NCBI GenBank assembly: GCA_022661535.1
Contig: JAKULF010000001.1
Coordinates: 1,240,001-1,304,000, forward strand
Direction: 5' to 3'
From: Eutypa lata
Taxonomy: Eukaryota; Ascomycota; Sordariomycetes; Xylariales; Diatrypaceae
Length of the DNA stretch: 64,000 nt
This document shows positions 1-64,000 of the stretch, piece after piece. Every line of letters begins with the position of its first letter. Positions within the stretch are counted from its first letter, which is position 1. The notes beneath the pieces were generated by a model. The model had not been told where the DNA came from. It saw only the letters and a list, made by a program, of their open reading frames with translations, and made no database searches. A program made the translations under genes and the position numbers.

Positions 1-1932
1 GACAAGATTGACATGGACCCTGGCCTGGCTACAGCATCCCCACGGGGAAATATACGGGGAATCTAGAACTGATTATTACGTGTACATAATTCCAATAGAG
101 GGACCCTTCAGAGTTCCACTGCACTCAAGCGAGGCAACATTAAGAAGCCTGTCAATGGTAGATGGCAAGATAGTTATCACTAGCTCATAAGCATTTTCAG
201 GTGATACAACGAGGCTATAATAGCAGCAATGTCACACCATGAATTCTACTCAACGTTTCTACTGGTAATATAATCATAGTAGAAATATCCGAACTATATT
301 GACAAACACAGGAACATTGCCAATCATATAGGTGTCATTCCCTCGATGATTACCTACAATAGTCATTCAATCATATATTCTCATGCATGTTACCAATCAC
401 GCTCTACAAGGTAGTATCGACAGCCATATTGTCCAGGGTGCGTGATACGGATCTTTCAACATCCGTCCCTCGTGGTGTATATACGCGATATAACCACAAC
501 TAGCCGCGAAACAAGATATTGATGTGATTCTAAGACAGGTGTGCTCGTGAATGTTAGTTTCCGGGAATGCAATTGATCATGCTCACTTAACACCCGGGAG
601 TCTGGTGAGGTCGTAGTACTTGAACGGCCCGACATGTGGGTTTGGTGCAAGGTAATATTGAAACAGGGCTTCCTTATAAGGATAATAAGGAGAGTTGCAT
701 TGACTGCACTGTCTCACAGGAGAACTACTTGATACCTGGGTAGGCAAGTGAGAGAGTATGGGAGAGGCCGCCCTAAAGAAGATAAAGAAAGAAAGAAAGT
801 GTGTGATACTGATACCGCTCCGGCGGCTCTGTAGAGGGGGGGAGGGGAACTTTTGGGCCGCGGGTTTTGAGTTCTTTAGTGTGGGCATGTGATTTGGTTT
901 AGCTGCCAGTGAGGGACAAGGTCTCGTGCAGTAGAATCTAACGAATGTATTCGCACCGATTGGATGGTTCCCCACAAAGCCAAGACGCAGATGTAAGCCA
1001 AAACCCATCATCTGATTAGCACCCATGCCAACCTTGAATGTACTTATGTATGTAAATGCAAAGTACTGCCGGTCAAACAGGTACCTTGTTTCTGCTTGTG
1101 CATCATGCGAAAGTGACGGTATTGTAGTTGTATGGCTGCTATACTGGCTCCTGGCTGCTGGCTATCCTCGGAATGAAGCGATGGCCGGCGCATGATGTTT
1201 TGATCTATCCTTGTTCTTGCTCTACTATTGGACCCTTCGGATACGTACTAGATCACTACCTCCCATTCACACACCCTCTTCTTTCTGTTAGTGATCAAGT
1301 ACTTCGTAAAAAGAATTAAAATATCGGACCCAGCCTGCATCTCAATGTCTACCATTCCAGTCATTCCATCTTCTCATTGCCCATTCCAATTGCTTACAGG
1401 TGTTCGTGACCAAAGCGATGGATGTACCGTAATTTGGGAAGACTACCCCACAGAGCTAATGTCACTCTAATCCTGATTGGTAGAGAGTTTGATAACGGTG
1501 CATGCGGGGACGCTGCCGTCTCTTGTTGCGAACGCGGGGAAACAGCCACAAAAGAACAAGCAGGACCCAGCGACCAACTCCACACACGTGCGTTCTTCTG
1601 GAACCCCAGCACCACCCCAGTGTCCGTAGGCTGTCCATACCAAGTATAGCGTTATAACTTAGTACTGCTACTTAGGTTATAATACTTCTAGTACTTATAC
1701 TTAGCACTGGAACTACCTTGGTTACCTTGGTAGAGATACCCTATCAATCCTGGAATAATCGACTTACCGACCGCTACCGCTACACGATGAATCGACAAGG
1801 GCGGAATTCTGTCCCATCCTAATTTAATTCCAACTGTATTCTTTTCTATCTCATCATTAAAAATCCCCTCTTTCGATCTCATTGAAAAAGCCTTTTTTCT
1901 TGTCCACATAGTTAGATAATAATTAGACAAAG
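1..1932. other. gene-poor stretch at left edge
   Basis: No gene can be supported here. Short open frames exist on both strands, but none has recognisable domain content or intron structure. The last few hundred bases (about 1350-1932) are the likely upstream region of the C2H2 gene. An open frame at positions 2-190 running off the left edge could be the last exon of a gene outside the window, but nothing supports this beyond its being open. Confidence 0.5.
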
Positions 1933-2900
1933 ATGGACCAAACTCAAGTACGGCGTCGGCGACGAGGAGGGTCTAATGACTCGCAACAATCACAACAGCA
2001 GCAGCAGCAGCAACAGCAGCAACAGCAACGATTATGTTCCCACTGTGGCCGCAGCTTCAAACGATCCGAACATTTGGAACGCCATGTACGAACGCGTTGG
2101 TCTGCCCAGTCCTTCCTCCTCCTACTACTCCTACTCCTACTTTACTCCTACAGTTTACCCCAACTTTTACTCCACAGCTTACTATTATGCAATACACCAC
2201 CTATCTTATCTACTGTTAATTGCTAATATAATCATCCAAATTTGAATAGACACCAAAGAAAAGCCTTATGTATGTCACTGTGGCTCGGCATTCTCTCGTC
2301 GCGACTTGTTGACGCGACATCAAAGAATCGCCCATGAGTCTGCATCATCTACTTCACCGGATGCTCCTCCATCGGATGACATCCAACAGGCTGCTATTGA
2401 GTCTGATCAATCATCAGCCGCTGATTTGACCCCCGTCTCTGATGTGAGCGGTCCTCATTGGCTTCCGCAGCCACAGTACCTGGATCAATCCCAAGTAATG
2501 GCTGATAACCATTATGCGACATCGCCTCCATCCTATCAGCAGCAGTTCCCAGGCCATGACTTCTTTGCGAACGGTAAGCCGGTCTAACCATTTCTTTTCC
2601 CCCCTGCGACCTCCTCCCCCTTTTCCTGGTCGAATAAAGCTCCATGGACCATTTTCAAAATAAGCTCTAGGCATCCTACTAACAGTCTAAAAAGCCCAAA
2701 ACGTGTCCGGTTATAATGACTTCAAAGATATCAACAACTTTGTGGACAATGGAGGCATGCCTTTGCACTGGAACCCGTACCATTATGAAACAGGGACGGA
2801 GCAGGACTTTGTAGATCCGGCTTTACAGGGATTCATGTCTTCTGATCCCTCAACTTACATTGCTCATGCTCACCACCATCCAGAAGCTTACAACCACTAG
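1933..2900 (+). CDS. C2H2 zinc-finger protein, poly-Q, three exons
   Basis: Exons 1933-2095, 2250-2573 and 2695-2900 join in phase to 230 residues. Intron 1 (154 nt) splits the linker between the two fingers; intron 2 has a TACTAAC branch site. The N-terminus has a basic run (about residues 7-11) and a glutamine tract (about 18-32, pure CAA/CAG). Two tandem fingers follow: C35-C38-H51-H55, then C63-C65-H78-H83, the second with only one residue between its cysteines. The THTKEKPY linker is what fixes the splice. The rest is acidic and Ser/Pro-rich without a recognised domain. A nuclear, DNA-binding transcriptional regulator is likely from the paired fingers; the target is unknown. The splice model is my reading and is well constrained by phase and finger spacing. 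Confidence 0.85.
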
Positions 2901-4941
2901 CCACTCGAAAAATCAATCTTTATAACGCAAATGGGTATGGGAGAGGTCTCTCATAACGGTTGGCCATCTCCGACCGATATATAACGAAATAGCTCTCCGC
3001 TAGCAAGAGACGCATAGTATTCTCTCAGCACCACTGGTCCCACCGTAGGGCAGTGTGGGCATATACAGAGAAACCAAATAATATTAGCAAGATACCCGAA
3101 TAGGAGACAAGCTATGTCACAATGACCAAATACATATTCCGCATGATACTTTTTATTTGATTCGTTTGGTGACTTTTCTGTGGTATTGCATTTTTATTTT
3201 TATTTTTTTATCCTTGAGTTACCGCATCTGAAATTCACATCTCTGTTGACTAGGGCTTAGCAACACTTAATCCACATATTGTAAGGTTTAGAAGGCGGAT
3301 TTCATTTCAGGGGAACCCAACTCATCTCGGAACAACGCCTAGCTCTGCATCGTGGTCTCCTGGCGTTGGAAGACACATTGATATGTTCTGCCTGCTGGAC
3401 ATAGACAGTCAATTAGTGTTCAGATGAAGAAAAGATTCTTTTTGTTTCCCACTTAACGAATGGGCCAAATCCTCCTACCATCAAAAGTTACAATGCGAAA
3501 CATTATACCCGCCAGGTCCCGTTAGGGGTAGCTAAGAATACGAAGACTAACCTTATGACTACTGGAGCTTGTCCAAAGACTCCTGCCTGAGGACCAAGGT
3601 GTTCAGTGCTATAAATGTATACAGGATATCCATAGGCTTAAACCTGGAGGTGAATAGCTGTGGAACTTTGGAATCGAAATTTCGTCAACTTGGGCTTATA
3701 ACCTCTTAATAAATAGCATGCTTGTTCTGTCGATGTCTTGGACCCCTCCCTCTCTCTGACCCACCAACGCTATCCAGTCAATTGCTCATGGGGCACCACC
3801 ACTAGATTTCATGAAAGCGAATTTACTCTTCAAGCTGTGACGATAGTTCTTCAATACGAAGGTATTGTTCCAGAATCGAGCATCTTTCCAAAATAACTTC
3901 GTTCTTGTTTGTTGCATCTGAGGATCGGTTCATAATGCCTTAAAGGCTCCATCTTCCCGGTTTATGTCTTGCAATTTTATGCTATTCTTGCAATTTTATT
4001 TTAGATAAAAGTAGAAAGTTACTACGATCACTAAAACTACAGCCCACTAAGATGGGAGAGTTTGTTTTTGCAACAAAAGGAAATAAAATAGCAATGAATG
4101 CAAGTGGGTGATGCAGTGTTCGAATTGTCCATAGAGGGAGAAGAAAAAAGAAAAACCTGCAAAAAAATCGCAAGCGTCGAATGGGACTCAAGCGACCGAA
4201 AAACCACGCCGTTTTTCTGGCGACTAATTACCAAACACTACACCACAGTGCCACACGCGCAGTGAGAGCCAGGAAACGTCTGATAGAATGGCAACCTAAT
4301 TTGTCTTATCTGCTACACACTGCCACATGTGTCAAAATATCCCATGGCAACCTAAATTTCAATAATTACCACAAGGGACAAGGCTTCTAATAACAATCTA
4401 ATCATTGCAACTTTAGGTCAACAGGTGCCTGCTAATTATAATACATATAAATTAATGTTTCCGCGCCATGTTGGCGTTGCACTCCCCATACAGAATTCAA
4501 CACTATATTTTCGTTGCAGCTGTTCCTGTCAAAGTAAAACGATCAATAACGGAAGTCTGCATAGCGCTGAATTGTTTCTTTCAAAAATTAATGCACCAAT
4601 CCTGAAGGCGAAGAAACCAGCTTCCAGAATACTACAAATTTCGACGGTTCTTTGCTCCTGTAATCCCTTTTCAGCTCTGAGGACATGATCTCTTGGCACC
4701 ATTAAAATATATCTTTGGACCTACACACCATTTGACAGTACAACACAGCAAATACAACAATGCTCTACTCGCATTATAGTAGAAGTGGAAAAGAAGGATA
4801 ATTAGAGTGCAACTTGGACCTATCTACGATAACGAGAAGAGTAGATAAAGTAACTCAAAGACGACAGGATACCCGTCTAGTTAGAGAAGGGGACATTTTC
4901 AGGAGAAAAAATTCTGGAGGTGAAGAATAGTATTAACATAA
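2901..4941. other. intergenic region, no gene seen
   Basis: About 2 kb between the C2H2 gene and the MITE. It contains T-rich runs near 3190-3210 and short open frames on both strands that show no domain, no coherent intron structure and no protein-like composition. I see no RNA gene here. Confidence 0.5.
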
Positions 4942-5365
4942 GAAAGTTGTTATTTAGGCAGTGCTCCGGAATTTATTTGGATAGTATTCCTTAAGTATTT
5001 CCCACCATAATTCCCGTTATTCGCGATTAATCCTTTGTTAATGAACAAATATTATTCATTAGCCCTTTTAAAGCATATAAGCGTAAGATTTAAAGTAATA
5101 AATAGCTTATAGCTAGCTATATTAAATGGATTCGGCTCGTTTATAGGGGCTATGATAACGACCTTGACGGTAACATAGTATACATCTTATAGCCTTTACG
5201 TAACGTACCGATAACGTGATAAAATCCATTATAAATAACCTCATATTGATTTAAATACCGTTATAATACTGCAAGCGAAATATAGTATATACATTGGCTA
5301 AGTGGTGGGAGTTATGGTGGTAAATACTTAGGGAACACTGCCCAAATAACAATTCTCTAACATAA
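4934..5365. mobile_element. 416-bp MITE with 8-bp target-site duplication
   Basis: The direct repeat TAACATAA occurs at 4934-4941 and exactly again at 5358-5365. Between them, 4942-5357 begins GAAAGTTGTTATTTAGGCAG and its right end, read on the other strand, begins GAGAATTGTTATTTGGGCAG. The inverted similarity continues inward (AGTATTTCCCACCATAA on the left against AGTATTTACCACCATAA on the right) after roughly 22 extra bases in the left arm. The interior is AT-rich and codes for nothing. Small size, inverted ends and an 8-bp duplication fit a non-autonomous DNA transposon; the duplication length suggests the hAT group, but other superfamilies with 8-bp duplications are not excluded. Confidence 0.8.
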
Positions 5366-5582
5366 ATAAGGACTTTTGGTCTAGTTCTATGACGAAAATG
5401 CTCCGATAAAACTTGGGACTTGACAACCAGGTTTCGAGAGGGCTCTCATGAGGACTGGTCAGATTCGCTCGAATGTGTGGATGGTAGGTGTGCTAGTGAG
5501 GCATATCGCATCTCCAAACTTACGGGAGCGAGCGAAGGGACATCTGAGGAACTCAGGTAATATTCCAAAAAGACCACAAAAT

Positions 5583-6092
5583 CTATTTCTTAAACACAGT
5601 CTCCTCCAACGCCTCTCCACCCCCCACCTTGACCTTCTCCGCCCCCACCATCACGAACGCAATACGGCAAGGCTCGTCAGTGCGGTTCGTCCACTTGTGG
5701 TTGACGCCGCCCTGGACGATGAACTCGCCCGTCCGCACGGTCTTCTCCTCGCCGCCGTCCAGCTCGAGCACGATCTCGCCCGAAACGACAACCCCGTAAT
5801 CCAGGCTGAGCGTGCGGTGCATGGGCGCGCTGAACTTGGGCGCGATGTCCGACACGCAGAAGATCACGCCGCTCGGGGGACACCGCGGGAGCGTGCTAGA
5901 TGCGGCGGACCCCTGCTCGGCGTTGGACACCGGGACTGCCGCCCGCGTGTCGAAAATGGAGAATGCGCTGCCGCTGGGCCCAAAGGGCTGGAAGGGCTCG
6001 ATTGCTTGGTCCGAGTGGAAGATCGAGGTGCCGTCTTCTTTGTGCGTGGTGGTGATGACGCGGGGGTTAGGGAGGGGTTTTGTGGATGGCAT
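5583..6092 (-). CDS. cupin-domain protein, 169 aa
   Basis: Single exon. The first ATG in frame gives MPSTKPLPNPRV; the frame stays open eight codons further upstream but has no ATG there. The second half carries a conserved cupin barrel: motif 1 around HRTLSLDYGVVVSGE, with the strand-turn G, then ELDGGEE, and motif 2 around GEFIVQGGVNHKWTN with its histidine. This is the layout of fungal Cupin_2 proteins, a fold used by dioxygenases, isomerases, decarboxylases and non-enzymatic proteins. Only part of the usual metal-ligand set (the two histidines) is obvious, so no reaction can be assigned. No signal peptide or membrane segment is seen, so it is probably cytosolic. GC content is higher than in the flanking spacer. 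Confidence 0.75.
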   Translation of the reverse strand: MPSTKPLPNPRVITTTHKEDGTSIFHSDQAIEPFQPFGPSGSAFSIFDTRAAVPVSNAEQGSAASSTLPRCPPSGVIFCVSDIAPKFSAPMHRTLSLDYGVVVSGEIVLELDGGEEKTVRTGEFIVQGGVNHKWTNRTDEPCRIAFVMVGAEKVKVGGGEALEETVFKK

Positions 6093-6984
6093 ATTTAGTT
6101 GCTGATTGATTGACAAGGGGTGTCCTTAGAGTGAGAGGTCTGACTAGGTTCGAGAGAATACGGATAGAGATAATTTGAGATATCTGTTGATTCGAATTTA
6201 GGAGTTTTGGTTAGAGGATTAAGGTAAGAGTATCAGATTTCAATCTTGGCATATCTCTTGGCTTTATAACCGTAGAGGATCATGGCGGTCTTGCAAATGG
6301 GGGCTGCCTTTACGTGCCTTCGAAGCGGATTTAGGGCCCGCACGCCTTACCCCGTTCAGTAAGTTGCATGAGGTTCTCGCGATCCTTCTTGCGCGCCAAG
6401 CCCTGCGATTGGTTCATCCCAAACACCGCAATAACTAGCTGCTGCAGACCACTTAAAGCATAGTCTATTTTTATTTCGTGTTACTATCAGTGAGGAGGAG
6501 TCGTAGTCTAAAGATAACGGTCTGAGATGCACTACTCTGTCTTTCGCTATGGAAACTGGATCCAATGAAGGCTCAGCCTTCAAGTTAGCCCCTTTAGCAC
6601 GACTCACGCCTAAAAACATATGGGTGCCTGCAACATGATCATGGTTTGACTACTTATCTAGTATAATAATGTAAGCATGTGGGTTTGATTATGATCTCAG
6701 GTGCGAGATGTATTAGAGCGTTTAAATTAGCTTTGTATGTGTTGGTTTTTAATAATATCTATCCAAAATCGGTCAGTGCAAGACCTGACTACACAGTTAT
6801 TCAATCTTCCTAGGTCAAGGATTCTTGTACAACCCTGTAATACTAAATTATCCCTTTCCACCATTGATACCATTTGTTAAAGTTGAGGGGAAGCTTGCTT
6901 AATTATATACCACTGTCTTGTAGCATGGTTGAACTAGAAGCTCTGCAGCCCAGCTCAGGAATACAGTCACGCATATGACAGAGC
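6093..6984. other. intergenic, cupin promoter side
   Basis: About 0.9 kb holding the upstream region of the minus-strand cupin gene and the 3' flank of the MFS transporter gene. No gene, repeat or RNA is supported. Confidence 0.5.
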
Positions 6985-8465
6985 TTAGAACACCTCCTTA
7001 ACACGCCAGCTAACAGCCAGGACCCTAGCGGCGAGGAAGAAGCTCATAGCGATGAAATAGGATAGCGCCGCGAAGATGATCAGCGCAGTCCACCCCTGCT
7101 CCTCGGTACCGAAGCCGAGAAGCGCGCCGCCGATGGGGACGCTCGTCAGGGTGCCGACGCTGGCCGTCATGAGAGCAGTGGAGTAGAACCGACCGTAGTC
7201 CCTCGCGTCACACAGCTGACCGATGCAAACGGGATATAGGCCGAGGTTGCTCCCGCTAGCGAAGCCGAACGTCACGGCGAAGACGATGAGCAGCGCTTTG
7301 GAGTCGCCGGCGGGCAGCCAGAAGCCCAAGATGGTCGCAGCACACAACCCGTTCGTTATGACGATGACGTTGAACCGCCCGACCTTGTCGGCGAGCAGGC
7401 CCGGGAGGCACCGGCCGAAGAACGATCCCGCGTTGAGCAGCGCTAGGAGCGTGTATGCGTCCGTCGCTTCCTGGCCGTGCGCTGCGGCGTACGAGACGAT
7501 GAACGTCAGCGGGATGAAGATCCCCCATTCCATGAACCAAACGCCGGCGCAGCAGAAGGTAAACTTGAGGTCACGGAATAGCGACCAGTCGGGGAGCGCG
7601 GAGACCTTCCGCTTGGTGGGCGGGAGGCGGGAGCGGACAAGGAGGTTAGCCAAGACCGAGAGCCCGAGGATGATGAAGCCCTCGATCCGCGTAGTCCACG
7701 CGAAGCCGAGTCTGGGCACGAGGCCCTGGAACAGAAAGGGGAAGGCGATACCGCCCACGGAGCCGGCAGTCGTGGCGATGCCGGTAGCTAGACCACGTCG
7801 TTCCTTGAAGAAATGGGCGATCACGCCATAGGCTGGCACGTTGAGAAGAGCACCGCCGAGGCCGCCTAGTACTGCGTAGGTGAGGAAGATTTGGTAGTAC
7901 TCTACGACGCACGTGTTAGTATACCAGGCTTCCGGTCTGCATTGAAAGGGTATTATTACTCACCTTCACATAGACCCAAAAGCAATTGGCTGGCAACGAC
8001 TAGTAGGCTACCAACTGCAACTAGCACTCGTGGGCCATGTCGGTCGAAGATGGGCCCGACTTGGATTCCAGCAAAGAATACCATGAACAGGTAGGTGCTG
8101 AAGATCCAGCCGACCGTGGACGAGTCGTAGCCAGCGAGTTGGTGCGTGGTGAAGTACGACTCGAAGACGGCGGCAGAGTTGATGATGCCGTAGACGGAGA
8201 TCATGGAACAGAATGAGCCCAAGACTACTAGCCAGGCACTCAGCCCGCCTTCGGGGAAGGTGATGTCGGCGTCATCTTCGGCTTGGACATCATCATCAGT
8301 ATCACCACCACCGGCGGAGTCCCGGATGGATGGTACTAGTCCGGCTTCCGCATCACCACGGTCCGGGGTCTTTTCGATGTGTTGTACCGGCTGAGCTGGG
8401 ATGCCCGCCGGGACAGTTTGATTCACAGGGCAGCTGTCATCTGCATTTTGAAAACCAAGGGTCAT
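6985..8465 (-). CDS. MFS transporter, monocarboxylate (MCT) type
   Basis: Exons 8465-7964 and 7901-6985 join through a 62-nt intron (GTGAGT donor, TACTAAC branch, TAG acceptor) to 472 residues. The N-terminal ~90 residues are hydrophilic and acidic and precede FPEGGLSAWLVVLGSF, the typical start of transmembrane segment 1 in fungal MCT-like permeases. The loop after segment 2 holds GPIFDRHGPR, the MFS signature between segments 2 and 3. A long central loop contains SRLPPTKRK, and hydrophobic segments follow to the end, about 12 in all. It is a plasma- or vacuolar-membrane permease, probably for a monocarboxylate or similar organic acid; the substrate cannot be read from sequence. The permease gene downstream is on the same strand but is a separate unit. 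Confidence 0.9.
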
Positions 8466-9184
8466 GGGTGTAGTAACACACGACCCTCTCTGTATTTACC
8501 TAATTATAGGGTATAAATAACAATGAAGCCTTATGTAATTTCCGAAGAACATGAAATTATCTCACTCAATCGATCCCAACTCCCTTCACCAATCAGCAAA
8601 AGTCAAATTGAGGCAGACATTCTCGAGAGATTGTTCAATTTTTTTTTCTCTTTTCCACTGGAAGACGAAGCGCTATTTGTATTAGCCTAAAATTTTCACC
8701 TTTAGGGGTCTTAGCTCCTAATGCTACACCGCAAAGGAGCGCCGGATACCGTCGCAGCCCGCCGAAGGTTTCTTGGCATGACCCCGAAGAAACAGTCCAT
8801 CCTCACAGTCGGTCAAGAATAAATGGGCGCTATCCCGCTTCAGCATGAAACTGTTACATAATAGTTTCTCGACAACCTGACATTTATGACATCAAGTCAA
8901 CTCATTCGTTCATTGAATAGATGTCGTATTAAGCGACCCACTGTCGCCATTCTGACAGATGACAGACAACGTTACTCAACAGAGCCCCGCGTCCCGGAGA
9001 CATGGGTTTCTTCTATGAGGTGGGTGAGTATACACAAGGATTGCGTCACCTCAGTCGATGCTCACCATCATAGCTACATAGTTCTGGTGTTTCACTTTAA
9101 CGGAATATACAGTCCACAATAGCCTTCCTGCAAACGTATTCAGCGTCTATACTGACAGTAATCGCCATTTCGATGACTTGCTAA
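8466..9184. other. intergenic, MFS promoter side
   Basis: About 0.7 kb between the MFS start codon and the stop of the permease gene. A T-rich run lies near 8638-8656. No gene or RNA is supported. Confidence 0.5.
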
Positions 9185-11258
9185 TTATAAATTGCTCGTG
9201 AGACCATCTGACTCCGGGGGTCCTTCATACACTGTTGTGACATAAAGTTAGTTTCATTAATGAGAACAGCAGAGTATTTTACACCATATGCTTAAAAGGG
9301 GGGGTTGCTACATTCAAGCAAGCCTGCTTTCGTTGACTTTGCTCGGTAACTACCAATGCGCCAAGGGAATAAATACGTACCTTTTCGAGCGTAAGCAATA
9401 TACCAGATGGCACTCAGTACCATGAAGCCAACAAAGACCACAATGGCATAGTTCATGCTGATTGCCGTGACAGGGAGGGCCGTAGGCATGGAGAAGAGCA
9501 CCAACTCAAAGAGGATCCACGCCACAGCAATCACGTTGACAATTGGCCCAGCTACCGAACCCATAGTCCAACGTGCACCGTTGACCTCCCTACGGCGGTG
9601 GAACAGCGATATGAAGATAGGGATGCCGTAAGACACGGCGAGTGAAATGACCCCAACCGAGACGAACGCCAGAAATGCAGAAGAGGATCCGAGATTGATT
9701 AGCCCTAGAAGCATTTGCACGACTGTGGTGAGGGCGAGTGCCCAGATTGGTGTTCCGTGGCGCTCGTCCAACTTTGACCACAGCCCGGCAAGCGGGATCG
9801 CTTTATCTCTCGCGAACGCCCAAGTGCACCGGGAAGCCGCTACCGTGATGGACACCGAGCAGAAGAATGTAATGATAAGGACGAGTGCCGTTAGGCCAGC
9901 ACCGCCACTAGGCGTGCCCATCACTTTGCCGAAGATATACGGGAGCGCTTGGCCCACTGGCGCTTCGAGGATATCTGCCAGGGCTGGCATGGTCGCACAT
10001 ATCGGGATGACCTGGATTTACTTTAATAAACATTATCCGATCACCCGCTCAGTCACATCAACAAGGCCGTAACTACGAGTATTGGAGGACTAGCGAAGAT
10101 ACACTTACGAAGAAAAGACCGGCAATCCCCCCAACAGGTACACAAAGTGATATTGCGGTAGGCAGCTTGATAGTCGGGTCTCCACATTCCTCTGCCATTG
10201 ACGATATCATACCAATCGCAGAAAAGCTATGGGTTATCAGTACATCATCAAGGTTCCAATTAGACTTATCAATGAATCCTTACGTGTAAGCCGCCGGAAG
10301 TATACCAATGAAAAAGGAGAAGTTTCCCCACCCGGAGAGAGACGTATCATAGTTCCCCTAAAGCAAGATAAGGTACCTCAGCATGCCAATGCTCTGAGTA
10401 AAGTTGATAATGGGGAAAAGTATTACCAGGGTAAAGCTGGGAGAATGTCTCCCGACCTCCGCTTTAGCAGACAGGCAGATGCAGGTCACGACGATGCTGA
10501 TGGCCGTGAACACGGCGCAGACGGTGTCGACGGCCGGGAGCAGGCGGTTGCCGAAGGCGACGACGGCGAAGGTCAGGCAGCACATGGCGTAGAAGATCAG
10601 CAGCAGCTGCCAGGGCTCGATGGCGAAGTCCGGGTTGAAGAGGCAGACGGCGGCGGCGACCAGCGACGCGAACCCGAAGTTCACCGACAGCGTGATGGTC
10701 CAGTTCCCGATCAGCCAGGTCCAGCCGGTGATGAAGGACAGGACCGTCCGGTACTTCGGGCTCGCCAGCTGGAACGACCAGTAGTACGGCCCCGCCGAGG
10801 TCGGGTACCGCGAGGCCAGCTCGCCCAGCGAGAGCGCTACGCACTCGGATAGGACCAGTACGACGATCCACCCCACGAACATCGGCAGCTGCCCTACTCG
10901 AGGTCAGCTTAGTCGTTCGTTACACCAGGATCCAGGCTGCTGCGTTAGTTAGGGGACGTACCACCGCCGTAGATCGCGCTTATAAGCGGCCCGCCGAATC
11001 CATATGGTATCTGCAACCGTCACGTCAGCCATGGACCGAGTTGAGCACTTTATGGTGGGATAAGGGTACACGGACAGCAGCTATTGCCAGAGATTGGAAC
11101 AGCAACGTGAACATAGATCTGTTCCTATGAAGCTGTGGCTTGTAGCCAAGCAATGTGAGGGCCTGAGCATCATGGGAGGTGCGTAGTTGAGATTGGCCCT
11201 GCTCGAGGTCTTTCGGCGTCGAGCCGCCCACAAAGTCCTTCTTCTCTATGGAAGTCAT
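9185..11258 (-). CDS. amino acid/choline permease (APC superfamily), seven exons
   Basis: Exons 11258-11070, 11010-10962, 10893-10427, 10357-10284, 10226-10109, 10011-9381 and 9231-9185 join in phase to 524 residues, the normal size for the fungal amino acid-choline transporter family. Marks of the family: a hydrophilic N-terminus followed by DAQALTLLGYKP, the segment IPYGFGGPLISAIYGGG, SLGELASRYPTSAGPYYW, ITGWTWLIGNW, SAIGMISSMAEECGDP and ASRCTWAFARDKAIP. About 12 hydrophobic segments are visible. The last exon encodes a short hydrophilic tail, VYEGPPESDGLTSNL; without that splice the frame reads through into unrelated sequence. Members import GABA, choline, polyamines or amino acids; the substrate here is undetermined. 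The small internal exons (49, 74 and 47 nt) are easily missed by simple ORF calling. Confidence 0.9.
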
Positions 11259-12343
11259 ATCCGAGATACGTTTTGAAAAGAGCAATATTTCCTCAGCTGA
11301 CAACTCCAATCTCCTTATCTCCTCGGTATTAGGAAGGTCGACAACTGCTCAGCTTGTTTCAAGAGGGTGTAAGCAGCAGCCTGTAGTAGTCACGTCACTC
11401 TTTTCTTCGCAGTGGTAATTACGAGATTTGACTAATAATTAGACATTGTTTTGGTAATACATGGCATATATCCTGCGATCTAGAATCCAGCCTCCCAGAA
11501 GATGGATAACAACTTGGACCAATCACTCCCGATACCCCGCGTAAGGTGGTAAGACCACCAGTTTGTAGTGTCTGACGTAGGATCTTGATAATCGATAGAG
11601 GGAGATAAGACCACGTAATGAATGATTTCCAACCATTCACGATCACCCTCTCCCACGATCGAGCTGAAAGGTCCTATCCAAATAAGTCATAGCGGAATTG
11701 GTCCGGAAGTGCCGAAAGCTACGACGGGATTGTTTCAAGCTTTGACTTACACGAAACCAAGCGTCATGTACCAATCACATGCCTTCTTGGCAATGCTTGA
11801 TCTTATCTCACCTCGAAATGCATATCCTTTCGGGGACCATTCTGATTGGTACACCAATCTCTCGATTGTGATAGTATATATCTAAGCTCCATTGGGAGTA
11901 AGCTCCGATAATGATAGGCCATTCGATCAAATCAAAGCCAAGGAGATAATCAGCAGCGGACTCTCAGTCAATATCAAAGCAACGATGAGCCAGCTATCAC
12001 TTCTTCAACTAGGATGCGATGTCATTTCCCAAAAGAAGTACTTTTGATGTATATACGAATAGCTTGAGGGATAGGTATACAACCAAGTACAGATGACATG
12101 TCAACGGGCCACTAAGCCCAAGGGTTCAACAGTACGGCATAGATGGATAGGTGGTGATACGCCCCATGTACCTAAGCCACTGCATTCGTATAATGTATTT
12201 ACAGCCTCAATAGCTTAGAGACATCATCTATGCTCGCATAATCCCATAGATATATACGTCACATTTCAGCCAAACAGATGTTACAATGAGTAAACTAATA
12301 ATCGACCTCCTAAACGGAATTTATATTACATCGATTGAATCTA
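11259..12343. other. intergenic, permease promoter side
   Basis: About 1.1 kb holding the upstream region of the permease gene and the 3' flank of the glutathione transferase gene. AT-rich towards 12000-12340. Nothing else is supported. Confidence 0.5.
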
Positions 12344-13535
12344 TCATATAGCTGGGAGGGCCTTCTGATACTCTAGCACAACTGGATGTGTCACTGCTCC
12401 CGGTTTAATCTTGTTAAATTCGAGGTTGACACCCTCCTCGATATCTGGATAGGGACCCAAAGGCGTAATAGCCAGAGGGTTGATCTTATCATGACTCTTA
12501 GTATACTATTAACACGGTCAGCTTATATTCCCAATACTAGTGCAACTACACTCGACTTACGTTCTCCTTAATGTGCTTGAAATTAGTCGTCTCCCGGAAC
12601 CCCTTAACATTCCAGTACAAGTTCTTCAGCCACTCGTAAACCACGGGATAGCTGCCCCGGATCGTGCCCAGGTTCACCTTGAAGTGCTGCACGTAGACGA
12701 CATCGAACCGGATGGCAGTAGCGTACGCCAGGACGTCGAGCTCCGTCAGCTCCGTGCCCAAGATGTAGGGCCCGCCGCTCTTGTGAATCAGCAGCTCGAG
12801 CTGGTTGAGCGCCGCGAACACGGGCGGGACGTTCTTCTCGTACGTGGCCTGGTCGGTCGCAAACCCGGCGTTGTAGACCCCCGTGTTGAAGTCCCGCTGC
12901 AGCCAGGGGCTGATCTCGTCGATCTTCGCGCGCAAGTGCGACGGGTACAGGTTCAGTTGTCGCTCGGGGTTGCCCTCGGGTAGCATGCCGTCGAACGCCG
13001 TCTGCAGCCAGCGCAGCAGCTCGAGGCTCATGTTGTTCACGATGGTATCCTCCTTCGTATCGTATAGCACCGGGACGCTGTACCGGCCCTTGTAGTCCGG
13101 GTCGGCGCGGAAGTACACCTCGTGTAGGTACTTGGAGCCGAACAGGTTGTCGGGCGTCGCGCCCTCGTAGGGATCGTCGGACGAGGGGAACTTCCATCCG
13201 GGCCACCCCTTGTCGTCGCCTTTGGGGTACGCCTTCACGATGGACAACGGGATGATTTCCTCGAGGCCCTTGAGCACGCGTACGATATTGGCGCGGTGCG
13301 CGAATGGGCAGAATAGCCCTATGTATAGGTGGTATCGCCCGCCGGCCTCGGGGGCGAATCGGGTTCCTGGCGCTACGACGCCGTGCCAGGAGTCGGATGG
13401 ACCGGCATGGACCGGCTTGCTTGGATCTACGGGGGTCATGGTGAAGGTGGAGGAGAATGCGTTCTGGGTGGTGCGGATGATGATACCTCGTGGAATGAAG
13501 CGAAACGATGGTCTCAAGAAACGAGTTTGAAGCAT
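12344..13535 (-). CDS. omega-class glutathione transferase / glutathionyl-hydroquinone reductase (Ecm4/Gto-like)
   Basis: Exons 13535-12561 and 12505-12344 join through a 55-nt intron (GTAAGT donor, TAG acceptor) to 378 residues. The second exon adds YTKSHDKINPLAITPLGP and the tail to ALPAI, which match the conserved C-terminus of this family. The active-site motif GLFCPFAHR places the catalytic cysteine at about residue 76, followed by WPGWKFP, a thioredoxin-fold VPVLYD with cis-proline, and an all-helical C-terminal domain. These enzymes reduce glutathionyl-hydroquinones and other GSH conjugates. The first 33 residues are rich in Arg, Ser and Thr and lack acidic residues, like a mitochondrial presequence; a second ATG at 13439 would give a cytosolic form. 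A TATA-like stretch lies at about 13576-13587. Confidence 0.9.
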
Positions 13536-14629
13536 CGGGAGTTGCTGGTTTCCCCATCCACTCGCTTCGGGTCGGATATATAAATAGTATGGCGTCAATT
13601 CATGAATCCCGGCACTCGTATCACCGTGTTCCCCGAGATCCCCGCTGGCCCCCGGGAGTCCTATTCACGTGACGTCATCGGTCGGGTATCTTGACAGCTT
13701 GACTACGTATTTGCCTACTTAATCAATGGTATCTAGAAAATAATTTTTCTCGCAGCACCAAGTGATATTTATGCTGTAAATACTTTTTACTTAAGGATTG
13801 AGATGGACGAACGGGTTCCATGGCATGGGGTTTACATGGTATGTCAACTTGCTTCATGTGGTGCAATACTCCCAAATTAGGGACAGAAAGCCCAGAGTCA
13901 AATTCACAGCACAACCATCATGACTGATACATACCTAGTAAAACATATCAAGTATCATGGTGAAAATTTCCCGGCTTCGAAACTAGCAAGCACCATGATC
14001 AGAAGTCAATAAGTCATAGGAAAGAGGAAGTACGAAAATCACAGCTATGTTATGCACGATAGAAGCGTGCTCTTCTCGCTAAAGCTACCTAAGTAGTGTA
14101 AATAACGCCTACTAGTAAATAGATGCTCCCCATACCATCCATTGCATCCTAGTAATGTGATGCCCCATCAACGGGTTTCATCAAATCACCACGCTAAATA
14201 AAGTACATGATAGTTGAGAGTTGGCCGCTTCCACCCATCCGAAAGAATCCCAACCATGTCGAGGCCACCAGGATAAGAAATGCTAGGAAAAAGACGCTGA
14301 TACCTAGCAATCCTCTGCGAAGTGCATGATCGAGAGGTTAAAAGCTCAGGTATCTGAACTCATATTTCTGGCGGCATTACCAAAATCCCGCCGCTAGTCG
14401 GCCGGCCGCGCCAGGACAGCACCATTTGCTAGCTGTGATGTTGTTGTTGTTTTTGTCCTTTTTTAACTTTTCCGTGTTTTTTTATAGTATTCCTTTTTCG
14501 AAGCAAAGTAGAGCAGGTATCGTGCCTTTAAGGTAACCCGCTTGTTCAACCCTTTAGCACAATTCAGGAGATCGCCGACTAGGCGGGCTCCACCCACGCG
14601 GCCCAAAAATATAACCGCACGTGTGCTGT
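13536..14629. other. intergenic, GST promoter side
   Basis: About 1.1 kb upstream of the glutathione transferase gene and downstream of the RRM gene. Near the start codon there is a TATA-like stretch (13576-13587). The remainder shows no gene, repeat array or RNA that I can support. Confidence 0.5.
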
Positions 14630-15316
14630 TTATTGAGGAGCACAGGGATCCGGTCGGATATGGACTTGGACTCCGGGGAGGTTCCCGGGGACCTCGGGAT
14701 ACTCAAGCTCCAGGGCCTTCTTGGCAGACTGGGCTTGAGCCGACCAGCTGCTGAAGAAGAAGTCCAGCTGCGCCATGCCCGCGCGGGAGTAGACGGTGAC
14801 TACTTTCTCGAGGTTGAAGGTGAACTTCACTTCGAAGAAAGCGAGGAGGCTGGCCTCGTTGACGAACTGCGCGTTCCCGTTGACCCGGATGACGCGGCTC
14901 TTCCCCTCGTCGTCCTCGGGACCGACCTTGTTCCGGTTCCAGAAGATCCGGGGCAGCACGGTGCTGCCGGGGATGCGGAACGTGCCGGCCTGGCGGACGA
15001 GCGCCTCTGCGGATGCCCTGTCAAAGAAGGTGATGGCCGCGTCCGAGCTCAACGGGTTCTGGGGATTGGAGTTATTAATATGGCAAGCTTTAACCTTGCC
15101 GCAGTTGCGGATCGCCTCTAGCAGCTGTCTGTAGGTGAGGTTGTACCGCAGCTCCTTGATGTACACTCGGCAGTTCTCCTCGTCCTTGACCTCATCGTCT
15201 TTGTTGGCCTTGAGCTTCAAGTCCCCTTTGTACGCCTCGCCCTCGCCAGCGGTCTCGTGAGGGGTGCCGGTGACGGTATTCGAAGGGAAGAAGTCTCGTT
15301 TCTTCATGGCAGACAT
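14630..15316 (-). CDS. two-RRM-fold protein, 228 aa
   Basis: Single exon starting MSAMKKRDFFPSN. After a charged, lysine-rich N-terminus (to about residue 48) there are two RNA-recognition-motif folds. The first, about residues 49-130, opens with CRVYIKELRYNLTYRQLL (RNP2-like strand plus helix) and includes AAITFFDRASAEALV (RNP1-like strand and second helix). The second, about 141-225, opens KSRVIRVNGNAQFVNEASLL and ends near GVQVHIRPDP. Canonical aromatic RNP residues are only partly kept. Probably a nucleic-acid-binding protein; its biological role is unknown to me. No intron and no membrane or secretion signal is visible. Confidence 0.7.
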   Translation of the reverse strand: MSAMKKRDFFPSNTVTGTPHETAGEGEAYKGDLKLKANKDDEVKDEENCRVYIKELRYNLTYRQLLEAIRNCGKVKACHINNSNPQNPLSSDAAITFFDRASAEALVRQAGTFRIPGSTVLPRIFWNRNKVGPEDDEGKSRVIRVNGNAQFVNEASLLAFFEVKFTFNLEKVVTVYSRAGMAQLDFFFSSWSAQAQSAKKALELEYPEVPGNLPGVQVHIRPDPCAPQ

Positions 15317-18300
15317 CTGAAGTGGGTTGGAAATTAGTACTGGGTAGTATAGTGTAGGTATTGTTCAAATAATTTACCTTAGAGGAGTCAAGTCACTAGA
15401 TAGGTGAATAGGTATCGTAGAGCAATAGGTTGGTTGTGGGTGGTTGATGCTTCAAGGTAGAGCTAAGATTAGGCTGTACTGTTTGCAATCTCGAAATTAG
15501 GTCTGAAAATTGATGACTGGTTGATATTCACGAGAGTGCTGAGGAAAAGCTCGTGGTGATAGCTAGAGTAAAGATAGTGATGATGGAGTGCGTGAAAAGA
15601 AATGACCAGGGTTGCTGTGAATTGATGACAATATCTATATGGGTTGCAGTAACTTGTGTATGAATGTTGTATTGTTGTGTAAAAGGTGTGTTGTGACCAA
15701 TGTTGCTTTTAGTAAAGTTTATGAAAGTCTGGTGGGTTGGGGAGAGTTTTGTATGCGGGTAAGACGAGGTATAAATATGTAATAATCCTCTGGGCACATC
15801 GGGGTAATGACACGCTTGGTTATTCTTTATTCATATTCAATGTTGCTTTAAGCCCATGATTTGCTGTTGCTGTTATGGTTTGGTTTCCCCAATCCGAACT
15901 AAGACCCATACCTATAGACTAATACGTCACGTCCCTGCTACTGTTCTATGTGACAAGCACATTGAATGTTGATAAATAAGCTGATTTTACTCCTGAATAT
16001 GCAATAGGGGCTAGACACAAGCATTCACATAAGTCTAACAGTGCACCCTGTGACTAACGGCGCCAATGTGAATAAATTTTAGATGTTTGCGAGATATTAC
16101 GCGGGCGTAAACACAAACATTGGGTATATCCTGCCGCCATTGAATGTGTACGTTATAGAATACGTGAACATCGGACGGTTTTAACTATTCACTGGACACT
16201 AACTGGCGCTAACTGTATTCTTTGACCAGTCAAGTTGTTGTTTATATCACGTGGGTTTTGTTTGTGATAATATTCAATTCCTAGAACGATATACTGCTTG
16301 TTCTTGTGAAAGGAAGAGCAGGTACTAGTTATTAACGTAATAGAGTAGAATGTATCACATTGGACGCTGTTGAGAGCACGGGTCACATTCTCCCTTTACA
16401 GCAAGAAGATCTTTAGATAGATATCATATTCAATGACTATATACCATTGAATAGTTTTATATTTGCGAAGGTAAGATCTGCAATGCCATAGCTACCCAAA
16501 ATAACGGCAGCATAAGGTAATATGGTCTACTAAATATTTCCAACACGACTAGCCTCTGCCGCATTTTCGACAATAGTCAAGCATCCTTCTGAAAGCTTTA
16601 ACACCCAGTCCTCTCTATTGGCTTGCTCTTCAAGGTAGAGCTTCATGAAGTTTAAAGAAACACCATAAGCACAACTAAAGGAATTTGAAGTCATGTAATT
16701 GCGTGTTCAGATCAACGTGCTGAGCGATGAAGACATCATCTGATCGAAGTATAGTCATGAACTTCTGGCATCAAGATCCCGTAACATTCTATATCCGTTT
16801 ATGTCCATAGACATTAAGTAGTAAGAAAGTGAGCAGAAGACATATATCCACTAGCTGCTCCTGAGGAATGATGCATCCAGGAGTCTCCAGCTCATTTATA
16901 ATAAGTAACGGTCGAGATACATCAATAGTCGTGGCGGAATACGCCATATCTAGCATATAGCATGAATAAATCTTGCTAAAGTATGCATAAACACATATCA
17001 TGTTGTCATCAAAAGCTTCTCCTGGAATTATATTCTGAACTCCCACGATGTTCGAGAGTAAACATTGCCCAGTATAAATGGCCACTAATCACCTATCTAT
17101 CAAAGTAGTATAGGGAGAAAGTGGAAAGTTACGAAATAGCTCAATATAATAATTCTCTATCAAGTTTTACATACATACACATTGATGTCCAGAGTACTAG
17201 TATGACGCTCTATCCCAATATATGTTATCCTCAAATTCCCGTACGACAGGCCAACCTGTTCATATATCAACGACCGGAATCATCTACCATCGAACTTCCG
17301 CCGGGGCTTAATATACATCTCTTCTCCTCTTGTTCGTCAGCATCTCTGCCTCCTGGACCAAAATATTTTTTCATCCAACACCGCCTGTTTCTCGAGCTCC
17401 TCCGCGTAGTCACCCAAGGTGGATCTAATTGTTAGAGAGAACTGTGTGGGCTGCCGGAAATCTGTACTCCTAGTCGATAAACACAAGTTACGTTTGCTAT
17501 CAGAGCTATCTAATACCTAGAACATTGGCGGGCCGTAACGAGGCTATCACCCTAGGTTCGGAATGAGACCCCGAAGCAGGAGGAACTTTCAGGTATGGGT
17601 GTTTGTTTCCCTTTGGGTTAATACGCGGACCAGGTGTCTTCCGCGAAACAGGAGGCAGATAAGTAAATAATCGGCCATTATTAGCTGGTGTTCTGGGAGA
17701 GATGAGTGGAAGCGCACTTGTTTGGACACGAGATCGTTGTGCTAAAAGGTAAGCTGCGAGAAATTCATATCAGCTAAGGCGGTAGGTATTCATATACCGT
17801 TCCTCGGCCGTTATGTCTTTTGCCGCGGTGGGAATATATCGAGGATATTTAAGGAATCCGACCAACTTCCTATAAAGCGACGAGGGGGGCTAAGGGGGTC
17901 TGCAAATAGTGTGGAGGGGCTTGGAGGATTCTGGTCCAAGTTTCTCCTTGTTCTTCAAGACCATGGATAAATCGCTCGGCCGCGGCTCCCTAGATAGGTG
18001 GAACGAAGAGCTAATGCGTAGCCGATTCTCTCTCCTCTCATCCATCATTATATTACCAGGTCATAGTCTATTGATTTACGGGAGTGAAGCATTGAAAAGG
18101 GGTGTAAACTCCAGGACATCCAAGTTCTTCGAGACGACATCATTTCTCTTAAGGCCATGTTTTATCATTTGTCCTTCTACAACGTGGGAAGAGAATATTT
18201 AATGCGCCAATAGCTTTAAGAGATCTGAAATAGGATCACGGCACATTATTTGTTGGCATTAATCATTTTATTCTGCTTTGTAACCATTCCTCTAGAAACA

Positions 18301-18486
18301 GATTTGAACCGGCTGTTCCGCCCGGCTAAACATGCCAACAACCAGAACCCCCCCAACGAGTTCAACCCGAACGTCACGTCTAAACCATCAACGTACATAA
18401 TATGGCGTGTCCGTAAAGTAAATTAAAAAAACACCATGTGTCATCTATGCATCTACCACAACAAGATTGGATCCAACAACACATTT
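15317..18486. other. 3.2-kb gene-poor spacer
   Basis: Upstream region of the RRM gene (15317 to about 15900) and downstream flank of acl2, with AT-rich DNA between. The longest open frames (16789-17085 minus, 17121-17435 plus, 17909-18202 plus) lack domains, lack plausible splice partners and look random in composition. No RNA gene seen. Confidence 0.5.
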
Positions 18487-20515
18487 TTACACCTGGTATT
18501 CCTGAGTATTGCTCTCTTCCCACTTTCCGGGGACAAGAGCTAGAGGCACGATACCAGAGACATGCATCTCGGGGCCGAAGATCTTGCCGTTCAGGCCAAG
18601 CTCTTGTATCGCGGCCTTCATATTCTTCAGACCTTCTTGGTAGTTGGGTCCGGCACGTCGCACCCAGATTTGAACTAAAAGCTTGGTTAGACACGAATAT
18701 GTGAAAACAGGTTTTGGGGTAGCTTACCATTGTGCTCAATAAGTAGAGGAGCGAATTCACGCAACGCCTTGATGACACCCTTGAAGGTGGATGCGACGTT
18801 GGTGAAGTTGGCAATACCACCACCGATGAACAGAACCTTGCCACGGTCATCCTTGGGCGCCCGGATCATAAGATCCAGAACAGTCCGGGCATAGTAGAAG
18901 GTCTGAGACTCGGTAGGAGCACCCGAGTATTCACCGTAGTTAGCCAGCTCATCAGCGAAACCTGAGGAGGCAATGGCATCGGCGTAGACGACGGAAGCAC
19001 CACCACCGGCAACTAGCGTCCAGACGCGACCATTAGGGTTCAAGACGGTCAACTTCAGAGAAGCACCAGTCTTAGCATCCAGCTCGGCAATGTAAGCCTC
19101 TTCCTTGGTCAGCTCACGGCCGAAAGGAGCCGGGAACTCCATAGGAGGACCAGCATCGACGCTGATCTTGTCAGAGGCAACAGCGGCGATGCCAAGGTTG
19201 GCAGGGCTTCTCGCTACAGCCCACTTGACACCACATTCGAAATCAGCCGTCTGATCTATCTTAGCAGCAAGGTCAAGGAAGTAGACCTCTGCGGATGTGG
19301 CGTCGGCGTTAGGAATGACGACGAGAGGGTTAATTTCCAAGTAGGTAAACTGGCAGTCGACGTAAACGGCATATAAGCGGGAAATGAAGTCAACCAGAAC
19401 ATTGTGAACACCCTGGGGAACCTTCTTCAACAGTGTAGCGGCGATTTCCTCGTTGGAAGGGTACTGTGATAGGTCGACTGGAATAAGAAGCTTCTCAGCC
19501 TTAGCATCAACATCACCAACATCGACACCACCCTCGTGTGTGAAGAGAATCCAGTCACCCTAGATAAAATCACATGATTAGTATATATGTTTTTCTCTCC
19601 CAAGATTTTGCAAGAGCTAAGCGTTTGAATTCAATGGAAATCAAAAGAGTTGACAAATCAATAGATGACGATGCACGTTTAGATAACGTTGCACCCAAGC
19701 CAATGGGGGAGGGGAGTGGATGCGAGTGGGTTGCAAACAGAAATGTGGTTTAGTCTCCGTTCGTCCGCAACCACCGGTTTTGTCTAGTATTTCCGACCTG
19801 CCCTTATAAAGAGTAACGGTAACACCACTCAATGTTATCGCGGAGGTCTTCTCTCTACTATTTTCACCGAAACATCATATTTCCCATCTAATGGTGTCCC
19901 CCAGGTCTCTGTATATGGATTCACCTATCTCCAATTGCTGATGCCCTAGTAGCCTCCAATTCCGGGGTTTAAATAAGAGCGTCCAGCACTGCCAGATCAC
20001 CTTTTTGATTGGGCAATTAGAGGAAAATGAGGGGTTTTGCGACAACATAATAACGGACGGGGAATTATACTCACATCTCTAACAGAGTTGATGTTGATAT
20101 AGTACTCGGTTCCATCGGGGTGAGGAACAAATGGCTCGACCAAGAAATGTCGCAGAACACCCTCAACGTGTTCGACTTTCTGCACCTTTGCAGCACGCTC
20201 GGCGATCCAAGCCTTCGCCTCGGGCCAAGTCTTGTTGAGAGCCAGCAGACCACTCTTGCCTCGTCGCTTGATCAATTGATCAGGCTTCGCGACAAACTTA
20301 GCACCGGTCTGAAGCAACCATGGGTAGGTGACCTCTGCCTGGTTTAAAACGCCCTGTACGTCGGCATCCTCTGCGAAGTGCAGCGTAGCCAATCTGGGAG
20401 GAGGGTTGTGGGTGGTAGAAGCAGGGAGCGGGGTGGGCTTGATGACGGGAGCCCGCGTAAGGTGGTAGTTGAGAATGGCCTTGCCGTCGGCCTCGAAAAT
20501 GGATTTGGCAGACAT
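18487..20515 (-). CDS. acl2: ATP-citrate lyase subunit 2 (ATP-grasp/citrate-binding part)
   Basis: Exons 20515-20075, 19559-18728 and 18674-18487 join in phase to 486 residues, the usual length for the fungal small subunit. It matches the N-terminal half of animal ACLY. Recognisable are the start [37 protein letters not shown] of the ATP-grasp region, [37 protein letters not shown] (metal/nucleotide end of the ATP-grasp), and a citrate-binding domain with [24 protein letters not shown] and [11 protein letters not shown]. With subunit 1 it forms the cytosolic enzyme that cleaves citrate with CoA and ATP to acetyl-CoA and oxaloacetate, feeding lipid synthesis and histone acetylation. It is divergent from acl1, so co-regulation from the shared spacer is likely. 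Intron 1 is large for this genome (515 nt, 19560-20074). Confidence 0.95.
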
Positions 20516-23500
20516 CGCTTCGAAGGTGTTATTGGAGACAGGAAGAGATTATGTGTGGAAGGTAAGTATAATATCTCTACTCTTTTTTTCGTCTTCTCTT
20601 TTTACGAAACTGTAAGAGAATCTGTCAGCAGCTGTGCAGTGGACTGAAAGTTAGGTTTTTTTTTGGCCAGTGCTGAATAGGCTAACTATAAGAGCCAAAG
20701 GTTTGGTAACCTCGAATGGTGCAGGAATTAGGAAAAGAAAGCTAGCAATCCTATCTAGCTGCATGCCCACGCTGTCTTTTTGAAGCAGCAAAGCGGTCCA
20801 ATGCAAGTGCAAGGCCCAATGGGATTCACAATGGTACTGGGGGAAGAGGGTATTAGGAGCCAGACCGATTTCTTACGTACCTAGATTCTCAGTGGCTCTT
20901 AGTTAAGTGACTATTGAGCAACAGTTTCTCTTCACAATGAGAAGGGGGAGTACAGAATATGGGAAACTGGAGAGTCTTAATGTGACCAGGAAAGTTTTAT
21001 CAGATATTCGAATGGATTCCCAAGTGGGAAATTCAAGTCAAGGACAATTTTTTTGGAGATTATTCAATGGATTCAAAAATTTCGAAGATGCAGACACAGC
21101 TCCTCTCTGCCCACCCCTCGACGCACTTTTCTTCCCTGGTTCCGTTCCCCTACAAAAGAGGGTACGTTATGGTACATACTGCAGTTATTCAATGATTGCA
21201 GCTTTGGAGGGGCACTAAGAAAAGGTACGGGGTACGACCTAGACCGATACCGCCCCAATGCTTTTGGTGGGAGTTGACGCTACCATGGGGTCCCCTGTTG
21301 ATTACCCGAAGTACCAGTACCCCAACACCAACACTTGGGGGAGAGTTCCGATACTTTTGCGGTCAGCTACCATCCAATGACAGCTTTTTAAGGCCAACAT
21401 TAAAGTCCCGGGTCCCACTCATTAGTCCGCTACTCTGAACCGATTAACGGTGTTCTGATGTCTTGGGTGGTGTGTCTACCGACTCTTTTTCTTGGTACTA
21501 GCCAGCGCTAGACCGGAATCTCATAGGCAATTATGAGGTGTGTTCGGTGTTCTATTTTACGGAGTACGCTTTCATCAAGTGATGCGATATCTCGGCGTTC
21601 CACGATGTCACAATGGTTATTGAACAGAAGAAAAAGAAAAGGATTCAAACCGGAGGCCGGATGTCGTCTAGGGGGAACCCGGAGGAGAAAAGTAGGACTT
21701 CCTCCTTCTCGTCCGGCCTGCCGATTCCCGAAGGATGTCAGGTAATGGAATCTGGTGGATTGCAGATTGCCCAACTGCGCGTCAGAGCTTGCGAAGGCCG
21801 ACCCTCCCCTCTAGGTACTCGGGTCTAATAAGTTCAGTTGTTGGTTGCTTTAGCTTCCACACTGCGGATCAACGAAGACCGTCCGTATCGAACGGATGTG
21901 TAAGACCACGAGACCACCTGCCGTTAATTATTTCAGCTTGTTTTCCTACAAGATATTCTTGTCCACCTTTTGGTCTCAATATAGAGTGTGGGAAGAATTA
22001 CTATTCTCTACTCTGCTTACGCAAGAGCATAGCTGAACCTGCAGGATGGCTGGCTGGCTAGATGGTAGGTAGGAGGGTCTTTGGAGGGGTTCTCAATTTG
22101 CTGACTATCGCTATTTGGTGGGGCTGATCACCCGCATCCCGGCCGGGTTACTCGTCAAGGCCCACTCACAACCTTGAATGGCTTTTACGTTGTTATGATC
22201 CAAAGTACCTGTACTTTGAGATAGAATTTCGTAACGGAGATGCACAGCAACCACGCTGTGTCACCATTCTAACCTCGTGTGCGTGAGAGCTGAAACAGAA
22301 GTTGACAGCCGTCGAAGGACATATCAAGAGCTCATCAAGGGTTAAAACATGTCTTCAACGTCTGTCAATAGCCAAGCTATGGGAACTAGGAGGATCTACA
22401 GGGTCATCAGTTAATCGACGCAAAAAATGGACTAATTGTATTCCAACAAGCCACCCGGCCACTCAGGCCATGCCAAAGCTCGACCCGACAAAAAACTGCG
22501 AATTACCCCACTTAATGAGCTTAGAAGAGCTTGGTCTGGCTGGAAAGGTTCAACAAGCCCATAAAAATTTACCCCAACTATTCCGATCTTTTTTTTCCCT
22601 GATGGCCATGCTAATGGAGGATTTTTGAGAGCATCTCGTTAGCAAGAGGAGCAAACATCGGTCATCCAGCCTCTAGGTTATTTTACCACGATATTTCAGC
22701 ACCAAGATCTCTTCCTACCACGAATTCAAATACGGAAAGGGCTGTTTACATATTACATCTTAGGTACCTGTTTACGGTTCTGTCCGGTCTTCAACAAAGG
22801 TATGTACCTACTCCTCCGGCCGTGCTGTTAGTTGATCTTCCTACATGTATTTCTACCCTGGGTTGTGTGTGCGGGTTTTGGTGTATCTTTATGTACCTAC
22901 CACCTACCTACCTGTGTTCAATTCAGCATTCACTCACTTGTAACGTGCTATTGTATGTACCTGGCACCTGGCTTGGCCCGCCTTGCATCCTCAACCCAGC
23001 ATCCATTCATCTTGAGAAAAACTCCCCCCCATCGCCGCCGATAGCTACTCCTGCCACTCCCCTCTACATCCACTAATATTCTCTTCTCCTTTCCTACCCT
23101 CCATTTTCAATTTACATCCAAAGTTTCTTTTCTTGAAACTTCAACTTTTAGCGAACCCGTGAAGGCAATTGCACGCACTTACACGGTTCCTAGTGAAAGT
23201 AGGAGATCAGAATATTACTGTCCATTGACTCCAAATTCAAGGTATGTTAGCATTCACTTCTCACTACAATCACTCTTCATATCTTCAACTTTGTGTGCAC
23301 AAATATGCTGGGTTTAAAACGGATTGATTTGTGCTGCTATCAAGCATTGAATTCAATAACCTTAACTAGTACTCTCAACTTATGTCTAGGGATCTCTATT
23401 TTGAGGCCCAGACAAATTTGATGGTAGTGGGGTCATCTGTCTCGTGGTTCGGAGTGCCTACCGAATTCTATAACTCAGATTCGCTCAGTCTTCTGCAAAA

Positions 23501-23596
23501 CCTGACATAAGCTGTTCAATGAGTACTCTAGCTAACAACTTGGTTTTCATAGCTTGTTTATACTAAATTGAGAAAGACAACCTCGAGCTCTTCACC
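20516..23596. promoter_or_regulatory. shared upstream region of acl2 and acl1
   Basis: A 3.1-kb spacer separates the divergent acl2 and acl1 start codons, so it must carry both promoters. It has no supportable gene. CT-rich stretches occur upstream of acl1 (about 23040-23120), as is common near fungal transcription starts. The 5' leader of acl1 probably contains an intron (separate entry). Specific factor sites cannot be assigned from sequence alone. Confidence 0.6.
23242..23552 (+). other. probable 5'-UTR intron of acl1
   Basis: A GTATGT donor at 23242 follows AAATTCAAG, and a CATAG acceptor ends at 23552 with a GCTAAC branch-like site about 20 nt upstream. The acceptor is 44 nt before the acl1 ATG. 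No alternative coding use of the flanks is evident. Inferred from splice signals only. Confidence 0.5.
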
Positions 23597-25672
23597 ATGT
23601 CTCGATCTAACGGGCTCTCGACTACCTCGACGCCGGCACCGATCTCTGCCAATGACAATATCACTCGTTTCGCCGCTCCCAGCCGCCCTTTGAGCCCTCT
23701 TCCTCAACATGCTCTTTTCACCAACAAGACGAGATGTTTAGTCTACGGTCTGCAGAACCGAGCTGTTCAGGGTATGCTCGACTTTGACTTCATCTGCAAG
23801 CGGTCCACTCCCTCGGTTGCCGGCATTATCTATACTTTCGGTGGTCAGTTCGTCAGCAAGATGTACTGGGGAACCAGCGAGACCCTGCTTCCCGTCTACC
23901 AGAAGACTGCCTCAGCCATGGCCAAGCACCCTGACGTAGATGTTGTCGTCAACTTCGCCTCATCCCGAAGTGTCTACAGCTCTACTATGGAGCTGATGGA
24001 ATTCCCCCAGGTTAAGACTATTGCTATTATTGCTGAAGGTGTTCCAGAGCGAGTAAGTAGTTTGTACATACACATATCATGCATGTATCATGCATGTCAG
24101 CAGTATTCAGTTCTAACAAGCAATTATTAGCGTGCTCGAGAAATCGCTCATGTTGCCCGCAAGAAGGGCGTCACCATTATTGGTCCCGCCACCGTTGGTG
24201 GTATCAAGCCCGGTAGCTTCAAAATTGGCAACACGGGTGGTATGATGGACAACATTGTTGCCTCTAAGCTATACCGTAAGGGTTCCGTCGGCTATGTCTC
24301 CAAGTCCGGTGGTATGTCGAACGAGCTGAACAACATCATTGCCGCAAACACCGATGGTGTCTATGAGGGTATTGCTATTGGTGGTGACAGATATCCCGGT
24401 ACTACTTTCATTGACCACATGTTGAGATATCAACAAGACCCTGATTGCAAGATTCTTGTTCTGCTCGGTGAGGTTGGTGGTGTTGAGGAGTATAAGGTTA
24501 TAGATGCCGTGAAGCAAGGCATCATTACGAAGCCGATCGTGGCGTGGGCTATTGGTACTTGTGCTGCCATGTTCAAGACCGAGGTCCAGTTCGGCCACGC
24601 CGGTTCTTTCGCCAACTCTCAGCTTGAGACGGCGGCCACCAAAAACAAGACGATGAAGGAGGCTGGTATCCACGTCCCCAACACCTTCGAGGACCTTCCC
24701 TCCACCCTGAAGTCGGTGTACGATAAGCTCGTCTCTGATGGCACTATCAAGCCTCAGGCAGAGCCCGTCGTACCCAAGATTCCTATGGACTACTCGTGGG
24801 CCCAGGAACTTGGCCTCATCCGGAAGCCTTCTGCCTTCATCTCCACCATCTCAGATGACCGTGGCCAGGAGCTGTTGTACGCCGGTATGCCCATCTCGGA
24901 TGTCTTCAGGGAGGACATTGGTATCGGTGGTGTCATGTCTCTTCTGTGGTTCCGTCGCCGCCTGCCATCATACGCCTCCAAATTTTTGGAGATGGTTCTC
25001 ATGCTTACTGCTGATCACGGTCCGGCCGTCTCTGGTGCCATGAATACTATTATCACTACCCGTGCTGGCAAGGACTTAATCAGCTCGTTAGTTGCTGGTC
25101 TGCTAACCATTGGCTCTCGATTTGGTGGTGCTCTGGATGGCGCTGCCGAGGAGTTCTCGAAGGCATTCGACAACGGTCTCACCCCGCGTGACTTCGTCGA
25201 CTCGATGCGCAAACAGAACAAGCTTATTCCCGGTATTGGTCACCGTATCAAGTCGCGAAACAACCCCGATCTGCGTGTGGAGCTTGTTAAGGAGTATGTC
25301 CTAAAGAACTTCCCTAGTCATAAGCTCCTCGACTACGCTCTGGCGGTCGAGACTGTTACTACTTCGAAGAAAGATAACCTCATCCTGAACGTTGATGGCT
25401 GTATTGCCGTTTCGTTCATCGATTTGATGCGCAGCTGTGGTGCCTTCAACGTAGAGGAGGCCGAAGAGTACATGAAGATGGGTGTTCTGAACGGTCTCTT
25501 CGTTCTCGGCCGAAGTATCGGTCTGATTGCCCACTACCTCGACCAGAAGAGACTTAAGACCAGCTTGTACAGACATCCTTGGGATGACATCACGTACCTG
25601 CTCCCCTCTCTGGGCAAGTCTGGTACGGTGGGCGGGCCAGGCGAGAGCCGTGTGGAGGTTTCGATTAAATAA
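23597..25672 (+). CDS. acl1: ATP-citrate lyase subunit 1 (CoA ligase/citrate synthase-like part)
   Basis: Exons 23597-24052 and 24131-25672 (78-nt intron, GTAAGT donor) give 665 residues, matching the fungal large subunit and the C-terminal half of animal ACLY. After an ~40-residue N-terminal extension come the succinyl-CoA-synthetase-alpha-like CoA-binding and ligase domains, with [16 protein letters not shown] and the phosphohistidine loop [11 protein letters not shown] (His about residue 308). The citrate-synthase-like domain follows, with [21 protein letters not shown], the catalytic-type [14 protein letters not shown] (His about 523) and [15 protein letters not shown]. It catalyses citryl-CoA formation and cleavage together with the acl2 product in the cytosol. 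All key residues I can check are intact. Confidence 0.97.
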
Positions 25673-27282
25673 AGTTAAAGTGACGAGAGATGGCGGGGTT
25701 TGGAAAGATCCCGTTGAACGATTTTTATCTTATGTTAGGCACGGGAGCTGTGAGGGGGTTTTGATCTTTAAAGGCTCTCGCATGATGATTGCGAGGTTTC
25801 AAGAAACTAGAATCGCGGCAAAATGGGCTTTTTTTGTACGAGAAACTATATCTAGACGCAGACGGCCTAGACTGCGTTGAATCTGAGAATTTAATAGAAG
25901 GCGCTTTGATGATTTTCATTCCCACCTGTCCCTACTATTTATGATCCTATGGGCATGAGATGTCTATACCTAGGTAGCCAGCCATATGCATCCCAACATC
26001 TGCAGTGAAGCCACGTCCATGTAGGTAATACGGGAGACTATCTCGTCATCATCCTCAGGTAGCCAAGGAGGGTACAAGTACGACTAGTAACTACATAGGT
26101 AGGTATACTTTCGATTCACCGTCTCATGAAGATCCTGGAAAATTAGCCATTCAGAATATCTCGTACCAGATGCAATAGGATGCCATTTTTCTCAATTATG
26201 CAGTATCCTTATACCAAGCAGCCCTGTTGTATTATCTTTACGCCCCCTATGGCGCCCAAGGGGGATGACGAGCAAGTTGATTCGAGGGAATACCGGGAAT
26301 ACACACTATACATGTCCATCTACGTCTACCAACATCCTTCTCCGGCAGTCCGTGTCCTATCCCGCGTATACTTAGGTAGTCAGTATTATCCCTCCGATAC
26401 GATATCCGTCAATCCGTCCTTCCAAGCGAGTCCCGAGTTCATATCTGACGACTGTCTACTTCCCGAACACACCTGATGATACCTACATACCTACATACAC
26501 AGCCACATTAAGTGCGTCTAAGTGAATATACAGTAAGGTGGGGTTAGACAATGGTGGGATGGGATTTCCGTACTTCATAGTAGATCGTGAAACAAAAAGT
26601 GGATCTCGAAATAATTATTGAATTGAACCCCGGACCGTCGGCGGTTGTCAACGAGACCCGCAAAAAAAGTTAAGCGACGACGACATCCCGCCAGAGCCTC
26701 ATCTATCTATGTACATATCACCACCACCAACGAGGCTAGCCATTCCCCCCATTCAAGTAGAAGATCGTCTGACGAATTACACCACTACATCTTTTCTGAG
26801 CCCCGCGTGAGGTATGTGTATGATCCGATTTCCCTCGATTTGAGTTTTCCGCTCCCATGCAGACAGACTCAGCTGGTGGTCTGCCGTGGACTACATACCT
26901 AAATTAAAGGGCGTCAACTTTGGGGTAGAAGAGATTCCGCGACTTTATACTAATGCTATATCTATATTTAGGGGGTATATAACCTAGGTAGCTTCAAAGC
27001 GAAGGGGACGTCGAATCGAGGCTTTCTCTTTGCTTGTAATTGATACGGGGCGCTCGTATCAAATCGAAACTTACAGCGATTTTCCGTCCATCTGGTCGAT
27101 TGATCACCGATCCGGAATATAAACCGAAAGCACACACCCACCCAAACACAAAAAAAGCGAAACGAGACGAAAGGAAATACACCTACCTGCCCACACACCC
27201 GTGTACACCCTCCCACCATAAACAAAAAAAAAAAACAACAGAAAAAATACAAGAACACAAATCCACACAAAATAAAACAAGA
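25673..27282. other. intergenic, acl1 3' flank to mrpl33 promoter
   Basis: About 1.6 kb with no supportable gene. It is rich in short TAGGTAGGTA/CCTACCTA-like motifs (for example near 25970, 26056, 26095 and 26980), a recurring feature of spacers in this window. The last ~100 bases before the next start codon are A-rich. Confidence 0.5.
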
Positions 27283-27555
27283 ATGTCGACCCCCTCGGCC
27301 TTCTTCCGCATAACGCTCCGGCGCAGCGCGATCGGGCTGCCGGAGCGGACGCGCGGCGTGCTGGCGGCCCTGGGCCTCCGCCGCCGCATGCAGACCGTCT
27401 TCCACCCGGTGTCGCCGCAGTTCGCGGGCATGATCCTCAAGGTCAAGGAGCTGGTCGAGGTCGAGGAGACCGAGACGGCGCTGACGACGAGGGAGCTGCG
27501 CGACGCCCGGAAGCCCGACCCGGGGTTCTGGGTCGAGAGGGCTGTTCCTCGGTGA
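27283..27555 (+). CDS. mrpl33: mitochondrial large-subunit ribosomal protein uL30m
   Basis: Single exon of 90 residues starting [20 protein letters not shown]. The frame is open further upstream, but that part is repetitive A-rich leader with no family similarity, and the ATG at 27283 gives the expected size. [19 protein letters not shown] is the classic first strand and helix of the L30 ferredoxin-like fold; [20 protein letters not shown] follows, and the fold closes with [12 protein letters not shown]. It is a structural protein of the mitoribosomal large subunit (yeast Mrpl33). A short charged tail follows the domain. GC content is much higher than in the flanks. No separate presequence is visible, as is usual for this small protein. 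Confidence 0.9.
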
Positions 27556-28782
27556 GGGTGTGAGGATTGCCGAGGTTACTTAAGGTATGCGAAGTTTTTG
27601 GGGCCGTTGAACTGGCTGGGGAGAAGGGGGGAGGATTGGGGAATGCAGGGGGAGGAAAAGAAAGGGAAAGGAAAGGAAAAGGAAAGGAAAACGAGATGTG
27701 AAGAGAAAGGGATCATGTTGTTTATTTTAACGCAACAAGCAACGGTTGGATGTTGGAAGATAGCATCCCAAGTTATGCTCTCCAAAGCATTCGTCCCTTG
27801 GTAGAGCAACACTATGTACAATGAATGTACTACCGACTTATATAACCTACCTACGGCTCTTCCACCGATGCCTTGATATTTGGCTCTGGTGCATCTAATA
27901 CTCAACGTCAGATTCACTGCTTCATCTACCTGCCCCTTGTCCACACATATACATAGGGTTAGTACCCCGTCATACAGATGGCCCCTTCATTTGGCTAGTA
28001 GAAAATTCAAGATGGCAATGGGATTAAATCATCCAGTGGCCGGGAAGTAAGTTTAAATGTCAATGGCAACCATTGCTCATCGGCATCGTATGCTCTAAAT
28101 CAAGCTCGATCTATGTAGCTTTATACTTTATACTTTATACCTGATCGAGGAGATGATACCTCCTGGTCTATAGCTTGATTCTTCCCTTATTTCTTACCAG
28201 CGTAGTTAAGGGCAAGATCGACGCAAGGCCGTAAAACGTTGTTCCTTTGCCTTGCGTTGGTGACAATCCTTTTTTATCGATCTTTCTCTCTTTTCCCGTC
28301 ACCCACTACCTAGGATTCACACCACCGTGAAAGAATTTGAAAGGTGTCACAACCATTCACATCACTCGTTCAGCGCCCTATTATTCTTATATCACCATGG
28401 GTTCATAGTATCATAGAAGGGCTCCATAGAATAACCATAGCCATATTATAAAAAGACATAATTGCTCGTTTCCATACTCGAATAGAAATCACGATTCAAG
28501 CCATATATTTAGTAAAACGCAAACGCAAGTCTCATTAGCTACCTAAGGCATCAATTGCCGTTGACGGAAATACCGTTACCACGGGTGGAAATATCGTGGC
28601 CTTTTCTTTTTTACAAGAGGGCAAATTTTAGAGGGGGGGCAAAGGGGAAGGTGTAGGAAATAGTAGGAAAGGGGGTGGTGCATTGTACAGTCCGTTGCCC
28701 ACCCATTAGTGGAGGGGAAAAAAAGTCATTTGCCGTCAGCCCCATTCAAGGCTCACATCGATATCGAGATTGACTTAGACAC
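27556..28782. other. intergenic between mrpl33 and the eaf3 3' end
   Basis: About 1.2 kb of convergent 3' flanks. A purine-rich AAGG-type tract lies at about 27640-27700 and a short TTTATACT repeat near 28120-28140. No gene supported. Confidence 0.5.
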
Positions 28783-31700
28783 CTAATTCTTGGCCTTCTC
28801 GGTATACTCGGAGTTCGGGTTCTCGTAGTCGGAGAGGAAGTAGTTCTCGGCGTTCTTGGACAGCCAGTTCGTGATCTTGGTCATCTCCTCGCGTAGGCGG
28901 TTGACAGACTGCTGATCCATGTTGGTCTGGGCAACAAGTTCCGGAAGGGAGACTATAGGGGAATACAAAATTAGCACGTGTTTGCTTGCTTTTGATCAGA
29001 TAGGTTATGAGGGTTTCCAACTCACCGATAAGACGCATCAGATGTTCTGCACCGTAGGTGTCAGATGCCGTCTTCTTGCCCTCCCATTCGGGATCATCAG
29101 AGTTCCACTTGGCGACAACTTCGGCGTATTGTGCTCTCTCGAATCTAATCAAATTAGCGGGATATACTTTTACCATCCAGACAAGATCACAAGCTCACCG
29201 ATAGAGGAGAATACGACCTAGCGCCTTGTCGAAGTACTCCTTAAGTCCGGCAAGGGTCTCGTGAAGGATGTCGACTTGTGCAGAACCCTCGGGGCGCTTT
29301 GGCGCTTCATACGCATTGTAGTCATCTAGAATTTTGGTAACGGGTTGGGGGTGGGGAAGGGGGACCAGTTGATTGTTCTTCGTAATGTTCTCCCAGTCAT
29401 CAACGAGGACAGCCTTCAAGATATCAGGGATCTTGAGCTTGACAGATGGTCGTGCATGGAAGGCGTCCTCCTGATTGAGAAATTAGCAAGCATAAGCAAG
29501 AGGTGAGTTGTAAATGAGTATGTAGTTTCACAGTAATAAGTCAGTCTGCATGTCATGATGGTTCCTAGAGTGCCTCGGAATCGGCACCGTTGGTGTCGCC
29601 AAGGTTCGCATCGTCCATGTTGGTGTCCACGATGTTAGTATGTCTAGCATCATCCTGGTTGGAATCCCTAACGTTAGCATCAACGTTGGGGCGGTAAGCT
29701 CTCATGAAGCTTCTATCCGGCTTTGCAATGCCGGCATCAGGAATGCGATACGGGTGTTTCTGGTTTCTTGGATGGGCCGCAGCCTGCTTTGCGTGATCAT
29801 CGAAGCGACCATCATTGTAGAGCGGGGCCATTCTTGCGTTCATATAACGATAACCAGGGGGGGGCAACCGGCCAAGATAAGGATAAGCCTTCTCACCCTC
29901 CTCGGCATATTTCGCCTCTTTTATCATGAACAGTCTTTGACGCTCAGCAATTCCCTCATCTGAGAGATCAAGTGGTGCATCTCCGGCAACGAAGACCTTC
30001 TCTTCAACGTTCTGACGTTTGGTAGCTCTTGATGCTTTGGTAGGCCTAGTAGAAAGTCTAGAGGGTGTTGCAGGGGCGGGAAGTCTGAGCCTATTAGATG
30101 CCAGATCTAGAGGCAGTGATGCGGAATCCTTGGGAGAACCACTAGTCTGGTTAAGCGCAGAGTCCTGAGGGGCAGACTTCGAAAGTGCTGACTTCGAAGG
30201 GGTAGGCTTTGAAGCGGCAGGCTTTGAAACGGCAGGCTTTGAAACGGCAGACTTCATGGCGGCAGATTTCGTAACAGCAGATCTTAAAAGAGCAATTCTT
30301 TTTGACTGTGTGGGTTTCTGGCTACCCATTTCGTCAAGGTTGGGGTTAGAATGGTCTATTGTCTCAGTTGCTGCGGTCGCTTCGGTCGCTTCGGTTGCTA
30401 CAGAGCTTGTAGAGTCTGCAGGATCAGAGCTCTTGGATACAACCCCAATTGACAACAGTGTGGAAGGTGTCGACAATTGAGAAGGTGCCGAAGATGGAGA
30501 CGGATCGTTGATTGAAGGCGATGCAAAAGGCCTTGAAATTGATGTTGCAACTGCAGAAGTTGATGACGCAGAAGGCACTAGAAGTGATGGCGCAGTGCGA
30601 GTTGTTGATGATGAAGAAGGTTCAGGAAAAAGAGATGAATTATCAGTTGATGTTGAGAAGGGGACGGGAAATGATGGGGTGCCGTTGATGGATGATGCAG
30701 AAGGCACTGATTGATTTTGAGTTGTTTGTGCACTGGACGTAGAAGGTCCAGGAAATGAGGAGGTAAATTTTGGTGTCGACAAATTGGAAGGTGCGTCAAG
30801 TGGTGGTGAAATTTGATTTGACGAAGCAGCAGGTACCGGAAATGATGGACCAGTCTGGGTCGTAAAGGCAGAAGATGCAGAAGATGCTGCAGGGTGAATT
30901 GATGATGTATCAAATCTAGGAAATGATGGCGCGTTTGATGCGGGCTTGATTGTAAAGCCAGGTCTTGGACCAGATTGAATTGGCATTGATGAAGAAGGCA
31001 CAGGATACCCTGAGGTACTTGGTACCGAAGTAGATGAAACCAATGCTGGGGATTGAACGGTAGCCTGGGCTACCAAAGATCCAGTAGGTGCAGGTGCACT
31101 AGGTGCAGACGTGTCTGGTGACTTGGTTGGTGACGACTTCTTTTCAGCATTCTTCAGAAGGTCCAGGACAGATGGCCCGTTGGGCACGTTAGTTCTGGCT
31201 TTAGGCTTTGTATTACGAGCCTTAATCTGAACACGGACTTCATCCTCGCCCTGGCCAGCCCTGAGCCAACTTCCAATGGATGTCTGTTTGAAACGCGACG
31301 GAATTGGGGCCTTAGGCGAATCAACATCCCGGGTATGTCCGCTCCCAGGTTGACTTGGGTTTGCATCCGCATTTGCTACACCAGCCACGGGACCAGCTGC
31401 AATCTGGTCTTGAAGAGCATCATCATCCGCACCAGCCTTGGAACCACTACTAGCTTGGTTTTGAGGCACATCTGACTCATCTTGACGATTGTTCGGGTTC
31501 ATGACGAAGGGAGGTTAATCAAGTTTGAGATAAAAGAATATTGATGATCAACAGGTGTGTATGGTGATCGTCGAGTGAGTGTGAATAATCGTCGAGTGAG
31601 TTTGAGTAATCGTCGAGTGAGTTTGAGTAATCGTCGGAGTGAGATTGTAGTAACCGTCGAGTGGGACTGATAATTGCCAGGTGGGATAATCATCAAATGA

Positions 31701-34700
31701 GATCTAGAATCTTCAAGTGAAATTGAGACTTATTGAGTAATACTGAAATCAGTCAAGTACTACTCAGATTTGTCGAAATTGTTGCGTGAGAGTGACGTTC
31801 GTCAAGTGAGTGGCAGTCGTCAAGTGAGAGTTAGAATCGTCGAGTGAGAGTTAGAATCGTCGAGTGAGAGTTAGAATCGTCGAGTGAGATTCAGAGTCGA
31901 CGAGTGAGATTCAGAATGGCCAGATGATCCGCAATGTGAGATGTAAAAAAGAAGTGAACGTCAAGGCTCGGCTAAGAAAGATAACCAGCAGTAATACTAG
32001 TCAGGTGAAGAACCAGTATGAAAATAGAAGGAATTGAAGTCAAGCTGCAGACGATAAAGAAAGCCCACAAGAGGCTGCTTGGTCAAGGAATCAAGTAGTG
32101 TGGTGGGAAGAGGAACCAAGTCAAGGTGTTGGTGGTGAAGAAAGTTGGTAGAGAGATAGGATGGGTGGAGGGTGAAGTAGAATCCTCGGATGCGGGAAAG
32201 GTAGTAGGTAGTGTGACTGAAATATTAAATTCAGTTTGCATGCTTAAAAGCGGAAGGATGCGGGTCCGTGGACCAGACAAACTGCGGCGTAACGACATCA
32301 TTGACCCCTTTCGAGAAGGAGCACGCGATAGTCTCCGGTGGTAGGGTATTCAATTCTCAATGTGCACATATCCTTGACCACTGCTCGAGAAGGAGCACGT
32401 AGATGTTCCGTATACTCGACTGGCTGTAGCCAAATGTATATCGCCGACCCCTTTCCGAGAAGGAGCACGCGCTATAGCTATAGGGCATAATAAGTCTGTC
32501 ATGTCACAATGTAGATATTTCGCCGACCCCTTTCAAGAAGGAGCACGCGGTTCGTGCATCCTAGGGCACAGGTGGGTTACTCAAGGCGTAATACTGATGC
32601 CGGCCCCTATTCGAGAAGGAGCACGCGCATCACGACTTGTTCATCACAACACCAACTCGGCTGCAAAGCCTACTGCTAACGTTCTACCACCAACTGTGCC
32701 AGCATGTCCTAAGAAAGACACAGAGATCTAAGGCGCACCTTAGACTCCAAAGTGACCAAATATAATTATGGCTGGAGGGTCCCAATCTGCCAGTGTCATA
32801 ACAAACAACGTGCTATAGTAGTAAGAGACACAGGCCTAGCGAGCCGTCATATATGATTCGCCAACCACTATGTGAGAAAAGCCTGCTATCTAGGTAGTTG
32901 CCAAAGAATACAGGCAGTCCAAGTCATAATGCGGATATTTCGTCGACCCCTTTTTTAGGAAAGAGCACGCGATATGCTAGTCGTATAATGATGTAGGTCC
33001 ACCAAGCAGTAATTTAGACACACCAATGGCCCATTTCCCAAATGAGAGCAGACGCTCTTACAGCCGTAGGGGATCATAAGTCTCCTGACAACAAACCATG
33101 CAGAGTCATAATGGGGAGACAACTCTAAGCATGTCTAAAGAACTGATAGTGTCGTATAGGGCGTCAAAGGGTAAAAAACAACCTGGGGCCTCAAGCAGCG
33201 CCATTCATGGCAGAGGATGGATAACATATGTGGAGTGTAAAACACTCATGGCTGAGTGGTAGATTCAACAGGGTAAAGGTCCAAAGCTAGAGCGTTAAGC
33301 TAGGAAGAAGCAGATGGCATAGCTTGAATGGAGAAAGGTGCTGGTCCTCCTCCAACAAGTGTAGCGAAGTCGCAATACTAAACTTTGACGATAGATCCTA
33401 GCTAGAGAGAACAGATGGTTTGGACATGGCAGATTTGTCAAATCATAATACCAAGTCGTGGTAACACCTCATATTCAAGGAGTAATGTGTGAAGTGGTGT
33501 CCAGTGTTCGGAATATCGTAGGATGCAGGCCGTACGACAATGGATTGGTGTAACCACGATGCCAGACTATGATACCAAGTACTGAGCCCCTGTCTAGTAG
33601 GAACAGACAGCACATACTCCAGTCGATTAGAAGCATATATCGGTTGAAACATAACTGTGAATCACAGTGTTGGACTCATTCAACGAGAGGTGGATAATAT
33701 GGGTCGTAGACAATGTTGATGAGGCGTGGGATGCTTTGATCCCAGGACTGGGCAGGGACACAAGGGTTTGATTCCAAAAGAAGTGTAAGGCCTTTGTTCA
33801 ATATGCTAGACCCCTTTTAGACTGCCACATACTGAGTAGCCCTATAAGTCCCGCAGAAACAGCCCCCATGAATGAGGGAATTGCTATTCCTAAGTTCAGA
33901 ACAGATGAGTACATCAATGATGTAAGACATCGATTTCCCCGAGATGGAAAGTGTTGAGATTGCTAAAGACTTGAAAGGCACGACACCCTGGAGACAAGGA
34001 ATCCATGTCCATTTAAGAGCAGGAAGTTCGTAGGCTGAAGTGGTGAGATGGATATCGCTCTCAATGAAAACGAGATAGTTGAATGTTATCACGAGGTCGA
34101 ACGTGAACCATCATGGGGAGGCGGGAGGCACTCCGTAGACAACGTGTTCCTTCGCATTGTTAAAATCGTCGTTTTTATCAACCTATTCCGTTCTTAGTGA
34201 TGCCGATTCTCATCTATTTCCTAGTATGCACATAGCCGTACCTCTGAGCTCGCAATAAAGTCCTCTTCCTTTGCTCGAATGCCTATTAGACCTCCTGGTC
34301 GCATATGATGTTGGTTCTCAACAGGCGTTATTCCCTAAGGCAACGCTAAATTGCACTTCTACTTGGACGCTTTTCGTGTTTTTGGTATTATTCGCCCCTT
34401 ATAGTGTGTTCTCAGGAGCCATCAATGTTCTTGCTGTCACTGAACACATTGCGACTCTTGACATCCAAGAGATTTCTCCTGAAAAGGCTTTAGATATGGG
34501 TGAGGTGTTGGGCCTACCCATGACGGGGACGATGATGATAAGGGAACGATCTTGAAGGGCAAGGACAAAGTTAATTATCCAGATAGGTGTCTGTTTGATA
34601 TAGCAGCTCCACTTGTACCATATTCCAAAGGTTGTCCTCAGGCATGTACTTTGAGGTCTAGCAGTTCTTTAAGGCGATATGGGGTTTCTGCCTAATTCCT

Positions 34701-36030
34701 CAAGTTCAAGGACAGCTGTTGCGATAAAGGACAACGTGAGAACCAGATAGAAAGATGAATTTCCTTCAACATCTTTAGCTAATGCAGAAATCCTTCTCAT
34801 CTCAGTGTCTCAACAGCCTGGAACTTGAAAGTAGTACACCACCCATACAATGGTAGGCGCCTGCTTCCATATAGACATACGCTCTTTCTTCTCTTAGTCC
34901 GGTTATTAGACAGCGAAAGGTTCCAGGATTTCCCCTGTCAACGGAAAATGTAGCATTGACAATCCATAGCTGGCGCCATAGCAGCCTGAAGCTGTAGCAT
35001 TTCCCTAGGTAGAGTATGTGAGGAGTTGGCTGGTCTGTAAGGGAAACCTCGTAAACCTTCTCTCTAGAATTCCTGATCTCAGATCTGGATGAAACATATT
35101 ATGAGGGCATGCCATACGTAAAGCTCCTCAGTGTAGTCGAGTTTCAACTTAGTACATGAGATCAAGTTGCCAGGTGTTCCAACATCCTAGCAACCGTAGT
35201 GCCTTAAGACGAACTTGAACTATACCAGGCGGCTTATGATTAAGTCGTTCTTTATTCTCCCACCTTATGGTACGATACTCGGGACATCATGGATTTTAAT
35301 GCCCCTTTCGAGTTAAATTTCGTTACGGAAGGATACGAGGATCCTCTTCAAGTTATAATCCAGGGCATTCCGATTCCGAGGGACTCCGGGTTCCGATGGT
35401 ACTCTAGGACATATCACGCATGACATTTTTGCAGACGACTCAATACAAACCAGGATAAGAACAAAGGAAACAAACACAAAAAATAAACAATGAACTTACA
35501 CTCTCGAGTTCGTAATCCCGACCCCGTCTCGGACCACGTCCGGCAAAGCTAGAGGAGCCAGCGGCGCGCTCCTCACTGCCCCTAGCGGAGCTCATCTCGG
35601 AGCCGGCCTTGCCCGCGGGACCGCCACCCTTCTTGCCGCCGGTGATGGTAGGACCACCCTTGCCGTGGCCGCCGTGGTGACCCTGGGTGCGCATGGTGGC
35701 CTGGGCGCGGAGCTGGCTCGCAAGCTGCTTGTTGTCGTCGGTGAACTTGCGGATGCGGTCCGCCGTCACCCAGTCGTCCCAGCTGGCCTTCCAACCCTTG
35801 TAGTGCACGCGGTACATGACGTCGTCGGCCGGGTTGCCGCCGGACGACTTGCTGCTGCTGCCGCCTTCCTTGTTGCCGCCGCCGCCGCTACCGCCCGACG
35901 TGGACGAGGTCGTTGACGCTGTCTGGCGGATGTCGATGATCTTCGCCTCGTACATCAGGTCCCCATGGAAACAGAGGACCTTCTCATCTTTGGCGTACGG
36001 AGGCGCATGGTTGTGCTTCGAAGGCGCCAT
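28783..36030 (-). CDS. eaf3: Eaf3/MRG15-family chromatin protein, split by a 6-kb intron
   Basis: Exons 36030-35500, 29470-29199, 29144-29026 and 28952-28783 join in phase to 363 residues. Exon 1 encodes a chromobarrel (about residues 14-96) with cage aromatics at Y27, Y77, W80 and W84 and a Gly/Ser-rich insert at 38-68, then a Gly-rich linker ending GRDYELES. The next three exons encode EDAFHARPSVKLKIPD and a full MRG domain (AVLVDDWENITK, LLYRFERAQYAE, VSLPELVAQTNM, NWLSKNAENYFL). The family reads H3K36 methylation in the NuA4 acetyltransferase and Rpd3S deacetylase complexes. Introns 2 and 3 are 54 and 73 nt, but intron 1 is 6,029 nt and contains a TIR-bounded insertion with its own open frame. 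Whether this intron is spliced is not known from sequence; if not, the gene is disrupted. Confidence 0.85.
29539..29584 (+). repeat. left terminal inverted repeat of the eaf3 insertion
   Basis: Contains GTCTGCATGTCATG, then TCCTAGAGT and CTCGGAATCGG. The stop codon of the nested 645-codon frame (29565-29567) falls inside it. Pairs with 35370-35441 in inverted orientation. Confidence 0.65.
29565..31502 (-). CDS. disordered repeat protein nested in eaf3 intron, 645 aa
   Basis: One uninterrupted frame starting MNPNNRQDESDVPQNQ, on the same strand as eaf3, wholly within its intron 1. I do not recognise it. Residues 1-110 are polar. About 115-370 is Ser/Pro/Thr-rich with a degenerate unit around PSFPVPxxSS. 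About 400-440 has K-S/P-A-x-S five-residue repeats. About 500-600 looks the most constrained: KVFVAGDAPLDLSDEGIAER, AYPYLGRLPPPGYRYMNARM and QKHPYRIPD. The tail has Asp/Asn repeats such as TNMDDANLGD. There is no signal peptide or membrane segment. The stop lies in the left terminal repeat, only about 95 nt before eaf3 exon 2. Length, codon regularity and lack of stops argue for a real gene. It is not like any transposase I know. Confidence 0.55.
   Translation of the reverse strand: MNPNNRQDESDVPQNQASSGSKAGADDDALQDQIAAGPVAGVANADANPSQPGSGHTRDVDSPKAPIPSRFKQTSIGSWLRAGQGEDEVRVQIKARNTKPKARTNVPNGPSVLDLLKNAEKKSSPTKSPDTSAPSAPAPTGSLVAQATVQSPALVSSTSVPSTSGYPVPSSSMPIQSGPRPGFTIKPASNAPSFPRFDTSSIHPAASSASSAFTTQTGPSFPVPAASSNQISPPLDAPSNLSTPKFTSSFPGPSTSSAQTTQNQSVPSASSINGTPSFPVPFSTSTDNSSLFPEPSSSSTTRTAPSLLVPSASSTSAVATSISRPFASPSINDPSPSSAPSQLSTPSTLLSIGVVSKSSDPADSTSSVATEATEATAATETIDHSNPNLDEMGSQKPTQSKRIALLRSAVTKSAAMKSAVSKPAVSKPAASKPTPSKSALSKSAPQDSALNQTSGSPKDSASLPLDLASNRLRLPAPATPSRLSTRPTKASRATKRQNVEEKVFVAGDAPLDLSDEGIAERQRLFMIKEAKYAEEGEKAYPYLGRLPPPGYRYMNARMAPLYNDGRFDDHAKQAAAHPRNQKHPYRIPDAGIAKPDRSFMRAYRPNVDANVRDSNQDDARHTNIVDTNMDDANLGDTNGADSEAL
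31565..31925. repeat. degenerate 21-bp minisatellite
   Basis: Units of about 21 bp resembling AATCGTCGAGTGAGAGTTAG repeat with drift. The best conserved runs are at about 31565-31640 and 31800-31910, with decayed units between. The array sits directly upstream of the start codon of the nested 645-codon frame. Confidence 0.8.
32301..32971 (+). repeat. array of a conserved 25-30 bp block at about 70-80 bp spacing
   Basis: Near-identical blocks of the form GACCCC(T)n followed by CGAGAAGGAGCACGCG occur at about 32301, 32374, 32442, 32521 and 32599, with a diverged copy at 32942. The preceding bases are also partly shared (ATATTTCGCC or a variant). The spacers between blocks are unrelated. Further decayed copies may exist near 33020, 33575 and 33808. 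Inside the block, CCTT and AAGG can pair around a 5-nt loop. The changing frame between copies argues against a protein repeat. Confidence 0.75.
32972..35369. other. unrecognised interior of the eaf3 insertion
   Basis: About 2.4 kb inside the insertion. Apart from the decayed repeat blocks mentioned in the array entry, I see no gene. A 95-codon frame at 34271-34555 (plus) and a 91-codon frame at 33817-34092 (minus) show no known domain and may be random or relics. Confidence 0.5.
35370..35441 (-). repeat. right terminal inverted repeat of the eaf3 insertion
   Basis: On the minus strand it reads GAGTCGTCTGC, an A-run, ATGTCATG, TCCTAGAGT and, after extra bases, CTCGGAATCGG, matching the left repeat block by block. 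It lies about 58 nt inside the eaf3 exon 1 donor site. Confidence 0.65.
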
Positions 36031-36601
36031 GATGACTGGCCCCTTCTTGCTAGTGGTTGGTTGTTGTGGTATCTGGTAGTTGTTGGGTGAGCACAGAGTC
36101 CAGTGGAGGTATGTAGACGGAATGAGAAAGGTGGTAGATAGTAGTAAGTACCTTACTAGGTAGCGACCAAGTTCAAGTTAGTCCAGGCCGAGAGACAGGG
36201 CACTGAAACGGATCGTTATTCGTCGCTAGGGTGATTTGAGGTCTCTCATACGAGATTGCCTAGGCACGTAACAGTGCAAGTCGCCGTTGCTATGTAGGAG
36301 GCAAGATGAGGATCCGATATCGAAGAATGGGAAATCGCAATCGCGAGACAGGGATTATCGTTTAAGTGGATAAAGCTCGGACGCGCTCTAGAACGCGACT
36401 TCGCTTAAGTGAATTGACTGTACTTAGCACCTAGAGCTCCAAATATTAGACCCTACATTGCATTTCTACGTCACTTATCTCGGAACTATATCTAACCTAT
36501 TAACTCGTAGAATTTATAGCCAGACGAGAGGGGAGTTGAGGAGATTTGTTACACAAGTTCTATCAAGGAACGCCCTTCTTAGGTAATCAACAAACGAAAC
36601 A
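36031..36601. promoter_or_regulatory. divergent promoter between eaf3 and the Cnl2-family gene
   Basis: 571 bp separate two divergent start codons, so both promoters must lie here. No TATA box or named factor site is convincing. No other feature seen. Confidence 0.6.
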
Positions 36602-37238
36602 ATGGCGCCCAACGAAGCAACCATTCTGAGCAACTATCTACTGCTGCCGGCGCGACTTCCCGACTTCCTCTCCTTGCAGGAATTCACTTCGTTCTTTCCC
36701 AAGTCACAGCAGTCATCGCCCCGGGTCCGAGCCCTCTATCGAGACCTGCAGCAGCAGCGGAACGCAATCGTCGATAGCGTGTCCGAGAACATCAGCGCTC
36801 AAGTCAGACAGGGCAAGGCATTGCGCCGGCAAGTGATCAAAGAGAGACGAGAGGCGGAGCAAGAAGAGCAGGATGATGAGATTGAAATCGAGCGAACTGT
36901 ATGTCTAGACCCTGTGTACGTAGCGTGTGCAGAGGGTATAAAATATGGAAGCTAATCATAAAACGGATGTATAGCTATTCGGACCTACCTCCAATACGAT
37001 ACGGCCGAAATCTCACGACTTACTGTCCATTCTGCCTGAATTGGAAGATGCCTCCAATGACATGGAACAAGAAATAAAGAAACTAGAAGAGGAGGAAGCT
37101 TCGCTACTTGAATCCATCAAGCAGACAGTTGGTAATATGAGCGATCTACGTTATGGTCGGCTCGCCAACCCAAATCTAGCAACCGAGGTTCTAGACGGTC
37201 TTCAAAGCATACAAGATATATGCAAGCAGAATGGTTGA
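36602..37238 (+). CDS. Cnl2/Nkp2-family kinetochore protein
   Basis: Exons 36602-36898 and 36975-37238 (76-nt intron, GTATGT donor, GCTAAT branch, TAG acceptor) give 186 residues. The opening NEATILSNYLLLPARLPDFLSLQEFTSFFP is the signature of the fungal Cnl2/NKP2 family, followed by SSPRVRALYRDLQQQR and a long charged helix (VRQGKALRRQVIKERREAEQEE). The second exon continues as a coiled coil (DMEQEIKKLEEEEASLLESI) and ends NGLQS-like, IQDICKQNG. Members are accessory subunits of the constitutive centromere-associated network (Ctf19/CCAN, S. pombe Cnl2, yeast Nkp2). It is convergent with the next gene, with stops 189 bp apart. Confidence 0.8.
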
Positions 37239-37427
37239 GCGGTGACACCGATTTCATGATACAATTACGAACATTATAACTACAGATACAGCTCAACGAA
37301 AGTCTAAACCATATGGCAGTATCCCACATAACCAATTCCTCACTCTTCCCTTCCTAACCCATACTCAACCCAAGCCACCGGTATCATCACCTGACACTTA
37401 ACATGTCCCATTCCAATCCCTAGTTTT

Positions 37428-38344
37428 TTATCGCGGCGCAGCTTGGCCGGCAGCGGCCGGGCGAGGGCCACCCGCCTGGTTTTGCATACGGTTTGACCTG
37501 TTGCTATGTTAGACTAAGGGTACGATAGAAGGATAGAGGTGGGTGTTATCTTACATCATGCTCCGACTGAGCATAGAGACACCGACCATAAAGGCCCAGC
37601 TAGGGATAGCATTCATGATCCAAAGAGCATAGCCCACGGCGGTAGAAAGACCGAACTCGGCCAGCTTGCCGTTGTATGGGTGGAAGAACCCATCGTGCAG
37701 GTGAGCGGACGACTTGAAGCCATCCTGGTGTAGCTGAACGAAGTCGTCGGATGTCACGGTGGTCATGTTGAAGCGCTTGGTCCAGATGTTGATAGGAGCG
37801 GGAGCGGGCAGCATCTCGAAGATCCAGAAAGCGCCAGTGGGGGCGGACCAGGCGTTGCAGAGGACGGGCTGGTTGTCGCAGTTGATCAAGGCGGTGTGGG
37901 GAGAGTTCGGTTCGAGAGCAAATTTAGCAGCCGTCTGGTTGAAAGCTTCCTCGACTCTACCGCATTTACCTAATCGATGTTAGCAATCTTCATTGCGATA
38001 TTCTCACTACAATAACCAAGTAATTCATGAGGATCCTTACCAAAGCAGGTTTTGTTTCCGCCAGTGAATAGAACCCACCATTCTACTGGTGTCGTAGTTT
38101 CCGGCGTCACAGGCCCAAATAGAGTGCTGTTCCAGTTGTTTATGGTCAGGATATCGAGATTCAACGATCCAGCCTTGGCCTCCGCAGCTCCAATGGGATC
38201 ATGCTTGTTAGGGTTCGGGATATAAGGCTTGATCTTGTCAATATATGGGCCGAGGACTTCTTGGAATTGCGCCTGGTATTCGGGAACGTCGGCAACAGCC
38301 AATAACGGCAGGCCGAACAGAGCGGCGGCTGTGGAGAATCGCAT
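37428..38344 (-). CDS. secretory-pathway membrane protein, possible thioredoxin-like fold
   Basis: Exons 38344-38041, 37969-37555 and 37497-37428 join in phase to 262 residues. It starts with a clear signal peptide (MRFSTAAALFGLPLLAVADV). The luminal part has WWVLFTGGNKTCFGKCGRVE, with two cysteines four apart after a strand that resembles the start of a thioredoxin fold, then ALINCDNQPVLCNAW and N-glycosylation sequons (NWNST, NQTA, NMT). A hydrophobic segment near the end (STAVGYALWIMNAIPSWAFM) is probably a single membrane span, followed by a short Pro/Ala/Gln/Arg-rich tail from the third exon. The CFGKC spacing is not the CxxC of active oxidoreductases. Likely an ER resident membrane protein conserved in fungi; function unknown to me. 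Confidence 0.75.
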
Positions 38345-39110
38345 TTTCGCGGTGGTTGAAACTATAGAGAACAGGAATGGGAATATGGAAAAGGTTATCC
38401 TTCTTGTCGACCGGAAAATCGATAGTAAATGCCTAAGCTGTTATACGACGACGAGCCTCAGCAGATATTCATCAATTATAAGATGATGTAATGGGGGAGG
38501 GGGAGATGATTTTAACTCGGACGAATGAGACAGGTCTTACGTAGAATCTGATACCAGAATAGTTTCAGTCACTGGAAAAAAGACTTGAACAAGGAACGAC
38601 GATGAAATGGATTAGCTATCTATGTAGACACCTATCCTATCTCCTCAATTGATAACTAATCAGCGGACGCTACTACTTCGTACTACTAACAAGAAATACT
38701 GTCAGGCTCGGTTCCCCATCATTTTTGTGATTTTAGACTCTATGCAGCCTATGGTACCAACAACTCAAAAGTCCTTCATTGCCAAGACTGGGTCAATCTT
38801 ACCAAATCCACGAAACTGGAGCTTCTGGTGTGGAGAACTCAAAAATTACCTTATCAAGACTTCCCGGGAGCTATGACCATGTCTAACTACATAGAGCAGC
38901 TTACATGTGCCCGAGTCTATGTAATCAATGCGGCTTGTTTCACTGTTTCGAGCATCAATTAATTGACATCAGCCACAGCAGCCACACGTTAGACAGCAAT
39001 TGCGTATGTAAGTTGGCAGTTGGGTTGGGTCGCGAGTCGCGACTGCATGATGAATTAACCGGAACTCCAAGCTTCTAGCAGTTGCCAAGGTCTAATTCAA
39101 GTCACAACTC
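38345..39110. promoter_or_regulatory. divergent promoter region
   Basis: 766 bp between two divergent start codons (the secretory membrane protein and the CENP-Q-like gene). No gene or distinct site is supported. Confidence 0.5.
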
Positions 39111-41351
39111 ATGGTTTGTCTTACCTTCTCCTTATTTTGATCTTAAGATTCTTCTCTAACATATTCCCAGGCTCCGGAAACTGCGAACCAGAAACGTAAG
39201 CGTGGACGACGAGCCAACGCGTCGCGCAACGACGGACAGGACGCGTCAAACTCCCAACAGCTTACCCTTACGAGAGAAGGGGGATTAGGAGCAGCTACTT
39301 CCAACGTAGAGGAATCAAACATGGAAGAGGAGGCGCGTCCAAGAAAGCGGGGACGGCCGACAAGGACAGACGCTTCATCCCAACCACAGCCCGAACCAGA
39401 ACCTGAAGCGAGACCAGAACAATCACAGCCCACGAAGAAGAAGAAGCGAGGTCGCCCTTCATTATCACAGTCACAGGCACAGGCACAGTCGCAAACTGTC
39501 GAAATTAACCCAGAGCCAGAGCCAGAGCCAGAGCCAGAAATTACACCACCAAAAAGGAGAGGCCGGCCTCCGCGAAAAGGGGCGCCAAACGCCACGGAGC
39601 CCCAAGAAACCGCAGCAGAGGAAGCGGACGACGAGAATGAGGGGAACTCGAGCCTACTCAGACGTAGTGGTCGGGACCGTCAGCCAACAGGTGAATGGTA
39701 CAAGAGTCCTCGGAAATCCAAGACGAGTCCTGACAGGATGGTTGAAGATGAGAGGACGGGGGAAGAGCCCGAGGAACCGCACAGCCCATCACGACGGAGG
39801 GGCCGTGGTCGTCCTTCCATAAATTCAGAAGAGGCTGCTTCAGAAGCTGAAGCGAACGGAGCGCAGACTAAAGGGAAGAAGAAAAAAGGTCCGCGTGCGG
39901 CGCGGAACGGAAATCCCACTAGCGAAGCGGAACAAGTGTCGGCTCCAAACCCTCTTAAGAAAAGGGCTAGACGGTTAGCACCCGATGCACAAGTTGTGTC
40001 CGAGGCCGACGCAGACGCAGAAGCAGAGGAAGAACCCCAATTACGAGTAAGGAAGAAGAGGGGGCGACCATCGCTTCAACCCCCTACAACTACTGCCAAA
40101 CAAGATACTGTCAAGGATCCCAAGCATAAGCAAACTCGCTCGTCCTTACAAGATTCTCATAATGCAGAAGAAGAAGAAGAAGAAGAACCAGATGATTCCC
40201 AAAATAAGCCGAAGAGCAGAGGCCGACCACCACAACCAAAAGACACGGCAGAAGAAGGACCCTCACAACCGAACCACAAACCCCGCGGTCGACGTCAAAA
40301 GGAGCGCGAAGCCCCACCAGCAGCCTCTGAGCATCCATCTAAAGAATCAACAGCAGCCGCCGATCCCGATCCTGATCCCGACCCAACAGCAACGTCACAA
40401 CCCCGAAAACGCAAACGGCCATCCGCCCAATCCGCCCAGTCCTCTCCAGAGCCCGAACCCGAACCCAAGCCGTACCGCGAACTAGCAACGCAGACGCGCC
40501 AAGTCCCCCTCGGCATAATCGAGACGAAATGGGGCCCCCTCGACGGCCCCTCCATCGCCAGCGTAGGCGACCTCCTAGCAGGGGCCTCGCGGCCGGTCCT
40601 CCTACGCCTCGGCGACAACCCAACACGTCGCGCCCAAGCAGCCGCGGCCCTCAACGCCGTCGGCAATCGTCTCCAATCGAAAATAGCGCGGGGACTGCCG
40701 TTCCCCCCTCCCCCTCCATCTACGTCCACATCTACAACAACGGCGGCAAAGGGAAAGGAAGGAGGAGGGGGAGGAGTAGGGAAAAGGGGGAGAGGGGATG
40801 AAGGACGGGCAGACGAGCTCGAGTACGAGCGCACAGTCGCCGGGATCCGCAACCTCGAAGCGGCCCTCGACCCCCTCCTCCACAGCGTCGGCCTCCTGCG
40901 CCGCGAGCGCGAGCGCGCCCAGCGCGAGCTCGAGCGCGAGTACCGCGTCCTCCACACGCTGGGGGCGAACGCGCGGGCGCAGGCGCGCGAGCGGAACGGG
41001 AGGCTGAAGAGGTTGCATGGCCTTGTGCCTGAGTATCATCATCACATAGACTCTGACTACTCTGATGATGATGATTATGATGGTGGTAGTGGTGGTGTTA
41101 GGAATGTGAAGGACGAAACTAGTGGTGGTAGCAGTAGTAAAGGGAGTCTATTCACAGCGGATATCCAAAAGGACGACCCTGAGATCGCGGGCCTCGCCGC
41201 CCAGGTCGCGGACCATATGGAGACTATGCGCGGGAACCTCGCCCAGATCGACGGCGTGGTCCCGGCTATTGCGAGGAGTCGCGCCCTCCTTGTTGAGGCG
41301 CTGCTGCCGCATTTGGGGAGGGAGCAGCTGGAGGATGTTATGCTTGGTTAG
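39111..41351 (+). CDS. CENP-Q-like inner kinetochore protein with AT-hooks (Okp1/Fta7 family)
   Basis: The best model is a 3-nt first exon, ATG at 39111-39113, a 57-nt intron (GTTTGT donor, CTAAC branch, CAG acceptor) and exon 39171-41351, giving 727 residues starting MAPETANQKRKRGRR. The frame has no stop back to the acceptor, so the downstream ATG at 39321 would drop conserved basic sequence. The N-terminal two thirds is disordered, with at least six AT-hook-type KRGRP/RGRPP motifs and EPEP runs. From about nt 40470 the CENP-Q domain begins (VPLGIIETKWGPLD, SRPVLLRLGDNPTRRAQAAA, KIARGLPFPPP), then a long coiled coil (LRRERERAQRELEREYRVL) and an acidic segment. It should sit in the COMA/CCAN complex at centromeres and bind AT-rich DNA. 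Confidence 0.8.
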
Positions 41352-44300
41352 TTTGGCTGGCTAGATTGCTAGATTGGTAGTTGAGTAGTTCAGAGTGGTG
41401 TTTTGATATCCTCCTGGGTGTTCGAGATAGGCTGTTATTCTCAGGGTTCAGCTAACTAGGTAGCTAGCTAGGTTGTCAATGATACTGGTAGCTAGGGAAG
41501 ATGAAAAAGAATCCCATGTGCCCTGTTGATGTAGGTGGTGTAACAAAAACGCGCAATGTATCATCAGCTCGTCATCTCGAGGAGAACTCGATCACATGAA
41601 TAAGAAACAAACAGCTGGACATTATAAATATTCGTGCCACATACCTTTAAGCTTCTTCAGGTTGACTACCTACTTGCCTACCCACACATATAACAGGGAG
41701 TCGTCAGTTCAGGGGTTATTTTCAGTTTCCCCCTTTTCCAATCAGCTTTACGCCCTCCTGATGTAATATATACCACCAGTCGCGCATCACGAGAGTTCTA
41801 AGTTGCGTCTATCACCACCTAGCTATATAAACCACTTCTCGTATCTCCCTTGTTGCTTTCTCTTTTTTGCCGCGACGACCTACACACAACATATACCTAC
41901 TAGTATCAGTATTCCCCTGGCCTTATTCTGACAACACTTCTTGGATGTTTGGACGATATCCTCTGCGGTCTTTCAGGTCCTTATATATCTCCGGTCCATA
42001 GTGATATATGTCGTTGCCCATTTCGGTAGCAGTGTTTCACAGAAAGACCACCTATCTCATACATAGCAAAGAGTACAAGTAGAATACTCTTCACAAATAC
42101 CGGAAAGTAGATATAGCATGGTGTTCTTAAATACAATGTCAAGTCTATTTCATCATAACCTCCACACAAGGTCGAATATTCTCAGAAGAGGCCAGGGCTG
42201 AACATTATTTTAGAGTTGTCGTCACATTCGTAGTCAGATGTGTTACTATTTACCAACCCCCTATAACCTCTAACCACCATTTTGTCCAACTACCTAATCG
42301 ACCAGCCCCCTTGAAAACACTGACCATTAGATACGCGTTAATTGGAACAGGATTACATGGTCTAGGTCTTATCACCGCCGTTGGAGATGTGCAAACTCCC
42401 ATATGTTATTGCTAACCAGGTGAAGCTCTAGACACTAAATCCTCAAGGACATGATAAAACTGAACAGCTCAAGTGTTCATGTCTGCAGAGAACTATACAA
42501 GAGAACCCTGGTTTTATACCTATGTTTCATGTCAAACATATCTAGTCTCCCATAAGAAAATAGATAATCACGCATTTTCTCTTTTCTTTTTATTCTTTCA
42601 ACGCGGTATATATGTCGCGTTATTATTATGCTTCAACGATATGGGCGACGTTCTATTACTTATCCACTCTTCCAATAGTCATCCGTGGATCACGAGTTGT
42701 GGTTAAAGAATACCAGTATTTACGCAAGATTCATGCACTGTTTCCGGTACTAAGGATGGTATCTTAAGGTTCTGATGTCGTATATTCGTACCCCTTTACG
42801 GTAACGAATACGTACCGATAGATCCAACCCCATTACCCTAGAGAAGATCTTCACCCAACGACAGTTAACTACCCCCTTGTTCTTGCGGTTTGTTCTCAAA
42901 GCCTGTGAGATATTTACCTTGGATGGATGGTCTATCACTCTGGTATTCAAACTTCGATTTGGAGTGTATCTGTTCTAACTGTTACTGTGCAATGGAGACC
43001 AATAAATCTCTTACGTCTTTACTTTCTTGCCCGTGGAGAGAACGTGGAGTGTCTCTCAAGTGGAGGAGGGCTAACTACTTGACCTCCCTAAACATACATA
43101 TAAGAGTGGGCGACGCCGTTGTCTTACGGCTAGTTAGTGGCAATAGAACTGGTAGTAGCCCGGCCTGCTGCCAGCCACCCGTACAATACCTAGCAGCCCT
43201 AGTCAACTAAAGCATGGACTAGATCGCTCGGTCAAGACATGACGTTTTTCCCCCTCATCGGAAGACGACGTCAAGGGATTTAACTACTACGTAGTAAGCG
43301 CTGGATACGGAATGGTAACCCAGTTAAGTGCTTCGCTGTGGGGTGCTATAAAAAAGGAAAAAAAGACAATAGTCCGACTATTATACGGACTATAATACAC
43401 TAATAGACCCGCCACTTGGTGCAATGCTGACGCTAGGAAGAAAAACGCCGACGTTACAAAATAGGGACAACCTTACAATAGGACAGTTATGTTATATTTT
43501 CTATCATACACAGATGAGGATGTCCATTTCGGGACTCGCTAATCGCAAAATCGCTAGTAGGAGAGCTAATTTCGGGGTGGGTACACTTAACTAGAAATGG
43601 GAGCACGTAAACATATTTTGGTTAGCGTTGCTGCAGCTGCACATCATAGGTCCCTGAATGTCGGGGAGGGCGAGTGAGCAGGTGGTACATAGTGAGGTAT
43701 GTACAATACATATGTTCGTGCTGCCCGCGATGGGGGTTCATTCCTCTCAGCTTTGGAGTAGGTAAGCTGAATATATCTCCAGCCTCGCCTTATTCGGGAG
43801 GTATGGAAGGGAAAGCCCTGGCCGGGGATCTATAATAAGCCTGAGGATTCGAACACGTCGTTCTTTCGAGAAAGGTGCATCATGCAGGGAAAGGGATGAT
43901 TGCTTTTTTTGGTGTCTTAAGGGAGGTTGATAATCCCAATACAGGTAATCACGGCAGTTGACTTACTGTACCACGCGATATGGGAGAGGCAAAAAAATAC
44001 TTTCACGTCCCGAATAGTCTAAGTAGTGCTAGGGATCTGCGAAATTGCTTTCGGCTCGGGTCCAACAAAATCTCGGTAGGGTCTTCTATGATTGGTAGAA
44101 CCACCCACCTGAGTGCTTCTGCTTGACTTAATTGGACGACCTTCAACAAATCCACCTGTTCACCCACTGCAGGTACTCGAAACGCGGTAACGGCCAAGCG
44201 CAGAATTGATGATCACCTACCACGACCTTTCCGTCTGGGGATAAACCCAGAGGAGCTCTAGTGGGCCTCTGTGGTATCCCAGCCAGTGCCAGCCTCTCAC

Positions 44301-44943
44301 GACCGGCAATTTCTGAGTTAGACAGGCACCGTCCACAGGGATGATTTGCATGTCATTGTTCTTTATGCTTCGAGCCGCCCTGTGTCTGCCTGTCAAGAGC
44401 TAATCGGATGCCATATTCCTTCTTTTGCTCTTTCTGTTTCCACGGCCTGTTCTCCTTCCGGGACGAGCTTTGAGTCCGTCCACTTACTGCCTTGGACTTG
44501 GATTTTGCTCACCTAATCCATCTCGAAAACCGGACAAGTTAGTAGTACTTGTATCGTGGTGTTCTAGCGCCGATAACGTGTTCGTTGCGCTCAGAGCTGC
44601 TGAGCTGTGGGATCTGCTCGAGTGAGATCGCCACATTTATGATCCTCCTTCCACGTCGATTTTAAGACATCCTACGAGCTAAAACCCTTTCGGCTCATTC
44701 CGTAGTTCGAATATCCCATATATTAGTCTGAAGACTCTGTTCGTGGGCTTAGGTGAACCATCAATGCGGTTTTGCGCCCGATAGGTTATTGGTAGTCGCT
44801 GTAAGTGGGATGAACACATAACGATTGGACTCAAGCTAATCTCATGGAAAGTTTCATATATATCCATGAATTTTTAAACTCAAAAAGCTCTTCGGACCTG
44901 CCAGTCTCGTACCATGAGGTTGCATTGACCGCAATAAGTGAAT
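41352..44943. other. 3.6-kb gene-poor spacer
   Basis: No supportable gene. A perfect palindrome TACTACGTAGTA lies at 43285-43296 and a hairpin-capable ATAGTCCG/CGGACTAT pair at about 43369-43393. TAGGTAG-type motifs occur near 41453 and 41665. The last few hundred bases form the upstream region of the 1431-aa gene. Confidence 0.5.
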
Positions 44944-47900
44944 ATGGCATTAGATCAGCCTAGACCGCGTCGCCACTCCTTATCCAATGAAGATGCAGGC
45001 CCCGTGCGGTCCCAGTTGGGCGGGCTCGGTGATGATTCAGCACAATCCAGTCTCAGACGCGTGCGGCTACCGCGTTCCAAATCGACGTCTAACATGTTAG
45101 ACGCCACGAACTTGTCATCAACAACTGCAGACCAGTTGCGTGATGCTGTGCGGGAACAGATTCATAAAGACGACATACGTGCGTTAGCTGAGTTCTTCCG
45201 CACAACAGCTCCGCCTTCTGATACAATTCCATCACCCGATGAATGTTTTGGTGGATTCTCGGGGTCCAAGGTCACCAAAAAGTTCTCCTCTGGCTCATTA
45301 CGGCGAGGGAAGAAGGCAAAGGGATCAATCCATTCAATACAGCCACAACTCCCGAAGAACACTGTACCCGAAACAACTGCCGCTGGTAATCGACATATTG
45401 CGATAACCATTCCGGCTCCGTATGACCGTGGTCCCTGGTCCAGGTCCCAGTATCCAGTTTTGGCCCCGGGCGATTCGGCAAGGGCTGTAGCCGGCCCAAA
45501 GGAATGGCCGGAAAGAACTTCGTCGAAAGGGGTAGTTTCAGACGGCACGCAAGATCGGCGAAGAGGCACATCAGTCTCGGCCGTACCGTTGCTCACCGGA
45601 AGGGTCAAGCATGAGAGGAGTATGACCAGTTTGTCTGCAATCAGACCAGCAACAGCCAAACCGGCTCTAAACCCAGTGGAGGAAGATCACGAGACTTCTC
45701 ATGACGAACACGAAGCAGGGATAGTCACACCATTAACAGCACCAAGCAAAAAACTTTACCGATCCGCGTCAGCCAACTTCAACCACGATACCCTCGCTTT
45801 TAGGCATCCGTCAATGGACTTCAGGTTTCCATCAACAAATACCACTTCCGAGACTCAAAATTCGGAGTCGTCAGCTACTTTTCCGCAGTCGTTGCGTCAC
45901 AGAAGACAATTATCTAGGATATCGAAGAAGTCTAAGGATTTCGGCTCGCAAAGCTCAGCAAGGAGCTCCTCAGAACAGCCTACTGATCTCATGGTACAAC
46001 CTGCTTTGGCGGTTCCCAAGGCATCTGTTATACTCGAGTCACCTGGGTTCCCTAACATGCTGGCCCAAATGAATTTTCCTTCTCCTCCCTCCTCCCCTCC
46101 TTCTTCCCCTCCCTCTTCCTCTCGGCCATCCTCCCGGCCATCATCTCGAGCTAATAGCGTGAGCTCGTCCATGAACCTGACTGGTCTTACTTCTCCCTCT
46201 ACACCTCATGTATCATCCACAACACGGACTGCCGCCCCGACCGCCACACCCCCTATTATACAACCTCGCACAACTAGCAGACTAGCATGTGTTACTACTC
46301 CGTTTTCTCCTAGTGCTTCCCTAAACGAGATAATGATGCGGCATGCGCAATCAACCCCTCATCGTGCGGAGCCGGAAGACAAACCAGGAACGGCAGATTC
46401 GTCCAAGGGCAGCTTTACCACTAGCATAAGGCCAAACTCTAGTCGATCGAGAGGCGAATCCGAGCTTCAAGTGGAACCGTCTCAAGATGAGCTAATAAAG
46501 CATGACGAGGAGGCTGAGGATGTCCCTCATGACTTGACGCCAACTGTCACCGTGGAAAGCCGATACTCGCTTGAATCGGACACTGCTGGGGGGCCGAGGT
46601 TACAGAGGCAGTCTACGTCGAGCAATGTTACAGGAACCACTGACGCATCTTCCCAACTTGCGACTACTGCGAGCTCTTTTCGATCATCAGCTAGAAGTGA
46701 TCTTACTACTTGCACTTTCAATACGATTAAGGATGGAGTTTGGGGCCAAGATGCTCCACCAAATCGCGAGTCGGCGGCGTCTATTGGCCCATTGCCTATC
46801 ATGGGGCTTGACAAATCAGAGTTTACGGACAGCCCAACCTTAGGTAACGGCGATAATGTAGCTGAAAGAACGCAATTGGGCATAGAAGCCAATTTTCCTC
46901 CCAGTACGAGACGGGATTCCTTGCCACGACCTGGATCAGCTGGGTCCTTCGCCAGCCTAGATGAGGAAGAGCTTGAGCCGAATAAGATGGCTGAGCGCCG
47001 GATGGCTCGCAAGGCTAGGGTGAGAGAATACAAACAACGTGATCTTACTGCTGTTCGAATCGGCCTGAGAACCTCGGTTATAAAAGGAGAAGCGTCGATG
47101 GATTCCCCGGTTTTGGGATGGTTCCCCCAGGAGGCTCACCGTCCACGCCCACAGAACCCTTCTCCTCTTGCGCAGACAGCCCCTTGGTCTTCTTCACTCG
47201 ATCCGTCCACAGGTGCTCAGACTAGACGAGGATCTGTGAATACCGTTCTAAGGTCGGATTCACAGCCTGCCGAACAGATCATTACTACACAGAATGTAGA
47301 TTTAACTCGGTCGGAAACCAGTCAGTATGGGTGGGCTCTATCGCCGATCATGGTATCCGCCAACATACCGGCGGAAGAGTACGAGTCTTCATCTTGGCCA
47401 CTTAAGAATAAGCTGGTGATATCACCTGTAATGGAAACTGCCAGCATAAACCCACACGTAGAGTCTGAACAAGAGGCCGAACAACGGGTTGAAGAGGAAC
47501 CCATTAAGCAGCTCGAACAGGAGCCCGAACAGCAAGTAGAACCGGAACCGGAACAGCAGGCCGAACTGGAGCCGGAACCGGAACCGGAGCCTGAACGGGA
47601 ACGAGAACCCGAACAGGAGACAAAGCCCAAACGGCCGACTCGACATCTATCTACTTTATTGCTCTTGGAGGGTGTATCGTCCGTTCCAGGTACGAGGACC
47701 AGCCTCCGACCTAAGCTCAAGGGCAGACCTCTATCGAGATCAAAACCTCCGCCGGTCACGATCTCTCGAAATCCCATAACAGGGGCCATCGAGCGCACTA
47801 CAACGCCTCAAAAAGCAGCCATGGGTCATAGTTACAATCATAGTATCGTTCCCACTCCACCAGTACCATCGGAAATTTCCCCAAGAAGATGGAGTTTTCC

Positions 47901-49239
47901 AGTACGAGCTACTTCGCCCACCTTCCCGTCCACATCATGGGATCGACCGCCATCATCCCCACTGCAAGAGGAAGAGGAACCGCCCTCGGAATCCAGCGAA
48001 GATGAAGCAGAAACCAAACCCCGAATTGGTATAATGGAACGGCTCCAACGACAAAAGGAAGAGAAGGAGCGGGAGATCGAGAACATAGTCGCTAGGGCAA
48101 TAGTGCCGTCACCGGGACCGAGCTACCAAGAGGCCAACAACAACAGCAGCAGGAGCAGGAGCAGCACGCCCGAACCATCGCCCGCCGAGAACGGAATGGG
48201 CGAAGTCGAGCGTCGCTTGAAGCGACTAGAGAAGAACGGCGACGCCTGGTTGCGGGTTATGGGACCGCTGCTGGAAAACATGACAAAGACGCTCGATGCG
48301 ATGCACGGGGACGGCATGTGCAGCGACCTCACTATGTCCGACTTCATGATCGACATGGAGGCCGAAGCGCGGCGCTTCTCGCTCATGGGCCAGAACGTGC
48401 CGGCGGCATTATTACAGGCAGCCGCTACTCAAGGAGGAGAAAGCTCCCTTGGGAGCCTGAACGGCACAACGACGAGGCAGCAGTCTGCATCGCCTTCTCC
48501 TAGTAGCGGCGGCAGCGGCGGAAAGGAAAGGAAGAAAGTCGGGCGCGGTCGGAGCTCGTCGAGCCTAGGACGCCTGCGCCTCCAGCTCGACAGGGCCGCC
48601 AAGAAGTCCCTAGATCTCACGTCGTCTCGGCACACTACGACGACGACGACGACAGAATACGACGCGCCACAAGATAGCGCGAAGAGCGGCCTCGGCCTTG
48701 GCTACCTGACGCCCCGGACATCATCGGCGGCCGGGGCGGCACGACCCGTGACGCCGCGCTCGCCCCAGGAGCACGACTTCGAGGTCGAGATGGCGATCCG
48801 GCAGCGCATCAAGAAGCAGGAGGCCGAGTTCAACGAGCTGATGAATAAATGGAACTCCTCGGCGGCGACGCCGGGGATGCGGTCGCGGCGGCCCTCGGTG
48901 GTGTCCTCGTCCGGTGGCGGCGATGATCACAGTAGCAATGGCAAGCCCGGTATCCCACCGCTCGAGCTCCCGCAGAGCGTGCTGGGTAACAACAGTAGCA
49001 GTGAAGCGGAGGCCTCCGTAGATCCTATGCTCGAAGATTCGAGAGGCACGTCTTGGCCGAAAAAAGCCCCGAGCTTGGACATGCTCAACCCACCTCCACC
49101 GCCGGTAGCTGCCGGCCTCGGGAGACGAAGGAGTAATACTGATCTCGGACCCGGTGGCGCCGGCGGCGAGGCGAGCGGTATGGAAAACCTCAGCCCCTTG
49201 ATGCGGGATCTGCGGGGCGCTGCGCTACTCGAATACTAA
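44944..49239 (+). CDS. large disordered fungal protein, 1431 aa, function unknown
   Basis: One uninterrupted exon; the first ATG in frame gives MALDQPRPRRHSLSNEDAG. Mostly Ser/Pro/Thr-rich and disordered, with a few constrained parts. Near the N-terminus, QLRDAVREQIHKDDIRALAE plus FFRTTAPPSDTIPSPDE is probably a conserved helical module. About nt 46980-47060 there is a basic helix (NKMAERRMARKARVREYKQR). Nt 47510-47640 encodes a Glu-Pro-rich repeat. Nt 48028-48100 encodes a charged coiled coil (MERLQRQKEEKEREIENIVA). Nt 48195-48420 encodes an ordered segment (VERRLKRLEKNGDAWLRVMG, SDFMIDMEAEARRFSLM). Another helix lies near 48780-48850. Many SP/RRxS sites suggest phosphorylation. I do not recognise the function; a cytoskeletal or cortical scaffold is only a guess. 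The terminal third is more GC-rich. Confidence 0.85.
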   Translation: MALDQPRPRRHSLSNEDAGPVRSQLGGLGDDSAQSSLRRVRLPRSKSTSNMLDATNLSSTTADQLRDAVREQIHKDDIRALAEFFRTTAPPSDTIPSPDECFGGFSGSKVTKKFSSGSLRRGKKAKGSIHSIQPQLPKNTVPETTAAGNRHIAITIPAPYDRGPWSRSQYPVLAPGDSARAVAGPKEWPERTSSKGVVSDGTQDRRRGTSVSAVPLLTGRVKHERSMTSLSAIRPATAKPALNPVEEDHETSHDEHEAGIVTPLTAPSKKLYRSASANFNHDTLAFRHPSMDFRFPSTNTTSETQNSESSATFPQSLRHRRQLSRISKKSKDFGSQSSARSSSEQPTDLMVQPALAVPKASVILESPGFPNMLAQMNFPSPPSSPPSSPPSSSRPSSRPSSRANSVSSSMNLTGLTSPSTPHVSSTTRTAAPTATPPIIQPRTTSRLACVTTPFSPSASLNEIMMRHAQSTPHRAEPEDKPGTADSSKGSFTTSIRPNSSRSRGESELQVEPSQDELIKHDEEAEDVPHDLTPTVTVESRYSLESDTAGGPRLQRQSTSSNVTGTTDASSQLATTASSFRSSARSDLTTCTFNTIKDGVWGQDAPPNRESAASIGPLPIMGLDKSEFTDSPTLGNGDNVAERTQLGIEANFPPSTRRDSLPRPGSAGSFASLDEEELEPNKMAERRMARKARVREYKQRDLTAVRIGLRTSVIKGEASMDSPVLGWFPQEAHRPRPQNPSPLAQTAPWSSSLDPSTGAQTRRGSVNTVLRSDSQPAEQIITTQNVDLTRSETSQYGWALSPIMVSANIPAEEYESSSWPLKNKLVISPVMETASINPHVESEQEAEQRVEEEPIKQLEQEPEQQVEPEPEQQAELEPEPEPEPEREREPEQETKPKRPTRHLSTLLLLEGVSSVPGTRTSLRPKLKGRPLSRSKPPPVTISRNPITGAIERTTTPQKAAMGHSYNHSIVPTPPVPSEISPRRWSFPVRATSPTFPSTSWDRPPSSPLQEEEEPPSESSEDEAETKPRIGIMERLQRQKEEKEREIENIVARAIVPSPGPSYQEANNNSSRSRSSTPEPSPAENGMGEVERRLKRLEKNGDAWLRVMGPLLENMTKTLDAMHGDGMCSDLTMSDFMIDMEAEARRFSLMGQNVPAALLQAAATQGGESSLGSLNGTTTRQQSASPSPSSGGSGGKERKKVGRGRSSSSLGRLRLQLDRAAKKSLDLTSSRHTTTTTTTEYDAPQDSAKSGLGLGYLTPRTSSAAGAARPVTPRSPQEHDFEVEMAIRQRIKKQEAEFNELMNKWNSSAATPGMRSRRPSVVSSSGGGDDHSSNGKPGIPPLELPQSVLGNNSSSEAEASVDPMLEDSRGTSWPKKAPSLDMLNPPPPPVAAGLGRRRSNTDLGPGGAGGEASGMENLSPLMRDLRGAALLEY

Positions 49240-50366
49240 GAGTACTTGGTCGAAATTAGGTGGCTGTTGTGAGGAAAAGTCATAGATTCCACTCGTCAAC
49301 GCTCATTTTCATTTTCTTTTTCTTTTCCCCCTCCTACCTATCTACCTACCTATTTATCAGTGCGCCTATTTGAGCAATTCCTATTTAGAGAGATTCCCCC
49401 CCTTGTGTTACGAGACGAGACATTGGATTACTGCTGAGAGAGAGCGGTGAAGAGTTTTTTCGTTTAACACAATATTTCCGACGTCTTACACATATATATA
49501 TATCCCACGGCTAGAGCTCAATATCTTACGATGCGCATGTACTACTACTACTACTTACTGTATACCTAACACTTAATGTACATATCATATGTATAATACT
49601 TATAATAATATTCATATACCTTGATGAATTCTAATATACCCATAATGTTTTTTCATGCCGGTTACTCGATGCTGAATGTATGTACTTCGTGTATGTTCGC
49701 ATTCAAATGTAAAGTCTAACTCCCGAGTTTGATATAGGGGTAGGTAGGTACACCTGCAACGGCCAATAATTGCCAGTTAAGAATTGCTTGAAATACTTTA
49801 TTCTTCACCCAACTTTGGGATGAGATGGATTGTTTTTTCTCCTAGCCGCAGATTTGTGTACTTGTTAAAGGTTGCACGATCATTGTAATATTTCAATGCA
49901 GAAGTAGGGACGCCCGCATACTTGTCCGTTTCAACCACAGTTAGCTGTTTCTTTTCCATTCCCGCGTATGTGACCTTTTATATGGGCATCTCAGTATCTA
50001 CGGTGTTGTTAATGTGATATTTCTGGCGAAGTATTATAACCTAGAATGATTCAAAGGGGGTGCTTTGTCTATGCTAAGCAGCGTCGAAATATACCGTTTC
50101 TTTCGTAGCCAGTTTGTTAGAAATAACACAATGCATGCTGTTTCTATCTTTGTTTTACAGGTAACATACGCTCTTATCCATGTAAAACATAGCATTGTTG
50201 TCACGGTGGCACCTCCATGCATCAATATACAAGCTATCGCTTCTAGGACAGAGACATCTGACCTTATCCTTATATCGTATTGACAGGCCGTCTCCAAGTA
50301 CTTCACGACTTTGGAATAGCCTCCTTAGGCCGATTAGAAGACACTAGATTAAAGAAGAGTATAGCT
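49240..50366. other. intergenic 3' flank, AT-rich
   Basis: Downstream flank of the 1431-aa gene with a TA dinucleotide run near 49492-49503 and a TAGGTAGGTA motif near 49741. No gene supported. Confidence 0.5.
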
Positions 50367-51012
50367 GTGCCCTGTATTTCATCTATGCAGAGTAATTACC
50401 TACACGCCGACCCTCCACGCCCTAGCGATATGCAGCATTCTAATAAGTATATTATCCTCAGTAAGGGAAGCAAATGACAACAAAGAATCATATAAGCATA
50501 CCCCTGAGGCACCACAGTCTAGGAGGCTAAGTAAGTACGCCACGGAATCAAGGCAACACTCCGAAGGCGAGTACGCAGTAGCAAGGCGCACAGAAGAATA
50601 TCCGGTGAAATATCCCGCAGAATCACGCACTAGGTACCCGGTCGAGAGCACTATAAAACGTCTAACCGAATATTCTCAACCAGCACAACTCTTCGGGAAC
50701 ATCGAGGACGAGCTGGCGGAGACCGTCGAGCGGTATCTCGGTAAAGGCTGTCTCGAGGCGATCGAGTCCGATGAGCAACACGGGCCGTGCATATTCGTCC
50801 GTCTGAGCTCCGGATACCAGGTAACGCAGGATGCGGATCGACAGGCTGAGTATCTTCGTGAGTACCTGAACTGGAGAATCGCCGGCGATGGACGCAGCAT
50901 CCTCCAGAAGTTTGGAGTCCGGCTGATTCTGGCGGATGACTCGGTGCACGCTGAATACGGGCTTCATGATAGCAAGTCTGTCTGGAAGCAACGGGTGCCA
51001 TTCCCAGAGTAG
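50367..51012 (+). other. possible orphan coding segment
   Basis: A plus-strand frame is open from about 50367 to a TAG at 51010-51012, roughly 215 codons, but has no in-frame ATG, so a first exon upstream would be needed. The later part reads protein-like (FGNIEDELAETVERYLGKGC, HGPCIFVRLSSGYQV, NWRIAGDGRSILQKFGVRL) and is GC-richer than its surroundings. A minus-strand frame (51081-50662, 139 codons) overlaps it, so strand is uncertain. No family recognised. It could be a small lineage-specific gene, a relic, or chance. Confidence 0.3.
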
Positions 51013-53011
51013 ATGCTCCCGAATGAGATAGAATCTTAGAACATTATCTAATATATATATAAGCCGGTTTTGCACACACACACCTAAGATAATGATTCAT
51101 GGTCTCCCTTTTCTTCCGGGATGTTTTGGGCGCCGTACGGTCTGATGTTTGCGTCGGTACGCCCCTGGATAACTCCTGTGTTTTTAAATGCTCATTCTTT
51201 ACCTAGATTGTAATTAGAAGATATTAAATTATACAACTGTCTCCTACCGGCTTGAAAATTAAGTGGTAGAATGATACATTTCTATATGATGTCTTCGTTA
51301 GTCATGACACATCTATGTATCTCGCACACCCGCGATTCGGCCGGCATCTTCCGCCCCTTGTATCTCGCGACCGCTTATTTGATACATGCTAGATTAGGTA
51401 CCTACTTAGTTAAGCTGTCTTCCGCAATAGTTCAACAAAAATAAGGGCGAAGTGATGGTTCCCTTCAACAACAGGCCTGTCATGAATTGATATCTTCTAG
51501 TTTTGTTTTACGGGCTTACATGCATACCTACAACTTAGGTGTATACATGTGTAGTACCTAGGTAAACATCTATAACGCGCGGGCCTCTATTTGAACAAAA
51601 AGGGTAGATCTCCAAGTTGTTTGGAACCACCACTAACTATTTGATGGGCTCCAATTATTATACTTTGCGAGATACGGATGTATGGTATCATTTAAAGTTA
51701 TCGATACTTAACGCACATACCTACGTACCAAGGTTATGGCATACATGCAGATCGCGGATAAACAGAAACGTTGTCGATCCTTGGCTCGTCAAAAGCGAGA
51801 CAAAATGGTCCGTGTAGTACGGCTTGCACGACATCGGCGTCATGGGCTGAAAAGGCGGTATATCATACAACAGCAAGAGAACGTCCCCTCTCCCCCCCTT
51901 TTTTCTTTCTTCTTTTTTTAACTTCCGAGACGAAAACGCGACTGCGATTAGCTTGGAGTTGGGCATTGGGGTATAGGCTGTAGTTGATATCAGTCGGGCG
52001 TAGGATATGACTACCTACCTAGGTACTTAGACATGCATATACATATCCACGGCGGCCTAACAGCAAGCGAGACATTGCGCGGGGAACAAACATGCTGTTG
52101 TCAAGCCGATTGATCTGATCCATGGATTGTTTCTCCTACTGGAATGTGACGGGATAAATTTCCGAAGCTGAGACAACGAGCGGTAAGCTTAATGCAACCT
52201 CACGCATTCATCCATCAAACAGCACCTGGGATCAAACACTAAACTAGTAAAAAAAAAGGCACCCGAAACTAACACCACATCATTTCGAAATTTATCTACC
52301 TACATACACGAATCGAAAAAGGCTAAAAGGTACATAGTATGCTTAATCTCTCCCAAGCTGACACCGATAGTTACACACACACACACACATAGACAGCGCG
52401 AGCTTTTTGTCTGGGGAAAACCCCTTTCCCTAGATTGATGATGATCTATCCATCTACCCTTTGTAGGACCGGCGCCGCCGGGCCCTAAAATAGCCAGCGC
52501 GCAGCCCCGGCCTGAAGAAAAATATGTAGAAGTGAAGGCTAGACAGATCCGCCCCGCGTTTGAGCCGTCCCCAAAGATTGACCTCTCTTTTTGTTGTCGC
52601 CGCCGGCCCCTCCAGAAAACCAAGAAAAATGCTTTATCCAAAAAACTAATCAAGATGCCCAATGCAAGGTGGGAGGGAAATTTCAAAACAAAGAAAAATA
52701 ATCCAAGCCAAGCTCAGCCTAGACTGGACGAAAAGAGGAGGCTGCTGAATGGAATCCATCCAAAAAATGTCCAATTGGATAGATGGGTTGGTTAATGATG
52801 ATAATTGTTTCTTTCGTTATTGCTTGCATTGCCTTTTTTATTTTTACAAGCTGGTTCAGCTGGGTCGCTGGACCCGCTGCAAGAAGAAAAAACATATTGT
52901 CGGTTTTCGTCATCAGTAGGTCGTCATCGTTAAAAAAAAGCCACGCGGGTATGTTCTTTTGTACAGCTCGTCTCGCATGAGGTTTTTTATACATCAGCTG
53001 GGCTACTTCCC
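51013..53011. other. 2-kb intergenic spacer
   Basis: No gene supported. It holds a CA dinucleotide microsatellite at about 52373-52390 and several TACCTAGGTA-like motifs (near 51370, 51555 and 52010). The right part is the 3' flank of the secreted-protein gene. Confidence 0.5.
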
Positions 53012-54043
53012 TTACTTGCGGGGGACAGCAGTGGGGTAGGTGGGGAGAGTTCCGTTGTTACCGCCGGTGGGGTAAGGAACGGGGACGACGGTGGCAGTGA
53101 CCTCCTGGGTGACGGGAGGAACGTCCTCCTCATCCTCATCAGGGGGGCAGTCATCCTCATCCTCTCCGGTCTCGCCATCGTCGACGTCCTCGCTGTCATC
53201 GGAGCTGCCGCCAGTGGACGAGTTGTCGCCAGTAGAGGTGGTCGGTGCGGGGGACTCGGCGATCTTGACCTGGGTCGTGGGGGTGGGGACAACGGTAGCC
53301 GTGATGTAGACGGTGGCCGGGGCCTGAGTCTCGGTGACGGTGACAGTGACGGCCTCGCACTCGCCGGAACCAGAGTCAGAGCCGGAGCTGGAACCACCGG
53401 TGGGGGTGGCGGCATCGGTCTCCTCGGCAACGGTCACAGTTCGGGTGCCGGTGGTAGTAGAGGTGAGAGTCGTGGTGCCCTCAGCGCTGGTGACATCGCC
53501 ACCGGAGCCGGAGCCAGAGTTGCCGGAGCCAGCGCCAGGCGAAGGGACAGTGACAGTGACGTCGGCAGTGTAGGTAGAGTGAACAGTGGTCACGAGAACG
53601 GACCGGGAGCTCTCAGGACCCACGGTCATGGTGAGAGTCTCCTCGACGACACCAGTGGACTTGGTAACAGTGACACCACCGGTAGCCGTGGGGGCAGGAG
53701 CCGGGGTAGATTCCACAGTGCTGGTCACGCCAGTGATCAGACCGCTGGAGTGGTCACCAACCACGGAGCTTGAGATCTGCTCAGCCTCGGTGGCAGGGCA
53801 GACGGTGGTGGTCAGGTCAATGACCTCGGTAACAACCGCCTCGGTGCCGTTGCGGGCCGGGCAGTTGGTGACAGTGGGAGCGCATGAAGTGATAGTCGCG
53901 GTTCTGGTGATGGCGACAGTCAGGGTGGTAGAGGGAGCCGCCGTGGTCTCATTTCGCGCGTAGTATTGGTGGAAGTGGCGGGGGTGGTGGTAGGTAGCGG
54001 AGGCCAGGCCGGTGAAGAGGCCGAAAGCAAGTGTTGACTTCAT
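53012..54043 (-). CDS. secreted Ser/Thr-rich cell-wall-type protein, 343 aa
   Basis: Single exon. It starts with a signal peptide (MKSTLAFGLFTGLASA) followed by a His-rich patch (TYHHPRHFHQYYARNET). The body is dominated by Thr, Ser and Val in repeated TVTVT-type strings, with two cysteine-bearing segments (ITSCAPTVTNCPARNGT and TTTVCPATE) typical of fungal surface glycoproteins. A Gly/Ser-rich linker and a strongly acidic stretch (EDVDDGETGEDEDDCPPDED) follow. The end, NGTLPTYPTAVPRK, is not hydrophobic, so no GPI-anchor signal is seen. Heavy O-glycosylation and location at the cell wall or outside the cell are likely. The gene is GC-rich with strong third-position bias, suggesting high expression (inference). 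No enzymatic domain. Confidence 0.8.
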   Translation of the reverse strand: MKSTLAFGLFTGLASATYHHPRHFHQYYARNETTAAPSTTLTVAITRTATITSCAPTVTNCPARNGTEAVVTEVIDLTTTVCPATEAEQISSSVVGDHSSGLITGVTSTVESTPAPAPTATGGVTVTKSTGVVEETLTMTVGPESSRSVLVTTVHSTYTADVTVTVPSPGAGSGNSGSGSGGDVTSAEGTTTLTSTTTGTRTVTVAEETDAATPTGGSSSGSDSGSGECEAVTVTVTETQAPATVYITATVVPTPTTQVKIAESPAPTTSTGDNSSTGGSSDDSEDVDDGETGEDEDDCPPDEDEEDVPPVTQEVTATVVPVPYPTGGNNGTLPTYPTAVPRK

Positions 54044-57000
54044 TTTGATATCGGGTTTATTTTCGCAGTTTTAACGTTGCGTGGATTCTCTTTTATGACT
54101 CTTCGTCGTCTGGTCTTTCGAGCGAATGTGATTTTTGGTTTTTGTTGGTAATGAGCGAAACTCAATTCCGCAATAGCCTGAACAGACACGGGATGCCGTT
54201 TGTAATGAGCGTGGGTTGCGAAGAATTGAAAGAGCGTTGGCCGAGGGCGAACTTTTGGAAAAGACTGGCGACGATGAGGTCGAATGAGAGACTAGAGATC
54301 AACTCGAACAGAAAAGAGCACTGCACTTAGATAATAAGAGAAGAACAGGAACAAAACCATGCCCACTTTTGGGCGATCTCATCCCTATTTACATGTCGGT
54401 CTGTTGTGGCTCCTTTACCACATCGAGGCCAATCATATTTGGAAGAGACCCCTGAACGTGCTAAGTAAAACACACATAACCTCCACCCGCACAAAAACAG
54501 GCAAGCCTCGATCAATTTCCCAGGGCTGTGCTAACTCCACTAGGCTATATGACGGAACTCTGTGAACGACCGGGGTTATTGAAATTGGGCATCACCCTTG
54601 TGGAAGTTGTCCAAGGCCAAGGCCCAGCGGAAAGCGCATAAAGAGATGAACCTGCAGACCTGGAGACGGTCAGCTCATCGCTTAGGCGACTCCTGAGCTC
54701 CGCCCATCCTCACTACATGGGGGAAAGTACCCCTAGGATCCCTGCCACTTAAGCAGCATAGACGCAGGTACGGCGTTGTGAGACGGGGGGAAACGACCAA
54801 TAAGAGGGTGACGAGAATGAAGCCAAGATGCTACGGTTGCCCCTTCAAGAGCCAGTAAGAAGCGATATTCCAGAACAGCATGCTACCCTAGGAGTACCGA
54901 GATGACTTCGGGCACGGCGTTTACACACATTCCACGTCAGGAATAGACGATGGGGGGAATTGTTCTATGGGAAGATTAATCAACTGCAATACAACCATAT
55001 GACCTAATAATCTGGGGATCTGCCTCGCATTTGCAGGCCGCCGTCTCAGCTGGATTGCCTGGCTTCGTGAGAGACATCGAAGGGGACATGTGTGGTAGGT
55101 ATTCATGGCTTGCGTTTGTATACATATGAAGGGCAGCGCCTACGATCTTCTGGACCCAACGAAAGCGGGTTTTGAAAGCGAGCAGCTCAACACTAGCGAG
55201 CCGCGATTCTTCTCATTTATATTGACCAAAGATAGGTAGGTAGGTACCTATCTATTACCAACGTGTCTTGCTAGTGCCAGCATGTCTTTATGCCGTACTA
55301 CGTTCAGAATGGCTTCTCGCAAGAAAAGTCAGTCAGTTCCCGACTTGCTTATTATAAAATAAAAAAAACCCCCTTTGAGGCGACTCAGCTCGTTTAACTG
55401 CGAAGACTATTTTGTGAAACCCCGACACACTCGTGTTGGGAGGGGGGAGGCGGGTTGAGGGGGATTCAGCGCAGCTTGGCTCTTGGGCAATTCTCTAGCG
55501 GGCGGTGACACCACGGAGCAATTTTATGCTGCCGAAGAAGTTCCCAAGGGTATGGCTCCCGGAGGCCCTCCCTCTCACAAGAAATGGCGGCTGCTGTTTT
55601 CTGTGACACCAATACCTTTTTGCCACGTTCTTTTGGATCGAATCGCGGGAGAGGTATAAAAAACCTCATACGCACATAAACCAGACAGACTGATCACTTT
55701 AAACTTTCAATAGTGCACATAACCCAGGTATGTTTGAGACATCGGTTTCCTGGCCACGAGAAACCTGGAATAAGCTTTCCCCCCACGTTTCGCAACATGA
55801 ACATCGGAAAATCATCAGGTACCTACATAACTAGAGGCTAGCTTAGTATTCCCGATATTGACAAACGCAGCATTGGAAATCGTAATGTCGGCCGCGACGG
55901 CACTTGCCCATGGAACTTGAAGCAAAAACAAATGAACTATCACGGCGTTTATGACATGCTGATAACTAACGGCTTCATTAAACAGAGGTTGCGCGGCCAC
56001 AGTTAGTTAGTTAATTAGCGGCTTCAATAGCTAACTACAGGTAATAAATGACAAATAAGCAACGAAGCCAGCGCATATGCAGATGGAACATGGAACAGAA
56101 CAGAACCGGGAAACGGAAGAAAGAACCCAAATTGTGGCTTTATCCGCCCGCCACTCAAATAAAAGAAAAGGGGAGTGAGTAACGTTTCACCATCCTTAGC
56201 GTTGAGCGGTGATTCGCCTTAGCCGTCGGAAAATCGAGATAAAAAGAGGCGCCTAGCCCCGCCTACAATAGTCTGGTAGTCCAGCCCAGCACACCACATC
56301 AACCAGCCAGCCAACATCACATTTATGTTAACATTGCAAATGTGCAAGCCAGCTCAGGAACTTCTTGAGGAGCTTTTCCACCAGCAGGCCGGTCCTAGGT
56401 TGACGCGCTTGCAATACAGAATACAGAACCCCAAATGCAGGGCCTGGAAGTTCCAGCCGCACGTCCAAACCCCCACCCCGGTTATGATTTCATAGCTGCT
56501 GGCTGCATGAGATCTACTTACATAGATCTACATATATATAAACAAGAACTCTGCCCTTACTTATTACTTGCAGATACGCAAAGAAAGGAAAAGAAACAGA
56601 AAATAAATGAATGAATGACTGAATGAATGCGTAAAACCAGGTTACGAGGCTCGGATCAGAGTAATTGATGTCAGCGCGACCACCCTTGTGAAAATCCTAA
56701 GGATCCTCGCGTCTCAGGATTTGATTAAACGGCCCACCAGCTTTGTAGTCGTAGTTAACTAGAGCTCCGACCACCACGTTATTTGGCACTAACTATTACT
56801 TCTCTCCGCTCCGTGACAAAATAGCGCATCCCTGCTCGCATCGTGGGCAGGGCAGGGCAGGGCAGGGCAGGACCTGGGGAACCAAACAGCGGGCAAATCC
56901 TTAAAACTTATTAAGGGTCTGACTGAACATCACTTTAAAGCGCGTTTTTGCTTAAAGCATGACAATGGGAGGAGGCTCATTAATTAATTAAGCATCAAAA

Positions 57001-57864
57001 CTGTTTCAATCTGATCGTCCCCGATATTCGTTTTTAGATTTGGATGATCTAGCCTGGCGAGAGGTCCCTTGCATACCACTATAATACCGTAGTAGTAAGT
57101 TAACCCGCGCCGTTAGCTAAAACCATGGTGGCGCTGGTCAGTCCCGGCATCATTCCGTCACGGTTTTGTGCTTCCCTTGCATAATGTAGTTCTAGTATAG
57201 CATCATGGAGGGCTAGACTTCGTATCCTCGAACGATTCATCACATCTGGGAACTTTTGTTATATATTCGCGACACCTATCGGGGGGCATTTCCAGAACTG
57301 TACATATAAGCCCTTTGGTAAGGGTCAATCAAGGCCAAGTCGATTACGTACGGTCTGACGTTTTAGTAGTCATGAAACCTACGAGAGAACATTATCACAA
57401 TAGCAAGAGAACATGTGTGGAAAGCCATGTCGGCTTTAGTCATTCCATTATTCCTCAACTCATCACCAAGCCCAGTTGAATCGGGCTAGCTGCTCATACA
57501 TATTTACACAACCTCATTCATCACATCACTTCTGTGGAAGAAGTCAAATGCCTGTAAAACGCCGTCCGCTGCCCCGTGGTTCCCGTTGAGGGACCGTCGG
57601 ATATCATACCCTTTATATGCTCGCTCAAGTGTTGAATGCTCCTGAATCCTTCCCAGTTTTTCCCCTGTTGAAAAAAAGTTTTTTGGTATGCCATGCCTCT
57701 GAAACGCCGATGTTGAGATCGAAGTCAAAAACACACCCCTCTTTTGGAGGTAAATGCAAAAGATGCAGGTTAAAAATAACATATTACGCTACCCCCTTAA
57801 ACCAATCGTGCCACCGCATTGATTCATCATATCAAATCACCAAGAAATCTCGGTGTGAAATAGT
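54044..57864. other. 3.8-kb gene-poor spacer
   Basis: Upstream region of the secreted-protein gene on the left and 3' flank of met6 on the right. Only short frames without domains occur. Features seen: a TAGGTAGGTAGGTACCTA motif near 55234 and the GGGCA tandem repeat listed separately. Confidence 0.5.
56845..56869 (+). repeat. five-copy GGGCA tandem repeat, G-quadruplex candidate
   Basis: Five perfect GGGCA units followed by GG. Four or more G3 runs separated by 2-nt loops satisfy the usual sequence rule for a G-quadruplex on the plus strand. It lies in a spacer about 1 kb downstream of the met6 stop. Confidence 0.85.
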
Positions 57865-60299
57865 TTACTTGCTGTACTTGGCGCGGAAGAACTTGGCGGC
57901 ATTGACCATGTTGACCAGAGCCTCCTTGGTCTCCTTCCACTGACGGGTCTTGAGACCGCAGTCAGGGTCGATCCACAGCTGGTCAGGCTTCAAGTACTGC
58001 AACATCTCCTCGATGCGGTCCTTGATCTCCTGCTCGCTGGGGACACGCGGCGAGTGGATGTCGTAGACACCAGGGCCGATGTGACGCGGGTAGGCCGAGT
58101 CGACAAACACGCCCAGCAGCTTGGCATCCGACTTGCTGTTCTCAATCGAGAGAACGTCGGCGTCAAGAGCAGCAATGGCGTGGAAGAAGTCCTGGAACTC
58201 CGAGTAGCAGAAGTGAGAGTGAATCTGCGTAGAGTCCTCGACGCCAACCGTGGAGAGCTTGAAGGCCTTAACGGCCCAGTCAAGGTAAGCCTGACGCTCC
58301 TTACCAGCTCGCAGAGGAAGACCCTCACGAAGAGCAGGCTCGTCGACCTGGATGACGTCAACACCAGCCTTCTCGAGGTCAACGACCTCGTCACGGAGAG
58401 CTAGAGCGAGCTGCTCAGCTTGGACCGACTGGTGGACATCGTCACGAGGGAAAGACCATCGAAGACAGGTGACGGGGCCCGTCAACATACCCTTCATGGG
58501 CTTCTTCGAGACAGATACAGCGTACTTAGACTCCTTAACCGTCATGGGGGCCGGTCGGGAGATATCACCAACAATAATGGGAGGTCGGACGCAGCGAGAT
58601 CCGTAGCTCTGAACCCAGGCGTGGGTAGTGAAAGTATAGCCATCCAGGCGCTCACCGAAGTACTGGACCATGTCATTGCGCTCAGGCTCACCGTGAACGA
58701 AGACGTCAAGGTCGAGCTCCTCCTGAATCTTAACATTCATCTCAATCTCCTGCTCAATGAACTTGTCATACTGAGCCAGGCTGATCTCACCCTTGGTGAA
58801 CTTTGATCGCTGGACTCGGATCTCCTTGGTCTGGGGGAAAGAGCCAATGGTGGTGGTAGGGAAGAGAGGTAGGTTAAGCTTCTTCTGTTGCTGAGAGATT
58901 CTGACAGGGAACTCCGACTTGCGGTTGTAGTCAGAAGGCGCAATCTTGGATTGCCTCTCCTTGACCTGGGGGTTGTTTGTCCGCTTGGAGGTAGCGCGGG
59001 CGTTCATAGACTTGGCGTTGGCCTCGAGAGCTTCCCGGACTGAGGCAGGTCCCTCCGTGACAGCCTTAGCAATAACGGCAATCTCGGTAGCCTTCTCTGA
59101 GGCGAAAGCGAACCAGTCTGCAATCTCGGGGTCCAGCTTCTTCTCACTGGCGAGTGTGTGGGGGGTGTGGAGGAGAGAGCTGGAGGTGGCGACAATGACA
59201 CGGTCCTTGCCGAGCTTCTGAATGGCAGTCTCAACAGTCTCGATAGCACGCTTGAAGTTCGTCTTCCAGATGTTACGGCCATCAACGACACCAGCTGAAA
59301 GAACAGTCTTAGGGCCAAGAGCACCAACGACAGTCTCGAGTTGCTCAGGGTTTCGGACTAGATCGATGTGAACAGCATAGATATCCTTGGGGAGGAGATC
59401 GAGGTTGTGGACGATATCACCGAAGTAGGTGGTGAAAACCAGCTTGGGGATCTTGTCTCCAAGACCAGCAAGCTTCTCGTAGGTGGGCTTGAAAGCAGCC
59501 TTGCTCTTGGAAGGCAAGTCGAAGACAAGCGTAGGCTCGTCAATCTGGACAGTCTCGGCACCAGCCTCCTTGAGTTTGACGAGAAGCTGCTCGTAGACGG
59601 GCAAAAGCTTCTCCAGAAGGTCGATGGGGTCGACACTCTGGCCACGGTCCGCCTTGCCTAGAGTAAGGAAGGACACAGGGCCGACCAGAACGGGACGGGT
59701 GTTGATGCCAGCCTCCTTGGCCTCAAGATAATCAGCCACTGCCTTGGGGGTGGAAGCAAGCTTGAAAGTCTGGTTGTCCTGAAGAGTAGGCTTGACGTAG
59801 TGGTAGTTGGAGTCAAACCACTTAACCATTTCTAAACTGGGAACATCGACACCGCCCTTCTGGTGGCCACGGCCCATGGCAAAGTACTCATCGATGGTGT
59901 CGAGGCCAACATTGGTATACCGCTCGGGAGCAGCCTGGAGAAAGAAAAATTAGTCTCGCACACGAGATTGCAAGGGAATAAGGGCATTAGCTTACACCAA
60001 AGTCTTGGATGTGGTGTAGAACCTGATCATACAGGGCGAAGTCGTTGCTGGGGATGATGTCGACGCCGGCATCTTTCTGGATCTTCCAATGGGCAATTCG
60101 TAGACGCTTGGCCTCAGCAAGGAGGTCAGTCTGGGAGAGGTTGCCAGCCCAGTCTTGGTGTGATATTAGTTCAAGCTCATCTAGTCGAATCTGGAGATTG
60201 GCGGGGGACCGGAGTATAGCACTTACAAGCTTCAGTTGCCTTCTTCAGGTCACGGTTCACACCCATGCGGGGGAAACCCAAGACAGCGGATTGAACCAT
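57865..60299 (-). CDS. met6: cobalamin-independent methionine synthase
   Basis: Exons 60299-60227, 60153-59996 and 59934-57865 join in phase to 766 residues, the normal length. Intron 1 appears to use an AAG acceptor, which restores the expected KATEA-Y-W junction; intron 2 is conventional. The N-terminus MVQSAVLGFPRMGVNRDLKK and the N-terminal barrel (KWFDSNYHYVKP, VLVGPVSFL, QIDEPTLVFDL) are followed by the catalytic barrel (TTTIGSFPQTKEIR, HGEPERNDMVQYF, GPVTCLRWSF, QVDEPALREGLPLR). Zinc ligands are visible in IHSHFCYSEF (His and Cys) and DPDCGLKTRQW (Cys). It transfers a methyl group from 5-methyltetrahydropteroyl-triglutamate to homocysteine in the cytosol. A leader intron is likely (separate entry). 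Confidence 0.97.
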
Positions 60300-60312
60300 C
60301 CTAACTGTGATC

Positions 60313-60442
60313 CTGGATATGTAAACTGAAAAGGGGTTTCTATCACGACGGTTGTTAGTCTTGCCATCGTTCTCCCCGGTTGAATGGCCCACGTAAACGC
60401 TAGCAGGAAGTAGAGCAGGAAGTAGATAAGGTGAGTACTCAC
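60313..60442 (-). other. probable 5'-UTR intron of met6
   Basis: On the minus strand a GTGAGT donor begins at 60442 and a TCCAG acceptor ends at 60313, with a GACTAACAAC branch-like site between. The acceptor is 13 nt before the met6 ATG. Read from splice signals only; cDNA would decide. Confidence 0.5.
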
Positions 60443-63020
60443 AAAGGAATTAGACTGTTGTTTCCAAATCCTCTCTTCAAAATGGAGAGAATTGTGATGA
60501 ATTGGTGTAGAACAACAGTCAAGATTGGTGAGGATACGAAGAAGAAGAAGAAAAAAAGGAAGTAAGACGAGTTGAAGAAATTTTTATTGAGAGGTGAAGA
60601 AAGAAAAGTAAGTTTGGGTCTAAGTATGCAGAGCTGTCGATCTAAGGAGCTTAGACTTTTGTCTAGCGGTGAGTAAGTGAGGGGTCGTCAGGTACGTTTT
60701 TGGTCAAGGGCTTGGTCAAGGGTACCTAACCTGAGGGTTTTGTTGGGTTCGGTTTTGAAGTCTCTTTTTTTCCTTCCTTTCCTTTCCTTTCGTGGAACGT
60801 GTCTGCGTGTGTAGGTTTACGTGCTTCGGAGGGGCTATAAGATGCTAGCTGAGGGGCAGAATTACACTTGACATGCTCTGGCCCTCATTAGCCCCGGGCC
60901 CGGGGGAGAGACGGGGGAGTTTAGGGGACTGAGAAGTGGGGTTACAAACAAACAGTAGCGTCCTTAGCCTACATAAGCCCAACCAGAATTTTCAGGGTTC
61001 CGGTAGCGGGGATCCCAATCCTTATCGACCTCCCAATCATGGCACGCCAACTGGAAAAGCCTTGAGATGGCATCATTCTTATCATCATATCATGGATATC
61101 TAGCACGTGAAATTATTAGTTATTGGTTCTACTTCAAATACAGGATTCCAATCATGCAAATGCACTCGAATCGATAGTGTTACCCGATTAGTGACTATGC
61201 AGCAGATGTCAATATGTAGATCTGCAGTCTCCAGCCACCAGCCTGCCATCCAATGTTTGCTCTACGAGCCGCGAGATCCGTCGGTGCTCTAGATAAATAC
61301 CTAATATATAGGAGTTCACTACTCAATGCCCAACCAATACTAGAGCTCATATTAATCCAACTGTTTCTCGATGTTTCCCTTCATGTGAAGGGAAAGCTAT
61401 TGACAATGAAATATTGAAGATATTGCTCTCACGTCCTACTGTCATAGCCGCATTGTAACTATGTAGGTAGGTAGCTAATTACCTAATAGATTCCAGCCAA
61501 TCCATGAAATGACGCATCAAGTTGGAACTGACCTATGACATTTTCTATTGGCAGTTACACAGTAGAATCTGGATCTTTAGAGCTAGATATTTGGCTATCA
61601 ATTTCCTAGAGAGCCCCCTAACTATGTAATAGCTAACCCCTCGTTGGATACAATATTAATTGATTGCTTATTATTTGGACAGTTGTGTATTTTACTTATT
61701 TTGGTTTGGGCGTACGACTTTCATCATTGCGAGCGTGTATCATCTAGTGTAGCAAGACGCACCAAGGTTACTCTTAATACTACCTAATAACTTAAATACA
61801 AAGACACTATCAAGTACAAAATGAAATTACTCGGGTCTATATCAACATATCTTACCACAGTACTTTCGGCGTGGTGTCATTCGATCAAGCTAGGAAATCA
61901 AAGGTTAAACCAAATCACTACAGTCGATTAGTCACGAGATTATTTCCAACCAGATAATTATATACCAGTTCCCTTAGGAGCTTCTAAACAATTCAATATC
62001 ATATATTTTAACATTATATCCTCAGGGACATCTCCGTCACAACGTAACATCTTAATGGCTATCACTTGATTCCATCATCCTTAAAGGTCTTTGCTCGTGA
62101 TAGGTTTCGCCGAAGCAGGTGTACTGTGTATTCTGGGGACAATGGACAATGGAAATATGATAATTAGTAAATTCTAAACAAGTATATGGATCGCCTTCTA
62201 AAATCGTGCAAACCTTTTACGTCTATCTTTCGATACTAGAATTACATATATACATTTCATTTATTCTAAGTCGTTAGTCTCATCTGCTGATCTATGCCGG
62301 CAAACCGGCCTCGCTGAGCCGTTGAATAAAAATATTTTCGAACTTTAAACTTTGATGGGCGTTGCTTTTGAGGTTTGATAGGAAGTGGTTGGTAGTCTAA
62401 AGAGAAGGAGGGAAACGTGTAGTAAATTTTGAGAATGTAATGAATGTTAAGCACTGGGAATTATGAGCTAATATCTTCTCTCTGGTGAATGTGTTTGGCG
62501 TGACCTGATGTGAGAATCGGAGTATTAACTTTGCAGAAGTGGTTAAATGGAATAATTTGCGTAATATTTATTCGAAGTAATATCGAAATCGTATTGGCCT
62601 TATATCTTCAGATCTTGTAAGATATAGCCTTTGTAGGCGTTCTATAGTCTTATCTAGGGGTTTACGAAGTGTGGAGTCACGTGATTTTATAGTGCAGTAT
62701 ATTGCACCCAATTAGCTTGGCCCACTTCAGTTCACAATGGAATAACGACTGTTAGTCTAAACTTGATCTCTATTATGAGCTCACAAATCTCAACTAACTT
62801 GTAGGTAGCGAGGGCTCGAGTCAGATATAAATTGATAATGACCCAATGCTAACCCCACCCCGTTTTTAATTGGCAGTCACTTCCCTTACCTCATTATTCA
62901 ACCTCAAGGATGGTCTTGGCCGGTAATCGCGTTTCACCAGCCCATTATTCTCGGACGCCATTTTTCTAAAGGCAAAGGTGATGGAACTATAAGTCGCAAC
63001 TTGAATATCAACTTTTCAAC
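60443..63020. other. intergenic, met6 promoter side to right edge genes
   Basis: About 2.6 kb. The first 500 bp are the met6 upstream region, with a CCTTT-type pyrimidine tract near 60767-60791. From about 61300 to 62900 the DNA is AT-rich and shows no gene. A TAGGTAGGTAG motif lies near 61463. Confidence 0.5.
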
Positions 63021-64000
63021 ATGGATAATCAGACCGAACCGAGACTCAGAAGTAAGAATGACAGGAACAGAAGAACCCCACCAACACACCAGCTTTCGTG
63101 CTTGCAATGTCAAGGTAGGAAGCTAAAGTGTGATCGGACCCAACCTATATATCTCCTTTTGAAATGCCGAAAGAATGGTCTGAGATGGAGGAGCGACGCC
63201 GGACATGGTGGGCTATTTTCTGCTCTGATCGCTTAGTGAGCGCGACTACTGGATGGCCTACTTTGGTAGGTGAGAACGATGTGAGATTGATTACCCTAAC
63301 ATTAGCGCCAGCAAAGCGTGTTGATAACCATCTTTAGATCCAAATACCACTCCCTGCTTCGGAAGAGTCATTACAAAGTGACCGTGAGGAAGTGACGGGC
63401 TCTTTAGCAAGTGGCTTACACCACAGGGGCTCGGAATATTCCTCTTTCGCTGGTAGGGTGCTTGCCGCGCGTATCATATACAGGACTGCTCAACATACTT
63501 CCCGAAGCCTCGCAGAGGATAAGCCGGAAGACTTCAAAAACGGGCCCTTTTGGAGACGGCACCGAGCTATAGACAATGACCTTGTTATGATGCATGCGTC
63601 TCTGCTACCTGATCTCCAACTGTCGAGGAACTTTAGATGTCAAAACGCAGTTTTCGTTAACGCCATCTTCTACACAACTACCATTTGCCTCCATAGAGCT
63701 GCCTTAAGCAAAATGTATTCCCTGGAACCACCCACAAATGTGGTACACCAGAGTCAAATCCGCCTGATTGCAGCCGCTGAGGAGGTTCTTAGCATATTGA
63801 AGATCACCAACGACCTTCACGCGGCACTCCAGAACCCAATACTAGCCTTCTCGACTTACATGGCTGCTACGGTATTTTTTAGGAGACTTCACAGCTGAAC
63901 ACAATGACCAGAGCAAGGACAACTTGATTTTTCTTCTCAATATTACAAATATGATGGGGAAATCCCACCCAGTCGTCAGATTATTGGCACACCAGCTTGC
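63021..64000 (+). pseudogene. decayed Zn2Cys6 fungal transcription factor (runs off the window)
   Basis: A first frame (63021-63236) holds SCLQCQGRKLKCDRTQP, the first three cysteines of a Zn2Cys6 cluster, but the expected PCxxC and final Cys positions are altered (QPIYLLLKC and GLRW). After stops and an unalignable gap, a second frame (63392-63898) matches the middle of the fungal-specific transcription factor domain (GSEYSSFAGRVLAARIIYRT, KNGPFWRRHRAIDNDLVMMH). At about 63872-63877 a six-T run appears one base too long: the frame then stops, while the shifted frame continues as DFTAEHNDQSKDNLIFLLN. The normal span between the zinc cluster and this domain is also missing. The 3' part lies beyond the window. 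Confidence 0.75.

Follow-up and report, generated by a model that had tools for sequence, protein, structure and literature searches.

A conserved domain-bearing gene probably nested in the 6-kb first intron of eaf3 in Eutypa lata

The chromobarrel and MRG halves of eaf3 in Eutypa lata are separated by a gap of about 6 kb in the window analyzed here (the whole 64,000-nt stretch of DNA under study, C6:1240001–1304000). We consider it likely that this gap is a genuine spliceosomal intron hosting a conserved nested gene on the same strand, and that host and guest make up a compound locus with mutually exclusive products. The exceptional length of this fungal intron would then be explained by a probably inherited pair of host and nested gene, and not by a tolerated load or by damage. 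The nested gene would also define a protein family for which neither Pfam nor the PDB offered a match in the searches that we ran.

Results

Splicing the four minus-strand exons in silico yielded an uninterrupted Eaf3 of 363 aa. Exon 1 (35500–36030, minus strand) carries the start codon, the chromobarrel and the linker, and ends with GRDYELES in phase 0. Intron 1 follows (29471–35499, minus strand; 6,029 nt; GTAAGT...GCTAATTTCTCAATCAG; phase 0), after which the MRG domain, delimited by profile search and splicing, starts in exon 2 (29199–29470, minus strand; EDAFHARPSVKLKIPD), continues through exon 3 (29026–29144, minus strand) and ends with the stop codon in exon 4 (28783–28952, minus strand). 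Introns 2 and 3 measure 54 and 73 nt, and GCTAAT lies close to the acceptor in all three introns. With its GT–AG ends, its branch-point-like GCTAAT and a frame that is kept over the junction, intron 1 has the sequence features of a spliceosomal intron. An earlier note on this DNA had proposed just such a phase-0 intron of 6,029 nt with a GTAAGT donor, against 54 and 73 nt for the others, and the splicing of the exons bears this out.

The spliced protein matches solved structures over nearly its full length (PDB chain 7yi0_C, query residues 13–354, E 2.1e-46), and chains that hold only the chromobarrel or only the MRG part of Eaf3/MRG15 match it as well. At the N-terminus, residues 12–111 match the chromobarrel chain 2k3y, and at the C-terminus PF05712 scores above its cut-off in three exons. 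The claim that both halves are intact, in order and on one strand therefore holds. The best-matching Eaf3 proteins point to Xylariales, and the 89% identity of the MRG half to that of Diatrype stigma points, probably, to Diatrypaceae. A simple pattern for the chromobarrel–MRG junction, ..LE|E.F..RP, is present in 102 of the 125 proteins collected, these plain-junction records (of the ~320-aa type) being proteins that are silent on whether their own introns hold a nested gene. Inside the chromobarrel lies a Ser/Gly-rich stretch of ~32 residues (35827–35922), where the loop of relatives like P0003 is far shorter.

A PF05712 search of the 54.5-Mb assembly (29 contigs) found MRG exons in two places only, the eaf3 locus and a site on contig C11, so splicing of intron 1 is needed for a full Eaf3. 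The C11 site belongs to a repeat of the whole window (1–64000, at about 3316445–3380400 of C11) with 0 substitutions and small gaps only; the seven C11 stretches that cover the window (L007–L013) are 99.79–99.96% identical to it, with 0 mismatches each. In the four stretches read gap by gap (L007, L008 and L010, which lie within the window, and L014, some 70 kb off), all 35 gaps fall on the C11 side, and those displayed lie mostly in base runs. One-sided gaps of this kind, together with 0 mismatches, are the pattern that one would see if the same DNA had been assembled a second time and left unpolished. Farther away, C11 differs from C6 by 82 substitutions at 3.00 Mb (C6 about 1.62 Mb) and by 70 in its last 9.4 kb (C6 about 1.066 Mb), with gaps on both sides and with many C>T and G>A changes among the substitutions in both stretches. 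The repeat of the window may reflect redundancy in the assembly or else a large duplication that took place recently, and the C11 copy is probably redundant and not an independent second eaf3. Because of its 0 mismatches and one-sided gaps, we dropped C11 as evidence of an independent allele. A diploid assembly is not favored either, given that RPO41 has one match on a large contig and that 8 kb of C11 at 2.0 Mb have no second full copy. The same search for the single-subunit RNA polymerase (RPO41) gave diverged matches with in-frame TGA on C26 and C27, a pattern also seen on mitochondrial plasmids.

The C11 copy has the same intron 1, apart from a C run that is 3 nt shorter, and offers no short-intron form of eaf3. 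The earlier note had held that its reading would fall if junction reads were absent and an intact second eaf3 lay elsewhere in the genome, or if the gap were an assembly error. The PF05712 search showed no intact second eaf3 in the assembly, the sole other MRG locus being the probably redundant C11 copy, intron included; nor is the gap a plain error, since its parts recur both on C11 (probably not an independent witness) and in Logan protein clusters. Exon 1 continues into the start of the intron in cluster P0080 (longest contig 11.5 kb), and cluster P0121 (longest contig 27.7 kb) carries the nested ORF at 97% identity.

That ORF is a single open frame of 645 aa plus stop on the same strand as eaf3 (29565–31502, minus strand). 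It fills the last third of intron 1 and lies, complete, within the bounds of this one host intron (31502–29565 within 35499–29471). When the bases of the intron were shuffled 500 times, no open stretch exceeded 253 codons. The first ~500 residues are rich in Ser, Pro and Thr, and most of the ORF outside its C-terminal domain is of low complexity; the conserved domain described below falls within the last quarter. The frame closes with TAG, and the 94 nt from there to the start of the MRG exon (29471–29564, minus strand) hold the branch-point-like GCTAAT and the 3' splice site. The MRG frame itself meets a stop immediately upstream of the acceptor (its open stretch starts at 29482), and a consensus scan for donors leading from the nested ORF to MRG found none in phase, the only donor (29896) being in phase 1. 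In the window, then, neither an open frame nor an in-phase splice would allow the nested ORF to serve as an alternative first exon for MRG.

Comparison with the Logan clusters is consistent with protein constraint on the ORF. Aligned over 640 residues, the ORF and P0121 show 12 differences, along with two gaps of 3 and 5 residues. Exon 1 shows 0 differences from P0080 over 177 residues, and the first 31 codons of the intron differ from P0080 at five positions, one of which is a stop in the window. The lower divergence of the ORF than of the intron start (12/640 against 5/31, Fisher P 6e-4) fits constraint on a protein, in a rough test in which P0080 and P0121 are cluster representatives, perhaps of different strains. 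The GC content at third positions counts against a coding reading: it is 0.39 in the nested ORF, against 0.54–0.80 in all but one of the window's 15 other frames with 220 codons or more. Pfam gave nothing above its cut-off for the ORF; a weak match to HC2 (E 0.0052; 17.3 bits, where the cut-off is 40) was taken as low complexity. Rfam had no match at the gathering threshold in 28700–36100, so a structural RNA was rejected. The FxLP motif, defined for MRG-binding proteins (Pf1, MRGBP and PALB2) in PMC8701324 and PMC4426367, is absent from the window's nested ORF, and in the conserved LP.P segment the F position is taken by L, S, T or G in the aligned rows.

Upstream of the nested start are two tandem arrays (31567–31917, minus strand), one of 21-nt units (31567–31663) and one of 20-nt units (31799–31917). 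Beyond them are six copies of a 30-nt motif (32299–32972, minus strand), five of them spaced 70–78 nt apart. A 24-nt core of this motif, allowing up to 3 mismatches, recovered three of the six sites and the same three on C11, and occurred nowhere else in the assembly. We regard the motif array as a candidate regulatory array of the nested gene. Repeats and a pyrimidine-rich stretch lie at about 32.3–31.5 kb. The ~4 kb upstream of the nested ORF (31520–35490) are single-locus in the assembly (plus the C11 copy) and have no known role beyond the repeats.

The link between the nested ORF and other fungi comes from its C-terminal domain. A search for Eaf3 proteins scored 7,988 candidates and returned 1,330, and we inspected all thirteen proteins longer than 370 aa among the best 120 of these 1,330. 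In seven of the thirteen, among the matches listed, a conserved domain of ~85 aa stands directly before MRG. Six of the seven are annotated as three-part models: Xylaria multiplex (P0032), Annulohypoxylon sp. (P0033), Xylaria polymorpha (P0034, domain partial), Parahypoxylon (P0036), Xylariaceae sp. FL0804 (P0040) and Gaeumannomyces (P0111). The seventh, from Diatrype stigma (P0098), has the domain before MRG and no chromobarrel. The consensus of the domain is F..KE..YA....A...L..LP.P..RYVD.....RF....HPKL.EA...GTLT....WY..MP..V.IPVAGIP...PY.P; the aligned rows are 23–37% identical to the first row, with five invariant columns.

Leave-one-out profiles of the domain found all six trained rows (36.0–92.3 bits), and P0034, which was outside the training set, scored 27.5 bits. 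A profile built without Diatrypaceae gave 49.8 bits to P0098 of Diatrype stigma and 24.1 bits to the window ORF (E 2.2e-7, Z set to 121), and among 400 shuffled sequences (half made from the window ORF, half from the P0111 insert) none scored above 8.8 bits with the six-row profile. In the window the domain extends over 29700–29960 (minus strand), limits that come from a profile which includes P0121 and are to that extent circular for the window ORF. A single-sequence search with the nested ORF itself, in which a capped set of 7,988 candidates was scored, matched only P0121, so that it is the domain profile which ties the ORF to relatives. The conservation at the same place concerns the C-terminal domain only, and the place is read from the relatives' proteins and not from their DNA.

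No known family or fold was recognized in these inserts. Pfam gave nothing above its cut-off for those of five relatives (weak matches below it were ignored), and the P0036 version of the domain had no PDB match at E up to 10. A structure model of P0122, a further domain protein described below, had a pLDDT of 62.9 and a pTM of 0.26, without a confident fold. A model of the P0036 fusion places two short helices of the domain at 305–313 and 318–326, in blocks of mean pLDDT 81–91 between stretches below 50, and much of the remaining insert is below 50 as well.

In the other six of the thirteen long matches (P0112, P0059, P0071, P0077, P0095 and P0001) the domain is absent, and the last five of these owe their length to linkers or N-terminal extensions. 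P0112, from Colletotrichum sp. SAR 10_96, has a long acidic insert at the Eaf3 junction that is different from the domain (-0.1 bits with the domain profile); it may represent a different gene within that intron, or else an intron that was misread.

A search with the domain alignment (3,888 candidates scored) added four proteins, P0122–P0125, all from Logan contigs. P0122 has 183 aa, ends without MRG and is 66% identical to the Gaeumannomyces form. P0123, P0124 and P0125 each begin with a nested N-terminus, continue across the domain and enter the first MRG exon, ending at ..LGRILLYK, where the next intron would start, as uninterrupted genomic frames would. In P0032, P0034, P0036, P0040, P0123, P0124 and P0125 the residues before the MRG exon read N...Q|EE.F, which is what translation of the branch point (CTAAY) and CAG in a plain eaf3 intron would give. 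Judged from these protein letters, the nested frame appears to be open through the eaf3 3' splice site into MRG in those seven relatives. The species-named records among them (P0032, P0034, P0036 and P0040) are gene models, and their fused forms may be wrong as proteins.

By taxonomy, Diatrype and Parahypoxylon are Xylariales in the Xylariomycetidae, and Gaeumannomyces tritici belongs to the Magnaporthales in the Sordariomycetidae; Xylaria and Annulohypoxylon are placed in Xylariales as well. Since the domain stands in the same place in two subclasses, the pair of eaf3 and nested gene probably dates from the ancestor of Xylariomycetidae and Sordariomycetidae. Its place before MRG in other Xylariales and in Gaeumannomyces indicates that the arrangement was probably inherited, which speaks against a recent disruption.

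Discussion

On this evidence, the gap looks like a real intron and an old shared design rather than damage, disruption of eaf3 is unlikely, and a nested gene that bears a conserved domain accounts for at least part of the intron's length. The earlier note had left a choice between an intron load that splicing tolerates and an H3K36me reader that is disrupted or split into two products. Its gene model stands, yet the choice overlooked the main content of the intron, a coding sequence on the same strand that carries a conserved domain. The separate chromobarrel and MRG products that it envisaged survive in altered form: a chromobarrel-less MRG protein is possible in some relatives, those with an open frame, but in the window the nested frame has a stop of its own.

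We propose that a transcript from the eaf3 promoter, with intron 1 spliced, would give the full-length Eaf3 with chromobarrel and MRG, and that a transcript begun inside the intron, or one in which intron 1 is kept, would give the nested protein. The internal start would probably lie near the repeat arrays and the pyrimidine-rich stretch, at about 32.3–31.5 kb. Because only 94 nt separate the nested stop from the MRG exon, the nested message would most likely run on and share the 3' exons and the terminator of eaf3. In several relatives, the open frame could yield a nested–MRG protein without chromobarrel. If both products are made, a single choice of splicing or promoter would set the balance between the H3K36me reader and a reader-less product, and the two genes may in this way be coupled in their regulation. 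More tentatively, and with rather less confidence than doubt, we speculate that eaf3 of Sordariomycetes is an old two-in-one chromatin gene, in which the choice between splicing and transcribing the intron sets the ratio of Eaf3 to a chromobarrel-less product (a separate nested protein here, a nested–MRG fusion in Xylaria-like species) that could compete with or redirect Rpd3S and NuA4.

The two genes may instead be independent and have nothing but their position in common, the nested one being served by a separate promoter and by a poly(A) site of its own within the last 94 nt of the intron. We judge this a serious contender, if somewhat improbable. The nested ORF of the window has its own stop before the splice site, the frame of P0122 ends at 183 aa without MRG, and the 94-nt stretch, as we read its sequence, includes AT-rich candidate fungal cleavage sites. 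However, 94 nt leave very little room for a 3' untranslated region, and independence sits poorly with the seven relatives whose nested frame seems to cross the 3' splice site into MRG uninterrupted. That the nested ORF is an alternatively spliced middle part of one large chromobarrel–nested–MRG protein is improbable. The three-part annotated models (P0032, P0033, P0034, P0036, P0040 and P0111) are what such a protein would look like, but in four of the six (P0032, P0034, P0036 and P0040) the branch point and acceptor of a plain intron seem to have been translated (..N..Q|EE), the outcome expected when gene prediction overlooks a long intron; P0033 and P0111 are without this sign. Moreover, the nested frame of the window ends in a stop, the scan offers it no in-phase consensus donor to MRG, and the Diatrype record P0098 has no chromobarrel.

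That same record could be taken, along with the extreme length of the intron, to mean that Eaf3 is truly split, the intron being no longer spliced and the halves being separate genes; an unspliced exon 1 would indeed stop after 19 intron codons and give a chromobarrel-only protein. Yet donor, branch point, acceptor and phase are all intact, and annotations across relatives show a plain Eaf3 joined at this junction, so that we find a split very improbable. An insertion of a mobile element, or an artefact of assembly, is brought to mind by the size of the intron and by the duplication of the region on C11, and is largely refuted and scarcely credible: 31520–35490 and the C-terminal 141 aa of the nested protein were found in the assembly only here and on C11, Pfam detected no transposon domain in the nested ORF, and the domain is conserved in place in relatives. 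As a candidate class, a mobile element was rejected with neither multiple copies nor a transposase or reverse transcriptase found. We therefore retain, as the likely reading, a spliced host intron with a conserved nested gene and mutually exclusive products. It also implies likely annotation errors in public Eaf3 records, both in the three-part fusions and in the record without chromobarrel.

Known loci resemble this arrangement in part. In the cholinergic locus, according to PMC3053374, the single-exon ORF of VAChT lies in the first intron of ChAT, an arrangement long conserved and served by several promoters and splice forms. Those are neurotransmitter genes of animals whose two proteins cooperate; in the eaf3 pair the nested frame appears open into a host exon in some relatives. 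An MRG gene whose reader part is altered by alternative splicing is found in mouse, where PMC12145428 describes MRG15S and MRG15L; there the difference is a 39-aa insertion inside the chromo domain and not a nested gene. The solved structures of Eaf3 (8i02 and 7yi0) have the same chromobarrel and MRG parts and match nearly the full length of the spliced protein, but the nested domain has no PDB match (in its P0036 version) and no Pfam match above cut-off. In humans, MRG15 (MORF4L1) is a full chromodomain–MRG protein and MRGX (MORF4L2) an MRG protein without chromodomain and with a different N-terminus. MRG15 and MRGX are products of two separate mammalian genes, whereas a chromobarrel-less form of Eaf3 would share the eaf3 locus, and would do so only in the relatives with an open frame. 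Nested genes on the opposite strand are called rare in PMC4363200. The listings of literature that we searched on eaf3 with introns, nested genes or Magnaporthe, and on fungal nested genes and long introns, most subscription journals being outside their scope, contain no account of the arrangement.

The surroundings of eaf3 include two genes for inner kinetochore proteins, Cnl2/NKP2 (PF09447; 36587–36955, plus strand), which adjoins eaf3 and is divergent from it, and CENP-Q (PF13094; 39147–41348, plus strand) nearby. On the other side of eaf3 are the frames of both ATP citrate lyase subunits (18690–19559, minus strand, and 24131–25669, plus strand). Hypoxylon texense has an Eaf3 record (P0029) that bears the name ATP citrate lyase subunit 1, perhaps as a result of a conserved neighborhood.
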